Positions 1-64,000 of a stretch of DNA of 64,000 nucleotides are shown here, piece after piece. This DNA is from Chloroflexi bacterium bin125. GTDB lineage: Bacteria; Chloroflexota; Dehalococcoidia; Bin125. Location: positions 62,001 through 126,000 of the forward strand of contig MPNM01000002.1 of the NCBI GenBank assembly GCA_002239025.1, written 5' to 3'. A program made the position numbers and the translations under genes. Position 1 is the stretch's first letter. Each line of letters opens with the position of its first letter. The notes beneath the pieces are model-generated. The model was not told the origin of the DNA and searched no databases. It was given only the letters and a program-made list of their open reading frames with translations.

Positions 1-98
1 ACTCCATACGATTGCAGCACGGCCGAAGTGAAGCCACGCAAATCGGAGGCGTCAAAGCGATGACGTGTCTCGGGCGCTTCTCGCCCGATCCAGGCCAC
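1..98 (-). CDS. N-terminus of a probable Ldh-family (malate/L-lactate dehydrogenase-like) oxidoreductase, partial
   Basis: Only the first 32 codons lie in the window; the rest runs off the left edge. A GTG start sits 2 bases after the stop of the aldolase gene, with AGGA six bases upstream of it, so the two genes look translationally coupled. The visible peptide contains RFDASDLRGF followed by TSAVLQSYGV. This resembles the first helix of YlbC/Ldh-type NAD(P)-dependent 2-hydroxyacid oxidoreductases, where a residue pattern like 'DLRAFAxAxLxxxGV' is usual. The identification rests on this short match and is tentative; the existence of a coupled reading frame is better supported than its family. 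Confidence 0.45.
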   Translation of the reverse strand, partial: MAWIGREAPETRHRFDASDLRGFTSAVLQSYG

Positions 99-100
99 GT

Positions 101-877
101 CTAGTCCTGGCCATAGCTACGGACGGTGCGCAGTCCCTGCGACGAGGCCTGTGCCATGAACTGTCCGTCACTGCCAGAGGGAATGTAGAGCCAGCCCTCC
201 TCGGCGCGGCGCTTCGCTTCGACGGGGCCAGATGTGAAGATGCCCGGTGCGACGCGGTTGTCGATCCGCCCTGAGGCAGCCAGCACCTCGGCGCATGCGG
301 CGACATGGTCCGGGTGAGGGTTGTCGGGTCGGACCGGGATGCCCATCGACTTGGCCAGGTCAGCCGGGCCGATGCAGGTTGCGTCGATGCCGGGTACAGA
401 GAGAATCTCGTCGATTCGCTCGACGGCCTCGATCGTTTCGATTTGAATGATGCAGGCAATTTCGTTGTTTGCCTCGTCGCCGTAGTCGGGACCGCCGTAG
501 AGAAAGCCTCGATATGCACCAAAGCCGCGCAGTCCATCGGGCGGATACCGGCAGGCGGAGACTGCCTGCTCGGCCTCGGCGCGGTTGTTGACCCAGGGAA
601 TCACGACGCCGTAGGCGCCGCCGTCGAGGATGCGCTTGATGGTCACCGGGTCGTTCCACTGCGCTCGCGCCATTGGAATTGTATCGGTGGTCGAGATGGC
701 CTGGAACATCTGAATCATGGTTTGGAGGTCGACGGGAGAGTGTTCGCCGTCGACGACGAGCCAGTCCCAGCCCTGGTGAGCCATAGACTCAGCCGCGAGT
801 GTCGAGCAGGTGCCAAGCCAGGCGCCGAACGCCGGCTTGCCCTCGGCCCACAGCTGTTTCACCGTGTTCGGTCGCAT
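101..877 (-). CDS. HpcH/HpaI-family class II aldolase (2,4-dihydroxyhept-2-enedioate aldolase-like)
   Basis: A 258-residue TIM-barrel aldolase of the HpaI/citrate-lyase-beta family, which makes or cleaves C-C bonds between pyruvate (or a related 2-oxoacid) and an aldehyde using a divalent metal. Hallmarks are all present: VDGEH (42-46) with the catalytic His46, Arg71 that binds the 2-oxoacid, metal ligands Glu147 (in QIET) and Asp173 (in GPADLA). Length matches the family (about 250-265). ATG start with GGAGG six bases upstream. It heads a minus-strand operon with the partial dehydrogenase-like gene at the window edge. The upstream 78 bp, shared with the divergent ATP-PPase gene, hold a perfect inverted repeat that may be an operator. 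The natural aldehyde substrate cannot be deduced. Confidence 0.9.
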   Translation of the reverse strand: MRPNTVKQLWAEGKPAFGAWLGTCSTLAAESMAHQGWDWLVVDGEHSPVDLQTMIQMFQAISTTDTIPMARAQWNDPVTIKRILDGGAYGVVIPWVNNRAEAEQAVSACRYPPDGLRGFGAYRGFLYGGPDYGDEANNEIACIIQIETIEAVERIDEILSVPGIDATCIGPADLAKSMGIPVRPDNPHPDHVAACAEVLAASGRIDNRVAPGIFTSGPVEAKRRAEEGWLYIPSGSDGQFMAQASSQGLRTVRSYGQD

Positions 878-906
878 TAAGTACCTCCGCTAGCGGGAAC
901 TAGAAC

Positions 907-945
907 TGTCATCTACGTTGCAAAAAGCCTACACGATAGATGACA
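907..945. promoter_or_regulatory. Perfect 9-bp inverted repeat in a divergent intergenic region (putative operator)
   Basis: TGTCATCTA (907-915) is matched by TAGATGACA (937-945), with a 21-bp spacer and half-site centres 30 bp apart. The repeat lies in the 78-bp gap between two divergent genes, so a bound dimer or two dimers on one helix face could control both. No regulator gene is adjacent, so the binding protein is unknown. Confidence 0.45.
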
Positions 946-955
946 AATTTCTGCC

Positions 956-1684
956 ATGAATGCCACTCCCGTTCTGGTCTCCTGGTCATCGGGCAAAGAC
1001 TCTGCGTGGGCGCTGCATGTGCTGCGCCAGCAACCCGAGCGATATGACGTTCGCGGAATCTTCACCACCGTGACGCCACATTTCGATCGCGTCGCCATCC
1101 AGGCGACGCCCCGTCGAGTGTTGCGACTTCAAGCAGACCGTTTGGGACTACCGCTCTACGAAATCCCAATCCCGTATCCATGCCCTAACGAAGCGTATGA
1201 AGCGGCGATGTTGCAATTCCTGGAGCGCGTCCGCAACCTTCCTGATGACTTGACGGCTGAAACCGTTGCCTTCGGTGATCTGTTTCTTGAGGACATTCGC
1301 GAGTATCGAGAATCGAATCTCAACGGAACCGGATTCAATGCGATATTCCCAGTCTGGGGAAGTCCGACGGCCGAGCTCGCCCAGACCATGTTGGAGTCAA
1401 ACCTCAAGGCAATCGTGACGGCGGTCAGTCCGACGTCGCAGTTGGATCGCAGCTTCGCCGGTCGGTGGTTCGATCAGTTGTTCCTGGAAGACCTACCCGA
1501 GGGGACAGATCCGCTGGGCGAAAACGGTGAGTTCCACACGTGCGTCGTCGATGGTCCAATGTTCGACCAACCGATCGCCGCTCGGCCTGGAGAAATCGTC
1601 GGGCGGCCGGTCAGTCGCAACCACGACGGAAGCGGCGGAACGGTCACCGCCTGGTACGCCGACGTGGAACTGCTGGAGAGCTAG
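956..1684 (+). CDS. Dph6-like adenine nucleotide alpha hydrolase (ATP-PPase)
   Basis: A 242-residue protein of the PP-loop ATP-pyrophosphatase superfamily, related to diphthine-ammonia ligase. The PP-loop SWSSGKDS occupies residues 9-16, and the Dph6-type C-terminal signature GEFHTCVVDGP lies at about 191-201. The eukaryotic/archaeal enzyme amidates diphthine on EF-2; bacteria lack diphthamide, so here the adenylated substrate is unknown. The gene is monocistronic, divergent from the aldolase, and followed by a repeat-filled 370-bp gap. The start ATG is chosen because the PP-loop begins eight residues later, as is usual for the family. Confidence 0.85.
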   Translation: MNATPVLVSWSSGKDSAWALHVLRQQPERYDVRGIFTTVTPHFDRVAIQATPRRVLRLQADRLGLPLYEIPIPYPCPNEAYEAAMLQFLERVRNLPDDLTAETVAFGDLFLEDIREYRESNLNGTGFNAIFPVWGSPTAELAQTMLESNLKAIVTAVSPTSQLDRSFAGRWFDQLFLEDLPEGTDPLGENGEFHTCVVDGPMFDQPIAARPGEIVGRPVSRNHDGSGGTVTAWYADVELLES

Positions 1685-1751
1685 GGTCTGTTCAGATAGG
1701 GCAGCGAATAGTCGCATGCGTGGATCAGTGCATCGCCGGTGGGGAGCGGGA

Positions 1752-1938
1752 CCCCCTCAGCCGTCGGCAGTTCCCCTGCAAGAGACCGATGCACAACCTC
1801 CAATTCCCCTCTCCCCCCCTTGCGGGGGGAGATGTCACAGAGTGACAGAGGGGGGCGGCTGGCGACGACCAGATAGGGCCAACAGGCAGGGAACCCCCTC
1901 TGCCTTCGGCATCTCCCCCGCAAGGGGGAGAAGGGGAG
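1752..1938. repeat. REP-like palindromic repeat cluster, copy A (three units)
   Basis: Three related GC-rich units fill the gap between two convergent genes. Unit 1 (1752-1782) and unit 3 (1894-1938) are in direct orientation: CCCCCTC, then a short stem such as GCCTTCGGC, then TCTCCCCCGCAAGGGGGAGA. Unit 2 (1806-1855) is the same pattern inverted, with a longer TGTCACAGAGTGACA stem. The whole arrangement is repeated almost base for base at 41.8-42.05 kb, so it moves or is copied as a composite. No coding potential. Confidence 0.8.
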
Positions 1939-2012
1939 ACATGTATCAGTTTCTGCAATGAGGAGCGGGGAACCCAGATGCGGGCGGCACGACGTTCGCA
2001 CGCGCATAGCAG

Positions 2013-2034
2013 TGGCCGCGTTGGAGCGCGGCCA
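2013..2034. terminator. Stem-loop between convergent genes (possible bidirectional terminator)
   Basis: TGGCCGCG and CGCGGCCA form a perfect 8-bp stem around a 6-base loop, 23 bases beyond the 3' end of the minus-strand dehydrogenase gene. No T-tract follows on either strand, so intrinsic termination is only a possibility. Confidence 0.3.
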
Positions 2035-2056
2035 TGACGAGTGAGTTGGAAGAGCC

Positions 2057-3061
2057 TTAGCGATCCGGGTGAGGCGACAGCGACACCTTGTCCAACACCG
2101 CCCTATTGACGACTGATCGCGGCATGTAGCCCTGCAGCACGTCGGCGGCCGCTTCGCCCACTCGTTGCAACAGCAGCGGCGCGGACGCGTCCGAATAGTA
2201 GGCCGAGTGCGGTGTTGCGATCACGTTGTCGAACTCCAACAAGGGGTGATCCTTGTGTACCGGCTCCGGATCCCAGACATCCACGCCGGCGCCAGCGATC
2301 TGGCCGTTCTTGAGCGCGTCGTACAACGCCGATTCGCTCACCACGCCGCCGCGACAGGTGGTGATTAGGTATGCGGTCGGCTTCATCATTGCCAGTTCTG
2401 CCGCGCCGACAATCCCACGAGTCTCCGGACTCAACGGCGGATGCACCGAAACGTAGTCGGCCTGCATCACCTCTTCAAGCGAGGTCAGCCGCACGCCGGC
2501 AGCTTCTGCTGCTGCCGGGTCCTGGTACGGGTCGTACGCGATCACGTTGAGCCCAAATCCCTGCGCGCGAATCGCCGCCTGTTGGGCAATATGACCAAAC
2601 GCGACCAGGCCCAACGTCTCTCCGTAGAGCGGACCCGATGGTCCCAGCGGAACTCGGTCGCCCGAGCGCGCCGCGTCGTTATGCGCGATCAGCTTCCGGT
2701 TGAGCGCCAGCAACAGTGACATCGCGTGCGTCGCGACTTCGTTGATGCAGTAGTCGGTGATGTTGCAAACGACGATGTCATAATCGATCGCGGTCTGCCA
2801 GTCGATGTTGTCAAAGCCGATGCCATAGCGAACGACGACCTTGAGATTCGGCGCTGCGTCAAAGACGTCCTTGCCGACCTGTCGATAGCCGCAGATGATC
2901 CCGTCGGCGTCGGTAACGTGCGCCGGAATGTCCTGCTGCTGTTCGGGTGTCAGCGCGATCAGCTCGGCGTCAGCCTTGGCCAACTGCTCCGCTTCCGCCA
3001 CATGTGGTTGCCGATCGGGACGCGAATCGACGTGGTAGACCTTGAATTTCGCCATTGCCAA
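2057..3061 (-). CDS. D-2-hydroxyacid dehydrogenase, CtBP-like
   Basis: A 334-residue NAD-dependent 2-hydroxyacid dehydrogenase that interconverts a 2-oxoacid and its D-2-hydroxyacid. The Rossmann motif is slightly degenerate (GLVAFGHIA, 151-159, Val in place of the first usual Gly-x-Gly position). Catalytic Arg237 (TCRGG), Glu266 (DPEP) and His285 (TPHS) are all present, so it should be active. It resembles the C-terminal-binding-protein/phosphoglycerate dehydrogenase branch. It is the last gene of a four-gene minus-strand run with a second, only distantly similar dehydrogenase, a CoA-transferase and a small winged-helix-like protein; the gap to the latter is 43 bases. Substrate unknown. Confidence 0.9.
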   Translation of the reverse strand: MAMAKFKVYHVDSRPDRQPHVAEAEQLAKADAELIALTPEQQQDIPAHVTDADGIICGYRQVGKDVFDAAPNLKVVVRYGIGFDNIDWQTAIDYDIVVCNITDYCINEVATHAMSLLLALNRKLIAHNDAARSGDRVPLGPSGPLYGETLGLVAFGHIAQQAAIRAQGFGLNVIAYDPYQDPAAAEAAGVRLTSLEEVMQADYVSVHPPLSPETRGIVGAAELAMMKPTAYLITTCRGGVVSESALYDALKNGQIAGAGVDVWDPEPVHKDHPLLEFDNVIATPHSAYYSDASAPLLLQRVGEAAADVLQGYMPRSVVNRAVLDKVSLSPHPDR

Positions 3062-3104
3062 CTACTCCTGCTTCTTGTGATGAGTTTGCTTCGATTTCCC
3101 GGAC

Positions 3105-3464
3105 TTACAGCCAGGTTTGGATTCTGGATCGCGGCTGGTCCGGAATCACGCGTTTCAGCCGCCGACCATCAGCAGTGAGCGTAAACGACATCTGCTTCCC
3201 AGGCTCTAGCTCGGGATGCAGGATGCGTTGGACCAGGCGGAAGGACTCAAATCGAATCAACGACAGACGAACCTGCTGTTGGTCCGCCGTCGGTCGCGCG
3301 GCCAGTACTGCATCCGAGAGTTCAGCAAACGAAGCTTGCTCGACAAGCAACAGATGCTGAACGATTAGTTGCTCGACGACATCCAGTTCGATCTCGATCG
3401 GATCCGTCCGCAGACGCTGCTTCAACGCTGTCCGAACTCTGCTGAGTCGCGACTTGAGAGACAC
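3105..3464 (-). CDS. Small winged-helix-like protein, function unknown
   Basis: A 119-residue protein starting at GTG, 8 bases after the stop of the CoA-transferase gene, with AGGA seven to eight bases upstream. The reading frame continues open upstream through the CoA-transferase gene, but that part is a shadow; the GTG with its ribosome site marks the true start. The chain is basic at the N-terminus, then shows a helical block (FAELSDAVLAARP at about 45-57, a possible helix-turn-helix) followed by a hairpin-like segment ending in TLTADGRRL, which looks like the wing of MarR/PadR-type folds. It could be the local regulator of the hydroxyacid operon. I do not recognise a named family. Confidence 0.55.
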   Translation of the reverse strand: MSLKSRLSRVRTALKQRLRTDPIEIELDVVEQLIVQHLLLVEQASFAELSDAVLAARPTADQQQVRLSLIRFESFRLVQRILHPELEPGKQMSFTLTADGRRLKRVIPDQPRSRIQTWL

Positions 3465-3472
3465 CTGGCGTC

Positions 3473-4732
3473 CTATGCACTCAGGTATGCGGCGATATCG
3501 GGACCGCCCTTGGTCAGTACGACACCAGCCTCTTCGAGGCTGGCTGTCTCTTCCGCTGGAACATCGAGCCACTCCTCTAGCACCGCTGCGGTGTCTTGCC
3601 CAAAGACCGGTCCATATCCGTAGACCCGACCCGGAGTGCGCGACAGTTTCAGCGGCGACGCCGCCATCGTGACGTCTCCGGCGATCGGGTGCTGCACGGT
3701 CGTGATCATTTCCCGCGCTGCAATCTGTTCCTGGTTGACCGCCTGGCCGATCGTGTTGAGCGGGCCAATGGGAATCCCGTACCGGGATAAGACTGAAACC
3801 CAATGGTCCGTGGACTGCTTGCGTGTCGCTTCGAAGAGCACCGGTTCCAGCTCGGCATGGTTCTCTGTACGTTTGAACGATGTCTCAAAGCGTTCGTCGC
3901 CGACCAGTTCCGGTAGACCAAGCTCGGCGCAGAACAACTCCCACTGCGTCGCGACACCCCAGGACAGCGCAACGACCATCCAGCCGTCGGCTGTGGGAAA
4001 CGCCTGGAAGGGCGTTGCTGACGGATGTCGTGTGCCCAGCGGTCCCGGCTCCGTGCCCGTCGTGAAGTAGCGGGCGACGGCATTCTCGAGGATTGCGATC
4101 TGGCAATCGAGCATTGAGATATCGACCGATTGCCCTAGCCCACTGTGCTCCCGTTCGCGCAGCGCCGCCAGGATGCCGATCGCTGTGTAGAGGCCACCGC
4201 AGATATCTCCAATCGATGTGCCTGGTCGTGCGGGCGGCTCATCGGGATAGCCGGTAATGCTCATCACACCGCCCATCCCCTGCACAATGATGTCCAGTGC
4301 TGGCCGATCTCGCCACGGACCGGTCTGGCCGAAGCCCGATGTGGAGGCAAACACCAATCGCGGGTTGCGTTCCAACAGGGCTTCGGGCCCAAGGCCCAGC
4401 TTGTCCATCACACCGGGCGTGAAGTTCTCCATGACTACATCGGCCTGATCAACCAGGCGAAGAAACAGGTCTCGTCCTTCGCCCGAGCGGAGATCAATCG
4501 AGATGCTGCGCTTGCCCCGATTGACCGACTGGAAGTACATCGACTCGTTGTTGACAAACGGTCCGGTCGTGCGTGCCACGTCGCCATGCGGCGGCCGCTC
4601 CACCTTGACAACCTCAGCGCCGAGGTCGCAGAGGATCATCGCCGCATACGGTCCGGCCAGGACCCAGGTCAAATCAAGGATTCGTATCCCGGCAAGGGGT
4701 CCCGGCCGATGAGTGCTGTTGCTATTGGTCAT
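3473..4732 (-). CDS. CaiB/BaiF family III CoA-transferase
   Basis: A 419-residue enzyme of the formyl-CoA transferase family, which moves CoA between carboxylic acids through an aspartyl-CoA thioester. The N-terminal motif AGIRILDLTWVLAGPYA (14-30) and the catalytic Asp176 (in GTSIGDICGG) are intact. Two adjacent ATGs exist; the second (4732) is chosen because AGGAG lies five bases before it. The upstream dehydrogenase gene ends 8 bases before this start and the winged-helix gene begins 8 bases after its stop, so all are probably one transcript. It probably activates the acid made or used by the neighbouring dehydrogenases; that is inference from context. Confidence 0.9.
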   Translation of the reverse strand: MTNSNSTHRPGPLAGIRILDLTWVLAGPYAAMILCDLGAEVVKVERPPHGDVARTTGPFVNNESMYFQSVNRGKRSISIDLRSGEGRDLFLRLVDQADVVMENFTPGVMDKLGLGPEALLERNPRLVFASTSGFGQTGPWRDRPALDIIVQGMGGVMSITGYPDEPPARPGTSIGDICGGLYTAIGILAALREREHSGLGQSVDISMLDCQIAILENAVARYFTTGTEPGPLGTRHPSATPFQAFPTADGWMVVALSWGVATQWELFCAELGLPELVGDERFETSFKRTENHAELEPVLFEATRKQSTDHWVSVLSRYGIPIGPLNTIGQAVNQEQIAAREMITTVQHPIAGDVTMAASPLKLSRTPGRVYGYGPVFGQDTAAVLEEWLDVPAEETASLEEAGVVLTKGGPDIAAYLSA

Positions 4733-4740
4733 CATGGCTC

Positions 4741-5751
4741 CTACACGTCGCCTTGGCTGGGATCGCTCAGCTCGATGTCGGTCACGACCCATTCGAGCGG
4801 CTCACCTCGAATCAGGTGAGTGAGGTTGGTGAAAAAGAAGTCAGCCGTGCGCAGGTACGACGCATCGACGTGACAGGAATCGTGAGGTGTGATCTGGCAG
4901 TTAGGAAGTTCCCACAGCGGAGAGTCGGGCGGAAGCGGCTCCTTCGGCGCGACATCAAGGACAGCAGCGGCGATGCCGCCGCTTCGCAATGCTTCACCCA
5001 ATGCGTCGTGATCGACCACGCGACCACGGGCAACATTGATCAGCAGCGAGTGAGATTGCATGGCTGCGAGCGCGTCGGCATCGAGCAGATTGAGCGTCTG
5101 GTCGGTCAATGGACAGCAGAGCACGACATAATCGCTCGCAGCGAGCAGCTCGTGCAGTCGATCGGGTGAGAAATGTTGATCAAGGAAGTCATCGCTCACT
5201 GGACGGCGTTTCGTTGCAATCGTGCGCATCCCGAACGCTTTAGCCAGCCGTGCGCACGCTTCGCCGATCCCCCCGTAGCCGACGATACCTAGCGTCTGGC
5301 TCGTCAGTTCGACGGACTCGAGGGGAACCCATTGCCGATCGGCCTGGTTGGCTGCGTGTAGGGGTAACCGTTTCGCGTGGCTGAGGATGTACGCAAACAC
5401 ATACTCGGCAATGGTTGAGCCATGTACGCCGGGCGAGTTGGTCACGATCGCGCCGGACTCCAGCAAGTATGCAAACAGTGCATGGTCGACACCGGTGCTC
5501 GCCGTCTGCATCCACTTCGGCGGGGTTGTATCCAACAGGTTGATAAATGCGCCTGCCGCTTCTGGCAAGTAGTAGAGGTCTTCAGAAAAGAAGAAGGCGT
5601 CGAGCTGACCCGGGTCTTCCGACCAGCCGCCGTCTCTATCGAGCAGCACTACCTCCGCGTTCGGTGCGACAGCTCGTAGAGAATCACCTGCCCTCTGGTC
5701 CATCTCGACGGTCACAGCGATGCGCATTGGCTCGCCGCCCAGTTCAGTCAT
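4741..5751 (-). CDS. D-2-hydroxyacid dehydrogenase, GhrA-like
   Basis: A 336-residue NAD(P)-dependent dehydrogenase of the glyoxylate/hydroxypyruvate reductase type. The dinucleotide motif GYGGIG is at 158-163, with catalytic Arg242 (ARGR), Glu271 (PKEPL) and His290 (TPHD). The start ATG at 5751 is supported by GGAGG six bases upstream. It is the first gene of the four-gene operon and lies 39 bp from the divergent MFS transporter, an arrangement typical of an uptake-plus-catabolism unit for a hydroxy- or oxo-acid. It differs clearly in sequence from the second dehydrogenase at the other end of the operon, so the two are unlikely to be redundant copies. Confidence 0.9.
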   Translation of the reverse strand: MTELGGEPMRIAVTVEMDQRAGDSLRAVAPNAEVVLLDRDGGWSEDPGQLDAFFFSEDLYYLPEAAGAFINLLDTTPPKWMQTASTGVDHALFAYLLESGAIVTNSPGVHGSTIAEYVFAYILSHAKRLPLHAANQADRQWVPLESVELTSQTLGIVGYGGIGEACARLAKAFGMRTIATKRRPVSDDFLDQHFSPDRLHELLAASDYVVLCCPLTDQTLNLLDADALAAMQSHSLLINVARGRVVDHDALGEALRSGGIAAAVLDVAPKEPLPPDSPLWELPNCQITPHDSCHVDASYLRTADFFFTNLTHLIRGEPLEWVVTDIELSDPSQGDV

Positions 5752-5790
5752 CGCAACCCTCCGCTCTGCTGATAGGGTAGGGCGGCGCGT

Positions 5791-7113
5791 ATGTCTGCCA
5801 TGGACCGAAGACCGCGTCGACGCGAACGCCTGCCAGGACTGTTGAGGCGAGGCGTCTTCCGCAGGGTCTTTGCGGGCTGGTGGATTGCTGCCGCCGCGTC
5901 AATGTCTTCGTTCGCCGCAGTCTCATTCTTCAACCCTGTCCTGGGCGCCATCACCCCTGAGCTGCAAGCCGAGTACGGCTGGAGCACCGCCTCGATCGCC
6001 CTCACGATGGTCGTCGGCGGGATCGGCGGCGGCGCGATCGCGACCTTTGTCGGTCCAATCGCCGATCGCTACGGGCCGCGGATGTTGCTCTTCGGGTCAG
6101 TCGGCATCGTGGCTGGCCTGTTAGTCGGACTGGGGTTCATCTCCGAGCTGTGGCAGTTCCTGTTGCTCTGGGGGCTGGGCCGTGGGATCACCGTGGCGGT
6201 GATAGATATCGCGGTCATCGTTGTGATCGCCAACTGGTTCATCCGGCGCCGTGGTTCGGCGATGGGCATGACGATGGTCGGCACTCGCAGCGGGATGATG
6301 ATCTTTCCTCTTGTGATTACAGCGGGCATCTGGCTCGGTGGCCTGCGCGAGGCCTTCCTGTTGATGGCGCTGCTCGTCATCCTGATTGGCCTGCTGCCTC
6401 CATTGATCATGCGCCGCCGGCCCGAGGATGTGGGTCTACATCCCGACGGTCAACGACCCGGCGCGTCAGTATCAACGGGAGAGAGCCAGTCGTTGCTGGA
6501 CAGTGATCCCGACTGGACGGTGCGCGAAGCGATGCGCACTCGGGCGTTCTGGCTGCTGCTGTTTGGGACGACGATGCTGATGACTGTTGGCGGATCGGTG
6601 AACTTCACCTTCGTTTCACACATGACCCAGAACGGGATCGATGCCGACACGGCACGCTCAGCGCTTGCGTTGTGGGCGGGTATGGGAATCATCGGCGGCG
6701 TTGCCGGTGGTGAGCTGCGGCAACGACTCGCGGTGCGCTATGCGCTGCCGTTGATCATCTGCGTCACGACGAGTTCGCTCGTCTGGTTCGTCATGACCGA
6801 CACCATCTGGATGGCATTTGTCTTCGCCATCTGGCACGGCCTGGCGTTCGGCGCGCAACTGCCGCTGAACAGAATCTCGTTCCCCGACTACTTCGGTCGC
6901 TACTCGGTCGGCCGGATCCGATCAGTCACTGCGCCGCCGCAGTTGTTGCTGAACGCATTCGGCCCGTTCGTGTCAGGGCTCGTGATCGACAGCCGAGGAT
7001 CGTACGACCTGATCTACTTCGTCTTCATTGGCCTGCTGCTCACGGCAGCCCTCAGCGTGCTGCTGGCGCGTCGGCCGGATGCTCCGGTGCGGACCCTAAG
7101 CATCAACGGCTGA
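5791..7113 (+). CDS. MFS transporter (monocarboxylate/oxalate-formate type)
   Basis: A 440-residue inner-membrane carrier with about twelve hydrophobic segments in two bundles and a basic cytoplasmic start (RRPRRRERLPG). The loop between helices 2 and 3 carries the MFS signature form GPIADRYGPR at about residues 89-98. Family members of this shape (OFA/MCT-like) move monocarboxylates and related organic anions. It is divergent from the hydroxyacid dehydrogenase/CoA-transferase operon with only 39 bp between starts, which suggests it imports that operon's substrate. A second ATG three codons downstream is an alternative start. Its 3' end overlaps the degenerate Uma2 frame on the other strand. 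Confidence 0.88.
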   Translation: MSAMDRRPRRRERLPGLLRRGVFRRVFAGWWIAAAASMSSFAAVSFFNPVLGAITPELQAEYGWSTASIALTMVVGGIGGGAIATFVGPIADRYGPRMLLFGSVGIVAGLLVGLGFISELWQFLLLWGLGRGITVAVIDIAVIVVIANWFIRRRGSAMGMTMVGTRSGMMIFPLVITAGIWLGGLREAFLLMALLVILIGLLPPLIMRRRPEDVGLHPDGQRPGASVSTGESQSLLDSDPDWTVREAMRTRAFWLLLFGTTMLMTVGGSVNFTFVSHMTQNGIDADTARSALALWAGMGIIGGVAGGELRQRLAVRYALPLIICVTTSSLVWFVMTDTIWMAFVFAIWHGLAFGAQLPLNRISFPDYFGRYSVGRIRSVTAPPQLLLNAFGPFVSGLVIDSRGSYDLIYFVFIGLLLTAALSVLLARRPDAPVRTLSING

Positions 7114-7702
7114 TTAGTCTCCAGCGGGTTGCTCGGTAGCGGCCGGCCGGGGGCCATGATTTCGGCTACTTCACAGCGAAAGTCCGGCAAGATATCACCG
7201 CCTTCCAGTGCGTTGGGTTCGGCGACGGTGTCAACTTGCCGGGCTGAGCGATAGACGTCCACGCTCCGCCGCTCAGGGAGTACGACCCAGACAACGCGAA
7301 CGCCGGAGTCAAGCCACATGATGGCTTTGTCGTGCATTTGCCTTCGGCTGTCGTTCGGTGAGCGGACTTCAACGACTAGATCGTGAACGACTTCGGTGTA
7401 GCCGAGAATATCGGCATCAAGCGGGACGCTCTCCCGCCAAAGAATGCGACATCAGGCCCTCGGACAGTGTCTGGATTTCGTTCAATCCAGACTCCGGACT
7501 CGACCACGAGGGTGCCGAGCCTTCGAGGGTCAACAAATGCCAAGAGCAACGCACCCAGCTTCAGGACGATTTTGCCGTGTCGGAAGCCCGGAGGCATTTC
7601 CTCTACCAGCTCTCCTCGGATCAGCTCACCACAGAAGCCGTTCGAGGAGAGCTCAAGTAGTTCGTCGGCGGTGACTAGATTGGGCGGTGCCTCTGTAACC
7701 AT
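7014..7702 (-). pseudogene. Uma2-family endonuclease-like gene, frameshifted
   Basis: Two reading frames together give one Uma2 (DUF820) protein, a PD-(D/E)XK nuclease-fold family common in multicopy in cyanobacteria and Chloroflexota. The first frame (7376-7702) carries the start (MVTEAPPNLVTADELLEL) and the typical RGPDVAFFGG segment, then drifts out of frame near 7405-7425. The second frame resumes with YTEVVHDLVVEVRSPND, then DSGVRVVWVVLPERRSVDVYR and the terminal GGDILPDF motif. A single-base indel explains it; an assembly error is the alternative. The second frame runs 100 bp into the convergent MFS gene, whereas a normal Uma2 protein would end near 7130. Confidence 0.75.
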
Positions 7703-7711
7703 GAGTCCATG

Positions 7712-8914
7712 CTATGCGTTTGCAAGGATCAACGTTCCGGCGGAGGCGAACATGCCTCCCGGACCGTGAGCCATGCTGACGTTCACATTGGGCACCTGGC
7801 GGTCGCCGCATTCGCCTCGGAGCTGACGCACCGACTCGATGATCGCGAACATCCCGTACATGCCGGTGTGACAGTAGGAAAGTCCACCGCCGTTGGTGTT
7901 CATCGGGAAGTCGCCGCCGGGGCCGGACTTGTAAATGACCTCGCCGTCGGGACCGGTCTTGGTCTCGGCGAAGAACGGGCCGCCCTCGCCCTTCGGCACG
8001 AAACCCAGGTCTTCTGCCGCCATCAGCGGGGTGAAGGTGAAGGCGTCGTAGAACATGCAGTGGTCGATGTCCTGCGGACCCAGACCAGCGCTCTTGTAGG
8101 CGGCCTCGCCGGCGATGCGGTAGCCGTCAGCGGTCGTGTGGTCGCGCATCTGCGAGACCATCCAGTGCGCTGCGGCTTCGCCGGCGCCGAGCACGTAGAC
8201 CGGGTCCTTGGCGAAGTCCTTGGCGCGTTCTTCCGAGACCAGGACCAGGGCGCCACCGCCATCGGCGACGACGCAGCAGTCGAGCAGGTTGAACGGGTAG
8301 CAGATCATCCGCGAGTTGAGCACGTCCTGCGGGGTGATCGGTCCGCCGCCGCGCTCGGGCGCGCGACGATGGCTGCCCATCATCGCCATCGGGTTGAGGT
8401 TGGCCCAGGAACGCGTCGCCGCAGCGATGTGAGCGAGGTGCTCTTTCGTAGTGCCGTACTCGTGGAAGTGACGCAGCACTGGAATGGAAAACGTGGTCGG
8501 CGCGCCGCCGATCGCGAAGGGAGCCTCGTACTGGCCTCCCGGCGAGGATGCCGAGCCGCCGTGCGGGGCGTCAACGCCTGAGCGTCCACTCTCGCCGTGG
8601 GTGACAAGCGCGACATCGCAGTAGCCGGCCATGATCGCAGCGACAGCATGTCGGACGTGAATCATGAAGGAACAGCCGCCGACGGAGGTGCCGTCGATGT
8701 AGCGCGGCTGGATGCCGAGGTACTCAGCGACCTCGTTCGGAATTGCGCCGGCGCAAAGCAGGCCGTCGACGTCGGCCAGCGACATGCCGGCGTCGTCGAG
8801 CGCGTTCTTGGCAGCCTGCGCATGCAGCGACAGGCGAGACATGTGCGGAAGCTGGCCCAAATCGTCGGTCTCAGCAGCGCCGACGATGGCGACCTTGTGT
8901 CGAATCTGATCCAT
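7712..8914 (-). CDS. Thiolase-fold protein (SCP-x/Ltp2-like), probable non-thiolytic partner of DUF35
   Basis: A 400-residue member of the lipid-transfer-protein thiolase group. The fold landmarks are clear: N-terminal VAIVGAAETDDLG, FYDAFT near residue 290 and NTNGGGLSYCHTG with the conserved His. At the usual nucleophile site it reads SVGGCSF, with Cys81 one position off the canonical alignment, and the second thiolase Cys is replaced (SMAHGPGG, His383 region). In steroid side-chain pathways such proteins (Ltp2) act as retro-aldolases together with a DUF35 protein, and the DUF35 gene lies 39 bp upstream in the same operon. GGAG seven bases before the ATG. Substrate unknown; a carbon-carbon lyase is more likely than a thiolase. 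Confidence 0.85.
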   Translation of the reverse strand: MDQIRHKVAIVGAAETDDLGQLPHMSRLSLHAQAAKNALDDAGMSLADVDGLLCAGAIPNEVAEYLGIQPRYIDGTSVGGCSFMIHVRHAVAAIMAGYCDVALVTHGESGRSGVDAPHGGSASSPGGQYEAPFAIGGAPTTFSIPVLRHFHEYGTTKEHLAHIAAATRSWANLNPMAMMGSHRRAPERGGGPITPQDVLNSRMICYPFNLLDCCVVADGGGALVLVSEERAKDFAKDPVYVLGAGEAAAHWMVSQMRDHTTADGYRIAGEAAYKSAGLGPQDIDHCMFYDAFTFTPLMAAEDLGFVPKGEGGPFFAETKTGPDGEVIYKSGPGGDFPMNTNGGGLSYCHTGMYGMFAIIESVRQLRGECGDRQVPNVNVSMAHGPGGMFASAGTLILANA

Positions 8915-8953
8915 GAGTGGTCTCCGTTCCAGAGAAGTACTGGGTATCGGCGC

Positions 8954-9370
8954 TTAAACAGGCTTGAACTTGGGCAGCGTGACCTCATCGGTCACGTCGT
9001 CAAAGACGATCTCGACATCCATGTCGACCGTTGTCGTGTACGGGTCGTCGATAATCAGATTCGACATCAGGCGCGGGCCCTCTTCGAGTTCGATCACGGC
9101 GATCACGTACGGCGGCGGATTGTCTTCGCTGTTGTATGGGGGTATTGGCTGGTGCGAGATCACAAACGTGTGGACCTTGCCCTTGCCTGAGGCTTGAGTC
9201 CATTTTATGTCCCAGCTGAAACAATCAGGCGTGGGACAGAAAGGTCGTGGATAGAAGTGGGGCCCACAGTCGTCACAGGTGGGCAGCATCAGCTTGTGTT
9301 CTTTGAGACCATCCCAGTAGGGCTGTGACTCAGGCGTCGCCACGGGCAGCCTGCCAGCGTAGTCGGCCAT
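8954..9370 (-). CDS. DUF35 OB-fold/zinc-ribbon protein
   Basis: A 138-residue protein with a rubredoxin-like zinc ribbon (Cys32, Cys35, Cys45, Cys50; the second pair spaced CxxxxC rather than CxxC) followed by an OB-fold (KGKVHTFVISHQPIP onward). Such proteins are obligate partners of thiolase-fold enzymes or acyl-CoA hydratases, where they may help bind the CoA substrate. GGAG six bases before ATG. It is the first gene of a two-gene operon with the thiolase-fold protein, and the same pairing recurs at 40-41.8 kb with gene order reversed. Confidence 0.88.
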   Translation of the reverse strand: MADYAGRLPVATPESQPYWDGLKEHKLMLPTCDDCGPHFYPRPFCPTPDCFSWDIKWTQASGKGKVHTFVISHQPIPPYNSEDNPPPYVIAVIELEEGPRLMSNLIIDDPYTTTVDMDVEIVFDDVTDEVTLPKFKPV

Positions 9371-9430
9371 GCGGGGCTCCTTCGCATATGAAGATTTGTG
9401 TCCAACGCGATGCTACACGACACCTTCGAA

Positions 9431-10012
9431 TCAGCGTGGCTGTGACTCACGCTCGATCCAGGCGCGTTCGAGAGCTGCCTTCCCTTCAGTCCAATCCGGA
9501 GTAACATCTCGGCGCTGGCGAGCGGTTTCGGCGAGGATGACGGCGGCGGCGACGGAGACATTCAGGGACTGCACGAATCCGACCATCGGCACAATGATCG
9601 CGCCGTCGGCGAGATCGAGCATTTCTGCGGAACAGCCGGCGCGCTCGTTGCCGAGGACGATGGCCGAGGGCCTGGTGAAGTCGATGCTGAGGTAGTCCTG
9701 CGCGTCATCGGTCAGATGGGTGGAGTAGACCGATAAGCCTTGATCGTGCAGCGTTGAGACACACGACTCCGCGCTGTCGAAGCGGTCGATCTGTAGCCAT
9801 TTGTCGACCTGTGCTGCGACGCCGCTGGAGATTTCGGGAAAGACCTGGTCCGTGTAGACAAGAGCGACACGACCCACGCCAAAGGCATCGCAACTGCGCA
9901 GGATCGCGGACGCGTTGTGAGCGTCGTGGATGTTCTCAAGCACGACGACGAGATCGGCGTGACGGTGTTCGAGAACGTGGCGCATCCGGGCGAGGCGGCG
10001 TTCGGTGATCAT
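9431..10012 (-). CDS. TrmH-type tRNA/rRNA 2'-O-ribose methyltransferase (SpoU family)
   Basis: A 193-residue SPOUT methyltransferase that uses S-adenosylmethionine to methylate a ribose 2'-OH. The start MITERRLARMRHVLEHR aligns with the N-terminus of tRNA Gm18 methyltransferase TrmH; a 40-residue longer frame exists but its extra part is translated from the upstream palindromic repeats, so the ATG at 10012 is preferred. Motif 1 (NIHDAHNASAILRS), motif 2 (IVLGNERAG) and motif 3 (IVPMVGFVQSLNVSVAAAV) are intact, the last forming the trefoil knot. No clear ribosome site is visible. Gm18 of tRNA is the most likely target. Confidence 0.82.
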   Translation of the reverse strand: MITERRLARMRHVLEHRHADLVVVLENIHDAHNASAILRSCDAFGVGRVALVYTDQVFPEISSGVAAQVDKWLQIDRFDSAESCVSTLHDQGLSVYSTHLTDDAQDYLSIDFTRPSAIVLGNERAGCSAEMLDLADGAIIVPMVGFVQSLNVSVAAAVILAETARQRRDVTPDWTEGKAALERAWIERESQPR

Positions 10013-10062
10013 GACTGCAGGCAAGATTCGCGTGGCTTTTGTGCTCGTGTGGGGAAGACGGA

Positions 10063-10180
10063 CCCCCTCAGCCTTCGGCAGCTCCCCCTGCAAAGGGGAG
10101 CGGGAAAGAAGGATGGACAGGTCGCCCTGCAAAGGGGAGTGGGGAGAACTATCAGCGGCTCCCCCAGAGGGGGAGCCGCT
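10063..10180. repeat. REP-like palindromic repeat cluster, copy B
   Basis: Two repeat units of the CCCCCTCAGCCTTCGGCAG / CTCCCCCTGCAAAGGGGAG type (10063-10103 and a shortened one at 10122-10146) are followed by a perfect hairpin, AGCGGCTCCCC / GGGGAGCCGCT around CAGAG (10154-10180). The hairpin lies 26 bases beyond the stop of the minus-strand reductase gene and may also stop or protect its transcript; there is no U-tract. Confidence 0.75.
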
Positions 10181-10205
10181 GGGCCAGGAGGAGAGGTCTT
10201 GGGAA

Positions 10206-11984
10206 CTAGACGGCGCACTCGCCTTCGCCTCGTTGGAGGATGTAGATGTCTTCTCGGCCCCAGTCGATGAACATTGGCAGGGTGTCGGCTGAGAATTCGG
10301 GTGGCAGGGTGAGGTCGTTGAGCGTTTCCTGGATTGGCGCGAGGCCTGCTCGGTCGAACCAGTCGCTGAACAGTTCTTCGTCGTTATCTCGATCGGACTG
10401 GTACAGGTCGATGACGCGTTCCACGGCGTCGGGCACCCGCTTGGCCGGGATTCGGATTCTGGGGACGAGTGTGCCCAGACGCATTTCCTCGGTTCGATAG
10501 GTCCCTGCGACGAACATGTGATACGCGGGAATCTGACGGTTGCCGACCTTGATCGCTGCCCCGTGGAAGCCGATGTCGGCGATGTGATGCTGACCGCAAC
10601 TATTCGGACAGCCGCTCATGTGGATGCGCATCTTGCGAGTCACCGGGTCGTCAATGTTGAGCGCTCGGACACGCTCCTGGACAGCGCGGTTGAGCCCCAT
10701 CGAGGAAGTGATGCCCAGCTTGCAACTGTCGGTGCCGGGGCAGGAGACAACGTCTTCGATCTCCTGCGCATCGGGCGCGCCCATGCCGAGCGCGTCGAGT
10801 TCACGCCAGACAGCGTAGACACACTCGTTGGGGATCCAACGCAGGACGACATTTTGCTGTGGCGTCGTGCGAGCTCGTTCCCGACCGTACTTGCGCAGGA
10901 TTTCGGCGAGTCCGCGGAACTGCTCAGGGGTCAGATCGCCCTGGTCAATCGATGCTTCAATCGAGGAATAGCCGGGCTGAACCTGCGGTCGCACGTTGGT
11001 CGCGGCGAAGCGCTCGAAGGCTGCTGCATCGCCGTTGGGCTGCGGTGGTGAGACCGGAGCCGGGCGTACGTCCGCTGCTTCGTCGTCGAGGTAAAGCAGA
11101 TCCTCGAGCGGCGGCGTCTCAGCCGACCAGCCCTTTTTCAGCTCTTCATCGACCATCTCGCGGAAGGCGGCTTCTCCCACTCGGTGCACGAGGAACTTGA
11201 GCCTGGCCTTGAGGATGTTCTTGCGCAGCTCGTCGGCCGCGTTGAAGATGCGGATTACGGCTTCCGAAAGCGTGAGGAATTCGGACATCGGCACGAAGTC
11301 GGTCAGGGTGACCGCTTCCTTCGGCATCGTCGAGAGTCCGCCGCCGACCATGACGCGGAACCCGCGAACCTCTTTGCCGTCGATCACGCGGACCTGCGAG
11401 AAAAAAGCAAGGTCGTGGATGGCGGCGATGGCGGAGTCGGCCTCGCGTCCGGTGAAGTAGACCTTGAATTTTCGCGGGAGGAGCTGGGTGATCGAGCTGC
11501 GTACCCAGTAGCGGACAAAGGCGCCGGCGTAGGGCGTCGGATCGAAGACCTCGTCGGGCATGATCCCGGCCCAGGGATCGGCGGTCACATTGCGCACGGT
11601 GTTGCCGCAGGCTTCGCGTGAGGACAGTCCGACCTCGCCCAGGACGCGCAGCATGTCAGGCATCTGGTCGAGCGGGACGAAGTGGACCTGAATGTTCTGC
11701 CGGGTCGTGATATGACCCTTTTGCAGCGGAGCGAAGGTCTCGCAGACTTCCGCCAGGCCGTCTAGCTGGTCGGAGGTCACGCCGCCCATGGGCAGCTTGA
11801 TCCGGTTCATGTGGACATCGGCCTGCCGCTGTCCGTAGACGCCCTGTCGCAGGCGGTAAAGCATGAACTCGACCTCTTCGCGCTCTTGGGCGCGGAAGGC
11901 GGTCGCTTCGGTTTCAAAGTCGTCGAGTTCGTCATCCCAGATCGGAATCACAACTCCCGGCGTGTCGGCTCTTGATTCGGACAT
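10206..11984 (-). CDS. Sirohaem-dependent assimilatory sulfite or nitrite reductase (ferredoxin type)
   Basis: A 592-residue reductase with two tandem ferrodoxin-like/sirohaem half-domains (HITTRQNIQVHF near 100 and RTTPQQNVVLRW near 385). The [4Fe-4S]-sirohaem cysteines are Cys415 and Cys421 (CPGTDSC) and Cys459 and Cys463 (SGCPNSC), the canonical Cx5C-xn-Cx3C pattern. It carries out the six-electron reduction of sulfite to sulfide or nitrite to ammonia in the cytoplasm; sequence alone does not separate the two here, and no nitrate or APS reductase genes flank it. The start ATG at 11984 is preceded by GGAG nine bases upstream; a TTG five codons earlier is less likely. It is downstream of pncB with a 32-bp gap. 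Confidence 0.9.
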   Translation of the reverse strand: MSESRADTPGVVIPIWDDELDDFETEATAFRAQEREEVEFMLYRLRQGVYGQRQADVHMNRIKLPMGGVTSDQLDGLAEVCETFAPLQKGHITTRQNIQVHFVPLDQMPDMLRVLGEVGLSSREACGNTVRNVTADPWAGIMPDEVFDPTPYAGAFVRYWVRSSITQLLPRKFKVYFTGREADSAIAAIHDLAFFSQVRVIDGKEVRGFRVMVGGGLSTMPKEAVTLTDFVPMSEFLTLSEAVIRIFNAADELRKNILKARLKFLVHRVGEAAFREMVDEELKKGWSAETPPLEDLLYLDDEAADVRPAPVSPPQPNGDAAAFERFAATNVRPQVQPGYSSIEASIDQGDLTPEQFRGLAEILRKYGRERARTTPQQNVVLRWIPNECVYAVWRELDALGMGAPDAQEIEDVVSCPGTDSCKLGITSSMGLNRAVQERVRALNIDDPVTRKMRIHMSGCPNSCGQHHIADIGFHGAAIKVGNRQIPAYHMFVAGTYRTEEMRLGTLVPRIRIPAKRVPDAVERVIDLYQSDRDNDEELFSDWFDRAGLAPIQETLNDLTLPPEFSADTLPMFIDWGREDIYILQRGEGECAV

Positions 11985-12016
11985 ACCGTAGTACTCCAAC
12001 TGTGTTTGTTTGGATT

Positions 12017-13264
12017 TCAGTCTATCAGTGAGTCCGCGAGGTCTACACGCCTGGAGGTTCGGCCCTCGCTTGCCCGGCGACGAATCGCGTCCAGAGAATC
12101 ATGTGACGCATCGGTCCGTTCGCCGTTCGCGATCATCTGCCTCAACAGCGGTTCGCGGGGAGATTCGGGTGGCTGATCCCAACGTCCAATGAAGTCGTGA
12201 TCGTCCTGCCGCCAGACTTGCTTGCGTGCTGCGAAACTGGGTTTGCCCACTGACAGTTTGCGCACGGGTCGGCCGTCGTATTCGACGAGCTTGTAGGCCG
12301 TGTCGAGGGTCGACGCGTCGGGCGGCGCGACGATTGACGTTCCGCAGGCGAAGATGTCGATTGGTGCGTTCGCGGCGACGAGTTCGGCGATCTGGTACTC
12401 GTCGAGGCCGCCGCTTACGACGATCCGTACGTCCTGTAGACCAACGGTGTCCAGCTTGACTCGGGCCTGCCACGCCTCGCTACGGAAGTCGCCCGAATCA
12501 AGTCGAATCGCGCCGACGGAACCGGGACCGAACCGCTTTGCCGTCTTGATCGCGTTGCTGACGCCTGGTTCGCTGCCATAAGTGTCGACCAGCAATGTCG
12601 TGCCGGGGTAGCGAGACACGAACGCGTCGAACGCGTCTCCTTCGCTGTCACTGGCCAGCACGAAACTGTGCGCCATCGTCCCAGTCACGGGAATGCCATA
12701 GCGTCGGCCAGCTTCCACCGATGAGGTGGCGTCGAAGCCTGCGATGTAGGTGGCGCGTGATGCTTCGATCGCCGCCTCCGAACCATGCGCGCGACGACCG
12801 CCAAACTCGATCACAGGGTGTCCGGCGGCTGCATCAACAGCGCGCGCCGCCTTGCTCGCGACCAGCGTTGGGTATGCGATCTGGTTGATCATCGCTGTTT
12901 CGACGATTTGCGCCTCCGGTAACGGTGCGATGACCTGGATCAGCGGCTCATGCTCGTAGACCGGCGTTCCCTCGGGAGGCGCCCATACGTCGCCGCTGAA
13001 TCGAAACTCGCGAAGCTGATGGAGCAATCCGGCATCAAACTGCGGCAACGTCGACAGGTGGTCGATTTCGTCATCGCCAAATCGCAACGATTCGAGGAAG
13101 TTGAGCGCTCGCTCAAGACCCGCAGCTATCAGATAGTCCCAACCCTCGGGCAAGCTGCGCGCGGTGAGCTCGAAGACGGCCTCACTCGTCATGTTGCGGT
13201 CGTAGTAGACCTGCGCCATGGTCAACTCGTAGAGGTCAACGAAGAGCGGCGGCGGCGTGTTCAC
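12017..13264 (-). CDS. pncB: Nicotinate phosphoribosyltransferase
   Basis: A 415-residue enzyme joining nicotinate and PRPP to give nicotinate mononucleotide in the Preiss-Handler route to NAD. FVDLYELTMAQVYY opens the protein as in the family, EFGGRRAHG is at 153-161, and the phosphorylatable His199 sits in GTMAHS; LDSGD and SGGLDEYQI line the phosphoribosyl site. The start is GTG, with no clear ribosome site, 18 bases after the pncA stop, so translation is probably coupled. With pncA upstream it makes a two-step nicotinamide salvage operon. Confidence 0.93.
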   Translation of the reverse strand: MNTPPPLFVDLYELTMAQVYYDRNMTSEAVFELTARSLPEGWDYLIAAGLERALNFLESLRFGDDEIDHLSTLPQFDAGLLHQLREFRFSGDVWAPPEGTPVYEHEPLIQVIAPLPEAQIVETAMINQIAYPTLVASKAARAVDAAAGHPVIEFGGRRAHGSEAAIEASRATYIAGFDATSSVEAGRRYGIPVTGTMAHSFVLASDSEGDAFDAFVSRYPGTTLLVDTYGSEPGVSNAIKTAKRFGPGSVGAIRLDSGDFRSEAWQARVKLDTVGLQDVRIVVSGGLDEYQIAELVAANAPIDIFACGTSIVAPPDASTLDTAYKLVEYDGRPVRKLSVGKPSFAARKQVWRQDDHDFIGRWDQPPESPREPLLRQMIANGERTDASHDSLDAIRRRASEGRTSRRVDLADSLID

Positions 13265-13282
13265 AGCTTGAACACTAGGACA

Positions 13283-13870
13283 CTATTCGATTTCGACGCC
13301 AAGCTGCCGGAGCTCAGAGATTGCTGCGTTCCCATCGTCAGACCGCAAATTGACGGCAGCGATGCCGTCGGTTGGGACTATGACGGAAAAACCGAGGCGT
13401 TGGGCATCGGCAGCGGTTTCCTTGACGCAATAGTCGGTGGCGAGGCCGAGCACCACGCAGCGCTCGATACCTGCGTCACGGATGAGCGTCTCAAGGTTCG
13501 TCGCCTGTTGTTCTCCGCTCTCGGGGTCGCGAGTGCTGAAGCCCGAGTAGCCGTCATTGCCGTCTACGCCCTTGCGGACCACCGGTCCGGCGTCGGTGGT
13601 CAAGTCTTCGTGGAACTCTGCGCCCCAGGTGTCGCCGACGCAGTGGACCGGCCAGATGCCGCCGTCGCGCTCGAAGTGCGGCGTGTGCTCGGGATGCCAG
13701 TCCTGCGTATAGACGACCAGTGCACCGGATTCGGTTGCCTCAGAGATCGCAGCGTTGGCGAAGGTGACGACCGCTGCTGCGCCGTCGACGTACAGCGATC
13801 CGTCGGGATGCGCGAAGTCGTTCTGGATGTCGACGACGATCAGCGCAGTGCGAGGATTGAAAACTGGCAC
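13283..13870 (-). CDS. pncA: Nicotinamidase
   Basis: A 195-residue isochorismatase-fold hydrolase converting nicotinamide to nicotinate. The catalytic triad is Asp14 (VVDIQNDF), Lys100 (VVRKGVD) and Cys148 (TDYCVKETA, preceded by the usual cis-peptide); Asp57 and His59 (TQDWHPEHTPHF) belong to the metal site. Start GTG. It is the promoter-proximal gene of the pncA-pncB unit, directly downstream of the tRNA cluster on the same strand, so readthrough from tRNA transcription is possible. Confidence 0.93.
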   Translation of the reverse strand: MPVFNPRTALIVVDIQNDFAHPDGSLYVDGAAAVVTFANAAISEATESGALVVYTQDWHPEHTPHFERDGGIWPVHCVGDTWGAEFHEDLTTDAGPVVRKGVDGNDGYSGFSTRDPESGEQQATNLETLIRDAGIERCVVLGLATDYCVKETAADAQRLGFSVIVPTDGIAAVNLRSDDGNAAISELRQLGVEIE

Positions 13871-13902
13871 GGGTCGTTGTTAAGGAGGATGCAGGGGGAA
13901 GT

Positions 13903-13976
<74 letters not shown>

Positions 13977-14016
13977 CGGAATGGGATCAGCGCTGAGGCT
14001 GGTGAGGGCTGTTGTC

Positions 14017-14091
14017 TGGAGCGGAAGAAGGGATTCGAACCCTCGACCTTCTCCTTGGCAAGGAGACGCGCTACCGCTGCGCCACTTCCGC
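14017..14091 (-). tRNA. tRNA-Gly (GCC)
   Basis: Acceptor GCGGAAG/CTTCCGC, anticodon loop TTGCCAA with GCC, T-loop TTCGAAT, discriminator U and encoded CCA (14017-14019). Reads GGC/GGU codons. Confidence 0.95.
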
Positions 14092-14208
14092 TAGATGGAA
14101 CAACATCATGCCGCTCGTCGGAACAGCATATTGCCGTTCGGTGGGGACATTGTACCTGTCGAGTGGCCAGTAGGCGTACCAGTGGCGTCTCGACGGCTGT
14201 CCATTGGG

Positions 14209-14296
14209 TGGTGCCGAGGAAGAGACTCGAACTCTTACGCTCGCAATGAGCACAGCGCCCTCAACGCTGCGTGTCTACCAGTTCCACCACCTCGGC
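14209..14296 (-). tRNA. tRNA-Leu (GAG)
   Basis: A class II tRNA with an extended variable arm (GTGCTCATTGCGAGC region), acceptor GCCGAGG/CCTCGGC, anticodon loop TTGAGGG with GAG, discriminator A and encoded CCA (14209-14211). Confidence 0.95.
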
Positions 14297-14314
14297 ATCG
14301 AAGGTTGGTTGCTC

Positions 14315-14391
14315 TGGCAGGGGTGGCAGGACTCGAACCCGCGACCTACGGTTTTGGAGACCGTTGCTCTGCCAAACTGAGCTACACCCCT
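14315..14391 (-). tRNA. tRNA-Trp (CCA)
   Basis: Acceptor AGGGGTG/CACCCCT, anticodon loop CTCCAAA with CCA, T-loop TTCGAGT, discriminator G as is usual for bacterial tRNA-Trp, and an encoded CCA end (14315-14317). It is the first of four tRNA genes read in the same direction. Confidence 0.95.
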
Positions 14392-14482
14392 CCGTAAGCT
14401 CCGAGCATAGCAGGTATCTGAGGCCCCGGACCCTATCCGATGCCATGCACTTTTGCCTATGCTGATGCAGCGGAATGAGAGG

Positions 14483-14830
14483 ATGAACTCCATCATGCTT
14501 GACCTGCAACCCGAATTCGACGACGACGTTCTGGTCCTCAACCCATCGGGCCGAATCGACGGAGCTACCGCCAAGGAATACGAAGACTCGCTGCTCGGCC
14601 GGATCGCAGAGGGCCAAAGCAAGATCTTGCTGAACTGCGAGGCGGTCGAGTACATCTCTTCCGCGGGCCTGCGGGTGTTGCTGATGGCGTCAAAGCGCGC
14701 CGGCGATGCTGCGGGCAAACTGGTCCTCTGCGCCGTGAAGGACCATGTCAACGATGTGTTCAAGTACTCAGGCTTTGCCGAGCTCATCCCGATCCACGGC
14801 GACCGCGAAGCCGCGTTGGAGTCGTTCTAG
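14483..14830 (+). CDS. STAS-domain anti-sigma-factor antagonist-like protein
   Basis: A 115-residue single STAS domain of the RsbV/SpoIIAA type. Such proteins bind and titrate an anti-sigma kinase when unphosphorylated. NPSGRIDGATA (20-30) and YISSAGLRVLL (57-67) match the family, with Ser60 at the phosphorylation position. No kinase or phosphatase gene is nearby, so its partner is elsewhere. Several in-frame ATGs (14453, 14459, 14483, 14495) precede the domain and none has an ideally spaced ribosome site; 14483 is chosen because it leaves the usual short N-terminus. Confidence 0.82.
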   Translation: MNSIMLDLQPEFDDDVLVLNPSGRIDGATAKEYEDSLLGRIAEGQSKILLNCEAVEYISSAGLRVLLMASKRAGDAAGKLVLCAVKDHVNDVFKYSGFAELIPIHGDREAALESF

Positions 14831-14853
14831 GCGATCATGACGCCTGGGTCGAA

Positions 14854-15564
14854 TCAGACTGCGGCACGAATGCGCTCCGGGAAGTCCCCGACAATTCCTG
14901 TCGCTCCGAGTTCGGCGCAGCGACGGATGTCTTCGACTTCGTTCACTGTCCAGACAAACGCTGCCATGTCGTGAGCTCGACAGGCCTCCACGTTGCTCTG
15001 CGTCAAGCCCGTTGAGTGCATCGATATGCCGTCGAGCTGGTGTTCAGCGGCAATCTGCCACACTTCCGGTGTCGGCGAGAGACAAAGATGAGCGATCCGT
15101 CGGCCCGAAGGTGCCCGCCGGGCGAGTTCAATCACCGCATCCGAGTCAAAGCTCCAGAGCCAGGACCAGGGCAACGCGTCGACTCTGGCGACTTCCTCTA
15201 ACACCGCCTTGCAGAGGTCCGGCACGTTGGCGCCGGCGGCGATCTTGAGTTCAATCACGAGCAGCATTCGACCGTCAATCAGCTCAAGCGCTTCCCTCAA
15301 GGTGGGGATCTGCTCTCCTTGACCAGCGTCGAGCGTACTCAGTGCTGCCAACGTCGCTTCGCCGACCGGCCCCGACCCATTCGTGGTGCGGTCCAGCAGA
15401 TCGTCGTGAATCAACACAGGCACGCCGTCCGCGCTCAACTGAACATCGATCTCTACTCCGTCACAATCCATATCTAACGCTTGGCGTATGCCCAGCAGGG
15501 TGTTCTCGGGCGCGTGCCCCATCGTGGTTCGGTGTGCAATCACGAGCGGGGTATCGTGAGACAT
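14854..15564 (-). CDS. Glycerophosphodiester phosphodiesterase
   Basis: A 236-residue GDPD-family TIM barrel that hydrolyses glycerophosphodiesters to glycerol 3-phosphate and an alcohol. IAHRTTMGHAPENT carries the catalytic His11 and the ENT substrate motif, followed by GVEIDVQLSADGVPVLIHDD with the metal-binding Glu/Asp and the second catalytic His. No signal peptide, so it should act in the cytoplasm. The open frame extends 70 codons further upstream, but that part overlaps the divergent methyltransferase gene, so ATG 15564 is taken as the start. It is convergent with the STAS gene. Confidence 0.88.
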   Translation of the reverse strand: MSHDTPLVIAHRTTMGHAPENTLLGIRQALDMDCDGVEIDVQLSADGVPVLIHDDLLDRTTNGSGPVGEATLAALSTLDAGQGEQIPTLREALELIDGRMLLVIELKIAAGANVPDLCKAVLEEVARVDALPWSWLWSFDSDAVIELARRAPSGRRIAHLCLSPTPEVWQIAAEHQLDGISMHSTGLTQSNVEACRAHDMAAFVWTVNEVEDIRRCAELGATGIVGDFPERIRAAV

Positions 15565-15603
15565 CGGTGGACTCGTTTGCGATTGGTCTGAAAGGCGGAG
15601 CAA

Positions 15604-16422
15604 GTGCGCAACGAGGATATCGCCGAGGTGTTCAATACCAGCGGAGCAAAATACGAGGCCTCCGCAACAGAGCTGATCAACCTGGCCGCTTCCGAGTTGG
15701 TGCAGCGCCTCAATCTCTCCGAGCGTGATGACTTCGTCGACCTTGGCTGCGGTTCCGGCGCAGTGGCTGCCCATGCTGAGCCGTTACTTCCGAATGGCAG
15801 TCTGGTCGGAGTGGACCTGTCAAGAGTTCAGCTTCAGCTAGCCAGGGAGCGTTTTCGGCGCTCGCCGATTCAACCTCGGTTTGTCCAGGAAGACGCAGTC
15901 GCGACCAGCCTCCGAGATCGTTCGGCCAGCGCGGTCGGACTAGGTCTGGTGTTGCCCTATTCGGAGCGACCGCAACAGATACTCAAGGAAGCCACGCGAC
16001 TGACGCGCCTCGGAGGACGAGTGGCTGCGACCATCATCGGCAATCCGTTCTTTGGCTCACCAGGAATGCGACTGCTCGGCCTGCTCGAGCGGCGCGGTGT
16101 CGCCTGGCCGGAAGTTGAGTTGCAATTCGATCCCAGGCACGCTGTCCAACTGGCGTTGTTGTGCGAAGTAGACGGACGCAGACTGGACGATGTCACGATC
16201 GAGGAGATCGAGCGTGAGCTCTGGTGGGACAGTTTCGACGCGTGGTGGCAAATGTTGTCTGCTTTCGGCTTTCTGCCGTCAGGTCGCGAGCGAATGATGG
16301 AACACGTCATCCGCGATCTGCAGAACGATGATCGTGTCGTGGACCCGGACGGCAAAGTGCGTTGCACAGTCAAAATCTGGTTGTTGTCTGCGACGGTGAG
16401 TGAAGGAGACCCCTGGCTATGA
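15604..16422 (+). CDS. Class I SAM-dependent methyltransferase
   Basis: A 272-residue Rossmann-fold methyltransferase. Motif I is FVDLGCGSGAVAAHA at about 44-58 and the acidic ribose-binding residue is in LVGVDLS. The central part resembles UbiE/COQ5-like small-molecule methyltransferases; the C-terminal half is helix-rich and specific. GTG start with GGAG close upstream. Its stop overlaps the ATG of the next gene by four bases (ATGA), so it is cotranscribed with the flavin oxidoreductase. Substrate unknown. Confidence 0.82.
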   Translation: MRNEDIAEVFNTSGAKYEASATELINLAASELVQRLNLSERDDFVDLGCGSGAVAAHAEPLLPNGSLVGVDLSRVQLQLARERFRRSPIQPRFVQEDAVATSLRDRSASAVGLGLVLPYSERPQQILKEATRLTRLGGRVAATIIGNPFFGSPGMRLLGLLERRGVAWPEVELQFDPRHAVQLALLCEVDGRRLDDVTIEEIERELWWDSFDAWWQMLSAFGFLPSGRERMMEHVIRDLQNDDRVVDPDGKVRCTVKIWLLSATVSEGDPWL

Positions 16423-17441
16423 CATCAGCGCAATCATCTCCCCGGAGAAGAATCTCTGTAAATCTGCCCTGGAACCCCGACTTCGTCGATACATTCCTCG
16501 CGCGGGCCCGGCTGGCCGATGAGATTGGCGTCGACACGATCTCGGTGCTTGAGGGCTACGGGCACGATGCCTTCACGGGTATGGCGCTGCTCGCGCATGA
16601 GACCAACAATGTGCGAATCGCATCCTCAATTGTCAACGTCTTCTCTCGCACTCCGGCGACGCTAGCGCAGAGCTTTGGCACGGTGGACCAACTGTCGGGT
16701 GGGCGTGTTGTGATCGGCCTCGGCGATAGCGCGCCGGGTGCAATTGAGCGTTTCCACGGCGTCAAGTTTGAGCGTCCCTTTGCTCGAATTCGGGAAGCAG
16801 TCGAGCTTATCCGGCTGTATTGGTCACGCCAGCGATTCGACTACGACGGGCCGACAATCCATGTCGAGCGCGCTTTGGTCAGCGGTATGATTCCTGGCCA
16901 ACCAACTGCGCAGATTCATCTGGCCTCGTTGCACCCGACATCGGTCAAGATGACGGCCGAGCTGGCCGACGGCTGGATGCCGACCTGGATTCCAAATGAT
17001 CGGGTTCAGGAATCGGTCCAGCAAGTGAAACAGTGGTGCACTGAGTTCGGACGACCCGACGACGCGGTCGAGGTACGCTCCGCCGGCTCAGCAACAGTGT
17101 TGCTCGACCCGGAACGGCAAGCTGAGATCGATCGCGGATTCGCCCAGGGCCTCGCGTTCTTCGCGGTTCGCAACGGACCCGGATACTTCCACCAGTTCGA
17201 GCGCCAGGGCTTTGCCGAAGAGGTCGCTGCGATGCGCCAGGCCTGGCAGGATGGCGGTGTGGGAGCGGCGACAGAGGTAGCGATGGAGATCGCTCCGAAG
17301 TTCTCTCGGCGAGGCTCGTTGCAAGACTGTGCGGCGCATCTCGACGAGCAGACAGGCTTCGGCGTCGACTTGCACCAGGTCTCGGTCGATACCGACGATG
17401 ATGTCGCCTGGGCTGACGCCCTATCCCAGCTCGTCAAGTAA
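16419..17441 (+). CDS. LLM-class flavin-dependent oxidoreductase
   Basis: A 340-residue luciferase-like (beta/alpha)8 protein using FMN or F420. Typical segments: VNVFSRTPATLAQSFGTVDQLSGGRVVIGLG in the first half and AELADGWMPTWIP in the second, the latter shared with F420-dependent methylenetetrahydromethanopterin-reductase-like enzymes. The N-terminus lacks any export signal. Coupled to the upstream methyltransferase by an ATGA overlap and followed 52 bases later by a DinB gene. One of four family members in the window counting the two longer-range ones at 29 and 50 kb separately; its substrate is not predictable. Confidence 0.87.
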   Translation: MTSAQSSPRRRISVNLPWNPDFVDTFLARARLADEIGVDTISVLEGYGHDAFTGMALLAHETNNVRIASSIVNVFSRTPATLAQSFGTVDQLSGGRVVIGLGDSAPGAIERFHGVKFERPFARIREAVELIRLYWSRQRFDYDGPTIHVERALVSGMIPGQPTAQIHLASLHPTSVKMTAELADGWMPTWIPNDRVQESVQQVKQWCTEFGRPDDAVEVRSAGSATVLLDPERQAEIDRGFAQGLAFFAVRNGPGYFHQFERQGFAEEVAAMRQAWQDGGVGAATEVAMEIAPKFSRRGSLQDCAAHLDEQTGFGVDLHQVSVDTDDDVAWADALSQLVK

Positions 17442-17493
17442 CGTTCACCAAAGAACACAACACATCCCCGATGGGATTCTGAAGGGAATCGCA

Positions 17494-18024
17494 ATGGCAG
17501 ACAACCCGCTATCTGAGTCGTTGGCCAAATTCACCGATCGCGCGCTGCGCTGGACGGTTCAGTCGATGGAAGACCTCTCACAGGAAGAGGTTCACTTCCG
17601 CACGCACGAGGGTCAGAACTGCATCGGCTTTGAGGCCTGGCACATTGCTCGCACCGCCGACAACTTGATCCATTTCGCCTTCGAGCGCGAGAAGCCGATC
17701 TGGCTTGCCAAGAATCTGCATGAGGAATGGGGATTGCCCAAGGTCGACCAGGGCACCGGCACGAGCTATGACGAGGTCGCTAGCTGGGTATTCCCGGAAG
17801 GCGCAGTGATCGCTAGCTACCTAAACGACGTCGCCGATGTCATCGTCCCGCGCATCGCCGACATGCCGCTGGACTACCTCCACTCGATCACACGCATCGT
17901 GCCGCAAGGTGAGCTGCCGAAGTGGGAGATCATCGGACAGGTGATCATCAACCACTCGAACAACCACCTCGGCCAGATTAACGTCGGCCGTTCGATGCAG
18001 GGCAAGGAGGGCCTCGGCTTCTAG
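17494..18024 (+). CDS. DinB-family putative metal-dependent protein
   Basis: A 176-residue four-helix DinB/YfiT-like protein. Such proteins bind a divalent metal by three histidines; here HIARTADNLIHF (near 51) and HSNNHLGQINVGR (near 157) supply them. The family includes thiol transferases and hydrolases but most members are uncharacterised. AAGGG lies seven bases before ATG, and the longer open frame upstream is a shadow of the oxidoreductase. A second DinB protein with the same N-terminal logic (screening WNARP-like motif) occurs at 52 kb. Confidence 0.82.
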   Translation: MADNPLSESLAKFTDRALRWTVQSMEDLSQEEVHFRTHEGQNCIGFEAWHIARTADNLIHFAFEREKPIWLAKNLHEEWGLPKVDQGTGTSYDEVASWVFPEGAVIASYLNDVADVIVPRIADMPLDYLHSITRIVPQGELPKWEIIGQVIINHSNNHLGQINVGRSMQGKEGLGF

Positions 18025-18046
18025 CCAGGGCTGATAGGTACGTCCA

Positions 18047-19378
18047 GTGTCCACTTCCAGCGATCCAGAGCTCGTCGCTCCGTTGTCCCTGACTGAACAG
18101 GTCAGCGCGACAAGATCCGGTGAGCTTCCGCTGCAGGACCTGATCGCGCAGACGCTCGAACGACTTGAGTTGGTCAATCCGTCGGTTCGCGCCATCTTGC
18201 CAGACCCGCGACTGCGTGAGCGGCTGTCATCGGAAGCTGCCGACATCATCGATCGCTGGCCGACGCCGTCGCTGCGTCCGCCGTTGTTCGGCGCGATGGT
18301 GGCGGTCAAGGACATCTTCAACGTCTCTCGCATGCCGACACGGGCTGGCTCGGCCGTCCCGCCGGAATCGTTCAGTGGTCGCGAGGCCGATGTGGTTGCG
18401 CGTCTGCGAGAGGCGGGAGCTCTGGTTCTGGGCAAGGCGGTCACAACCGAGTTTGCCTACTTCGCGCCTGGTGCAACGGCCAATCCGCACAATCGCGCGC
18501 ACACTCCTGGTGGCTCGAGCAGCGGCTCGGCTGCCGCGGTCGCGGCGGGCATCGCGCCGCTGGCGCTGGGCTCGCAAACCGTGGGATCGGTGATCAGGCC
18601 CGCATCGTTCTGCGGCGTGGTCGGATTCAAGCCCTCATACGACCGCATTCCAACCGGCGGCACGTTGTACTACTCGCCATCGGTTGACACGATCGGCTAC
18701 TTCGTCAACTCAGTCGCCGACGCTGCGTTAGTGGCCTCGACCGTGCTGCTCGGTTGGCGCGAGGGCGAGGACGCTGAAGCGTCGGCGCCGAACATCGGCG
18801 TTCCGGCGGGCGCGTTTCTCGAACAGTCGGGACCCGAGATGCACGCCGCGCTGGAGCAAGCGTCTGCGCGCCTCGGCGCAGCGGGACTGGCCGTCGAAGA
18901 GGTCATGACGCTGCACGACATTGCCGACATCAACAAGCGGCACTCAGATCTCAACGCCTCCGAGTTCGCCGAAACACACGCCGAACGATACGCAACATAT
19001 GGATCGATGTTCAGGCCGCAAAGCGCTGAGCTCTATGAGACAGGGCTGGCCATCCCCAGGGCCGACGCCGAGGCGGGGCGGGCAAGCCGCATCGCACTCC
19101 GCCAGCGACTGCACGAACGCATGGACCGTGCCGGAATCGATGTCTGGTTGGCGCCGTCGGCGGTGGGGCCGGCGCCCGAGGGACTCGCTTCAACCGGCAA
19201 TCCGGCAATGAACCTGCCCTGGACACATGCAGGCATGCCGGTCATTTCGCTGCCGTTCGGCGATGTGGACGGCTTGCCGCTGGGATTGTCGCTGGTCGGC
19301 CGCTTCGGCCACGACGAAACGCTCCTGGGCCAGGCGGCAATGGTGGAGTCAGCGTTGGACGGCAGAGGCCTGAGTTGA
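18047..19378 (+). CDS. Amidase (amidase-signature family)
   Basis: A 443-residue Ser-cisSer-Lys hydrolase. Lys88 (VAVKDIF), the cis-Ser in TPGGSSSGSAA (154-162) and the nucleophile Ser181 in QTVGSVIRPA are present. The QTxGSVIRPASFCG form is typical of the allophanate-hydrolase/aryl-amidase branch rather than GatA, which has TDTGGSIR. GTG start 22 bases after the DinB stop. The last 57 bases have a 77%-identical relic 0.76 kb downstream, beyond the toxin-antitoxin module. Confidence 0.9.
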   Translation: MSTSSDPELVAPLSLTEQVSATRSGELPLQDLIAQTLERLELVNPSVRAILPDPRLRERLSSEAADIIDRWPTPSLRPPLFGAMVAVKDIFNVSRMPTRAGSAVPPESFSGREADVVARLREAGALVLGKAVTTEFAYFAPGATANPHNRAHTPGGSSSGSAAAVAAGIAPLALGSQTVGSVIRPASFCGVVGFKPSYDRIPTGGTLYYSPSVDTIGYFVNSVADAALVASTVLLGWREGEDAEASAPNIGVPAGAFLEQSGPEMHAALEQASARLGAAGLAVEEVMTLHDIADINKRHSDLNASEFAETHAERYATYGSMFRPQSAELYETGLAIPRADAEAGRASRIALRQRLHERMDRAGIDVWLAPSAVGPAPEGLASTGNPAMNLPWTHAGMPVISLPFGDVDGLPLGLSLVGRFGHDETLLGQAAMVESALDGRGLS

Positions 19379-19412
19379 TAGGAAGTCAGGATAGCACGAT
19401 ATCCGTGCTATC
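19375..19412 (+). promoter_or_regulatory. higBA promoter with palindromic operator
   Basis: GATAGCAC (19390-19397) and GTGCTATC (19405-19412) form a perfect 8-bp inverted repeat with a 7-base spacer, ending 8 bases before the toxin start codon. A possible -35 (TTGATA, 19375-19380) and weak -10 (GATATC, 19398-19403, 17-base spacing) would place the operator over the -10, as expected for autorepression by a HigA-type antitoxin. The palindrome is certain; the promoter boxes are tentative. Confidence 0.6.
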
Positions 19413-19420
19413 ATGTTTCC

Positions 19421-19717
19421 ATGATCGTGTCGTTCGCGGGAGACGGTACTGAAGACCTCTTCAACGGACATGAAACGCGCCGGGCGCGACGGACATGTCC
19501 CTCCGCGATCTGGAGCGTGGCACGCAGAAAACTGGATCTGCTCGATTCGGCCGCCGCCTTGGGTGATCTTGCCGTGCCGCCGGGAAACAGGCTCGAGCGC
19601 CTGACGGGTGATCGCAGCGGACAGTTCAGTATTCGAATCAACGATCAATACCGCGTCTGCTTCGTTTGGACCGGTGCTGGTCCTGACCAAGTTGAGATCA
19701 CTGACTATCACCGTTAG
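19421..19717 (+). CDS. higB: HigB-like RelE-superfamily toxin
   Basis: A 98-residue ribosome-dependent mRNA interferase of the HigB/PF05015 type. The hallmark C-terminal core QFSIRINDQYRVCFVW followed by VEITDYH is present, as is PPGNRLERLTGDRSG before it. Toxin-first gene order with the antitoxin directly downstream is the normal HigBA layout. The 10-base gap between genes and the upstream palindrome indicate a self-regulated operon. Confidence 0.92.
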   Translation: MIVSFAGDGTEDLFNGHETRRARRTCPSAIWSVARRKLDLLDSAAALGDLAVPPGNRLERLTGDRSGQFSIRINDQYRVCFVWTGAGPDQVEITDYHR

Positions 19718-19727
19718 GGAATCAGAA

Positions 19728-20042
19728 ATGGTACGTGTTCCGAGCAACCGAGAGCCCACCCACCCGGGCGCGATGCTTCTGATTGAGTTCCTGCAGCCCA
19801 TGGGTCTGACCCAACGCGACCTGGCCACCGCCATCCACGTGCCGTTTCAGCGCGTCAACGAAGTGGTTAGGGGCAGACGCGGCGTGACGCCGAGTACGGC
19901 ATTGCGACTCGCAAGATTCCTGGGCACTACTCCGGACTTTTGGATGAATCTGCAACTGCGTTGGGATCTGTATCACGCACAGCTAGTCGAAGCTGCGGAA
20001 ATCGAGAGCATCCAGCCATTGGAATCTGTGAAAGCCAGATAG
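19728..20042 (+). CDS. higA: HigA-like antitoxin (XRE family)
   Basis: A 104-residue DNA-binding antitoxin. The start THPGAMLLIEFLQPMGLTQRDLA and the helix-turn-helix IHVPFQRVNEVVRGRRGVTPSTALRLARFLGTTPDFW are classic HigA/VapI features. ATG at 19728 with AGGGA seven bases upstream; a longer frame that starts inside higB is a shadow. It should neutralise HigB and bind the palindrome in front of higB. Confidence 0.93.
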   Translation: MVRVPSNREPTHPGAMLLIEFLQPMGLTQRDLATAIHVPFQRVNEVVRGRRGVTPSTALRLARFLGTTPDFWMNLQLRWDLYHAQLVEAAEIESIQPLESVKAR

Positions 20043-20049
20043 ATTCTTA

Positions 20050-20409
20050 CTGGTCGGTTGGTTTGGACGTGACGAGACGCTTCTGATTCAGGCGGCAATG
20101 GTAGAGGCGGCGTCCGCTGCCGGGCGAATCAGGTCCAACCAGCCTGAAGATTTGCTGGCGATGTTGTTGAGCGGGCTGGCTGTAGATCGCAACCAGCAGG
20201 GACATGGACTGGCGGCGGCGCTGCTGAAGCACTTCTTGCTCAAGGCGTTGGATGTGGCGGAACTCACGGGCCTGCGAGTCGTGTTGGTCCATGCCAAGAA
20301 CAATCAGGTTGCGGACTTCTACCGACGATTTGGATTCCAGTCCGCAACAGTGGATGACCTGACCCTGATGATGTTGATTCAGGACATCCGAGAGACCATC
20401 GAGGCTTGA
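20050..20409 (+). pseudogene. Amidase-tail relic joined in frame to a truncated TacT-like GNAT acetyltransferase
   Basis: Positions 20050-20106 encode a near-copy of the C-terminus of the upstream amidase (16 of 19 residues identical, from LVG to MVE). In the same frame follows the C-terminal two-thirds of a TacT-type toxin acetyltransferase: AAGRIRSNQPEDLLAMLL, GLAVDRNQQGHGLAAALL (acetyl-CoA loop) and LVHAKNNQVADFYRRFGF. The first 70 or so residues of a normal TacT and its DUF1778 antitoxin gene are missing, and there is no proper start before the ATG at 20098. An alternative reading is a short expressed protein of 103 residues from that ATG, but without the N-terminal strands it should not fold as a GNAT. 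Confidence 0.7.
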
Positions 20410-20430
20410 TCGCCGAACAACTGGCTTTCC

Positions 20431-20505
20431 TGGTCCCCCCGGGAGGAATCGAACCTCCGCGCACGGTTTAGGAAACCGCCGCTCTATCCCCTGAGCTACG
20501 GGGGG
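20431..20505 (-). tRNA. tRNA-Arg (CCT)
   Basis: Acceptor CCCCCCG/CGGGGGG, anticodon loop TTCCTAA with CCT (reads AGG), T-arm GGAGG TTCGATT CCTCC, discriminator A and encoded CCA (20431-20433). It is a lone tRNA gene next to the toxin-antitoxin remnants. Confidence 0.95.
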
Positions 20506-20535
20506 TACCGCTGAGTGTATTGGTGTGCGCCTTCG

Positions 20536-20563
20536 TTGATCGTCGTCTGGGGTTTCGTATTCT
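20536..20563 (+). promoter_or_regulatory. Candidate sigma-70-type promoter
   Basis: TTGATC (20536-20541) and TATTCT (20558-20563) are separated by 16 bases and lie 38 bases before the FmdB-like gene. Each box matches four of six consensus positions. Confidence 0.35.
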
Positions 20564-20600
20564 GCATGCAGAAGCTGAACAATGATCCGGAGCGTGTTCG

Positions 20601-20855
20601 ATGCCGATGTACGAGTACTACTGTCGACCCTGCAACGAGAAATTCGTCAAGCTGCGACCGATGAGCGCCGCTGCCGAGCCGTTTGAGCACGCTTGCGGCA
20701 CAGTGGCGCAGAAAGTACTGACTGCGGCCATGGTCTCGGTCGCCGGCGAGTTCGCCGACATGGAGGCGGCAGAAGCGATGCCGACAGGCGGCGGCTGCGC
20801 TTGCGGTCGTGGTTCCTGCGGCTGCGGCAGTGGCGGTATGGGCGCGTTGAACTAA
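20601..20855 (+). CDS. FmdB-family zinc-ribbon protein
   Basis: An 84-residue protein beginning MPMYEYYCRPCNEKF, the standard FmdB/PF09723 opening with Cys8 and Cys11. The second zinc knuckle is reduced to one clear Cys (HACG, Cys32), where family members usually have CPxC. Residues from about 62 form a Gly/Cys-rich tail (GGGCACGRGSCGCG) with five cysteines, unusual in position though seen in some members. Function unknown; often called a putative regulatory protein. GGAG eight bases before ATG. Probably cotranscribed with the next gene. Confidence 0.85.
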   Translation: MPMYEYYCRPCNEKFVKLRPMSAAAEPFEHACGTVAQKVLTAAMVSVAGEFADMEAAEAMPTGGGCACGRGSCGCGSGGMGALN

Positions 20856-20916
20856 CCTCCTCGAAAACTTCTGAGCGTGATTCGCTGCGTTCAGCAACCA
20901 GCGTTTGGAACGCAAC

Positions 20917-22416
20917 ATGAACCTCAGCCCCAGGGTCCTGGTCGTGGGTGCGCTGCTCACAACCGCTGTCATCGCGGCAGTGTTGTTCAGCGTTGGCGCT
21001 CAACGCCATTTCGCTGCCTCCAGCAATCACTCCGACGGTGAAATCGACGTTCGAGTGCAGGCCAGACAAACGGAAGGTGGTCGGGTCGAGGTTCGGGCGC
21101 AGACCAGCATCGGCGAGCGCGAGTGGATGACACACACGCCAGATTTGCGGTTCCTCACGGCCGATGCTGAATTCGGCAGATGGTATTCGAGCAGCCCGTT
21201 GACAGTGAGTGTGCCCGCTCCGGCGCCTGAAGTCTCTGATGAAGCTGCGTACACACAGTTTTTCGTTGAAGAGGCGATTGACTACTACCAGCGCCACGGC
21301 CGCGATGTGATGCTCGCGTTCTACAACTCGCCGGAGAGCGTCGATGGTCAGTGGTACATGTTCATCTTCGACGCGGATGACATCCTCGTCGCTCACGAAA
21401 ACCCCGAGCTGGTAGGTCTGACCGACGCCGAGGTCAACGGTCCTGATGGATATCCGGCCGGTCGGATGGTCGTCGCGGCAGCAAGCGAAGCTGGCTCGTG
21501 GGTTGATTATCAGTTCAACAATCCTACGACCGGCGAAGCCGAGATCAAGCACTCGTGGATCGTGCGTCACGACGGGCTGATCTTCGGCTCGGGTTGGTAC
21601 GAGGATGCGCCGTCGAAGGAGCATGCTCCGGGCGCGTACACACAGTCGTATGTGGAACGTGCGCTTGAGATGTATCGCGTGTTGGGACGCGAGGCGACGT
21701 TTGAGTATTACAACTCCACGGAGAGCATTGATGGCGAGTGGTACCTGTTCATCCACCAGGACGACGGCACGCGCCTGGTCAACGGCGCTCAGGCCGACCG
21801 ACCCGGCTGGCTGGGCAGCAACCTGCACGGCTCGGGCGTGGATGTGACCGGATACGACTACGTTGAAGACACGCTGGCGATCGATCCTGATGGCTGGATT
21901 TCATACGTCTTCCCCAATCCCGATGCGGAGCTTCGCTACCAGCGCAAACACAGCTGGCTCCTGCGCCGCGACGGAATGCTGTTTGGCTCAGGTTGGTACG
22001 ACCGCAACTACGATCTCGCCGAGGAAGACCCGGCTGGCTATTCGCGAGCCCTCGTGCAAACGGCGATTGATCTGTATGACTCCGAGGGTCGGCAAGCCAT
22101 GCTTGACCGCTACAACTCGGCGGATAGCGCCGATGGCGAGTGGTACGTGTTCGTCATTGATGGGGAGGGCGAGTTCATTGCTCATCCCACGCGACCAGAC
22201 CTGGTTGGGGAGCTGTTGCAGGATCGGGGAACTGATGTCACCGGCTTTGACTTTGGCTCGGCGTTCCTGGCCATCACCGAGAACGGATGGGTCAGCTATG
22301 TGTTCGGCAACCCAGATTCGGGCCGAGACGAACAGAAGCACACCTGGCTAGTCAGGCATGACGGTCTACTCTTTGGCTCGGGATGGTACGAGCCGGGCGC
22401 GTATGAGGCACCCTGA
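20917..22416 (+). CDS. Membrane-anchored triple Cache-like repeat protein
   Basis: A 499-residue protein with one N-terminal membrane helix (about 5-28), a beta-rich linker (42-100, including FGRWYSSSP), then three tandem repeats of about 118 residues at 112-229, 241-361 and 375-492. Each repeat runs: YxxxxVxxAIxxY..GR, YNSxxSxDGEWYxFxxD, a variable loop, a GWxSYVFxNP strand, then KHxWxxRHDGLxFGSGWY. This matches single-Cache (sCache_2-like) ligand-binding folds, normally found once in chemoreceptors or histidine kinases. Here no cytoplasmic signalling domain follows, so it may be a periplasmic or cell-surface binder rather than a classical sensor. ATG 20917 is preferred over an upstream TTG. 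Ligand unknown. Confidence 0.8.
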   Translation: MNLSPRVLVVGALLTTAVIAAVLFSVGAQRHFAASSNHSDGEIDVRVQARQTEGGRVEVRAQTSIGEREWMTHTPDLRFLTADAEFGRWYSSSPLTVSVPAPAPEVSDEAAYTQFFVEEAIDYYQRHGRDVMLAFYNSPESVDGQWYMFIFDADDILVAHENPELVGLTDAEVNGPDGYPAGRMVVAAASEAGSWVDYQFNNPTTGEAEIKHSWIVRHDGLIFGSGWYEDAPSKEHAPGAYTQSYVERALEMYRVLGREATFEYYNSTESIDGEWYLFIHQDDGTRLVNGAQADRPGWLGSNLHGSGVDVTGYDYVEDTLAIDPDGWISYVFPNPDAELRYQRKHSWLLRRDGMLFGSGWYDRNYDLAEEDPAGYSRALVQTAIDLYDSEGRQAMLDRYNSADSADGEWYVFVIDGEGEFIAHPTRPDLVGELLQDRGTDVTGFDFGSAFLAITENGWVSYVFGNPDSGRDEQKHTWLVRHDGLLFGSGWYEPGAYEAP

Positions 22417-22419
22417 TAC

Positions 22420-23136
22420 CTAGCTGACGTCGAGTTGTTCACGCCGACGTTCTCGCCATAGGTAGGCGGCTGAGATGCCGCCTGCCGCGAGGACGAAGAT
22501 CAGTGTGACTCCGCCGATGAGCAGCGTGGTGTCGAAGAAGAAGCGTTGGGGGAAGAGCTGGATCAGCCCGTCTCGCGAGCTGAGCTGCCAGAGATCGTTG
22601 GTGAAGAACAACAGATGGAAGTTGCGGAACGCGGCGTCAAAGCCGGTGATGCCGATGACGCCGAGAACGACGACCAGTAGTGCCACGATGCCACAGGCAG
22701 TCAGGACCGATCTCGCCACTGACGATGCGGCTCGCTTGCCCGATCGCACCAGAGTGATTGCTACGAACGCGATGATGAATCCGAGCGCGGCCCAACCGGC
22801 ATCGAACGTGCGCGCCATCAGCCGCTTGACGTCGATCATGTGGAGGATCTCTCGCTCGCTGTAGAAGGACGCTCCGGCCACGCTGACATCGAGCCGGTCT
22901 TCGTCGTTGAGCAGGTAGTCGCGAGTCTCCTGCGCCACCCTGAGCACCTCGTCCTGGGGCAAGCCGGTGCGACCCGTGGCGTCGTAGCGCTCGAATCCAC
23001 GTTCCCACCATGAGGCTGAGGATGTGGCGTAGCGGACGGTGAAGGCGATGGGAAGCGTGAACAGCGCGAGCGCGAGCGCGACCTCGGCAGCGGTGCGTAA
23101 CAACCTGAGCACTACGAGTTGGGCGATAGGATTCAT
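22420..23136 (-). CDS. DUF1461 (TIGR01906) integral membrane protein
   Basis: A 238-residue membrane protein with four predicted helices: one near the N-terminus (about 14-34), two central (about 114-132 and 145-167) and one near the C-terminus (about 203-226). The extracytoplasmic segment after helix 1 and the NFHLLFFTNDLWQL / LIQLFPQRFFFD stretch are the diagnostic parts of the family, found in Firmicutes, Actinobacteria and Chloroflexota. The related Lit proteins act in lipoprotein N-terminal remodelling, so a lipid-modifying role is possible but unproven. Convergent with the Cache-like gene with a 3-bp gap. Confidence 0.8.
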   Translation of the reverse strand: MNPIAQLVVLRLLRTAAEVALALALFTLPIAFTVRYATSSASWWERGFERYDATGRTGLPQDEVLRVAQETRDYLLNDEDRLDVSVAGASFYSEREILHMIDVKRLMARTFDAGWAALGFIIAFVAITLVRSGKRAASSVARSVLTACGIVALLVVVLGVIGITGFDAAFRNFHLLFFTNDLWQLSSRDGLIQLFPQRFFFDTTLLIGGVTLIFVLAAGGISAAYLWRERRREQLDVS

Positions 23137-23169
23137 ACGTCGGAATGAGCGTAACGGGCCTCGGAGTCG

Positions 23170-24096
23170 ATGATGCCAATCAACCTGTCCCAGATCATTG
23201 AGATCGCCGGTCTCGATGAAGCTAAGACCCTGGTCATTGTTCGCACCTCCGCCGGAGAATCACCTGTCACGACCGGTCATCTGGTGGTTCTGGTAGACGA
23301 CCCAACACAGGTTGCGAGCGCCTTGCGGCACTATCCGTCGACTCATGAGCTGAGATTGATCGACTCGGATTTGTCAGTCCGCTTGAGCACCATTGCGGAC
23401 ATCGTGAGACAGGATCTCTCGGACGTCGAGGCGCTGGTTGTTGATCCGATTCCGCTGTTTGATGTTCGGGATGCTCCAGATGGCGTGCGCGGTGTCATGG
23501 ATCGTCTGCGCGACCCGGTGGATGGATGCCCTTGGGACAACGCACAGACGCATGACAGTCTGCGTCCGCATTTGCTGGAAGAGACCTATGAGGTGCTCGA
23601 GGCCATCGCCTCGGGCGATCCCGGGGAGTTGTGTGAGGAGCTTGGTGATCTGATGATGCAGGTTGTGCTGCACGCAAAGCTGGCTGAGCAGGCTGGCGAC
23701 TTCACGCTCGATGATGTCTCGGAGGGCATCCGCGCAAAGCTTGTCAGGCGTCATCCACACGTGTTTGGCGACGGCACCGCCAATACTCCCAAGTTGGTCG
23801 AAGGCGCCTGGGAACGACTGAAGGCACGAGAGCGGCCGAATCGGGAGTCGGTGTTGGATGGTGTGCCTCGGACATTGCCAGCGTTGGCACGTGCGCAGTC
23901 GATTCTTGGGCGGGCAGAGCGCAACGGCTTTACGCGAGAACCGGTCGGCGCCGTTGAGCTCGGAGAGCGTCTGCTGAATCTCGTGCAGGAAGCGCGGGAA
24001 TCAGATGTGTCGGCGGAAGATGCTCTGCGTGATGCGTTGGGGGCATTCGAGCGCGGTGTCAGGGCGGCTGAGAGGTCGAGTGACGAGTCGACTTAG
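23170..24096 (+). CDS. mazG: MazG nucleoside triphosphate pyrophosphohydrolase
   Basis: A 308-residue protein whose C-terminal two-thirds is a full MazG domain: GCPWDNAQTHDSLRPHLLEETYEVLEAI (about 119-146) and the metal-binding EELGDLMMQVVLHA helix, followed by RRHPHVFGD and a second helical block. It hydrolyses (d)NTPs to monophosphates and PPi, removing non-canonical nucleotides. The first 105 residues are not a MazG domain; they may be the C-terminal half of the tetrapyrrole-methylase domain seen fused to MazG in YabN-type proteins. Start ATG doublet at 23170/23173 with CGGAG just before. Divergent from DUF1461. Confidence 0.9.
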   Translation: MMPINLSQIIEIAGLDEAKTLVIVRTSAGESPVTTGHLVVLVDDPTQVASALRHYPSTHELRLIDSDLSVRLSTIADIVRQDLSDVEALVVDPIPLFDVRDAPDGVRGVMDRLRDPVDGCPWDNAQTHDSLRPHLLEETYEVLEAIASGDPGELCEELGDLMMQVVLHAKLAEQAGDFTLDDVSEGIRAKLVRRHPHVFGDGTANTPKLVEGAWERLKARERPNRESVLDGVPRTLPALARAQSILGRAERNGFTREPVGAVELGERLLNLVQEARESDVSAEDALRDALGAFERGVRAAERSSDEST

Positions 24097-24160
24097 AGCC
24101 CATGCACATCATTTCGTAAGGGACAAAGGCGAGCGCGGGAGTGACGGGACGGAGATTGCG

Positions 24161-26443
24161 CTAGACGCGGCTCAGATTGGCCACAGATGCGAGCAGGCGT
24201 TTCACGCCGATGTCGGCGAATCGGACTGTGACTTCTGCGTCCTCACCGATTGTGCGCAACGAGATCACTACCCCGTGTCCGAAGACTTCGTGCGAGACCT
24301 CGTCACCCGGATTCAGGCCAACCGTCGGTGCTGCGGCTGGCTCCGGATCGAAACTGTCGAAGTCGTCCCAACGGACGGTTCGATTGCGTGCTGGTCTGAC
24401 ATCCGCGCCGACCTGCGCCTGTTGGCGTTGATGGCGCTGTACGAGCTCTTCCGGGATATCTGCCAGGAACCGGGACGGCGGATTGTGTCCTGATCGTCCT
24501 TGGTACGCGCGACGGAACGCATAGAGCAGGTGCAGCTCGCGCATGGCACGGGTCATGCCGACGTAGCAGAGGCGTCGTTCTTCCTGGAGCTGCGCCGGAT
24601 CGTCGATTGAGAGTTGATGAGGAAGCAGGTACTCCTCCATACCGACCATGAAGACGACAGGAAACTCCAGGCCCTTGGCCTGGTGCAGTGTGATCAGCGT
24701 GACCGCGTCGGGTGGCCCGTCGGGTAGGTCGTCGACGTCCGCGACCAGGGCGACGTCTTCGAGGAACGCGTCGAGCGCTGCACCGGGAGCGATTTCTGCG
24801 TAGTTCTCGGTGACGGTGACCAGTTCCTGCACGTTCTCCCATCGAGTTTCGGCCTCGGCTTCCGAGTCGGACTGTCGGACGAGCCACTCTCGGTACCTGG
24901 TCTTGACGAGGATGGAGCGCAACGCATCCGAGAGTGGCTCTTGCGAGGCCTGGCGCTGCGCGGCTTCAATCATGTCGACGAAGTCGCCGAGAGATTTGGC
25001 CGCTCGATTCGTGATCGCAGGTGGCGTCAGATAACCACCGAGGGCGTCGGCGTCTTTTCCGGCTGCTGCGGCCGCTGCCTGAAAGGGTGACCGTGCGTGT
25101 GTGTTTGACCAGTCGCTCAGGGTCTGGACCGTCTTCGCGCCGACACCACGCGTCGGCACATTGACAACTCGGGTGAATGCCACGGCGTCGGCGGGATTGC
25201 GAATCAGCCGGAGGTAGCCGAGCAAGTCGCGGACCTCGCGCCGGTCGTAGAAGCGGGTCGCCCCGACCAACCGGTAGGGAATCCCATGCTGAACCAACGA
25301 TTCTTCAATCGCCCGCGATTGCGCATTGGTCCGGTACAACACCGCAGCTTCGCCGGGCCTGAGTGAGCCGTCGCGCAGGCCATGTTCCACGTGGCTAGCG
25401 ACGTACTCCGCTTCATCCTGCTCGCTGTACGCCTCGTGTAGCCGCGGCAATGCGCCATCGCTGTTGTCGGTGACCAACTGTCGCTTGATCCGATTGGTGG
25501 CGCGGTCGATGACGGCGTTTGCCGCATCGAGAATCTGCTGAGTCGAGCGATAGTTGTTGTTGAGCTGAACTTCTGCAGCGTCGGCATGGTCGCGAACGAA
25601 GTAGTTGAGATTGCGAATGTCGGCGGAGCGCCAGGAGTAGATCGACTGGTCAGGGTCGCCAACGACCGTCAGGTTGCCGCTGCCGGCGGACCACGCGCGG
25701 GCCAGCTGGTACTGGATGGTTGATGTGTCCTGGAACTCATCTACGAGGACGTGGTCGAACCGGTCTTCATAGATTTTCCGCACCTGCTCGTGCTCAAACA
25801 GATCCAGCGTCTTGAGCAGCAAGTCGTCGAAATCAAGCGCCGCCGCCTGCGTGAGTTCTGCGGCGTAGCGTTCCCAGATGCGCGCTGCGACTTCATCGAG
25901 GTATGAGCTGGTTCCAGCGGCGAAGTCGTCCAGAGAATCGCCCTCGGATTTGGCTCTCGAGATTCTGCTCAGCAGCCCGCGAGGAGAGAACTGCTTGGGA
26001 TCGAGCTGCATCTCCTTGATCGCGCTGCGCACGACCTGCATCTGATCGTCGCCGTCGAAGATGACGAAGTTGCGCGGGACGCCAATCTCAGGTCCGTGCG
26101 ATCTGAGCATGCGCACGCAGATGCGGTGGAAGGTGCCGAGCCAGACCTTGTCGCTGTCATCAGGAACGATGAGCGCTTCCAGACGGGAGCGCATTTCGCG
26201 GGCTGCTCGATTTGTGAACGTGACGGCAAGGATTCGCCAGGGCGGGATGCCCTGCTCGATCAGCCAGGCGATCCGGTGGGTGATCACCCTGGTTTTGCCT
26301 GAACCTGGCCCGGCAATGACAAGCAGCGCGCCGTGTGGATGGGTCACTGCCGCTCGCTGCGCATCGTTGAGGTGATCAAGATCGAGCGGCGTGTGTACCG
26401 AACTGAGACCGGACGGTGAAATTTCAGTCATCGTTGCGAGCAT
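24161..26443 (-). CDS. UvrD/PcrA-type ATP-dependent DNA helicase
   Basis: A 760-residue superfamily 1A helicase with 3'-5' polarity expected. Motifs in order: Q-motif LDHLNDAQRAAV, Walker A IAGPGSGKT (about 42-50), motif Ia VTFTNRAAREM, Walker B/motif II VDEFQDTS, motif III GDPDQSIYSWR, motif V TLHQAKGLEFPVVF and motif VI RRLCYVGMTRA. The C-terminal 60 residues contain the VGDEVSHEVFGHG-type Tudor-like fold seen in PcrA, which binds RNA polymerase. Likely roles are nucleotide excision repair and transcription-repair coupling. Convergent with mazG. Confidence 0.95.
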   Translation of the reverse strand: MLATMTEISPSGLSSVHTPLDLDHLNDAQRAAVTHPHGALLVIAGPGSGKTRVITHRIAWLIEQGIPPWRILAVTFTNRAAREMRSRLEALIVPDDSDKVWLGTFHRICVRMLRSHGPEIGVPRNFVIFDGDDQMQVVRSAIKEMQLDPKQFSPRGLLSRISRAKSEGDSLDDFAAGTSSYLDEVAARIWERYAAELTQAAALDFDDLLLKTLDLFEHEQVRKIYEDRFDHVLVDEFQDTSTIQYQLARAWSAGSGNLTVVGDPDQSIYSWRSADIRNLNYFVRDHADAAEVQLNNNYRSTQQILDAANAVIDRATNRIKRQLVTDNSDGALPRLHEAYSEQDEAEYVASHVEHGLRDGSLRPGEAAVLYRTNAQSRAIEESLVQHGIPYRLVGATRFYDRREVRDLLGYLRLIRNPADAVAFTRVVNVPTRGVGAKTVQTLSDWSNTHARSPFQAAAAAAGKDADALGGYLTPPAITNRAAKSLGDFVDMIEAAQRQASQEPLSDALRSILVKTRYREWLVRQSDSEAEAETRWENVQELVTVTENYAEIAPGAALDAFLEDVALVADVDDLPDGPPDAVTLITLHQAKGLEFPVVFMVGMEEYLLPHQLSIDDPAQLQEERRLCYVGMTRAMRELHLLYAFRRAYQGRSGHNPPSRFLADIPEELVQRHQRQQAQVGADVRPARNRTVRWDDFDSFDPEPAAAPTVGLNPGDEVSHEVFGHGVVISLRTIGEDAEVTVRFADIGVKRLLASVANLSRV

Positions 26444-26495
26444 ACCTTCGGCTTCGGCCTATAGTGGCGAGAGCGGGGTGCAGACGAGGCGAACC

Positions 26496-27068
26496 ATGCT
26501 CGACGGAGTGGGCATCTCCTGGCCGGGGGGCTCTCCCGAAAACACCGGACTGATCCTGGCGCTGATCGTTGGCGCCTATTTTCTTGTGCTCTGGCTCTCG
26601 GCCGTGGTCTGGACGGCGCGGGACATACATCAGCGCACGAGTGAGCCGATGGCGCAGCTGGTCTTCACGTTGATCGTGCTGATCTTCAACTTCCCTGGCC
26701 TCGTGGTCTATCGAGTCCTGCGACCGCCCTTAACGCTGCAGGAGGCAGAGGAACACCGGCTCGAGTCGAGTGCCTTGCTACGCGAGTTGGAGCAGCAACC
26801 GCCATGTCCGCGATGCGGATACGAGATCGCTCCCGATTTCCTGGCATGTCCACGCTGTGCGATGCCGCTGCGGATGTCGTGCTCGTCGTGCGAACGAGTG
26901 CTCGACCCCAGTTGGCAAGTTTGTCCCTGGTGCGTGACCACGATCCAGAGCGATGCGCCACCTGCACCATCGGACGAGCCGCCAACCGTGTCCGCTCCGC
27001 GGAACATTCTGTCTGAGCCGAGCGACCAGCGCTCGCAGTCAGCTCCGCGAAGTGCTTCAAATGTCTGA
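26496..27068 (+). CDS. Membrane protein with double zinc ribbon
   Basis: A 190-residue protein with two N-terminal membrane helices (about 17-40 and 51-70), a short helical linker and two cytoplasmic zinc knuckle pairs: CPRCGYEIAPDFLACPRC and CSSCERVLDPSWQVCPWC, the double zinc ribbon (DZR) arrangement. The last 45 residues are Pro/Ser-rich and disordered. Function unknown; similar small proteins occur in Chloroflexota and Actinobacteria. GAGG six bases before ATG; the open frame extends upstream only as a shadow of the divergent helicase start. Its last 8 bases overlap the start of the hydrolase gene, so the two are coupled. Confidence 0.75.
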   Translation: MLDGVGISWPGGSPENTGLILALIVGAYFLVLWLSAVVWTARDIHQRTSEPMAQLVFTLIVLIFNFPGLVVYRVLRPPLTLQEAEEHRLESSALLRELEQQPPCPRCGYEIAPDFLACPRCAMPLRMSCSSCERVLDPSWQVCPWCVTTIQSDAPPAPSDEPPTVSAPRNILSEPSDQRSQSAPRSASNV

Positions 27069-27903
27069 GCTCCGAGAGTCGCGACTGTCGATCAATGGAG
27101 TCGACGGCGTGATCACGAGTGCAAGCGACAGCGACAGCAATGAAGCTGTCGTCTGCCTGCACGGAGTGCCTGGATCGGGTCGTGACTTTCAGTGGTTGTT
27201 GCCCGAGACGGAGCAGGTGGTTCGATCAATCGCGATCGATCTGCCGGGCTTCGGTCGGGCCGACAAACCGAGGGATTTTCCTTATTCGATTGAGGGCTAT
27301 CAGACCTGGTTGTCACCGGCGTTGGATCAGTTGGGCGTCCAACGGGCGCACCTGGTGCTTCACGACTTTGGCGGACCGATTGGACTGATGTGGGCGGCAA
27401 TGAACCCGCACAAGTTTGCATCGGTCGTACTGATCGACACCGGTGTCCTGGCGGATTATCGCTGGCACCTGTTGGGTCGGCTGTGGCGGATGCCGCGCAT
27501 CGGCGAGGCCATCCAAGCCGGCACGACTCGTCAGTTGTTCAAGCTGTGGATGCGTCGCGGGAACATTCGCGGACTTGATTCGCGATGGCTTGACGAGTTG
27601 ATCGATGAAGATGAGCGACTGACTCGCCGCGCAACTTTGACGTTGTACCGGAACACCGATGAACCCGGCAGTCCGATGCTCGGACAAGCGCTAGCTCCGC
27701 AAGGGAAGCCGGCGTTGGTCATCTGGGGTCGTCGCGACCCGTACATCTCATGGCGTTACGCGGAGCGCCAGCGAGAAACGTTCCCCGAGGCCGACGTACA
27801 CGTCTGGAACGACAGCGGTCACTGGCCGCATGTCCAGCACCCAGGCCGGACAGCGGACACAGTGACCGCGTTTCTGCGCTCTCTGCGCGAGTCGGGCAGT
27901 TAG
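27061..27903 (+). CDS. Alpha/beta hydrolase with Asp nucleophile (epoxide hydrolase/haloalkane dehalogenase-like)
   Basis: A 280-residue hydrolase. The oxyanion motif HGVPGSG is at 34-40 and the nucleophile elbow reads LHDFGGPIG with Asp102 where ordinary esterases have Ser. Asp226 (WGRRDPYI) and His254 (DSGHWPH) complete the triad. An Asp nucleophile in H-D-x-G-G is the rule in haloalkane dehalogenases and epoxide hydrolases, so a C-halogen or epoxide bond is the likely target; the halide-binding Trp after the nucleophile is Phe103 here, which leans to epoxide hydrolase. It overlaps the zinc-ribbon gene by 8 bases and is convergent (4-base overlap) with the flavin monooxygenase gene. Confidence 0.85.
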   Translation: MSELRESRLSINGVDGVITSASDSDSNEAVVCLHGVPGSGRDFQWLLPETEQVVRSIAIDLPGFGRADKPRDFPYSIEGYQTWLSPALDQLGVQRAHLVLHDFGGPIGLMWAAMNPHKFASVVLIDTGVLADYRWHLLGRLWRMPRIGEAIQAGTTRQLFKLWMRRGNIRGLDSRWLDELIDEDERLTRRATLTLYRNTDEPGSPMLGQALAPQGKPALVIWGRRDPYISWRYAERQRETFPEADVHVWNDSGHWPHVQHPGRTADTVTAFLRSLRESGS

Positions 27904-29237
27904 TCCGACGCTCCCAGCTCGACGGCGAGGTTGGCTGTCTTTTTCATTTCCTCGAAGCGTTCCATCTGCTCGCGAGCGCGGGCTTCGGCTGCTTCGTTCT
28001 TGTATTCCTGCTCGGATTGCGTCTCGCTGGCGACAACGTCGAATCCATAGGGTCCGTAGACCGGAATCTCGTCGTCGGAGAGTTCGGCCATCATCTCGTT
28101 GCGATCGGCTTTGCGCTTGAACGCTTCCTCGATGTACGGCGCGAGTTCTTCGTCCTTGCGCGCCACACGTTCTGCCTCGAATTCCTTGAACTCGGGCATC
28201 ACGTCGCGCGCGAAGATCTCAAGCGATTCGCAGATGTGATCATGCTTGTTGTTGCCGGCCTGCTGGATGAAGACCGACTGGTCGACACCACACTCGGCGA
28301 AGATGCGCAGGTGCTCGCGCAGTTCGTCGGGAGTGCCGATGCCGCCCTCGCCGCCCTGCCGCGGCCAGGTGTCGCGAACCTGTTCCCAGGCCTTCCAGAC
28401 GTTGGTTCGGCCCGGCTTGTGCATCCCAGCGGCGTAGTGGTGGCCCAACGCGTACTGGAAGAAACGGAAGCCGTCGCCGCCGCGAGCCTCGGCCTCGGCC
28501 GCGTCGGGGTGAACAGAGAACGATGAGACCATGGCGATGTTCGCGTTGACCGTGTGACCGATCGGCACGCACTCAGTCTTCAGCGTTTCGTAGTAGTCGT
28601 TGACCCAGTGCTGTGCTTCTTCTGGGTCGATGAAGGCGAAGGTCAATGCCCCGATGCCCAGCTTGGCCGCGAGGTGGATGGTGTCGCGGTTGGAGCAGGC
28701 GACCCACAGCGGTGGGTGAGGTCGCTGCACCGGCTTGGGCACGACGTTTCGAGTCGGCATCGAGAAGTACTTGCCTTCGAAGCCCGGATACGGGTTCATC
28801 GCGAGCATGTTGGCGACCTGCTCAACGGTCTCGAGCCACATCGAGCGGCGCTCTTCCGGATTGACCATGTAACCCTCGAGCTCGGCTCGGGAGGCGGATT
28901 CACCGGTACCGAACTCAACTCGGCCATTGGACACGAGGTCAAGCGTTGCGATCCGCTCTGCGACGCGCGCCGGGTGGTTGTAGCCGGGAGGCATCAGCAC
29001 AATGCCATGACCAAGGCGGATGTTCTTGGTCCGCTGAGACGCTGCGGCCAGGAAGACCTCGGGGGCGGAGGAGTGGGAGTACTCCTCGAGGAAGTGGTGC
29101 TCCACTTCCCAGGCGTGGTCAATGCCGAGTTGGTCGGCTAGCTCAACCTGATCCAGCGCATCCTGGAAGAGTTGCTGTTCCTGTCCATGGCCCCACGGCT
29201 TGGGCAGTTGGTGCTCGTAGAAGATGCCAAAACGCAT
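27900..29237 (-). CDS. LLM-class flavin-dependent monooxygenase, long form
   Basis: A 445-residue luciferase-like monooxygenase beginning MRFGIFYEHQLPKPW, the opening found in the abundant flavin monooxygenases of SAR202-type Chloroflexota and Actinobacteria. Core motifs: HAWEVEHHFLEEYSHSSAPEVF, VSNGRVEFGTGES and PHPPLWVACSNRDT. After the barrel (about residue 345) comes a charged, Lys/Glu-rich helical tail of roughly 100 residues not found in short family members. GGAG six to seven bases before ATG; the longer open frame upstream is a shadow. Next gene upstream in the operon is the EthD protein, 32 bp away. Substrate unknown; probably an oxidative ring- or bond-opening step. Confidence 0.88.
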   Translation of the reverse strand: MRFGIFYEHQLPKPWGHGQEQQLFQDALDQVELADQLGIDHAWEVEHHFLEEYSHSSAPEVFLAAASQRTKNIRLGHGIVLMPPGYNHPARVAERIATLDLVSNGRVEFGTGESASRAELEGYMVNPEERRSMWLETVEQVANMLAMNPYPGFEGKYFSMPTRNVVPKPVQRPHPPLWVACSNRDTIHLAAKLGIGALTFAFIDPEEAQHWVNDYYETLKTECVPIGHTVNANIAMVSSFSVHPDAAEAEARGGDGFRFFQYALGHHYAAGMHKPGRTNVWKAWEQVRDTWPRQGGEGGIGTPDELREHLRIFAECGVDQSVFIQQAGNNKHDHICESLEIFARDVMPEFKEFEAERVARKDEELAPYIEEAFKRKADRNEMMAELSDDEIPVYGPYGFDVVASETQSEQEYKNEAAEARAREQMERFEEMKKTANLAVELGASD

Positions 29238-29269
29238 TTGCGGCTCCGTTCGTGTCTGTTGTTGCGAGT

Positions 29270-29953
29270 CTAGGAGACGACCGTGATTTCGCGGCCCTGC
29301 AGGATGACGCTCGCTGGTCCGTTGATCAGCGCTGGGAACGGGTCGCCGGGCTCGTCGGACGGCGGCAATCCTTTCGCCGAGGCTTCCGAGTTGGAGTACC
29401 AGAGCGAGGCGATGCCGTCCCACGGTCCTCCGTCGGCGCCCTGATTGGCATGCGACGTCGTGTACCTGAGGCAGGCGCCGTTCGTGCGAGCGATGGTGTT
29501 GGCCACTCGCGGCGAGTGTCCGTCGGTCCATGCGGCGAAGAGCTGCTCACGCGTGACGCCCTCACCTCGCTTGACAAACGCCACCCACTTGAGTGCGTCA
29601 TCGGGCGTGGTCGCATCGACGATCATATTCTCGGTGGTGAACAGGGCGTCGGACGTGGGCTCGATCAGCTCACCGAAACCGTCAATCGAACGCAGAGCGC
29701 CGCGATGCTCTCCGAAGGCCTCGCCGAAGTGCTCGAAGTCTCGGAACCAGAGCTCCGCCATGCCGTCGTAGGGCATGTCGTCTGTGGCTGGCGGGCCTCC
29801 GAGCGAGCCAACACTCTCGAAGAAGGTGACGCAATAGCGCTCCGGCATGGCCAGATTGGCGACGTGAGGCGCATGAATGCAGCGCCAGAACTCATAGAAC
29901 GACTCTCGTTCCACGCCTTCCTTCTTTGTGACGGGGACGATCCATTTCAACAT
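29270..29953 (-). CDS. Tandem EthD-domain protein
   Basis: A 227-residue protein with two ferredoxin-like EthD domains: LKWIVPVTKKEGVERESFYEFWRCIHAPHVANL at the N-terminus and LKWVAFVKRGEGVTREQLFAAWTDGHSPRVANT from about residue 119. Both keep the conserved His of the family (IHAPH, GHSPR). EthD is needed for ether degradation by a P450 system and the fold (dimeric alpha/beta barrel) also serves as small-molecule decarboxylase or cyclase; here two copies are fused so one chain could form a pseudo-dimer. It lies between a lyase and a flavin monooxygenase in one transcript (30- and 32-bp gaps). Confidence 0.82.
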   Translation of the reverse strand: MLKWIVPVTKKEGVERESFYEFWRCIHAPHVANLAMPERYCVTFFESVGSLGGPPATDDMPYDGMAELWFRDFEHFGEAFGEHRGALRSIDGFGELIEPTSDALFTTENMIVDATTPDDALKWVAFVKRGEGVTREQLFAAWTDGHSPRVANTIARTNGACLRYTTSHANQGADGGPWDGIASLWYSNSEASAKGLPPSDEPGDPFPALINGPASVILQGREITVVS

Positions 29954-29983
29954 GATTCGCTCGATTCCACTCTTCGAAGATGC

Positions 29984-31348
29984 TCAACTCTGGGCGGAGT
30001 CTAGGCGTTCTGCGACTTCAATCGCCCGCTCTGCCTGGGCTCTCGCGATTTCGCCGCATGCGCCTGTGTAGCTCGCGGGATCCAGCAGGCCATCCAACTC
30101 GTCCTCGGACAAGTGGCTTCGGACTTCCTGGTCGGAGACAAGGAGATCACGGAATGAAACGTGTTGTATCGCGGCGTCCTGTGCGTGCTCGTAGACGATG
30201 TCGTGAGCTCGTTGGCGTCCGACGCGCTCTCCCAGGGCGAGCATGATGTTCTCGCTCATGATCAGTCCGCCGGACAGGTCGAGATTCTGGCGCATTCGCT
30301 CCGGCTTCACGTCGATGCCGTCGAACAACAACGCCAGGCGCGAGAGGATGTCGCCGACCAGCTCGATCGAACTCTGAATGACGCGCTCGATCATCACGCT
30401 CGTGGAGCCGTCGGCTTCGTGCTCGGTGCGCATCGCGTCGAGTGCCAGCGGGAACAGCGCGGTGACCTGGGCGGCCGCCGCACGGATGTCCTGCGACAGT
30501 TTTGGATTGCGCTTCTGCGGCATGGTGCTGCTACCCACGGTGCCGGGCGGGACGGGTTCCTCGATCTCGCCGAACTCTGGCTTCATCAGGGTGTAGGTCT
30601 CGTCGGCGATCTTGCGGCAGGTCGCAGCCATCATGGCAAGGATTGCGGCGTACTCGGCGTGGTGATCGTGGCTGGTTCTTCCGGGAACGGGCATGGGCAG
30701 GAGGTCGAGGTGCGCGGCCATGCTGTCCTGGACAGCGAGTCCCGGCGTGCCGAAGGAAGCGAGCGTTCCGGCAGCACCGCCAAGCATCGCGACGAAGATG
30801 CGAGGCTCAGCATCTTCGAGGCGTTCGACATGTCGGCACAGTTCATCGATCCACGCGCCGACCTTGTAGCCGAAGGTCGCCGGTACGGCGTGCTGCCCAT
30901 GAGTCCGGCCAGCGCAAGGGTCGTCGGCGTGCTCGATCGCTAGGGGAGCGAGCAATCGCAGTACCTGCGCGATCTGATCCAGGATGATCTCGTGCGCTTT
31001 GCGAAGTTGCAGGATGTCGCCGGTCTGGGTGATGTTCTGGGTCGTCGCGCCCCAATGGACATAACCACCGACTTCTCCACCCAGGATGCGGTCCAGCTCC
31101 CAGATCAGCGGGACCAAGGGATGCGCGGTGACCGCGAGTCCTGCCTCGATGTTTTCGATGCTGAGCAAGTCGAGCTGGCAGTGTTGTGCGATCTCGACGG
31201 CCGCGTCGGCTGGAATCATGCCCAGGTCGGCTTCAGCTCGCGCGAGTGCGGCCTCCACGTCGAGCCAGGCCTGCCAGCGGGCTTCTCTGGTGAACAGCGC
31301 CCGAATTCCCGGATCAGGCACGCGGGCGGCGGTTGGTCGATTCTGCAT
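29984..31348 (-). CDS. Adenylosuccinate lyase/3-carboxymuconate cycloisomerase-family protein
   Basis: A 454-residue member of the fumarase/aspartase superfamily. The signature GSSTMPQKRNPKLSQDI and the first conserved region HWGATTQNITQTGDI mark it; the catalytic His is in GRTHGQHAVPATFGYK. Sequence is closest in style to 3-carboxy-cis,cis-muconate cycloisomerase/PurB-like lyases that eliminate from or cyclise dicarboxylates. It is unlikely to be the housekeeping PurB because it sits in a catabolic cluster with CoA-transferase, EthD and monooxygenase genes. The second ATG (31348) is chosen: GGAG lies six bases upstream. Confidence 0.85.
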   Translation of the reverse strand: MQNRPTAARVPDPGIRALFTREARWQAWLDVEAALARAEADLGMIPADAAVEIAQHCQLDLLSIENIEAGLAVTAHPLVPLIWELDRILGGEVGGYVHWGATTQNITQTGDILQLRKAHEIILDQIAQVLRLLAPLAIEHADDPCAGRTHGQHAVPATFGYKVGAWIDELCRHVERLEDAEPRIFVAMLGGAAGTLASFGTPGLAVQDSMAAHLDLLPMPVPGRTSHDHHAEYAAILAMMAATCRKIADETYTLMKPEFGEIEEPVPPGTVGSSTMPQKRNPKLSQDIRAAAAQVTALFPLALDAMRTEHEADGSTSVMIERVIQSSIELVGDILSRLALLFDGIDVKPERMRQNLDLSGGLIMSENIMLALGERVGRQRAHDIVYEHAQDAAIQHVSFRDLLVSDQEVRSHLSEDELDGLLDPASYTGACGEIARAQAERAIEVAERLDSAQS

Positions 31349-31428
31349 GTCGCACTCCTTCACTTTCGAAGCATCGTGTTGCTGTCGGGCAAGTAGGATC
31401 GGACTGCAAGCTAACGAAGGGGGTCGAT

Positions 31429-32643
31429 ATGGTTGCGCCGCTTGATGGAATTCGTGTGGTCGAAGTCGCCAACTGGCTGGCCGCGCCGTCGGCGGCTGCG
31501 TTGTTGGCCGACCTGGGCGCTGATGTCGTGAAAATCGAGCATCCCGCCGGCGACGCCTGGCGCCACGTGTTGATGCAAGGCCGCAACCCGGACTTCGATC
31601 CCGACACAGATGTGGACGCTCCCTATGAGCTTGATAATCGCGGTAAGCGCGGCGTCGCGCTGTCCCTGGAGCGACCTGGAGCGAGCGATGTTGTCAAACG
31701 CATGGTGGCCGAGGCCGACATCTTTGTCACCAATCTGACCGCGCCGCGCATTGCCCGCTACGACCTTGGAAGCGAAACCTTGACGGCATTGAACCCGCGA
31801 CTGATCTACGTCGTATTGACCGGATACGGGACTCGCGGTCCCGACAATGCCAAGACGGCGTTTGACTATTCGGCGTACTGGTCCCGCTCCGGGATCATGA
31901 GTTTGATTGGTGAGCCGGGCGGTCCTCCGATGCCATGCCGACCAGGCCAAGGCGACCACGCGACGTCGCTGAACATGCTCTCGGGCGCGCTGGCGGCGCT
32001 TCGACTGCGAGACCTGACCGGTGAAGGACAGGTTGTTGAGGTCACGCTGCAACGCACCGGCGCCTGGACAATCGGCGCCGACGTTTCCGCGAGCTTGATT
32101 CTGGAGGATCAGCCGGGCCGGATCGACCGCGTTCGGCCTGGCAATCCACTGTTCAACTCCTACGAGACGGCCGATGGCCGCTGGCTGATGCTGGTCATGC
32201 CGACCGGCGACCGATACTGGCAGCCAGTTTGCCGGGCGCTCGGTCGCGACGACTGGCTTGAGGATGAGCGTTTGGCCACATTGATGGGACGGATGCAACA
32301 CACCGAAGAACTGACGCCGGCAATTGCGTCAGTCTTTGCTACCAAGACTCTGGCAGAGTGGACCCCGCTACTTGATGCCGAGTCGCTGACCTGGGCGCCG
32401 GTGGCCGAGCTGCCGGAGTTGATTCATGATCCTCAAATGGAGGAAATGGACGCATGGAGCGTAATCGATGGTCCACAGGGATCGTTCAGAACGTTGAACA
32501 CGCCCTTTGCGATCGAAGGCGCGGACGTTGGGCCGCGTGGACCGGCCCCTAAGACGGGCGAACACACGCATGAAGTGCTGAGCGAACTGGGGCTTTCGGA
32601 CGATGAAATCGCCCAGCTTGCGGCCAGCGGCGCGCTCGGTTAG
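31429..32643 (+). CDS. CaiB/BaiF family III CoA-transferase
   Basis: A 404-residue CoA-transferase. The opening PLDGIRVVEVANWLAAPSAAALLADLGADVVKIEHP is typical, and the catalytic Asp is present in RPGQGDHATS (about residue 178). DLTGEGQVVEVTLQ follows as usual. ATG 31429 with GAAGGGGG about five bases upstream. Divergent from the lyase with an 80-bp shared control region, and followed by an acyl-CoA dehydrogenase 34 bases later, so its product is probably oxidised at the alpha-beta bond by that enzyme. Confidence 0.9.
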   Translation: MVAPLDGIRVVEVANWLAAPSAAALLADLGADVVKIEHPAGDAWRHVLMQGRNPDFDPDTDVDAPYELDNRGKRGVALSLERPGASDVVKRMVAEADIFVTNLTAPRIARYDLGSETLTALNPRLIYVVLTGYGTRGPDNAKTAFDYSAYWSRSGIMSLIGEPGGPPMPCRPGQGDHATSLNMLSGALAALRLRDLTGEGQVVEVTLQRTGAWTIGADVSASLILEDQPGRIDRVRPGNPLFNSYETADGRWLMLVMPTGDRYWQPVCRALGRDDWLEDERLATLMGRMQHTEELTPAIASVFATKTLAEWTPLLDAESLTWAPVAELPELIHDPQMEEMDAWSVIDGPQGSFRTLNTPFAIEGADVGPRGPAPKTGEHTHEVLSELGLSDDEIAQLAASGALG

Positions 32644-32677
32644 CCGACTGGTCTGCGAAAAGGATGGATGTGGAGTC

Positions 32678-33826
32678 GTGGGTGAAGAGCTCGATCTCAT
32701 CGTCCAATCCGTGCGGCGCTTCATCCGTCGCGAAATCTGGCTGCAGGAGAAGCGGATCGATCCGAACGCGCCAAGTCTGCGCGAAGAAGCATTCGCGACG
32801 TTGCTAGAGCGCGCGTCGGAGCTGGGCATCGACCACTTGATGGCGCCTCGTGAGGAGGAGGTGGGTCCTGACGTCGACCTCCCCGACTCGGATCGGCTGC
32901 GGATTGCGGAGGAGCTGACACAACATCGCGCCGGTGTGCTCAATCCCTCGTATGGCCTGTTCGATCCTGATCCTCCGCCGCAGCTGTATGCCGCGACGAA
33001 CGAACAGCAAGAACGCTTTCTGAAGCCGTTGCTGCGCCGAGACGCGACGTGTTTCCGCGGACTCGATGATCCTGACCTCGCCACACTGCCGATTGACTCA
33101 GTGCGGATCCGCGCGCTGCGGCATCGTGAGGGCTGGATGCTCGATGGCACGAAACTCTTTGTTGCGGACGCTGCTGAAGCCTCGTTTGGAATTGTCTACG
33201 CCAACACTGAATTCGTCCCCGGAGAGCGATCGGGAGCATCCGCGATCATTGTGGAGACTGACAGGACCGGATTCCAGCGCTGGCGTCCCTGGCCGACGAT
33301 TGCAGTCGGCCGGGACACGATGGAACTCAACCTCTCGGCTGTCAAAGTGCCTGAATGGAATCTCCTCGGTGCGCCGGGTGAGGGACCCAGCGTCGCCAAC
33401 GATCTTGTATTGCGCCGACGACTGTTCAGCGCTGCGCATTTGACCGGCATCGCGTCTGCGGCTCAGGACATGTGCCGTGGAGTGGTCTGGTCTCGACGCG
33501 AGCACGGTGTGCCGATGGCGCATGGTGAGCGTGCCAGGTTGTCGCTCGCCGACAACGAAATCGCGCTGTCAGCTTCCAGGGCGTTGTATCTGTCCGCGCC
33601 TGAGTGCCTCGATGAGCTGGCATTGCAGGCGCTGACGTTTGCCCAGGAGGTCGCTGCGACCGTCGTTGACCGGGCAATGGATCTGCATGGGCCGGCAGGT
33701 GGCTCGTCCGACCTGCCATTGGAGCGGTGGTCCCGCGAACTGCGTTGGCTCCGTCTCGGCGGGGGCGGGATCGACCAACAGAAGCTGTCGGTTGCTCAGC
33801 GGCTAATCACGACCTTCAAGAAGTGA
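32678..33826 (+). CDS. Acyl-CoA dehydrogenase family protein (divergent)
   Basis: A 382-residue flavoprotein of the acyl-CoA dehydrogenase fold. N-terminal helices (VQSVRRFIRREIW), a mid beta-domain (FRGLDDPDLAT ... EGWMLDGTKLFVADA) and a C-terminal helical domain ending MDLHGPAGGSSDLPLERWSRELRWLRLGGGG are recognisable, but the usual CMTEP- and YGG-motifs are weak, so the substrate may be unusual. The start GTG at 32678 follows GGAG closely; the open frame extends into the CoA-transferase end. The last 11 bases overlap the 3' end of the opposing dehydrogenase gene. Confidence 0.8.
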   Translation: MGEELDLIVQSVRRFIRREIWLQEKRIDPNAPSLREEAFATLLERASELGIDHLMAPREEEVGPDVDLPDSDRLRIAEELTQHRAGVLNPSYGLFDPDPPPQLYAATNEQQERFLKPLLRRDATCFRGLDDPDLATLPIDSVRIRALRHREGWMLDGTKLFVADAAEASFGIVYANTEFVPGERSGASAIIVETDRTGFQRWRPWPTIAVGRDTMELNLSAVKVPEWNLLGAPGEGPSVANDLVLRRRLFSAAHLTGIASAAQDMCRGVVWSRREHGVPMAHGERARLSLADNEIALSASRALYLSAPECLDELALQALTFAQEVAATVVDRAMDLHGPAGGSSDLPLERWSRELRWLRLGGGGIDQQKLSVAQRLITTFKK

Positions 33827-35009
33827 CGTCAGGCAGCGGGTCGAGGGCGGCCGACGCGATCAGTTCCAGGCCGCGCGGGGTGATCGGCGGGTTGTGCAGC
33901 GGTCCTCGAACGTCGCGGTAGAAGCGCTCGAGCGGCTGCGATCGATGCAATGAAATGCCACCGACGAGTCTCATGCAGCGATCGACGATGTCGACGGCGG
34001 TGTCTCCAGCGTGCAACTTGGTGGCGGCAACTCGTGGCCCCAGTGCTGGTCGCGTCTCGGCATCCAGACTGTCCCAGGCCGAGGCCGTCTCATGCAGCAG
34101 CGCTCGAACTGACATAATCCGCAGGTCGATCTCGCCGATTTGAGCGCGAACGGTTGGCAGGCTGCCGATCACTCCCGGCGCGCCGCCCGGTCGTCGATGG
34201 CGCGCGAACTCGACGGTGTAGTCGCGCGCAGCCTCGGCAACGCCCAGAGACGCTGCGGAAACGAGCAGCGCGAACCAGGCGAAGTCTCCGTGGCGCTGTC
34301 CAGCCCGGTTCGGGTCCTGACGGACCAGGAACTCGTCGTCGGTGATTGCCACGTCTTCGAACCAGACGTCATGCGAGCCCGTCGACCGAAGTCCCACGAC
34401 ATCCCATGTTTCTTCGATTCGCAGACCTGGAGAATCGCGATGCACGGCAACCCTGGCGAGCATCCCCGAGCCGTCTTCAACCGCGCAATAGGTCAGGAAC
34501 CAGGCCAAGCCGGGTGCAAGTGTCGTGAAGGACTTGCGGCCGTTGATGGTCCAGCAGCCGGGACCGTTCGGCGTGAGCTTTGTTTGCGGCCTGCCTCCGC
34601 CCTGCGGCGATCCCATTTCCGGCTCGGTGGCTACTTGATTGCAGAGTGCGCCCTCGTTGACAACAGAGCTGAAGATACGCTCACGCAACTGATCCGGCCA
34701 GGTTCGGTTGGCTCGCTCGGCGCCGACGGACATCAGGTGCATGCCACACGAGAACGCCAGAGCCATGTCGACTTTGGCCAGGGCGGTCTGGGCCGCGACC
34801 AGGTCAGCGAGTGAGCGCTCCTGCCCGCCGTATTCCCTTGGAATTGGCGCGGCGACCCAGCCGATCTCACGCAGGAGGTCGAATGACGCAAACGGAAAGC
34901 TGGCGTCGCGGTCGTGAGTTTCCGCGTAAGCCGCCAGTTTCGGCAAGTGTGGTTCGAGCCGCTCAATGAGATCGCGCCCGGCGTCGTTGGTTGGCGGAAC
35001 GGGCGGCAT
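33816..35009 (-). CDS. Acyl-CoA dehydrogenase/flavin-dependent monooxygenase family protein (DszC-like)
   Basis: A 397-residue acyl-CoA-dehydrogenase-fold protein. IPREYGGQERSLADLVAAQTALAKVDMALAF, then NQVATEPEMGSP and INGRKSFTTLAP in the flavin domain, and GGISLHRSQPLERFYRDVRGPLHNPP at the C-terminus. The pattern (ATEPxxGSP, LxxFYRDVR) is shared with both short-chain dehydrogenases and the group D flavin monooxygenases such as DszC and HsaA that use reduced flavin and oxygen. Either role fits the catabolic neighbourhood. Convergent with the other dehydrogenase-like gene, overlapping by 11 bases. Confidence 0.83.
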   Translation of the reverse strand: MPPVPPTNDAGRDLIERLEPHLPKLAAYAETHDRDASFPFASFDLLREIGWVAAPIPREYGGQERSLADLVAAQTALAKVDMALAFSCGMHLMSVGAERANRTWPDQLRERIFSSVVNEGALCNQVATEPEMGSPQGGGRPQTKLTPNGPGCWTINGRKSFTTLAPGLAWFLTYCAVEDGSGMLARVAVHRDSPGLRIEETWDVVGLRSTGSHDVWFEDVAITDDEFLVRQDPNRAGQRHGDFAWFALLVSAASLGVAEAARDYTVEFARHRRPGGAPGVIGSLPTVRAQIGEIDLRIMSVRALLHETASAWDSLDAETRPALGPRVAATKLHAGDTAVDIVDRCMRLVGGISLHRSQPLERFYRDVRGPLHNPPITPRGLELIASAALDPLPDVTS

Positions 35010-35030
35010 TGGCGGCTCGTTGAATCGAAT

Positions 35031-35348
35031 CTAGAGCACGTCGCGCAGGCGCTTGAGGGCGCGTACACGAACCTTGCCACGGTCCAGCGCCGGACGCGCC
35101 GCGATCGTGATGCTCTCGCCGGTTGCCGGATTGCGGCCCAGTCGCTCGGGGCGCGCGGTCTGCGGCACGACGTCCACCTTGAGCAATCCCGCAACCGTGA
35201 CCGAACCGGGGCCACCGTCTGAGAGATCCTCAATCACGATGTCGGCGAGTGCATCCAGCACCTCATTGACATCTTGACTGCGGATGTCGGTCTTGGCTTC
35301 GATTGCCTTGGCCATCTGGGCCTTGGTCTTTGGCTTCGCGTCCGTCAT
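35031..35348 (-). CDS. HU-family DNA-binding protein
   Basis: A 105-residue nucleoid protein. The dimerisation helices (AQMAKAIEAKTDIRSQDVNEVLDALADIVIEDL), VTVAGLLKVDVVPQTARPERLGRNPATGESITIAARP arm and helical end fit HU/IHF; the RLGRNPATGE segment makes the DNA-contacting arm. The ATG at 35348 follows AGAGG at six to seven bases. Upstream lies a near-perfect inverted repeat that may be its operator. A basic tail is short. Confidence 0.92.
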   Translation of the reverse strand: MTDAKPKTKAQMAKAIEAKTDIRSQDVNEVLDALADIVIEDLSDGGPGSVTVAGLLKVDVVPQTARPERLGRNPATGESITIAARPALDRGKVRVRALKRLRDVL

Positions 35349-35373
35349 CGCCACCCTCTTTCCGTTCTGGACT

Positions 35374-35402
35374 GCAAACACTGTCCTTCTGCCACTGTTT
35401 GC
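35374..35402 (-). promoter_or_regulatory. Inverted repeat upstream of the HU-like gene
   Basis: GCAAACACTG (35374-35383) and CACTGTTTGC (35393-35402) pair over 10 positions with one mismatch around a 9-base spacer, 26 bases before the HU start codon. Position fits a repressor site or autoregulatory target. Confidence 0.4.
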
Positions 35403-35474
35403 ATAGTGTTATCGCCAAATCCGCATGGGGCAATAGTCGGGACTTCCCTTTCATTCCCCAGCTAACGTTCAGGC

Positions 35475-36137
35475 ATGAACTCTATCCGAACCGTGCACGT
35501 GAGTGAACAACTGGCTTCCTACATTGAGCAGACGTCAACACGAGAAGACGAAGTCTGGCGTCGGTTGCGACAAGAGACATCTTCCTTGCCTGCAGGAGGC
35601 ATGCAGATCGGAGCTGACCAGGCTCGACTCCTGGGCTGGCTGGTGAGGCTGATCGGTGCTCGCCGGACACTCGAGATTGGCACGTTCACCGGCGCATCGG
35701 CGCTGGCAGTGGCACAGGCGTTGCCTGAGGATGGCCAAGTTATTGCCTGCGACGTCAGCGACGAGTGGACCTCTATCGCTCGTCGCTACTGGATCGAGGC
35801 TGGCGTGCGCCACAAGATCGACCTGCGACTGGGGCCGGCCCTCGAAACGCTGGCGACGCTTGCAGGGGAGGGTGGCGGCCTGTTTGATTTCGCCTTTATC
35901 GATGCTGACAAAGAGCCAATCTGGAACTACGTCGAAGGTGCGTTGGCACTTGTTCGGGTCGGAGGTTTGATTGCGGTTGATAACACGCTCTGGGGTGGCG
36001 ATGTCGCCGATCCGACGGTCAGCGATCCAGACACGAAGGCGATCGATTCGTTCAACCGGCGGATCACGGACGATCCGCGCGTCGATTCTGTCCAGCTCAC
36101 GGTCGGAGACGGATTGACGCTGCTACGGAAGCGTTAG
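35475..36137 (+). CDS. Catechol O-methyltransferase-like SAM-dependent methyltransferase
   Basis: A 220-residue enzyme of the PF01596 O-methyltransferase family. LEIGTFTGASALAVAQALP (about 66-84) is motif I, ACDVSDEW binds the SAM ribose, and FAFIDADKEPIWNYVEGALALVRVGGLIAVDNTLWGGDV carries the metal-binding Asp residues and the DN motif. It uses a divalent cation to methylate a vicinal diol such as a catechol. Single gene, divergent from HU with a 126-bp gap; convergent with the DRTGG protein. Confidence 0.88.
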   Translation: MNSIRTVHVSEQLASYIEQTSTREDEVWRRLRQETSSLPAGGMQIGADQARLLGWLVRLIGARRTLEIGTFTGASALAVAQALPEDGQVIACDVSDEWTSIARRYWIEAGVRHKIDLRLGPALETLATLAGEGGGLFDFAFIDADKEPIWNYVEGALALVRVGGLIAVDNTLWGGDVADPTVSDPDTKAIDSFNRRITDDPRVDSVQLTVGDGLTLLRKR

Positions 36138-36145
36138 GCAGGGAT

Positions 36146-37027
36146 TCAGGCAAGCGCGCTGGCATCGATGCTGGCAGCGACCAGTTCGATCGCCGTTGTC
36201 AGTTTTCGCTCTCCGGCAAACGGCGCGTTGCCATACAGCGGGCCAATCGCTTCGATGGTCTCCAGAGTCGTGAGCGAAGTTGTGATGAGCGCGAACGATT
36301 CGCGTTCCGCGCGCTGCGCGACGTAGGGCAAGGTCGGTTCTCCGCCGGCGAGGATCAGGCACAACGGCTCGTAGTCCAGAGCGCCGAGAGCAATATCGAT
36401 CCGGTCGTGCCGCGTGATCAGCGTCTTGTCGGGGTACTTGCGGAAGTAGTCCATGCCCTCGTGGGCGCTAACCGGACCGATCACCAGGTCGCGGGAAGAC
36501 TCGTCGAACAGTTCTTCGTCGCCGGAAAGGTCGCCACCAACGGCGGGTGCGATTTCGCTGACGAGCGGGGCTGCCAGGTGACGATCTTGCGGGATGGCGC
36601 CAATGGCGTTTCCGCCCAGACCGGCGATTCTCTCGATGGCCGCCGGCCCACCGTGTTCGGCGACACCATTGACGATCACCGCATCTGGACTGACATCGGA
36701 GAGCGCCCGCGAGACCGTGTCGTCGTCTGCTTCACCCTGCCGGACGACCAGCACTGTTCGATCGGCTTCGATCCCTGCTGCCGAAGATGCTTCGATCACA
36801 GTGTGATCGGTGTCGGCGGGGATGTCTCCCGCTGCGATGGGCCCAGAGCCGCTGCGAACGCCGTTCACACGCGCGAGTTGTCGTGCGTCGTCTTCGGCCG
36901 ACTCGCTGTCGTCAATCCGCACCAGCCGAACGGTCGCGCCGCTGGCGCGCAGCGCCGATGCGAGGCCGGCAGCGACCACTGACTTGCCGTCTCGGGCCAG
37001 GGTGGAAGTGACGAGGATGCGGGTCAC
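36146..37027 (-). CDS. P-loop/DRTGG-domain protein (Pta N-terminal-like)
   Basis: A 293-residue protein combining a BioD-like P-loop domain (TRILVTSTLARDGKSVVAA, Gly14-Lys15-Ser16) with a C-terminal DRTGG domain (about 190-293). This is the architecture of the N-terminal regulatory half of long phosphotransacetylases, but without the acetyltransferase domain. Start is GTG at 37027, supported by GGAG six bases upstream; a 98-codon longer frame in the non-coding region is disregarded. Function unknown; in long phosphotransacetylases these domains sense metabolites. Convergent with the O-methyltransferase. Confidence 0.78.
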   Translation of the reverse strand: MTRILVTSTLARDGKSVVAAGLASALRASGATVRLVRIDDSESAEDDARQLARVNGVRSGSGPIAAGDIPADTDHTVIEASSAAGIEADRTVLVVRQGEADDDTVSRALSDVSPDAVIVNGVAEHGGPAAIERIAGLGGNAIGAIPQDRHLAAPLVSEIAPAVGGDLSGDEELFDESSRDLVIGPVSAHEGMDYFRKYPDKTLITRHDRIDIALGALDYEPLCLILAGGEPTLPYVAQRAERESFALITTSLTTLETIEAIGPLYGNAPFAGERKLTTAIELVAASIDASALA

Positions 37028-37203
37028 GCGACGCTCCGGTTCTTGTGCAATGGCTAAGCCAAAGGGTAGACGCAGGCAGGAATAGGCGCAGTCGGACCCG
37101 ATTGCAGACACGATTGACGAGCAGGGCAGCAGGCGAAATGCGCTGACTAGACTGCAGGCACCGATCGACCGCATTGACTGGCCGGCGGGCAAAGGACAGC
37201 GGC

Positions 37204-37434
37204 ATGGCCCAGGACCCTCGCAGCGACCAGGGCGTCTGGCCCCCGCCTGCGCCCGATTCTCCTGGCGCCCGCAGACGCAGGCCGCCGCCTGAGCGTCACG
37301 CTCGCTGGATCGACCCAACAAGGCGGGCCGAAGAACCTCGCGAAGAAGCTCCGAGATTGCTCTGGTGGATCTTGGGCGCGTTGCTGTTGTTTGGCGTGTT
37401 CTCCGTGCTGATTCGGATGTTCCTGGTCATCTAG
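37204..37434 (+). CDS. Small C-terminal membrane protein, unknown
   Basis: A 76-residue protein: Pro/Arg-rich, disordered cytoplasmic part (1-49, e.g. PERHARWIDPTRRAEEP) and a single C-terminal helix LLWWILGALLLFGVFSVLIRMFLVI. AAGGA lies seven bases before ATG. It could be a tail-anchored protein. No known family recognised. It lies in front of the fused CoA-transferase with a 110-bp gap. Confidence 0.55.
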   Translation: MAQDPRSDQGVWPPPAPDSPGARRRRPPPERHARWIDPTRRAEEPREEAPRLLWWILGALLLFGVFSVLIRMFLVI

Positions 37435-37544
37435 GCCACTGAACGCCACTGCTTCGGTATCTTGACTGGCAATCCGCGCGCGCAGTGTTGTGGGCGTGAG
37501 ATAGTGCATGGTGTGTGAGCGAACCGGCAGATCGGAGCAGGGGT

Positions 37545-40016
37545 ATGACGACAGACACGTCGAACACGTTGCTGGACGGGATTCGAGTGCTGGATCTGGC
37601 AACATCGCGAGCGGAGATGGCCGGTCGTGTGCTGTCCGACATGGGTGCAGAAGTGATCAAGGTCGAGCCGCCCTGGGGCACACCTTCGCGGACGCTACCC
37701 CCGTTTAGTGACGACGAACCGGATCGCTCGCTCTATTGGGCCGCTATGGGATTCGGCAAGCGCAGTGTAGTAATCGATCTGGACGATGAAGCCGGCCGGA
37801 CAGACTTTCGTGCTCTGCTGGCCACGGCCGACGCGTTGATCGAGTCGTTCGATCCGGGTGTGATGGCCGAGTGGGGCTTGAGCTACAACGACCTCAAGGA
37901 CGAACATCCGGAGCTGATCTATGTCTCTGTGACGCCATACGGACAAGATGGTCCGCACGCGGACCGGCCGGCAACTGATCTGACGCTAGAGGCGGCCGGC
38001 GGCCTGGTCGGTCTGCAGGGTGACGGAGATCGACCACCGGTTCCAGTGGGCTTCCCGCAGGCTGCCATTCATGCCGGAGTTCAAGCTGCAGCAGATACCT
38101 CGATTGCACTACGCGAGCGTGAACTGTCTGTTCTGGGTCAGCATCTCGATGTCTCCATGCAAGCGGCTGTCGTCTGGACGCTGATGCATGCAACAGGCTT
38201 CCCACCGAACACCGGCGGCGATCCGCCGGGCACGTGCGATGATCGTGCAGGCGCCGGCGCGGCTGCCGTGATGTCGATTTATCCCTGCGCCGATGGCTAC
38301 ATCGTCTTCAACATCGTGCCTGGCGGACTCGGACTGCGCCACTCGACCAAGGTCATGCGCTGGATCGCCGAGAGCGGTGACCTAAGCGGCGAACTTGAGG
38401 GCGCTGACATCGACGAGTGGGCTAGCGAACTCGGTCGTGTCGTGATGGAAGATCCAGCCGAGATGCAGCGCATGCTGGTCGTGGCGAACCAACAGCTAGA
38501 GCACTTTGTGGCCAAACGGACGATGGCCGAGTGCTATCAGCGCGCCGTGGACGACGGCTTTATGATGGCGCCGCTCTACACGTTCGAAGACATCGCAAAC
38601 GACAAGCATCTGGCCGCGCGTGACTACTGGGTGGATGTCGACGGCAAGCGCTATCCCGGTCCATTCGCCAAGCTGTCGGAGACGCCCCTGCAACTGACTC
38701 GGCCTGCTCCGACGTTGGGTCAGGATCAGCATCTGCTTGCCGAGGTCGGTCGTGCACCGAAGCGCGGTGGACGCGTGGCACGTTCATCGAATGGCGTTCG
38801 CGGTGAGGAGGGCGGTGCGCTCTCTGGCGTCAAGATCGCCGACTTCGCCTGGGTTGGCGTGGGACCGCTGATCTCGAAATCGATGGCGGACCACGGAGCA
38901 ACGGTGGTTCATATCGAGTCCGCGACTCGTCCCGACGTGTTGCGATTGGCTCCGCCGTTCAAGGACAACGAGCCGGGGATCGACCGCGGACAATTCATGT
39001 CCAACTTCAACTCCTCGAAGTACGGTGTTGCGCTTCGGCTCGACACGGATCACGGGCTTTCCTACGCGAGGCAGCTCATTGAGTGGGCCGATGTGGTGGT
39101 TGAATCCTTCACACCCGGCACGCTGAAGCGGTTTGGCTTTGACTACGCCACGCTGAGCAAGGAACGCCCCGAGATCATCATGCTCAGCACATGCCTGCGC
39201 GGGCAATATGGGCCGGAGTCGAGCTATGCCGGATTCGGTTTGCAGGGCGCTTGTCTGTCGGGCCTACATCGAATCACCGGATGGCCTGATCGGCAGCCGG
39301 CTGGCACGTGGGGCGCATACACCGACTTCATCAATCCGCGCTTCGGCTCTGGTGTGCTGGCAGCGGCGATTCGGCATCGCGATCTGACTGGCCAGGGCCA
39401 ATACATCGACCTGGCGCAGACCGAAGCAGGCATCCACTTCGCCGCACCGCTGTTGCTTGACTACTTCGAAAATGGCCGAATCGCCGAGGCTCCGGGACAT
39501 GACTCTATGTACGCGGCCCCAAATGGCGTGTTCAAAGTCGAAAATCGGGAGCGCTACGTCGCGATCGCGACCGAGACGACTGAGCAGTGGCATGGCCTCC
39601 AACAGGCTGTTGGCCTGAGTGCCTGGTCCAACGCCGAGTTCGATGAACTCTCTGCTCGGATTGCCGCGAAGGCCGAGATTGAATCCGAGATCGCTGACTG
39701 GTGCCTGCCACAGACCGCTGATGCAGTCATCGACTGCCTCACAGCGGCTGGAGTGCCTGCAGCATTGGTCGAATGGCCCTCCGACCTGTACGAGGATGCA
39801 CAGCTCACTCATCGTGACTTCTTCGTGACGCTCGATCACTCGGTCATGGGTCCGACGCCGTACGACGGTCTGGTGACCAAGTTCTCGGGTGGCACGGCAC
39901 GCCTGCGTCGGGCTGCGCCTGCGATCGGGGAGCATACCCATCAGGTGCTGTCGGAGATCTTGTCCATCCCGGACGAAGAGATCTATGAGGCGCTGGCCGC
40001 AGGAGCGCTCGAATAG
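37545..40016 (+). CDS. Fused double CaiB/BaiF CoA-transferase
   Basis: An 823-residue chain with two family III CoA-transferase domains. Domain 1 (about 8-395, opening LLDGIRVLDLATSRAEMAGRVLSDMGAEVIKVEPP) lacks the catalytic Asp: the expected GxxGD position reads VPVGFPQAA. Domain 2 (about 425-823, opening LSGVKIADFAWVGVGPLISKSMADHGATVVHIES) keeps it in GAYTDFINPRFG. Normal family members are homodimers of about 400-residue chains interlocked as rings, so the fusion may make a pseudo-dimer with one working centre. ATG 37545 follows GGAG at seven bases; a GTG ten codons earlier is less likely. It precedes the second thiolase-fold/DUF35 pair. Confidence 0.88.
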   Translation: MTTDTSNTLLDGIRVLDLATSRAEMAGRVLSDMGAEVIKVEPPWGTPSRTLPPFSDDEPDRSLYWAAMGFGKRSVVIDLDDEAGRTDFRALLATADALIESFDPGVMAEWGLSYNDLKDEHPELIYVSVTPYGQDGPHADRPATDLTLEAAGGLVGLQGDGDRPPVPVGFPQAAIHAGVQAAADTSIALRERELSVLGQHLDVSMQAAVVWTLMHATGFPPNTGGDPPGTCDDRAGAGAAAVMSIYPCADGYIVFNIVPGGLGLRHSTKVMRWIAESGDLSGELEGADIDEWASELGRVVMEDPAEMQRMLVVANQQLEHFVAKRTMAECYQRAVDDGFMMAPLYTFEDIANDKHLAARDYWVDVDGKRYPGPFAKLSETPLQLTRPAPTLGQDQHLLAEVGRAPKRGGRVARSSNGVRGEEGGALSGVKIADFAWVGVGPLISKSMADHGATVVHIESATRPDVLRLAPPFKDNEPGIDRGQFMSNFNSSKYGVALRLDTDHGLSYARQLIEWADVVVESFTPGTLKRFGFDYATLSKERPEIIMLSTCLRGQYGPESSYAGFGLQGACLSGLHRITGWPDRQPAGTWGAYTDFINPRFGSGVLAAAIRHRDLTGQGQYIDLAQTEAGIHFAAPLLLDYFENGRIAEAPGHDSMYAAPNGVFKVENRERYVAIATETTEQWHGLQQAVGLSAWSNAEFDELSARIAAKAEIESEIADWCLPQTADAVIDCLTAAGVPAALVEWPSDLYEDAQLTHRDFFVTLDHSVMGPTPYDGLVTKFSGGTARLRRAAPAIGEHTHQVLSEILSIPDEEIYEALAAGALE

Positions 40017-40137
40017 GGAGGCTCAGAAACAGCCAGAACATCAAGTAAACTGCGTGGCATGACTCCATAGCTACGCGGAATGGATTCGACATCAGGCGCG
40101 CGCCACTGGATTGCGCCGCCAGGAAGGACATGGACAG

Positions 40138-41319
40138 ATGGGTAAGCGCACCATGCGCGGCGAGACTGCGATTATCGGCGTCGGCGAGACGACGTACTAC
40201 AAGCGCGGTCGCTCTCCGGACGCTGAGTTCAAGCTCGTCGTCGAAGCCATTCTCAAGGCCAGCGCCGACGCCGGCATCGACCCGCGCGAGATCGACGGCT
40301 TCGCCTCGTACTCCAACGACCGCAACGATCCTTCGCGAATCGCGGCGGCGCTCGACATCAAGGACCTGCGCTTTTCCAACATGGAGTGGGGCGGCGGCGG
40401 TGGCGGCGGGTCGGCAGCCTGCGCGCACGCTGCTTCGGCGGTTGCGACTGGTCTGGCCGACACGGTGGTCGTCTTCCGCGGCCTGGCGCAGGGTCAGTTC
40501 GGTCGGTTCGGCCAGGGCGCCCAGGTGTCGCACGTACGCGGCGACCCCGCCTACACCGCGCCGTACGGACTGATGTCACCGGCGCAGTCGTTCGCGATGC
40601 GTGTCCACCGTCTGTTCGACGACCATGGAATCACGCAGGACACGCTCAAAGCCTGCTCCCTGGCTTCGTATCACCACGCTCAGAACAACCCGCGAGCGGT
40701 CATGTATGGCCGCCCGCTGACTCCGGAGGACTACGACCAGTCACGCTGGATTGTGGAGCCATTCCACCTGTTCGACTGCTGCCAGGAGAACGATGGCGCT
40801 GCCGCGATGATCTTTGTCTCGGCCGACCGGGCGAAAGACTACGCCAAGACGCCGGTGTACTTCCTCGGCGGAGCCGTTGGCTCGGGCAACCGCGCCGGCT
40901 CCGGTTCGCACAACGCGACGGATTACGCCACTTCGAACTTCAAAACAGTCGCACCGCGTATGTACGACATGGCCGAGGTAAAGCCGGAAGAGGTTGACGT
41001 CGCGCAGGTCTACGAAAACTTCACCGGCGGTGTCGTGATGAGCATCATCGAGCACGGTCTGACGAGCTACGAAGAGGCCAACGACTTCATCACGTTCGAA
41101 AACATGACTGCTCCGAGCGGCAAGATGCCGATCAACACCAGCGGCGGTAATCTCGCCGAGTGCTACATGCACGGACTGGAGCTGAACATTGAGGCCGTCC
41201 GCCAGGTGCGCGGCGAGTCTTGCAACCAGGTTGACGATGTCAATGTGTCGCTGGTCGCGTCGGGCCCGATGGTGACCCCCGTTTCCGACATGATCGTCGG
41301 TTCAGAGGCGGTGCTCTAA
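40138..41319 (+). CDS. Thiolase-fold protein lacking nucleophilic Cys (Ltp2-like aldolase candidate)
   Basis: A 393-residue thiolase-superfamily protein. The site of the usual nucleophile is a run of seven glycines (85-91, after NMEW), with Cys95 too far along to replace it. NTSGGNLAECYMHG carries the conserved Asn and a shifted His, and the C-terminal Cys site reads NVSLVASGPM. This pattern is that of the non-thiolytic SCP-x/Ltp2 group, whose steroid-degrading members cleave a C-C bond by retro-aldol reaction with a DUF35 partner, and the DUF35 gene follows directly with a 1-base overlap. Start ATG at 40138; AAGGA lies nine bases upstream. Second pair in this window. Confidence 0.85.
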   Translation: MGKRTMRGETAIIGVGETTYYKRGRSPDAEFKLVVEAILKASADAGIDPREIDGFASYSNDRNDPSRIAAALDIKDLRFSNMEWGGGGGGGSAACAHAASAVATGLADTVVVFRGLAQGQFGRFGQGAQVSHVRGDPAYTAPYGLMSPAQSFAMRVHRLFDDHGITQDTLKACSLASYHHAQNNPRAVMYGRPLTPEDYDQSRWIVEPFHLFDCCQENDGAAAMIFVSADRAKDYAKTPVYFLGGAVGSGNRAGSGSHNATDYATSNFKTVAPRMYDMAEVKPEEVDVAQVYENFTGGVVMSIIEHGLTSYEEANDFITFENMTAPSGKMPINTSGGNLAECYMHGLELNIEAVRQVRGESCNQVDDVNVSLVASGPMVTPVSDMIVGSEAVL

Positions 41320-41768
41320 TGGCAAATCCAGGAGCCTACTACCTGGGCGAGGGCATGCCCGCTCCCGCTCCGGCCATTGACGGCCTCGACACCGAGTACT
41401 GGGACGGCGTCAAGCGCCACGAGTTGCTGGTGCAGCAATGCAACACTTGCGACCGCCCGCAGTTTGGTCCTGAGTGGGTGTGCCACCGCTGCCACTCATT
41501 CGACATGGGCTGGAAGCCGGTCGAGGGCAACGGTCGCGTCTACTCGTGGGAACGCGTCTGGCACCCGGTCCATCCGGCGCTGCAAGACTCATGCCCATAC
41601 CTGGTTGTATTGGTCGAGTTGCCCAATCACGAGAACGTCCGCATGGTCGGCAACCTCGTTGGCGACCCGATGCAGACTGTCGAGATAGGGGCAGAGGTCC
41701 GTCCAGTCTTTGAAGACCACGAAGGTGACGATCCGTTCACGCTCGTGCATTGGGAAGTGGTGGCGTAG
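41319..41768 (+). CDS. DUF35 OB-fold/zinc-ribbon protein
   Basis: A 149-residue partner-type protein with a regular zinc ribbon (Cys41, Cys44, Cys55, Cys58) and an OB-fold beginning at about NGRVYSWERVW. Its ATG overlaps the stop of the thiolase-fold gene by one base, indicating coupled translation and probably a stable complex. Differs from the 9-kb homologue by a 13-residue longer N-terminus and a standard CxxC second knuckle. Confidence 0.88.
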   Translation: MANPGAYYLGEGMPAPAPAIDGLDTEYWDGVKRHELLVQQCNTCDRPQFGPEWVCHRCHSFDMGWKPVEGNGRVYSWERVWHPVHPALQDSCPYLVVLVELPNHENVRMVGNLVGDPMQTVEIGAEVRPVFEDHEGDDPFTLVHWEVVA

Positions 41769-41835
41769 AGCGCATTCGGTTGAGAGTGTGCAACGTCAAA
41801 TGGCGTAGCACGCTCTCTCCGTTGGGCAGCAGGAA

Positions 41836-42049
41836 CCCGTCAGCCTTCGGCAGCTCCCCCTGCAAGAGACCGGTGCGTAACCTTCAATTCCCCTCTCACC
41901 CCCTTGCGGGGGGAGATGTCACGGAGTGACAGTGGGGGGGTCGGTCGGTGACTAGCAAATAGAAGTTGCGGACAGGACCCCCCTCTGCCCCCGGGTCAAG
42001 CCCGGGGGCAGGCTTTCGGCATCTCCCCCGCAAGGGGGGAGAAGGGGAG
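41836..42049. repeat. REP-like palindromic repeat cluster, copy C, with nested palindrome
   Basis: Same three-unit layout as copy A: a direct unit (41836-41867), an inverted unit (41890-41939) and a direct unit (41977-42049), with matching spacer bases such as AGAGACCG. The third unit is interrupted by a second palindrome, GCCCCCGGG / CCCGGGGGC around TCAAG (41987-42009), inserted after CCCCCCTCT and followed by GGCTTTCGGCATCTCCCC. The gap between the DUF35 gene and PEP carboxylase contains nothing else recognisable. Confidence 0.8.
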
Positions 42050-42129
42050 TTATGCATCGATCTCTACGAGGGAGAGCGATGGGGCTTTGTGTACTCCGAG
42101 TCGGATCAGCTTGCCACAGCTATCAAGCC

Positions 42130-45012
42130 TTATCCCGTGTTACGCAGGCCAGCGGCGACGCCGTTGACGCTTCGCAGGATGGCTTCTAGTGTGTCGGCGT
42201 ATTCAGGGTCGTTTTCGGGCAGGTCGCGGATTCGATTGAGCAGTTCCACTTGCAGGAAGCTCAGTGCGTCGACGTACGGGTTACGCAGTGCGATTGAGCG
42301 CTGTAGGACCGGCGTGCGATCTAACAATCGATCCTGGTCCGACAGTCGATTGACCATGTTCACGGTTCGGAAAAACTCTCCGCGCAAGCGGGCAAAGGTG
42401 CGTAGGTCCGTGTCGCCGTCGCCCAGTGTGCGGGCATAGTGCTCGGCGACGTCGAAGTCCGCTTTGGCCAGCACCATCTCGACGTTCGAGAGCAATGTGG
42501 TGAAGAACGGCCAGCGCGCCCGCATGTCGCGCAGCAGTTGCTCGCCCGCATCCCCATGACGCTCGATGAACTGCTCCAGCGCCGTTCCGACGCCCATCCA
42601 GCCGGTGATCACGTGGCGAGTCTGCATCCAGGCGAAGACCCAGGGGATAGCGCGCAGCGAGGACAGGGACGCGTCTGTTCCGGGTCGGAACGTTGGTCGC
42701 GAGCCAATGGCCAGGTTGCCCAACATACCGATCGGCGTGACGCGTTGGAAGTACGCCTGCAAATCAGGATCTTCGACGACCTGAGACCGATAGGCCTGTT
42801 CGGCGGTTTCAGCGAGCTCGTCCATTACCGCGTGGTAGCGATCGCGCTCTGGATCGGGGGTGTCATCGTGATCGTTGTCGAACCGCTTGACCAACGATGC
42901 AGCAAGGGTTTGTTCCAGATTCCACTTGGCGAGGGCGGGCATTCCGTACGTGAACTGGATCATCTCGCCCTGCTCGGTGAGCTTGATTCCGCCCTCGGTC
43001 GTGTGCGGCGGTAGGGCCAGGATGGCATCGTGCGATGGTCCGCCACCTCGGCTGACCGTGCCGCCGCGGCCGTGGAAAAACATCAAGTCAACACCCGCCT
43101 CGCGGGCGACCTGATGCATCAGATCTTGGGCGCGATACAGGCCCCAGAGGGACGGCAGGACGCCCGCGTCCTTGGCTGAGTCGGAGTAGCCCACCATGAC
43201 TTCCTGGAGGTTGTTGTGGGCCTGGAGATGTCGTCGATAGGCGCCGTGGCTGAAGAGCGAGCGAAGTACCGATGGCGCGCGATTGAGGTCGGGCACGCGC
43301 TCGAACAGGGGAGCGATGCGGATGCGTCCCCCAGGCGCTCGGAGGTTGATGTTGTTCAATCCCGCCTGGCGCGCGACCAGGACCGGAGCGAGCACATCGG
43401 CGGCAGTCTCGGTCATGGAGACGATGCAGGTCTGCATAGCCTCTTCGCCGCAGATGCGCTGGATCCGGCGTGCGGTGCGGAACCGGCGCAACGTGTCGTC
43501 GTCATGCGTCGACATCGCGTGACCGACGGGGAAATAATCTCGGTCGAGTTCGCCGGCCAGGAATTCTTCCTGCTGGTCTCGATTGAGTTCGAGATAGCTA
43601 CCGCCGGGCGGCTGGATGTCGAGTCCCTGGAGCACGGCGTCGGCTGCGGTGTGGAAGCGGTCTGCGTGATCGCGAATGTCCAACGTGGCAAGGTGGAAGC
43701 CGAAGACGCGGGCGCGGTCGATTAGGGGCTGCACCACGGTTTCTGCCCCGGCATTCGCGCCGTGGAAGCGGAGGCTCTCGGCGATCGTTTCCAGGTCTTC
43801 GACATAATCCTGCGCGGAGTCGTAGGGGACGCCGTCGGGCTCAGTCGCAGTTGGCCGAGCATCGTGGATTCTCGCTGCCCTGGTATCGAGCAATGCGAAG
43901 TCCGCCTCCAGCGTGGCCTGCAATCTCGCCGACATGTAGCGGACCTTGTGGCGGTATCGCTCCGCAGCATTGCGGCGCTCAAGTCGTTCCTGGATGCGCG
44001 GCATGCGGCGTTCGTCGCGTTGGATTGACGCTTCCAGCTCCGCCGATGCCGCGACTCGCCGTACCGAGTGCGGCAGCATCGTATCCATCGCCCGGACAGC
44101 GTTGAGGTGTTGCCGCAAGACTTGCGCGCGCATGGTCAGCGCGGTCTGCCAGGTCAGATCGGGCGTGACGTTCGGGTTGCCGTCGGCGTCTCCGCCCATC
44201 CAGGATCCCAGGACAATCGGCGCAGGCGCCTCAGCAGGGCTGACGCCGGTCGCCTGACGAAACCGTCGTGTCACTTCAGGCACGGCGTCCCAGAGGGTGG
44301 TCTCGAAGGTACGAAGCAGTAGACGCGATTCCTCCAACACTGTTGGCCGTCGATAGCGGAGGTGGTCGGCCTGCCACAGTCCCTCGATGTGCATTCTCAG
44401 CGCCGCGTCAAACTGCTCCTGCTCATCGGGGATCGAGTGTTCCCGTTCTAGTAAGAGGCGGTGCACATCCTGCAGCGTGCCGAGCATGGTCAAGCGTTGT
44501 GACTCCGTCGGGTGTGCGGTGAACACGGGTTGCAGGTGAATGCCCGAGGCCTGCGAGCGGACCGTTTGCTCATCAATGCCCTGGGACAGTAGTTGTTCAA
44601 CCACGGCAGGAATCGACCTGGGCGCAGTCGGGGAGTCGGAAGAGCGCAGCCGTCGCCGGCGAACACGATGAGTCTCTTCGGCCGTGTTGGTCAGCAGGAA
44701 ATAGGTGAGAAACGCGTTGCCGACCTCTGCCGCGAGCCACAGCGGCCAGCTCTGGACGAGCTGAACGATCTCGGCGGTCAACTGCGGTTCGGGATCTTGC
44801 CGAATTCCTCGTCGCCGCTGGGCGAGACTGCGCAGCTGCTCAACGGCGTCGAACACTTCGTCGCCATCGACCATGCGGATCGTGTTGCCAAGCAGGCTGC
44901 TCAACAGTCGCACATCGGCAGCGAGTGGCGCGTCGACTTGTTCTCGGTCGTGGTTGGTCAGTTGTGCTGTTCGACTTGTGGTTTGAGTGTCTTCCTGAGA
45001 CGTACGAGCCAT
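42130..45012 (-). CDS. ppc: Phosphoenolpyruvate carboxylase
   Basis: A 960-residue enzyme (family 870-970) making oxaloacetate from PEP and bicarbonate, an anaplerotic feed for the TCA cycle. Conserved segments include VFTAHPTESQRLTMLGTLQD with the catalytic His, GSWMGGDADGNPNVTP, GYSDSAKDAGVLPS, and FFHGRGGTVSRGGGPSHDAILALPP with the catalytic Arg. The C-terminal end NGVAAGLRNTG has the terminal Asn-Thr-Gly used for allosteric control by aspartate. Divergent from the S9 peptidase. It sits about 12 kb from the TCA block. Confidence 0.96.
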   Translation of the reverse strand: MARTSQEDTQTTSRTAQLTNHDREQVDAPLAADVRLLSSLLGNTIRMVDGDEVFDAVEQLRSLAQRRRGIRQDPEPQLTAEIVQLVQSWPLWLAAEVGNAFLTYFLLTNTAEETHRVRRRRLRSSDSPTAPRSIPAVVEQLLSQGIDEQTVRSQASGIHLQPVFTAHPTESQRLTMLGTLQDVHRLLLEREHSIPDEQEQFDAALRMHIEGLWQADHLRYRRPTVLEESRLLLRTFETTLWDAVPEVTRRFRQATGVSPAEAPAPIVLGSWMGGDADGNPNVTPDLTWQTALTMRAQVLRQHLNAVRAMDTMLPHSVRRVAASAELEASIQRDERRMPRIQERLERRNAAERYRHKVRYMSARLQATLEADFALLDTRAARIHDARPTATEPDGVPYDSAQDYVEDLETIAESLRFHGANAGAETVVQPLIDRARVFGFHLATLDIRDHADRFHTAADAVLQGLDIQPPGGSYLELNRDQQEEFLAGELDRDYFPVGHAMSTHDDDTLRRFRTARRIQRICGEEAMQTCIVSMTETAADVLAPVLVARQAGLNNINLRAPGGRIRIAPLFERVPDLNRAPSVLRSLFSHGAYRRHLQAHNNLQEVMVGYSDSAKDAGVLPSLWGLYRAQDLMHQVAREAGVDLMFFHGRGGTVSRGGGPSHDAILALPPHTTEGGIKLTEQGEMIQFTYGMPALAKWNLEQTLAASLVKRFDNDHDDTPDPERDRYHAVMDELAETAEQAYRSQVVEDPDLQAYFQRVTPIGMLGNLAIGSRPTFRPGTDASLSSLRAIPWVFAWMQTRHVITGWMGVGTALEQFIERHGDAGEQLLRDMRARWPFFTTLLSNVEMVLAKADFDVAEHYARTLGDGDTDLRTFARLRGEFFRTVNMVNRLSDQDRLLDRTPVLQRSIALRNPYVDALSFLQVELLNRIRDLPENDPEYADTLEAILRSVNGVAAGLRNTG

Positions 45013-45103
45013 GCCACGCCCTCCATTGAGTCCGTTGGATGCGGTCGTATTTCTGAGGTTCGCTTACGATGATTGCAGGTTTGCAGTGAGCGAGGGGCCA
45101 ACA

Positions 45104-47074
45104 ATGAGTGAACAGTCTGGCATGAGACAGATCGCAGCGTACGGTTCCTGGGAATCGCCGGTGTCCACCGAAATGCTGACCGAAGGCGCGCTGCGATTTG
45201 ACGAGCTGGATGTCGACGGCGAAGACCTTTACTGGGTTGAGTCGCGACCCGACGAGCAGGGTCGCTACGCCGCGATGCGTTACTCGGCGAGCGGAGAGAT
45301 CAGTGAGGTCACGACCTCGGACTTCAGCGCTCGTACATTGGTCCATGAATATGGCGGCGGATCGTTTGCCGTGTCGAACGGTGTGGGGTACTTCTCGAAC
45401 TTCAGCGATCAGCGCCTCTATCGGCGTCCCGTTGACGGCTCAGAGGATCCGATTCCCCTGACCCCGGAGATCCCGGTTCGCTACGCCGATGCCACTGTCG
45501 ATGATGCGCGTGGTCGGCTGATCTGTGTTGCCGAGGACCATCGGCGTGATGGTCTGGAAGCTGAGAACTATCTGGCGTCAATCCCTACTGACGGCAGCGC
45601 CGCTGACGCGGATGACATTACGCGGCTGCACGAAGGATTCGACTTCTGTTCCTCGCCCAGGTTGAGTCCTGATGGTCGAAGGCTGGCCTGGATCTGTTGG
45701 AACCATCCCAACATGCCCTGGGATGCAACTGAACTCTGGCTTGCTGAAGTGGCGACGAACGGCTCATTACTTTCGCCGAGACGGATCGCCGGCGATGCCA
45801 AAGGCGATGTATCAATCATCGAACCGCAATGGGGTCCCGACAACACGCTCTATTGCGTCTCCGATGCCTCGGGCTGGTGGAATCTTCAGCGCTGGGATAG
45901 CGATCAACTCGTTCCGGTCCTGGACATGGCTGCTGAGTTCGGACTGCCCCAGTGGGAATTCTCGATGTCGGCGTACGCAGTGTTGGATGAGTGCTGCATC
46001 GGCGCCCAGTACTCCAATGCCGATGGCCGCGAGGTTGGCGTCGTCGACCTCGAGACTGGGGAGCTGAGACCAATCGATTCACCGTTCAACTCGTACGGAT
46101 CGTTCACGGTCGCCCTCGGTGGGCGCATCATCACTGCCGCTGCCGGACCAGACGTTGGCGCTGCGATTGTCGCCATTGATTCGGACACGGGCGAAGTTGA
46201 GACGATTCGCTCTTCTACCGGACCCGAACTGGATCCGTCCTACATCTCTGAGGCAGAGGCGATCTCGTATCCCACCAGTGGGAGCCGGATGTCTCATGCG
46301 TACTACTACCCGCCTCGCAATCCTGACTTCCAGGCTCCAGACGGCGACCTGCCGCCCCTGGTGACATTCATTCATGGTGGGCCGACCAGCGCGACAGTGC
46401 CGGGATTCAACCTGGGCATTCAGTATTGGACGACTCGCGGCTTCGCGGTTGTCGATGTTAACTACGGAGGCTCGACCGGATACGGCACCGAGTACCGGAG
46501 ATCGCTGAATGGGAACTGGGGCATCGTCGATCGCGAGGATTGTGAAGCGGCGGCGAACTTCCTGGTCCAGCGCGGCGATGTCGATGGTTCACGGCTGGCG
46601 ATTCGCGGAGGCTCAGCCGGCGGGTATACGACACTCTGCGCGCTTACGTTTGGAGAAGTCTTCACCGCAGGCGCTTCGTACTACGGCGTGTCCGACGCGG
46701 CCGCATTGGCGGAGGACACGCACAAGTTTGAGTCGCGCTACCTCGACTCACTGATCGGTCCATACCCGGAGCGTGCGGAGCTGTACGAACAGCGATCGCC
46801 GATTCATGCGGTTGACCGACTCTCATGTCCGATCATCTTTCTGCAGGGCTTGGAGGACAAGATCGTCCCACCTAATCAGGCCGAGCGAATGGTCGATGCG
46901 CTGCGCAAGAAGGGGTTGCCGGTCGCGTACATCACCTTTGAAGGCGAGCAGCACGGATTCCGTCAGGCGGCGAACATTCAACGCGCCACAGAGGCAGAGT
47001 TGGACTTCTACGGCAGAATCTTCGGGTTCAGTCCGGCTGGCAACATCGAGCCTGTCAAGATCGAGAACCTGTAG
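45104..47074 (+). CDS. S9-family prolyl oligopeptidase-like serine peptidase
   Basis: A 656-residue protein with an N-terminal beta-propeller (about 1-380; repeats such as FCSSPRLSPDGRRLAWICW) and a C-terminal alpha/beta hydrolase peptidase domain. Catalytic Ser is in IRGGSAGGYTT, Asp in QGLEDKIVPP and His in EGEQHGFR. No signal peptide, so cytoplasmic oligopeptide turnover is likely, in the acylaminoacyl-peptidase or dipeptidyl-peptidase group. GAGGGG six bases before ATG. Cotranscribed with the amidase that starts on the base following its stop. Confidence 0.92.
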   Translation: MSEQSGMRQIAAYGSWESPVSTEMLTEGALRFDELDVDGEDLYWVESRPDEQGRYAAMRYSASGEISEVTTSDFSARTLVHEYGGGSFAVSNGVGYFSNFSDQRLYRRPVDGSEDPIPLTPEIPVRYADATVDDARGRLICVAEDHRRDGLEAENYLASIPTDGSAADADDITRLHEGFDFCSSPRLSPDGRRLAWICWNHPNMPWDATELWLAEVATNGSLLSPRRIAGDAKGDVSIIEPQWGPDNTLYCVSDASGWWNLQRWDSDQLVPVLDMAAEFGLPQWEFSMSAYAVLDECCIGAQYSNADGREVGVVDLETGELRPIDSPFNSYGSFTVALGGRIITAAAGPDVGAAIVAIDSDTGEVETIRSSTGPELDPSYISEAEAISYPTSGSRMSHAYYYPPRNPDFQAPDGDLPPLVTFIHGGPTSATVPGFNLGIQYWTTRGFAVVDVNYGGSTGYGTEYRRSLNGNWGIVDREDCEAAANFLVQRGDVDGSRLAIRGGSAGGYTTLCALTFGEVFTAGASYYGVSDAAALAEDTHKFESRYLDSLIGPYPERAELYEQRSPIHAVDRLSCPIIFLQGLEDKIVPPNQAERMVDALRKKGLPVAYITFEGEQHGFRQAANIQRATEAELDFYGRIFGFSPAGNIEPVKIENL

Positions 47075-48493
47075 ATGGCTGAGATTCACGAGCTGTCGGC
47101 ACTAGAGTTGCGCGCGGCGTACCAGGCGCGTCAACTCGCACCAGTCGAGGTGCTCGAAGCGCTGTTTGTTCGGATCGACCGACTTGAACCATCTCTACAC
47201 GCGTTCACTACCCAGACCCGCGAGATGGCACTCTCCCAGGCGCGCGCGGCCGAATTGACGTGGATGGATTCTGACGCCAACGACTGGTCACCGATGCTGG
47301 GCATTCCGGTGACGATCAAGGACCTTGTGGATGTTGAAGGCGCGCCAACGACCATGGGCTCGCTCGTGACGTCTCACGAGCCGGCCGCAACCGATGAACT
47401 GTTTGTCGAACGGCTACGAGACGCCGGCGCAATCTTCCTGGGGAAGACGAATACTTCGGAGTTTGGACTCGCCGCACAGACGATGAATCGGGTGGCGCCG
47501 ACCACCGCCAATCCTTGGAATCTTGAACGGACGGCAGGTGGATCGAGCGGAGGCGCAGCGGCGGCCTGTGCTGCTGGGTTCGGACCGTTGCATCACGGCA
47601 CCGACGGCGGCGGTTCTGTTCGTGTCCCCGCTGCATACTGCGGCGTCGTCGGTCTCAAGCCGACAGGGCGACGGATTCCAAGACGTGTACGCGGCGCAGG
47701 TATGTCGCAGATTTCTACCGACGGAGTCTTGGCACGGTCGCTGGCTGATGCCGCGATGATGCTCGGCGTGATTGCAGGGCCAGATCGTCGAGATCCGGCT
47801 CCCTACCGATCGGAATCAGTGGACTTTCACTCGTATACGCAAGCTGGCTCGCTGGGGGGAGTGCGAGTTGCATGGACGACCGAACTTGCTGGACCGACGC
47901 CTTGCGAGCCGTTGATTGAGTCGCAGGTAGTCGCTGCAGCACAGGCTCTTGCGGATGCCGGGGCAAATGTGAGTCATGCGGGCCCTGACATTGCCAGTCC
48001 GCAAGAGATATTCCCGGTGTTGTCGGCAGTTGGTGCGGCTTCCAACTATGCAGCGCTTTGCCAGGGGCGTGAGGACGAACTCTCGAACTACTCCCGAAGC
48101 AGCCTGCGGAGAGGGCTGGCGCTGACCGGAGCGCAAGTTGCCGAGGTATACGCCGAGCTCGACAGACTGCGGCGAACTATGGACTCGTGGTTCGAGAAGT
48201 TCGACGTGCTGCTAACCCCAACGTCAGCAATTGCAGCGCATGAGCATGGCGCGCGGATCGACGAGATTGCGGGCCAACCTGTGAATCCCTGGATGATTTC
48301 AATTCTTTACACGCCGCTAGCCAATCTGATCCAGTCGCCGGCGATTGCCATGCCCGCCGGCCTGGACAGGGACGGCTTGCCCATCTCTGTTCAGGTCATG
48401 GCCCGAGAAGGCGACGACGCAACTGCCATCCGCTGCGCTGCGGTGCTGGAAGAGGCAGGTCCGAGTGGAGCTAGTCGTCTAGCACCAGTGTGA
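47075..48493 (+). CDS. Amidase (GatA-like amidase-signature family)
   Basis: A 472-residue hydrolase with Lys82 (VTIKDLVD), the cis-Ser in GGSSGGAAAA (155-164) and nucleophile Ser181 (DGGGSVRVPA), matching the GatA-type TDGGGS form. It is not GatA of a tRNA amidotransferase, as gatB/gatC are absent. The ATG immediately follows the peptidase stop, so it is coupled and may act on the peptidase products. Convergent with exonuclease III; the two overlap by 23 bases. Confidence 0.9.
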   Translation: MAEIHELSALELRAAYQARQLAPVEVLEALFVRIDRLEPSLHAFTTQTREMALSQARAAELTWMDSDANDWSPMLGIPVTIKDLVDVEGAPTTMGSLVTSHEPAATDELFVERLRDAGAIFLGKTNTSEFGLAAQTMNRVAPTTANPWNLERTAGGSSGGAAAACAAGFGPLHHGTDGGGSVRVPAAYCGVVGLKPTGRRIPRRVRGAGMSQISTDGVLARSLADAAMMLGVIAGPDRRDPAPYRSESVDFHSYTQAGSLGGVRVAWTTELAGPTPCEPLIESQVVAAAQALADAGANVSHAGPDIASPQEIFPVLSAVGAASNYAALCQGREDELSNYSRSSLRRGLALTGAQVAEVYAELDRLRRTMDSWFEKFDVLLTPTSAIAAHEHGARIDEIAGQPVNPWMISILYTPLANLIQSPAIAMPAGLDRDGLPISVQVMAREGDDATAIRCAAVLEEAGPSGASRLAPV

Positions 48494-49247
48494 CTGGCGC
48501 GTGGTCCGACGGCTTGTCACCGTCACGCTCTGAGCGCCGTTCCTCAATGTCGATCTCGACTGCGCTGGCGCGCTCCAACAATGGCGCGCTAATCAGGTGA
48601 TGATCGATGCGTAGTCCCTTGTTCTGCTGGACACCGCCGCCTCGGTAATCCCACCACGTGTACACGCCGGCCGATTCGTCGAACAAACGAAGCGCGTCGG
48701 TTAATCCCCAATCGATCAGAGCATTCAGTCGTTCCCGTTCGGGAGTGGAGCAGAGGATCTTTTCGTGCCAGGCTTGGGGGTCGTTTACGTCGCGATCATC
48801 GAAGGTGATGTTGTAGTCGCCAGTCAGGACCAGGGAGTCGGTGTTGTCTTGCTGGTCAAGCCAGGAGCGTAGCCGGTCGAACCACTCAAGTTTGTACTTG
48901 TACGCAGGATTGTCGATGTCGCGCCCGTTGGGGCAGTAGAGACTCACGACTCGAACGCCGTTGAATTCAGCTGCGATTCCACGAGATTGATCATCATCGT
49001 GCCAGGGGACGGCTTCCTCGACGTTGTCCGGATAGTCGAGCGAGGCGATGGCTACACCGTTGTACGATTTCTGGCCGTGAATCACAAGGTTGTAGCCGAG
49101 CGCGTCGAAGCCGTCGAACGGGAACTGTTCCTCGGTGCATTTGAGTTCCTGCAGGCAGAGCACATCGGGCTGATGCTGGTCGAGCCAGTTGAGTACACGA
49201 TCCTCGCGTGCGCGGATCGAGTTGACATTCCAGGTGGTGATTCGCAT
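48471..49247 (-). CDS. Exodeoxyribonuclease III (AP endonuclease family 1)
   Basis: A 258-residue Mg-dependent endonuclease/exonuclease of the Xth/ExoA type that nicks abasic sites in base excision repair. ITTWNVNSIRA, LQELKCTEEQF with metal-binding Glu34, GRDIDNPAYKYKLEWFD, GDYNI (a conservative change from GDFN), WWDYRGGGVQQNKGLRIDHHL and the terminal SDHAPV are all as expected. Its start overlaps the stop of the upstream methyltransferase gene by one base (TGATG). The 3' end overlaps the amidase gene. Confidence 0.93.
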   Translation of the reverse strand: MRITTWNVNSIRAREDRVLNWLDQHQPDVLCLQELKCTEEQFPFDGFDALGYNLVIHGQKSYNGVAIASLDYPDNVEEAVPWHDDDQSRGIAAEFNGVRVVSLYCPNGRDIDNPAYKYKLEWFDRLRSWLDQQDNTDSLVLTGDYNITFDDRDVNDPQAWHEKILCSTPERERLNALIDWGLTDALRLFDESAGVYTWWDYRGGGVQQNKGLRIDHHLISAPLLERASAVEIDIEERRSERDGDKPSDHAPVTLVLDD

Positions 49248-50026
49248 CAGCGGCTCCTTTCACGAGTGTGTCGCCAACCATGATGCAGGATGATGCCGGC
49301 GGCCACGTTGACGTTGAGTGAGTCGACGCCTTCGGCAAGTGGCACTGCGATTCGACCATCAATCATCGAATCGAGGCTCGAGCTGATGCCTGCTCCCTCG
49401 TTGCCAAACAGCCATATGACCTTGTCAGGAATCTCAGTCTCGTCGAGAGGAGCGCCTTGTCGGTCGGCGGCCAGCACGATCCCTCCGTGGCTTCGCAGGT
49501 CGGAAAGTTCGGATGCCAGGTCCGCGGATCTGCAGATTGTTGTCATGAACCAGGCCCCGGTGGCGGCTCTGACCACGCGCGGATGCGTAGGATCGGCGCT
49601 TCCCTGGCCGACAACGACGGCGTGAGCGCCGAATGCCGCAGCGGAACGTATGATGCCGCCGAGATTGCCAGCGTCCTGCACACCATCGAGGGCGACGATG
49701 GACCATGATTCGCCGGTCGGTTGCTCCAGTGGACTCAGTTGATCACGTATGACGGCGAAGTGACCCTGCGGTGTTCGTGTCTCGGACAACCGTTCCGCAT
49801 CGGCCTGGCTGAGCCTGATTGTGCTGTGTCCGGTGTCCGCCCACAGTTCGGGATCAGTGCTCAGCAAGTCCAGGATCGGAGCGGCGACGTCAATGGCTTC
49901 TCGTACGAGCTTCTCGCCGTCGAGCAGAAACGCGCGTTGCTCGCGTCGGCCCTTAGCTGTTCGCAGTCGCTGAAGTAGTCGCAGGCGGGCGCGTGTGAGC
50001 CTGGGGACCTCGTCTCCGACACTCAC
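49247..50026 (-). CDS. SpoU-family rRNA 2'-O-methyltransferase (RlmB/TsnR-like)
   Basis: A 259-residue SPOUT methyltransferase with an N-terminal substrate-binding domain (LRTAKGRREQRAFLLDGEKLVREAI, about 22-46) and a C-terminal catalytic domain with motif 1 (DGVQDAGNLGGIIRSAAAFG), motif 2 (WLFGNEGAGIS) and motif 3 (IAVPLAEGVDSLNVNVAAGIIL). It likely methylates 23S rRNA ribose. GTG start. Translationally coupled with exonuclease III. Distinct from the TrmH-like protein at 9.4 kb, which lacks the N-terminal domain. Confidence 0.88.
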   Translation of the reverse strand: MSVGDEVPRLTRARLRLLQRLRTAKGRREQRAFLLDGEKLVREAIDVAAPILDLLSTDPELWADTGHSTIRLSQADAERLSETRTPQGHFAVIRDQLSPLEQPTGESWSIVALDGVQDAGNLGGIIRSAAAFGAHAVVVGQGSADPTHPRVVRAATGAWFMTTICRSADLASELSDLRSHGGIVLAADRQGAPLDETEIPDKVIWLFGNEGAGISSSLDSMIDGRIAVPLAEGVDSLNVNVAAGIILHHGWRHTRERSR

Positions 50027-50052
50027 GACGCCCGCCCGTTGCTGTTCAAGTC

Positions 50053-50904
50053 CTAGCTGCCGTTGAACTCAGCCTTGACCTTCTCGTATTGGTCCAGCAG
50101 CGGGATGACCTTGCTTGACTCAGCGGCCGGCAGGCCGAAGATGATCCGCTGGAAGCCGATGTCGATCAGGTTCTGGACCTGCTCCGGGTTCGGTGCAACG
50201 CCGAAAACGGTGCGCTGAATCGTGTCGAAGTCGCGCTCGGCGCGGTCGGCGGCGGCCCTGAGCTGCTCCATGTCGGCGCGCATGTCGCCACGCAGCGCGA
50301 TCGGTAGCCAGCCGTCGCAATAGTCAACGACGCGGTCGAAGGCCCATTTCGACTGAGCTCCGAGCAGGATTTGCGGCCCGTTCTCCTGGACCGGTTTGGG
50401 GTAGCTCCAGACCGGGTCGAAGTCGATGAATTCACCGTGGAACTCGGGCTCGTCCTGGGTCCAGAGTTCTCGCCAGGCAAGGACGATCTCTCGTGTGACC
50501 TTCCAGCGATCCTTGAAGTCCCAGCCGTGGTTCTCGAGCTCTTCTGCGTTCCAGCCGGCGCCGATCCCGAGGATCAGGCGCCCGCCGGAGATCATGTCGA
50601 GCGAGGCAGCCGACTTGGCGGACACGATCACATCGTGCTCTGGAACGAGCAGGATGCCGGTTCCGACCTTGATCTTCTCGGTTGCGGCTGCGGCAGCCAT
50701 GAGCGAGACGAAGGGGTCGTGGGTGTGCCAGTACTCCTGCGGCAGATCGCCGCCGCCAGGCCATGGCGAAACACGCGACGTTGGGATGTGCGTGTGCTCA
50801 GGGAACCAGAGCGACTCAAAGTCGCGCGCCTCAGCCTCGCGGGCGAGTTCCATCGGCTGAATGGCATAGTCCGTCGGGAACATCGATACGCCGAAATCGG
50901 TCAT
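50053..50904 (-). CDS. LLM-class F420-dependent oxidoreductase
   Basis: A 283-residue luciferase-like protein, with ALEWFPEHTHIPTSR-type substrate loop (here SLWFPEHTHIPTSR at about 31-44) and VGTGILLVPEHDVIVSAKSAASLDMISGGRLILGIGAGWNAEELENHG, typical of the TIGR03619 group of F420-dependent oxidoreductases. ATG at 50904 with AGGA six bases upstream. Divergent from the cyclase gene with 106 bp between starts. It lies 26 bases upstream of the SpoU methyltransferase gene on the same strand, but no functional link is evident. Confidence 0.87.
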   Translation of the reverse strand: MTDFGVSMFPTDYAIQPMELAREAEARDFESLWFPEHTHIPTSRVSPWPGGGDLPQEYWHTHDPFVSLMAAAAATEKIKVGTGILLVPEHDVIVSAKSAASLDMISGGRLILGIGAGWNAEELENHGWDFKDRWKVTREIVLAWRELWTQDEPEFHGEFIDFDPVWSYPKPVQENGPQILLGAQSKWAFDRVVDYCDGWLPIALRGDMRADMEQLRAAADRAERDFDTIQRTVFGVAPNPEQVQNLIDIGFQRIIFGLPAAESSKVIPLLDQYEKVKAEFNGS

Positions 50905-51010
50905 GTGTTGTCCTGTCTGTGTGCTTGTACGCAAATGCTGGTTCGCGATTGAGGATATCGCCTGCCGCTATCTTCGCTGGGATTGAGGGTGAATCGAGAA
51001 AGGCAACATC

Positions 51011-51946
51011 ATGGTCAGTCACCTTGAGAGATACCCGCGACCGAGCCGCGACGAAGTCATCCGCAACTTTAAGGAGCGGCGCAACTGGGGTCGCTGGGGC
51101 GACGATGACTCCGTTGGCGCGGTCAATCTGATCACCGTGGAGAAGCGAATGGCGGCGTTGGCGTCGGTGCAGAATGGGCGGACTGTGTCGTTGTCGCGTC
51201 CGTATCCGAAGGATCCGTCAGCAATCAATCCGACCCCTGCGCAGCATTTCATGCGCACGTTCGATCGTGGAGACGACGGCGACGGCGCAGTGGTCGATTA
51301 CTACGGATTCATCTACCACGGCCACACGTTCACGCATGTGGACGCGCTCTGCCATATCTGGGACTCCGATGGCATATGGCAAGGTCGCGATCCTGAAGAG
51401 GCGATCGATTCGGCTACCGGCGCCACCTTTGCCGATGTCACTGCCTGGAACCAGGGCATCTTCACCAAGGCCGTGTTGTTGGACGTTCCCAAGTTTCGCG
51501 GAGAGCCGTACGTCACGTTTGACGAGCCGGTCATGGGCGACGAGCTGCAGGACATCGCCGATGCGCAGGGCGTCACTGTGGAGCCGGGGGACGCACTGCT
51601 CGTGTACTCGGGGCGCGAGGCATATCAGGCCGACAATCCCACGGACTTTTTCGGTCAAGCGCCGTCGCCGGGTCTGCACGCGTCTTGCAGCACGTTCATC
51701 CGCGATAAGGATGTCTCGATGCTGGGTTGGGACATGATGGACCAGCGGCCGAGCGAATATGGCCTCGCCTGGCCGGTCCACGGGGTGATCTATAGCTTTG
51801 GCGTCGTGCTGCTGGACAATGCGTTGCTGCAGCCTCTGGCGGAGGCCTGCGCTGAGGAAGGACGCTATGAGATGTTGCTCTGCGTGCTGCCGCTGAACAT
51901 CCAGGGTGGGACGGGTTCGCCGGTCAATCCGATCGCGGTCTTCTAA
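51011..51946 (+). CDS. Cyclase-family protein (kynurenine formamidase-like metal hydrolase)
   Basis: A 311-residue PF04199 protein. The metal site YHGHTFTHVDALCHI gives His105, His109 and Asp111; further motifs are WGRWGDDDSVGAVNLIT (about 27-43) and GLHASCSTFIRDKDVSMLGWDMMD. Related enzymes hydrolyse N-formylkynurenine or isatin, but many are of unknown substrate. AAGG seven bases before ATG. Convergent with the DinB gene by a 3-base gap. Confidence 0.88.
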   Translation: MVSHLERYPRPSRDEVIRNFKERRNWGRWGDDDSVGAVNLITVEKRMAALASVQNGRTVSLSRPYPKDPSAINPTPAQHFMRTFDRGDDGDGAVVDYYGFIYHGHTFTHVDALCHIWDSDGIWQGRDPEEAIDSATGATFADVTAWNQGIFTKAVLLDVPKFRGEPYVTFDEPVMGDELQDIADAQGVTVEPGDALLVYSGREAYQADNPTDFFGQAPSPGLHASCSTFIRDKDVSMLGWDMMDQRPSEYGLAWPVHGVIYSFGVVLLDNALLQPLAEACAEEGRYEMLLCVLPLNIQGGTGSPVNPIAVF

Positions 51947-51949
51947 CGG

Positions 51950-52477
51950 CTAAATCGTCAGGCCACCGAGCCCGAGCAGACCTCTGGCGTGTTCGACTTC
52001 GCCGACGTGGCGGTAGCCGTGGTAAAGCAACATGCCGGTTAGCGCCTGCCAGATCGACATGGGAGGAGTTGGCCGGATCACGATCTCGTCCGCGAGGTCA
52101 GCCTCGCTCAGACTGGCAACCCATTCGCGTGTGGCCACCCAGACATCCTGCTGATACCGTAGCCAGCCGTCTACATCAGTCAGCAGAACAGCGTCTGCTT
52201 CCTCCTTGGTCATGCCCGTGCCCTGCGACGTGCGATGGAGGCCGAAGTGTTGATTCCACTCGCCGTCGAGCCAGACCGTCGGACGCCGATGGACGACCCA
52301 GTTGACGATGTTGTCCTCGGTACGCACGTAGTGCCAGAGCGAAAAGAAGGCGCTAACGCCGTCGCCTGCGGGGCGCGCGTTCCATTGGTCTGCGGTCATG
52401 TCAGGGACAGCTTTGTCGAGCATGGCATGCATGCCGTCGAGGCCTTCCTGGATCACTTCAATCTGGGAGAGGGACAT
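51950..52477 (-). CDS. DinB-family putative metal-dependent protein
   Basis: A 175-residue four-helix protein with the DinB histidines in LWHYVRTEDNIV (about 51) and LYHGYRHVGEV near the end. TWNARP-type N-terminal motif (DQWNARPAGDGVSAFFSLWHYV) differs from the 17.5-kb paralogue, so they are not recent duplicates. The ATG at 52477 is preferred because GAGG lies nine bases upstream. Divergent from the cupin gene. Confidence 0.78.
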   Translation of the reverse strand: MSLSQIEVIQEGLDGMHAMLDKAVPDMTADQWNARPAGDGVSAFFSLWHYVRTEDNIVNWVVHRRPTVWLDGEWNQHFGLHRTSQGTGMTKEEADAVLLTDVDGWLRYQQDVWVATREWVASLSEADLADEIVIRPTPPMSIWQALTGMLLYHGYRHVGEVEHARGLLGLGGLTI

Positions 52478-52545
52478 GATGGGCATCCTCAATGTGAGAT
52501 GGGCACTGGCTGATCATATCCTGCGTGCAAAGCGAGGAGAGGGTC

Positions 52546-52851
52546 ATGGCGAATCAGGTTGCGGTCGGCGAGTACCAGGAGATGTTGCGTCACGGGACGA
52601 TGTCGGTGGGGTTGTATACGCCGAAGGATGTGGACAAGCAGAAACCGCATCATCAGGATGAGGTCTACATCATCGCTTCGGGGACTGGGACCTTCTTGTT
52701 GGGCGACGACCGGATTTCCTGCGGCGCCGGAGACACATTCTTTGTCGGCGCTGGCGCGCGGCATCGCTTCGTGGAGTTCAGCGAGGATCTCGCCGTCTGG
52801 GTGATCTTCTACGGCCCTCCCGGAGGCGAACACGCCCACGATGCGGAATAG
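52546..52851 (+). CDS. Cupin-domain protein
   Basis: A 101-residue single-domain cupin. HHQDEVYIIASGTGTFLLGDDRI (about 35-57) holds the first motif with its His-His-Glu metal ligands and AGARHRFVEFSED the second with a His. Small cupins of this type bind Fe, Mn or Zn and can be dioxygenases, isomerases or sensors; no assignment is possible. GAGAGGG directly precedes the ATG. Confidence 0.85.
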   Translation: MANQVAVGEYQEMLRHGTMSVGLYTPKDVDKQKPHHQDEVYIIASGTGTFLLGDDRISCGAGDTFFVGAGARHRFVEFSEDLAVWVIFYGPPGGEHAHDAE

Positions 52852-52859
52852 CGATCGCA

Positions 52860-53342
52860 GTGGTCAATGACTCAAGCACGGGATCTCGTCTCGCCTTCGA
52901 GATTTCTCTATGGCGACTTCAAGAGCAGCTAGAGCGGTCGCGGGCTCTGGATGGTCGTCTAGGTAACGCATTCGCATTGAGTGCGGCAATGATTGCGCTG
53001 CTGGGATCGGCAGTGCTCTTCGCTGATGAGTCCCAAACTGCGGAGATTGAGACTGCAGTGACTGCTGCTGCCGCGCTCTTCGTCGCGAACATAGTGATAT
53101 CGACTGTGGCGCTGTTGATAGGCAGGATGGCGGTGGCGCCGAATCTCGCTGAGCTACTGGCGAATCTCGAGTCGGGGAGTAACGACGAATTGACTCGCTG
53201 GGCTGCCGAAGCGCTTGTCCAAGCGGCAGAAGTGAACGCGCCTCAGTTGCAGTTGAAGGGATGGCTGGTCAGCGCCGCCGTAGCCATGACCGCAGCCACT
53301 GCAGTGGCTGTCGCCTCGACTGCCATTCTTGCGGTTCAATAG
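52860..53342 (+). CDS. Hypothetical membrane protein
   Basis: A 160-residue protein with an N-terminal amphipathic helix (SLWRLQEQLERSRALDGRLG), two adjacent membrane helices (about 36-55 and 65-87), a soluble stretch and a third helix (about 134-157). The layout (helix, two membrane segments, cytoplasmic helix, membrane segment) recalls SLATT-like or other small effector-coupled membrane proteins, but no family is clear. GTG start 8 bases after the cupin stop, so cotranscribed. Unknown function. Confidence 0.5.
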   Translation: MVNDSSTGSRLAFEISLWRLQEQLERSRALDGRLGNAFALSAAMIALLGSAVLFADESQTAEIETAVTAAAALFVANIVISTVALLIGRMAVAPNLAELLANLESGSNDELTRWAAEALVQAAEVNAPQLQLKGWLVSAAVAMTAATAVAVASTAILAVQ

Positions 53343-53534
53343 TCCAATCTTCCGGCGCGCGCCGCCAAAACGGTGGGAATCCGCTGGTGTAGATGACATC
53401 AAGTTTGCCGGGAGGAAGCTTGTGAGCGTCCTCGCCGATCTCAGTTGAGACCACTTCAGTTGGAGAGTCTGCCACGGCCTGAATTGCCTATTCCGCCACT
53501 AGGCCCATGATATCGATTTCTGAGTGCCCATCGC
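53343..53534. other. 192-bp gap with an unassigned reading-frame fragment
   Basis: On the minus strand a frame between about 53343 and 53490 encodes AIQAVADSPTEVVSTEIG then HKLPPGKLDVIYTSGFPPFW, which reads like the end of a real protein but has a stop just upstream and no proper start. It may be a remnant of a lost gene. No repeat, tRNA or clear hairpin was found. Confidence 0.3.
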
Positions 53535-54014
53535 TCAGTAGACGCCGCCGAGCTTTTCGTGGTCCCAGCTGTAGATGCGGGTTGGGTTGATTCTCACGAC
53601 GGCTCGCTTTGAGGCTTGGCGGACGCGCTGCTCGTCGTCCATCGGAGTGGTCGAGGGGCCAGCGGCGTTTGGATTGCGCTTGCTGCCGGTGGCGTCCTGG
53701 ACGGCCATCACGAGCTGCGGGTCGTTCTGGATCACGTCGGCTTCGCCCTCGATCACGAGACCCTTGATCTTCGAGTACTCGGTGCCGGACTCAAGCATCA
53801 CTGTGATGCGCGGGTCGCGCTGCAGGTTAAGCACTTTCTGCGCTTTGGCGTAGGTGGTGAAGTGAATCTTGTCGTCGATCACGCCGTACCACATAGCGAC
53901 GAGGTGGGGGAATCCATTGTTGCCGTTGGAGGCGACCTGGAGGGTCCAGCCAGTCTCGATGAACTCCTTGGCTTCCTCGTCAGTCATGGCGATCATGTTG
54001 CGTCGGCTAGGCAT
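53535..54014 (-). CDS. Pyridoxamine 5'-phosphate oxidase-family (PNPOx-like) flavin protein
   Basis: A 159-residue split-barrel flavoprotein. GWTLQVASNGNNGFPHLVAMWYGVIDDKIHFTTYAKAQKVLNLQRDPRITVMLESG is the typical core that binds FMN or F420. It resembles the F420-dependent/actinobacterial TIGR03618 group rather than PdxH, so it is not vitamin B6 synthesis. GGAG lies five bases before ATG 54014. Next upstream gene on the strand is fumarase, 99 bp away across a repeat unit. Confidence 0.83.
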   Translation of the reverse strand: MPSRRNMIAMTDEEAKEFIETGWTLQVASNGNNGFPHLVAMWYGVIDDKIHFTTYAKAQKVLNLQRDPRITVMLESGTEYSKIKGLVIEGEADVIQNDPQLVMAVQDATGSKRNPNAAGPSTTPMDDEQRVRQASKRAVVRINPTRIYSWDHEKLGGVY

Positions 54015-54067
54015 GGGTTCTCCGATTCTCAATGCGTTTCGGGCAGTGTAGAGGCGCGGGGAGCCGC

Positions 54068-54106
54068 GTCTGTCGCTCGGCGACATCTCCCCCAGCGGGG
54101 GAGATC
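54068..54106. repeat. REP-like palindromic unit, copy E (single, shortened)
   Basis: One unit of the family: TGTCGCTCGGCGACA stem, then TCTCCCCCAGCGGGGGAGA with loop AG. It lies just beyond the fumarase stop codon and could also act as a 3' hairpin for that transcript. Confidence 0.65.
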
Positions 54107-54113
54107 TGAAGGC

Positions 54114-55502
54114 TTATGGGCGGGTCATTTCCTCGGGTCGGACCCACTCGCCGAACTGTTCCTCGGTCAGCAGGCCGAGTTCGAGGCCCGCTGAGAGCAA
54201 CGTGCCATTGTCGTTGTGTGCCTTCTTGGCGATCGCCGCAGCATTGTCGTAGCCGATGTGTGGGTTGAGCGCAGTGACCAGCATGAGCGATGACCGCATC
54301 AGCTCGTCGATCCGCTGACTGTTGGGCTCGCTACCGACGATGCAGTTGTCGGTAAAGGAGACGGACGCGTCACCAAGCAGCTTGATGCTCTGCAGGTTGT
54401 TGAAAGCCATCACCGGCTTGAACACGTTGAGTTCAAAGTGTCCGTTGGAACCACCAATCGAGACCGACACCGAGTTGCCCATCACCTGAGCACAGACCAT
54501 CGTCAGTGCTTCCGATTGGGTCGGGTTGACCTTGCCGGGCATGATGGAGGAGCCTGGCTCGTTGGCGGGGAGACTCAGTTCGCCAAGACCGGCGCGGGGT
54601 CCTGAGCCGAGCATGCGCACGTCGTTGCCGATCTTCATCAGTGAGACGGCGATGGTGTTGAGGATGCCGGCCAGTTCGACCTGGGCATCGTGTGCCGCGA
54701 GCGCCTCGAACTTGTTTGGGGCGGTGACGAAGGGCAGGCCGGTGAGTTCGGCGATTTCCTCGGCGACCTTGACCGCGTAATCGGGATGCGAGTTGATCCC
54801 GGTGCCGACGGCCGTGCCTCCCAGAGCGAGCTCGTAGAGGCGAGGCAGGGTCTGTTCGGCGCGCTGGATGCCGTAAGCGACCTGCTGGACATAGCCACTG
54901 AACTCCTGGCCCAGCGTCAGCGGGACCGCGTCCATGAAGTGGGTGCGTCCAATCTTGACGATGTCGGACCAGGCTTCTGCCTTGGCCTGCAAGGCGTCAT
55001 GCAGGTATTGGAGGCTCGGAATCAGGTGGTGAACCGTCTGCTCGGCCGTTGCGATTGCCATGGCGCCAGGGAACACGTCATTCGACGACTGCGACATATT
55101 GACGTGGTCGTTGGGGTGAACCGGAGACTTCGAACCGATCTCGCCGCCGAGCAACTCGATGGCGCGGTTGGAGATGACCTCGTTGGCGTTCATGTTTGAC
55201 TGAGTGCCAGACCCAGTCTGCCAGACGACCAACGGGAAATGCTCGTCGAGCTCGCCGTCGATCACTTGCTGTCCGGCGGAGCGGATCGCATCCGCGAGGC
55301 CAGCGTCCAGGCGACCCAGCTTCTGGTTCGCAGTGGCGGAAGCATGCTTGACGATGCCCATCGCGCGGAGGATTGAACGCGGCATCCGCTCTCCGCCGAT
55401 CTTGAAGTTCTCCAGCGAGCGCTGAGTTTGCGCTCCCCAATATCGATCGGCCGCAACCTCGATGGTTCCCATCGTGTCGGATTCGACGCGGATTTCGGTC
55501 AT
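54114..55502 (-). CDS. fumC: Class II fumarate hydratase
   Basis: A 462-residue TCA-cycle enzyme hydrating fumarate to malate, as a homotetramer. [39 protein letters not shown] (with Met and Val where most have Arg and Thr), [22 protein letters not shown] and the [16 protein letters not shown] signature with the catalytic Ser are conserved. GAGGA seven bases before ATG. It follows the malate dehydrogenase gene at 54 bp on the same strand, so acn, mdh and fumC form one functional block. Confidence 0.96.
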
Positions 55503-55556
55503 GATTCAGTCCTCAACAAGGAATTGGGGCTTGGATGGGCTCTTGGCTTGTTCGAG

Positions 55557-56510
<954 letters not shown>

Positions 56511-56680
56511 TCAGGGCACGGGCGCATGTCCCCGTGACAGCACATTGACGAGTAGTTGTATGTACTTGTTATCGGATGGGCGCGTTTGGGTCTGCCACGT
56601 GAGCGGCTGAAACGGGTGAGTTGTCAAAGCAGAACTCAGACATGAGGCATGCGAGAGCAAAGGGAGTCATTGGGGGGCAA

Positions 56681-56746
56681 CCCCCTCAGCCCCCGTTCAA
56701 GCCGGGGGCAGGCTCTTCGGCAGCTCCCCCTCCAATGGGGAGCGGG
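56681..56746. repeat. REP-like palindromic unit, copy D, with nested palindrome
   Basis: CCCCCTCA, then a nested palindrome GCCCCCG/CGGGGGC around TTCAAGC (56689-56709), then the normal continuation AGGCTCTTCGGCAGCTCCCC and a short terminal stem. The nested part sits at the same point as in copy C. The remaining 200 bases of the mdh-acn gap hold the mdh leader and nothing else I can identify. Confidence 0.75.
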
Positions 56747-56765
56747 CAGCTGCGCGCGTCGCGTC

Positions 56766-59060
56766 TTATTGTGCGGCGGCGATTTTGTTCAAGGCGCTTC
56801 CGGCGCGGAACCAGGTGATTTGCTCTTCGGTGTAGCTGTGATTCACCGACACCTCGTCGCTTGATCCATCCTCGTGGTCGATGCGCAGGGTCAGAGGATT
56901 GCCGGGCGCGAAGTCCGCCAGTCCGAGCACACTCAGCCGATCGCGCTCCCCAACGAAGTCGTAGTGAGCCGGATCGCTGAAGGTCAGGGCGAGGACGCCC
57001 TGCTTCTTCAGATTGGTCTCGGCGATGCGAGCGAAAGAGCGCGCGATCACGACGTAGCCGCCGCTGAAGCGAATCTCCATTGAGGCGTGCTCGCGGCTGG
57101 AGCCCTCACCGTAGTTTTCGTCGCCGACTGCGACCCAGCGGATGCCTGCGTCGTTGTAAGCGCGTGCGACATCACTGATCGGTTGATCGGCCTGGCCGCT
57201 GATCTGATTCAGAGTGGTGCCGGTTTCGCCGCTGAACGCGTTGACGCCTCCGCTGAAGAGGTTGCCGGAGATGTTCTCCAGGTGACCGCGGAATCGTAGC
57301 CAGGAGCCAGCGGGCGAGATGTGGTCGGTTGTGGTTTTGCCCTGGGTCTTGAGCAGCAGCGACAGGAATGTGTAGTCGTTTCCGTCCCAGGCGTTGAACG
57401 GCGTGAGCCGCTGGAGACGATTGCTCTCCGGGCTGATGACGACGTCAACGTCGCTACCATCTTCCGGCGGGGCGATGAATCCCTCGTCGCCGGGATCGAA
57501 TCCGTTGGGTGGCAGTTCGTCGCCGGTTGGCGGCGTGAAGCGGAATTCGCCGTCCTCGGTGGCGAGTGCGTCGCTGCGCGGGTCGAATCCCATTTCCCCT
57601 GCGAACGCGGTTGCAACTACCAGCTCGGGTGAGCCGATGAAGGCGAGGGTGTTGCGATTGGCGTCGTTGCGTCCGGGGAAGTTGCGGTTGAAGGAGGTGA
57701 CGATGGTGTTCTGCTGGTCGCCTTCGATGTCGTCGCGCTTCCACTGACCGATGCAGGGTCCGCAAGCGTTGGCCAGCACTGTCGCGCCGGCCGATTCGAA
57801 TGCATCAATCTGGCCATCGCGCTCAATGGTGGCGCGAATCTGCTCGGAGCCTGGGCTAACCAGGAGCGGGGTCCGTAGCTCGAGGCCGGCTTCAGCGGCC
57901 TGTCGTGCGATGTGAGCTGCCCTGCTCATGTCCTCGTAGGAGGAGTTGGTGCAAGAGCCAATCAGTGCGCTCTCGACATTCGTTGGGTAGTCCTGCGACT
58001 CCATGAAACTGCGGACCTCGTCCACGGTGTTGCGCAGGTCTGGTGTGTGCGGCCCGACCCAGGCTGGTTCGAGTTCGCTGAGGTTGATCTCGATCACGCG
58101 GTCGAAGATCTCATGACGCGCGGCTTCGACACCATCATCGGCCCGCAAGTATTCGGCGTTCGCTTCAGCCAGGTCGGCGATGTCGCCGCGACCAGTGCTG
58201 CGCAGGTAGGCTGCCGTCCGTTCGTCGAACTGGAAGAGGGACGTTGTGGCACCGATTTCGGCGCCCATGTTTGTCACGGTGCCTCGGCCGGTGGCGCTCA
58301 TGGAAGCGAGGCCTGGTCCGAAGTACTCGACGATTGCGCCAGTGCCGCCTTTGACAGTGAGTTCATCTGCGACGCGCAGGATGACATCTTTGGGCGCCGT
58401 CCAGCCGTCGAGTTCACCGGTCAAGTAAACGCCGATCAGTTTGGGCATGGTGACGCCCCAGCCGAGTCCGGCCATGACGTCAACGGCATCCGCGCCGCCG
58501 ACGCCGATCGCGATCATGCCCATGCCGCCGGCGTTGGGCGTATGCGAGTCGGTGCCGATCATCATGCCGCCGGGGAAGGCGTAGTTCTCAAAGACGACCT
58601 GGTGAATGATGCCCGAGCCGGGCTTCCAGAAACCGGCGCCATAGCGTGCGGCGGCGGTCTGCAGGAAGGTGAAGACCTCTTCATTCTCGGAAATGGCGAC
58701 CTCGAGGTCGGGATCTGCGCCGACTCGGGCCTGGATCAGATGGTCGCAGTGAACCGTGGTCGGAACGACGACGCGTTGAAGTCCGGCCAGTTCGAACTGG
58801 AGCAGCGCCATTTGCGCTGTGGCGTCCTGCAGGGCGACGCGATCAGGCTCGAGTGCTGCGTGATCGACGCCTCGCTCGATTGGTTGATTGCGCGGGTCGG
58901 TGAAGTGTCCGAAGAGGATCTTCTCGGCCAGCGTGAGGGGTCGGTCGATGCGTTCGCGGGCGACTGCCACACCGTCACGCAGCTTGGCGTAGGCGGTGTC
59001 GATGCGCTCGAGTACGTCGTCAGCGTCGCTGCGCTGGGAGGCGTCAGATTCGTTTGCCAT
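56766..59060 (-). CDS. Aconitate hydratase, mitochondrial-type
   Basis: A 764-residue [4Fe-4S] enzyme isomerising citrate and isocitrate. SCTNSSYEDMSRAA and the ANACGPCIGQWKR block provide the cluster cysteines; TDSHTPNAGGMGMIAIGVGGADAVDVMAG lies in the N-terminal half and the C-terminal swivelling domain shows GDENYGEGSSREHASMEIRF. Length and motifs fit the mitochondrial aconitase type rather than AcnB or the 890-residue AcnA. Upstream, 56 bp away, is the acyl-CoA carboxylase gene. No good ribosome site is visible before the ATG. Confidence 0.95.
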   Translation of the reverse strand: MANESDASQRSDADDVLERIDTAYAKLRDGVAVARERIDRPLTLAEKILFGHFTDPRNQPIERGVDHAALEPDRVALQDATAQMALLQFELAGLQRVVVPTTVHCDHLIQARVGADPDLEVAISENEEVFTFLQTAAARYGAGFWKPGSGIIHQVVFENYAFPGGMMIGTDSHTPNAGGMGMIAIGVGGADAVDVMAGLGWGVTMPKLIGVYLTGELDGWTAPKDVILRVADELTVKGGTGAIVEYFGPGLASMSATGRGTVTNMGAEIGATTSLFQFDERTAAYLRSTGRGDIADLAEANAEYLRADDGVEAARHEIFDRVIEINLSELEPAWVGPHTPDLRNTVDEVRSFMESQDYPTNVESALIGSCTNSSYEDMSRAAHIARQAAEAGLELRTPLLVSPGSEQIRATIERDGQIDAFESAGATVLANACGPCIGQWKRDDIEGDQQNTIVTSFNRNFPGRNDANRNTLAFIGSPELVVATAFAGEMGFDPRSDALATEDGEFRFTPPTGDELPPNGFDPGDEGFIAPPEDGSDVDVVISPESNRLQRLTPFNAWDGNDYTFLSLLLKTQGKTTTDHISPAGSWLRFRGHLENISGNLFSGGVNAFSGETGTTLNQISGQADQPISDVARAYNDAGIRWVAVGDENYGEGSSREHASMEIRFSGGYVVIARSFARIAETNLKKQGVLALTFSDPAHYDFVGERDRLSVLGLADFAPGNPLTLRIDHEDGSSDEVSVNHSYTEEQITWFRAGSALNKIAAAQ

Positions 59061-59116
59061 GTCGGGTTCCAGTTCGGTGCTGTCGTTGGCGTGGCTGGGA
59101 GCCGAAGTTCAAGAGA

Positions 59117-60715
59117 TCAAAGGGGGATATTGCCGTGCTTCTTTGGCGGCGACGTGTCGACCTTGTCGGCCAGCATGTCGAGCGCCCGGAAGATTGCCGT
59201 GCGGGTGTCGCGGGGATGGATGACGTCGTCGATGAACCCTAGCTCGGCCGCCTGGTACGGCCGGTAGAACTCGGCTTCATACTCGGCGATCAGCTTGGCG
59301 CGTTCTGCGGCCGGGTCGTCGGCTGCCGCGATTCGTCGTCGGTGGATGATGTTGACTGCGCCGTCGGAGCCCGTCACGGCGATCTGAGCGGTGGGCCAGG
59401 CGAGATTGACGTCGGAGCGCAGGTGCTTGCTGCTCATCACGACATATGCGCCGCCGATTGATTTGCGAAGCGTGACGGCGACCTTGGGGACAGTGGCCTC
59501 GGCGTAGGCGTAGAGCAGTTTTGCACCGTGCGAGATGATCCCGCCGTACTCCTGCTGTGTTCCAGGTAGGAAGCCGGGCACATCGACCAGGGTGACGATG
59601 GGGATGTTGAAGCAGTCGCAGAAACGAACAAAACGCGCGGCCTTGCGCGACGCGTCGATGTCGAGCACCCCGGCGAGACTGTCCGGGTCGTTGGCGACAA
59701 TGCCGACCCCGTAGCCGCCCATGTGGGCGAAGCCGATGGCAACATTGCGGGCCCATTGCCCCTGGATCTCCATGAACTCGCCGTTGTCGACGATTTCGCG
59801 AATCACGCGGCGCATGTCGTACGGCCGCGTCGAATCGGCAGGCACAATGTCGATGAGGTTGTCCAGCTTGCGCTCAGGCGAGTCCCCTCTGTCGGTCCAA
59901 CGGGGGTCTTCCATATTGTTCTGAGGCAGGAAGGTGAGAAGTTGTCTCACGCTGTTGAGCGTTGCCTCTTCGCCGGGAATGCAGAAGTGCGCTACGCCGG
60001 TCTTGGTGAAGTGAGTCATCGCGCCGCCGAGTTCCTCGTGCGTGACTTCTTCCCCGGAGACCGCGCGGATCACGTCTGGCCCGGTGATGTACATCTGTCC
60101 GGTGCCCTGGACCATGAAAATGAAGTCCATGATCGCGGGCGAGTAGACGCCGCCGCCAGCGGCCGGTCCGGCGCAGACTGCAATCTGCGGCACGAGTCCG
60201 GAGGACAGCGTGTTGCGTAGGAAAATCTCGCCGTAACCGCGGAGTGAGGTCACGCCTTCCTGGATACGAGCGCCGCCGCCGTCATTGATCGCAACGATCG
60301 GCGCGCCGACTTTCATTGACAGGTCCTGGACCTTGACGATCTTCTCGGCTGCGGCTTCTGAGACGGAACCGCCGAACAGCGTGAAGTCCTGCGCGTAGGC
60401 GAACACGGTCCGGCCGTCAACCGTGCCGTGTCCGACGACGACGGCGTCGCCCTCGGGACGATTGTTTTCCAGGCCGAATCCGGATCCTCGGTGCTTGACG
60501 AACGGATCGATTTCGGTGAACGAGTTGGCATCGAAGAGGATGTCGAGACGCTCACGCGCACTGAGCTTGCCTCGACCGTGTTGGCGCTCCATCGCGGCTG
60601 CGCGCGTTTGGTTGGCATTGCCGTTGAGGCGGCGCTCGGCGACTTCTTCGAGCAGAAAATCAATACCGCGCTGAGAGCTGTTCTGCGAAGGGGGCTGGGC
60701 AGGTTCTGAGACCAT
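59117..60715 (-). CDS. Acyl-CoA carboxylase beta subunit (propionyl-CoA carboxylase-like)
   Basis: A 532-residue carboxyltransferase subunit with two crotonase-fold halves. It moves CO2 from biotin to propionyl-CoA (or acetyl- or methylcrotonyl-CoA). AINDGGGARIQEGVTSLRGYGEIF and AGPAAGGGVYSPAIMDF lie in the first half, VDVPGFLPGTQQEYGGIISHGAKLLYAYAEATVPKVAV and RKSIGGAYVVM in the second. The catalytic Asp of the propionyl type cannot be certified without alignment. No biotin carboxylase or BCCP gene is adjacent, so its alpha subunit must be elsewhere. It leads the aconitase-mdh-fumC run. Confidence 0.92.
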   Translation of the reverse strand: MVSEPAQPPSQNSSQRGIDFLLEEVAERRLNGNANQTRAAAMERQHGRGKLSARERLDILFDANSFTEIDPFVKHRGSGFGLENNRPEGDAVVVGHGTVDGRTVFAYAQDFTLFGGSVSEAAAEKIVKVQDLSMKVGAPIVAINDGGGARIQEGVTSLRGYGEIFLRNTLSSGLVPQIAVCAGPAAGGGVYSPAIMDFIFMVQGTGQMYITGPDVIRAVSGEEVTHEELGGAMTHFTKTGVAHFCIPGEEATLNSVRQLLTFLPQNNMEDPRWTDRGDSPERKLDNLIDIVPADSTRPYDMRRVIREIVDNGEFMEIQGQWARNVAIGFAHMGGYGVGIVANDPDSLAGVLDIDASRKAARFVRFCDCFNIPIVTLVDVPGFLPGTQQEYGGIISHGAKLLYAYAEATVPKVAVTLRKSIGGAYVVMSSKHLRSDVNLAWPTAQIAVTGSDGAVNIIHRRRIAAADDPAAERAKLIAEYEAEFYRPYQAAELGFIDDVIHPRDTRTAIFRALDMLADKVDTSPPKKHGNIPL

Positions 60716-60837
60716 ATGACACCTGACGCTCGGTATAGCGGGGCCCGACGAGTGGCGGCTTCGCAGGGAGTGAGGCTACTACAGGGGGATCGCGCGGACA
60801 ATCAACAGCGAACATTCGACGTCCTGTCGACCGGCTG

Positions 60838-61542
60838 CTAGCCGGGTGGTTCACTTGACCCGGACTGTTCCGACTGCCCGGATTCGTCGGTCTGAGTGGC
60901 CGGATCTGGCGGCGGTGGGATGATCAGCGCGGTTCCGATCGGCAGCGTGTTGGCTTCCGCCTCTGTGAGTCCGTTGTAGTTCATTAACTCAACCCAGGTG
61001 AAGCCGAACGCCCCCGCGATACCGGAGAGCGTGTCGCCGGCCTGCACGATGTAGATCTCGCCCGGCGGACGCTGCGGTTCGCTCGGTTCTGCGCTGGTCT
61101 CTGCGGTCTCGGGCGCCGCCGCTCCGCACGCGCCTTCCCGAATCGGGATGCGAAGCTCCTGACCAACATCGATCTGCGCAATGTCGACGATTGTGTTGAG
61201 GCGTTGGATCTCCTCGACCGTGATGCAGAACCTGGCAGCGATCGCCGCCAGATTGTCGCCAGGCTGCACGACATACACCGTTTCGGTGACGAGCTCGGGC
61301 TCGAAGGTGACTTCATCGGTGAACAGATACGGCGCCGGCAACGGGTCAGGGAGCGCTTCGACAGGGATGTCCTCGTTGATTGGGAGAGCTTCCGGTTGTC
61401 GAGTTGGTTCGTCAGTCATCGTCGGCGTGGCGCTGCTGTCGCAAGCAGTGGCTACGAGGGACAGGACAAGGAAGGCGGGGAAGGCCACCAGCCAGGCTGC
61501 GCGCAAAAGCGAACGGTTCACGCTGATAGTTTCGCACGTCAT
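60838..61542 (-). CDS. LysM-repeat lipoprotein
   Basis: A 234-residue protein with a lipoprotein signal (hydrophobic 13-33, acylated Cys34 in LVATACDSS), a Pro-rich linker, LysM repeat 1 (89-133, VYVVQPGDNLAAIAARF) and LysM repeat 2 (163-209, IYIVQAGDTLSGIAGAF), and a Ser/Gln-rich tail. LysM binds glycans such as peptidoglycan, so it should be anchored at the membrane and reach the wall or surface. Its ATG overlaps the stop of the peptidase gene (ATGA). Confidence 0.9.
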   Translation of the reverse strand: MTCETISVNRSLLRAAWLVAFPAFLVLSLVATACDSSATPTMTDEPTRQPEALPINEDIPVEALPDPLPAPYLFTDEVTFEPELVTETVYVVQPGDNLAAIAARFCITVEEIQRLNTIVDIAQIDVGQELRIPIREGACGAAAPETAETSAEPSEPQRPPGEIYIVQAGDTLSGIAGAFGFTWVELMNYNGLTEAEANTLPIGTALIIPPPPDPATQTDESGQSEQSGSSEPPG

Positions 61543-63071
61543 GGGCTGGGCGATTCCTCGGACTCGCAGGCTGTCACTGGAGCGACAGGACTACCGGCAC
61601 GCTGCAACAGACACGCCAGGATGCCGTGGTTCAGTGTGGCGATGTCGCCAAACACGTCACGGTTGATGTTGTCCAGGTTGTCGGCGGGCGTGTGAATGAT
61701 TGCTCCGGGGGGAAAGAGAAAGACGGCCGGGATTCCTTCTGCGACAAAACTGGCGTGGTCCGAGCCGAGATCCATCGGCAGATTGCCGGTGGCTGCGTTG
61801 ATTTGTAGCTCGGCCGCGACCGTATCGCCTAGCGAACGCAACTCGGGCGAAGCGATGATTCGATACGGTGCGCGACCATCGCCGATCGCGTCGAGGTTGA
61901 GCATGGCCGTCACTTCGTCCAACTGCCCTTGTTCGCCAAGCATCTTGACGAACTCTCGCGATCCGAACAGGCCCAGCTCTTCCGCTCCGAATCCGACGAA
62001 ACAGATGTCGGCTGAAGCAGGATGACTGGCCCAGATCTCCGCGAGCGCCAGCGTGAGCGCGGTTCCCGACGCGTTGTCGTTTGCGCCGTCGACTTCCGGC
62101 ACGGTGTCGTAGTGTCCTCCGACGATCACACGACAGGCTCCGTCCGGATTGCGAGCGATCACGTTCTGTGACTGGCCGGTGCTTGGCGTTGCTTCGGGGA
62201 CCGTGATGCGATCGCCGACCAGCTCGTTCAGCCGATTGCCGGCTTCCAGGCTGACATGCAGTACCGGAATGTTCACAGTGAACGCGCCGAATGTCCCGCC
62301 GATGGAATCGGAAGTACGGGTGTTGGCGATAATCAGCGCCACAGCACCGGCGTCTCTCGCATTGGCCGCCTTCTGACGGAACTCAATGACGCCGCGATTG
62401 ACGAGGGCGATCTTGCCCTCCGATTCGACCTGGTCGAAGTCGGTCTGCTCTCCGACGCCTGGTATTCGGACGAGCGTGCCGGTCAATCCGTCGGGTGAAG
62501 AGCCGGGGAATCGGAATCCGTACGTGGGGGCATCGGCGTTGATGTCGAGGCGGCTGACGCTTGGCGCTCCGGTGAACTCGAAGGTCTGTATCCGCGTGTC
62601 GTACCCGAGTTGGGTGAAGGCGCCAACGAGGTAGTCGGCCGCTGCCAGTTCTTGTTCTGTGCCCGATGCTCGCGGTCCGAGTTCTCCGGCCAGGTGATTG
62701 AGGTAGCGGATGGCGATCTCGAAGTCGAAGTCGGGCGCCGGCGGGCCTGTGGCCGCTGCTGGTTGTTCGGTGTCCTGGACTTGTTGGTCTTGTTGGTCTT
62801 GTTGGGAGGGATCGGCGGATTCTGTGTCAGGTGAGCGCGCTGCTGTTGACCCGGTCGACTGCTCTTGCTGCCTCTGGTCGGTTTGTGTCGCCTGTTTCTG
62901 AGGATCAGTCGCTTCGGATGTCGAAGTCCCCTGGGATTGCGCTTGTTCTTGCGCGGATTGCTCAGCGACCTGTGGTTGTTCACCGGATTGGCGGGGCGTG
63001 TCGTCAGTGTCGCTGCAGGCAACGAGGAACAGTGCCGCCGCGGCGACTGTCAGTAAGAGTCGGTTGGTCAC
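61539..63071 (-). CDS. M28-family zinc aminopeptidase lipoprotein with PA domain
   Basis: A 510-residue lipoprotein (signal 1-18, acylated Cys19 in LFLVACSD). Residues about 25-110 are a Gln/Asp/Ser-rich, disordered linker with a QDQQDQQ tract encoded by tandem TTGTTGGTC-type triplets. A protease-associated domain (about 190-300) precedes the M28 domain with zinc ligands in VIVGGHYDTVPEVDGANDNASGT (His, Asp), GFGAEELGLFGS (Glu-Glu) and SDHASF. It is an exported aminopeptidase or carboxypeptidase. Coupled with the downstream LysM gene and 16 bp from the membrane protein gene. Confidence 0.92.
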   Translation of the reverse strand: MTNRLLLTVAAAALFLVACSDTDDTPRQSGEQPQVAEQSAQEQAQSQGTSTSEATDPQKQATQTDQRQQEQSTGSTAARSPDTESADPSQQDQQDQQVQDTEQPAAATGPPAPDFDFEIAIRYLNHLAGELGPRASGTEQELAAADYLVGAFTQLGYDTRIQTFEFTGAPSVSRLDINADAPTYGFRFPGSSPDGLTGTLVRIPGVGEQTDFDQVESEGKIALVNRGVIEFRQKAANARDAGAVALIIANTRTSDSIGGTFGAFTVNIPVLHVSLEAGNRLNELVGDRITVPEATPSTGQSQNVIARNPDGACRVIVGGHYDTVPEVDGANDNASGTALTLALAEIWASHPASADICFVGFGAEELGLFGSREFVKMLGEQGQLDEVTAMLNLDAIGDGRAPYRIIASPELRSLGDTVAAELQINAATGNLPMDLGSDHASFVAEGIPAVFLFPPGAIIHTPADNLDNINRDVFGDIATLNHGILACLLQRAGSPVAPVTACESEESPSP

Positions 63072-63087
63072 GGGGCCGGCGTTGGGA

Positions 63088-63489
63088 TCAACGATCGCGG
63101 CGAAAAAATCGTCGTAACGGGTTCGATGGGGGCTGGTCGTAGCTGATGTAGCGATCTCGCCAGTAACCGCCCCTTGGTTGGTTCGCCTGAGGATTGCCGC
63201 CGCGCGAAGTCCAGAAGAGGCCGATTACGAAAATCACGATGCCTGCGACGGCGATCCACAGTCCTCCACCGCGAAACACCAATCCCATGATCAGCATGAG
63301 CGCACCGACGAGCAACAGGTGATTTGGCGTCAGCGACGTGGCCCGGCTGACCAATGCACCTGCGAATCGCTGCACTGCAAGTCGCAAGGGACCAGGACGC
63401 CGGGATTGCCTCTTGCGCCAGTCGAAGTCTTCGATGTTCGAGAGGACTTCTTCAACGTCGCGTTCGAGTCGGTCAGAACCGTCCGGCAT
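63088..63489 (-). CDS. Small membrane protein, unknown
   Basis: A 133-residue protein: acidic N-terminus (LERDVEEVLSNIEDFDWRKRQ), a basic linker, then two adjacent membrane helices (about 57-74 and 75-93, LLLVGALMLIMGLVFRGGGLWIAVAGIVIFVIGLFW), and a basic C-terminal tail (RDRYISYDQPPSNPLRRFFRRDR). GGAGG seven bases before ATG. Likely a conserved hypothetical of Chloroflexota. It opens the M28-LysM run. Confidence 0.7.
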   Translation of the reverse strand: MPDGSDRLERDVEEVLSNIEDFDWRKRQSRRPGPLRLAVQRFAGALVSRATSLTPNHLLLVGALMLIMGLVFRGGGLWIAVAGIVIFVIGLFWTSRGGNPQANQPRGGYWRDRYISYDQPPSNPLRRFFRRDR

Positions 63490-63533
63490 GGTCGCTCCTC
63501 CGCTACCCGTTGCTCTCAGTTTAGCGCCCAACC

Positions 63534-64000
63534 TTAGCGAGAGGAGGGTTTACCCCATCCGCCACCGCCGGGAGATTCGACACGAATGATGTCGCCAGGT
63601 TCGACGTTGATGGTCACCTTGCCCGGTAGTCGTCGCCGCGACGGTTTACCGCTGGCAGATCTGGTCTCCAGCGTGTTTTGCCCGGTCTTTCCCGGTGTGC
63701 CTCCCTGCGAGCCCCAGGGTTGCTGGCTACGACGCTCGGTGATCAGAGTTAGCTGTGCTGATCCCAGGAATTGGGTGCGCCGAATCAACCCATGCCCGCC
63801 GCGATGCTCGCCGCGCCCGCCTGAGCGAGGCCGGATACTGTTCTCGACCACTCGCAGTGGATAGGCCAGCTCCAGAGCCTCGGCCGGCGTATTCAGTGTG
63901 TTGGTCATGTGCGAGTGCGCTGCGTCGAGACCGGGGCCTTCCGGGCCGCCGCCGAGTCCGCCGCCCGAGGTCTCGTAGTAGGCCCAGGGTTGGCCGTTTC
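63534..64000 (-). CDS. Hydantoinase B/oxoprolinase family protein, C-terminal part
   Basis: Partial: the 5' end is beyond the window. The visible 155 residues show the C-terminal hallmark of HyuB/OplA subunits: ETSGGGLGGGPEGPGLDAAHSHMTNTLNTPAEALE, RSGGRGEHRGGHGL, and ERRSQQPWGSQGG, finishing with PGDIIRVESPGGGGWGKPSSR. These enzymes hydrolyse cyclic amides (hydantoins, 5-oxoproline) with ATP, together with a HyuA partner probably also off-window. Another sign of a nitrogenous-ring catabolic repertoire. Confidence 0.9.
   Translation of the reverse strand, partial: NGQPWAYYETSGGGLGGGPEGPGLDAAHSHMTNTLNTPAEALELAYPLRVVENSIRPRSGGRGEHRGGHGLIRRTQFLGSAQLTLITERRSQQPWGSQGGTPGKTGQNTLETRSASGKPSRRRLPGKVTINVEPGDIIRVESPGGGGWGKPSSR

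Follow-up and report, generated by a model that had tools for sequence, protein, structure and literature searches.

Three tandem sCache_2 domains without a signalling output domain in a protein of a sponge-derived Chloroflexi bacterium

Cache domains have been surveyed as the sensory modules of signal-transduction proteins, SMP_2 being set apart as the sole Cache family without known output domains (Upadhyay et al., PMC4822843). In Table 1 of that survey 1,921 of 2,243 sCache_2 proteins fall into signalling classes, so that some unassigned sCache_2 proteins already existed (PMC4822843). The sCache_2 sensors closest to the protein described here are PscD (5g4y), Adeh_3718 (4k08) and 2qhk, in which one domain per chain precedes HAMP and MCP. 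The carboxylate of propionate is held in PscD by Tyr90, His103, Tyr143 and Lys156, between Trp92 and Trp145; the C2/C3 carboxylate pockets of PscD and Adeh_3718 are identical, three of these residues show high conservation among single-Cache proteins, and the authors infer carboxylate specificity for that family (PMC5062169). A double form, dCache_2, is described as a duplication of sCache_2 (PMC4822843).

The genome of bin125 comes from the sponge Aplysina aerophoba and was reported as Chloroflexi, with 66 contigs, an N50 of 125,355 and an estimated size of 4 Mb (Slaby et al., PMC5649159); the assembly used here has 66 contigs and 3,681,665 bases. The window, the whole stretch of DNA analysed, is 64,000 nucleotides long, and the features discussed below are these:

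20431-20505 (-): tRNA-Arg (anticodon CCT), just upstream of the FmdB gene
20601..20855 (+): FmdB-family zinc ribbon protein (TIGR02605, E 3.4e-10), upstream of the poly-Cache gene
20917..22416 (+): poly-Cache protein CDS, ATG start, 499 aa plus stop
20929..21006 (+): N-terminal hydrophobic helix, residues 5-30 (AlphaFold helix of low pLDDT; sequence)
21031..21216 (+): N-module, residues 39-100, a beta-rich module of ~55 aa (copies in the genome; model pLDDT 72)
21241..21606 (+): Cache 1, residues 109-230 (Pfam, AlphaFold); pocket Y147, H160, Y198, K211; aromatics F149, F200
21628..22002 (+): Cache 2, residues 238-362 (Pfam, AlphaFold); Y276, Y330 and K344 retained, His position replaced
22030..22392 (+): Cache 3, residues 372-492 (Pfam, AlphaFold); pocket Y410, H423, Y461, K474
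22420..23136 (-): Lit, lipoprotein intramolecular transacylase family (PF07314, E 3.4e-28), next gene downstream

The window protein consists of three tandem sCache_2 domains behind an N-terminal helix and has no output domain. Its top Pfam match is dCache_2 (E 1.5e-17, three stretches, 64.1 bits against a cut-off of 26.5), followed by sCache_2 (PF17200; E 3e-15, 56.9 bits against a curated cut-off of 25), and sequence matches in the PDB agree with the sCache_2 identity. The three Caches are 38-46% identical to one another. An AlphaFold model, computed from the protein and 18 aligned relatives, has a mean pLDDT of 84 and exceeds 90 across most of the three Caches, each showing the long N-terminal helix and PAS-like sheet of the Cache fold. 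Superposition with VIA-align gave Z 16.2 on Adeh_3718 (rmsd 3.3, 125 residues aligned), Z 15.8 on 2qhk and Z 15.6 on PscD (rmsd 2.6, 122 residues aligned). PpsR and HIF dimers, the top Foldseek matches, were dropped, being multi-domain PAS proteins that superpose only loosely (rmsd 17-25). The first-pass annotation had read the chain as one helix and three repeats of ~118 residues (112-229, 241-361, 375-492) resembling sCache_2; the model bears this out with slightly wider boundaries. A separate module at about residues 39-100 had been overlooked; the model shows residues 41-99 as beta-rich, with low confidence.

Seven residues past Cache 3 the chain ends, as had been claimed, and the next gene lies on the opposite strand. 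Pfam gave no match in the window protein to a histidine kinase, MCP or cyclase output domain, nor to a solute-binding protein, and the modelled fold is that of a Cache rather than of a periplasmic binding protein. The protein thus shares with PscD, Adeh_3718 and 2qhk the fold (Z about 16), the PF17200 assignment and a Tyr/His/Tyr/Lys site, but differs in having several domains in tandem (three here, one to eight in the family) with no output. It differs from dCache_2, which is double, in that the arrays are open-ended, each unit matches alone and no output domain follows. SMP_2, a single proteobacterial domain related to DUF2222, resembles it in lacking known outputs, but the window protein gives no SMP_2 match.

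Of 14 further genomes from the genus, 13 have an orthologue, which contains two, three or four Caches where complete. Among 393 genomes of the class 46 have related repeats, and a profile search found them in 35 of 400 genomes drawn from the phylum. A scan of named genomes returned 75 loci, mostly from many families of Chloroflexota (Caldilineae, Dehalococcoidia, Tepidiformia) and two in Acidimicrobiia; the contig scan used a closer repeat set, the whole-repeat alignment A1 being too divergent. Horizontal transfer between phyla was considered as well; the tree of terminal repeats, which has too few columns to resolve its backbone, gives no decisive placement of its two Acidimicrobiia rows. Plasmid-borne spread was considered and set aside, the plasmid matches being distant single Caches of 26-36% identity. 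Nearly all chains stop a few residues after the last Cache, a few having disordered tails, and no fusion to a kinase, MCP or cyclase was seen in about 100 related ORFs (Pfam on nine relatives, the remainder judged by ORF length and sequence). Neither of the two outcomes named beforehand as refuting the Cache reading was seen: the fold is Cache, and no orthologue carries a signalling domain. One relative has a 5'-nucleotidase domain instead; in this Tepidiformaceae protein of 1477 aa (L135, 4089-8519, +) a 5'-nucleotidase C-terminal domain precedes the three Caches, and a hydrophobic segment lies at the C-terminus.

A chain of this sort might be a decayed receptor, that is, a Cache sensor stripped of its output domain and drifting, and Upadhyay et al. 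proposed a cut-off origin of that kind for SMP_2 (PMC4822843). Against this, the repeats of orthologues are 43-96% identical across species with their pocket residues intact, Cache 2 being the best conserved (85%); most members of the genus have a full-length ORF, and some other lineages have expanded to several array genes per genome. We regard decay as highly improbable.

Membrane attachment is kept across the family while its means change. In the window protein, residues 5-30 read as a signal anchor or signal peptide without a lipobox Cys, whereas the front ends of relatives often have a lipobox, or else a TM helix, collagen-like or FN3 segments, and Pro-rich or heptad-like spacers. A collagen-like, Gly-Pro-rich stalk joins the lipobox to the Cache array at L089/L159, L096, L097 and L098. 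At L106, L108, L109 and L128, in Caldilineaceae, three to five consecutive genes each encode a single-Cache lipoprotein of ~160 aa, like an array split into genes. Two other arrays, L164 (6975-9026, +) and L161 (7797-10403, +), have repeats up to 98-100% identical, which suggests, as far as their sequences go, recent tandem duplication within them.

Twenty-four of the 75 named loci come from sponge MAG series, 19 of them (jk18x) from Ircinia (PMC9531527) and five from A. aerophoba bins, and a further 11 (RHO, IRC, COS, APA) appear to fit the sponge host names in PMC8163846. The other 40, among them the SB06xx, OY/OX/CAT*, CO36405 and Plut series, have no traced host. All traceable hosts are therefore sponges, in a set of loci that is phylogenetically clustered and has no background rate against which enrichment could be read.

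Stalked arrays with changing copy number resemble adhesins, so an adhesin or surface scaffold stays a real alternative: a rod built of repeats on a stalk would bind host matrix or neighbouring cells, and the pocket would either read carboxylates of host polymers or act solely as fold core. Copy numbers from one to eight, anchoring combined with collagen-like, FN3 and coiled spacers, the sponge hosts, and the near-identical repeats of some arrays, as in adhesin repeat arrays, are all consistent with it, and FN3 and cadherin adhesion genes are enriched in sponge MAGs (PMC8163846). Other features of the family argue against it. Within one protein of the window genus the repeats share only 40-50% identity, yet they are conserved by position across species, unlike a homogenised spacer; stalkless single-Cache lipoproteins are common in Caldilineaceae; and the residues of the small-molecule site, for which a mere scaffold would have no need, are among the most conserved positions. 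On balance we consider an adhesin rather unlikely.

The PscD residues were mapped onto the repeats through the repeat profile. In the alignment of 354 unique family repeats the set Tyr, His, Tyr, Lys is complete in 264, with conservation by position of 94%, 80%, 94% and 95%. Within the window, Caches 1 and 3 have all four residues and all three Caches have the two tyrosines and the lysine; in Cache 2 the histidine is lost in a loop with an insertion, where its exact equivalent is ambiguous. The tryptophan sandwich is absent, Phe standing at both positions, Trp92 and Trp145 of PscD, in all three repeats, and the ligand may for this reason differ in size, from C2-C3 to somewhat larger. Since TlpB retains Tyr90 of the site and binds urea (PMC5062169), identity of residues is no proof of ligand. 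The conserved site nevertheless suggests that the Caches of the family probably bind small carboxylates at the cell surface. The proposal that each repeat may bind something different has partial support. In ten orthologues of the genus the two tyrosines and the lysine are the same in 30 of 30 repeats, but the His position and those of the flanking Phe residues vary repeat by repeat.

The N-module links the protein to solute binding from another side. It occurs at 29 places in the window genome. A profile built from 25 copies finds 32 there and between 16 and 33 in most of the genus genomes that are complete; of 197 genomes in the class, only 20 have any. At least 11 of its carriers in the window genome are type-1 periplasmic binding proteins, and solute-binding proteins make up most of the carriers that could be named; one of the binding proteins adjoins a complete Liv-type ABC transporter, with two ATPases and two permeases of the branched-chain type. 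The anchor and N-module are thus common to the poly-Cache protein and to ABC solute-binding proteins (Peripla_BP_4, Peripla_BP_6) of the same genome, but the binding domain of the latter is not a Cache, and the poly-Cache protein has neither the periplasmic-binding-protein fold nor an adjacent transporter. A front end that is also that of the genome's own solute-binding proteins supports an extracytoplasmic binding role without proving it. The module by itself is not indicative of solute binding, since a Cu/Zn superoxide dismutase, an AhpC/TSA protein and an RCC1-repeat protein of the window genome carry it too. Single or doubled and limited by lineage (window 21031-21216; G000 loci L002-L008 and L047-L066; alignment A5), with no Pfam match in the window protein and no PDB match at E under 0.001, it is a candidate for an undescribed domain in its own right.

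The window gene lies among FmdB, Lit, MazG and UvrD-like genes, and the order FmdB, poly-Cache, Lit (on the opposite strand), MazG is kept at every genus locus that has both array and flanks. The likely operon with FmdB that had been put forward holds only as gene order within the genus. In G001, of the same genus, and in G016 and G019, of other genera of the family, FmdB, Lit and MazG stand together without an intervening Cache gene; the arrays that G016 and G019 do have lie elsewhere. Since the FmdB-Lit adjacency persists in relatives without the Cache gene, the link to FmdB is positional, and a functional partnership finds no support. Clustering of array neighbours by blastp gave only lineage-bound synteny, with no partner gene recurring across lineages. 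No transporter gene adjoins the window gene. Near the Caldilineaceae single-Cache clusters, genes of oligopeptide ABC type lie a few kb away on the other strand; they were assigned by reading the sequence and carry little weight.

The same neighbours bear on a role as co-receptor, in which the ligand-loaded protein would dock on a separate histidine kinase or membrane receptor and signal in trans. Cache domains are normally sensory (PMC4822843), and solute-binding proteins can stimulate transmembrane receptors (PMC9602780). However, no kinase recurs beside the arrays among the clustered neighbours, a response-regulator cluster lies near them at five loci only, and the window genome has no second sCache_2 protein. 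The first-pass annotation had entertained a co-receptor; its chemotaxis version is unlikely, no MCP domain being present in the genome, and signalling in trans as a whole seems to us improbable.

We therefore favour, with a probability of roughly 0.55 for the explanation as a whole, a membrane-anchored, outward-facing, multivalent binder of small monocarboxylates. The helix would fix the protein to the outside of a monoderm-type envelope, and each Cache would capture a carboxylate; the array would raise the local concentration of ligand or, in the manner of an ABC solute-binding protein, hand it to an uptake system, with no signalling involved. An extracellular ligand-trapping or scaffold protein had been foreseen from the start, and extracytoplasmic binding is still the best reading, given the Cache fold and the related ORFs free of outputs. 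That the protein binds carboxylates and does not signal is likely; the further step, that binding serves capture or uptake, has in our estimate slightly less than an even chance. Delivery to a transporter would be the weakest step of the explanation. With no adjoining transporter and no recurring partner gene, hand-over to an uptake system is without support from context. Cache domains also lack the two hinged lobes of ABC solute-binding proteins, so that it is not obvious how they would pass a ligand to a permease.

The Cache domain itself is known, and it is its tandem arrangement that departs from the published signalling generalisation (PMC4822843). Within the part of the literature covered, we found no description of Cache arrays in sponge symbionts or of an anchored Cache family without output, and a large family of such proteins with one to eight copies is apparently undescribed. 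We tentatively suggest that these proteins could form a widespread non-signalling class of Cache proteins whose sensory domain has become a modular surface array of one to eight units for ligand capture, tied to bacterial life in sponges, with array length and pocket variants matched to the organic acids that the host supplies. If this is true, a large family of such arrays, anchored, intact in their ligand sites and lacking an output, would clearly break the rule by reusing a sensor domain for binding itself, and their distribution in sponge symbionts would provide a concrete and testable link between symbiont surface proteins and small acids derived from the host.
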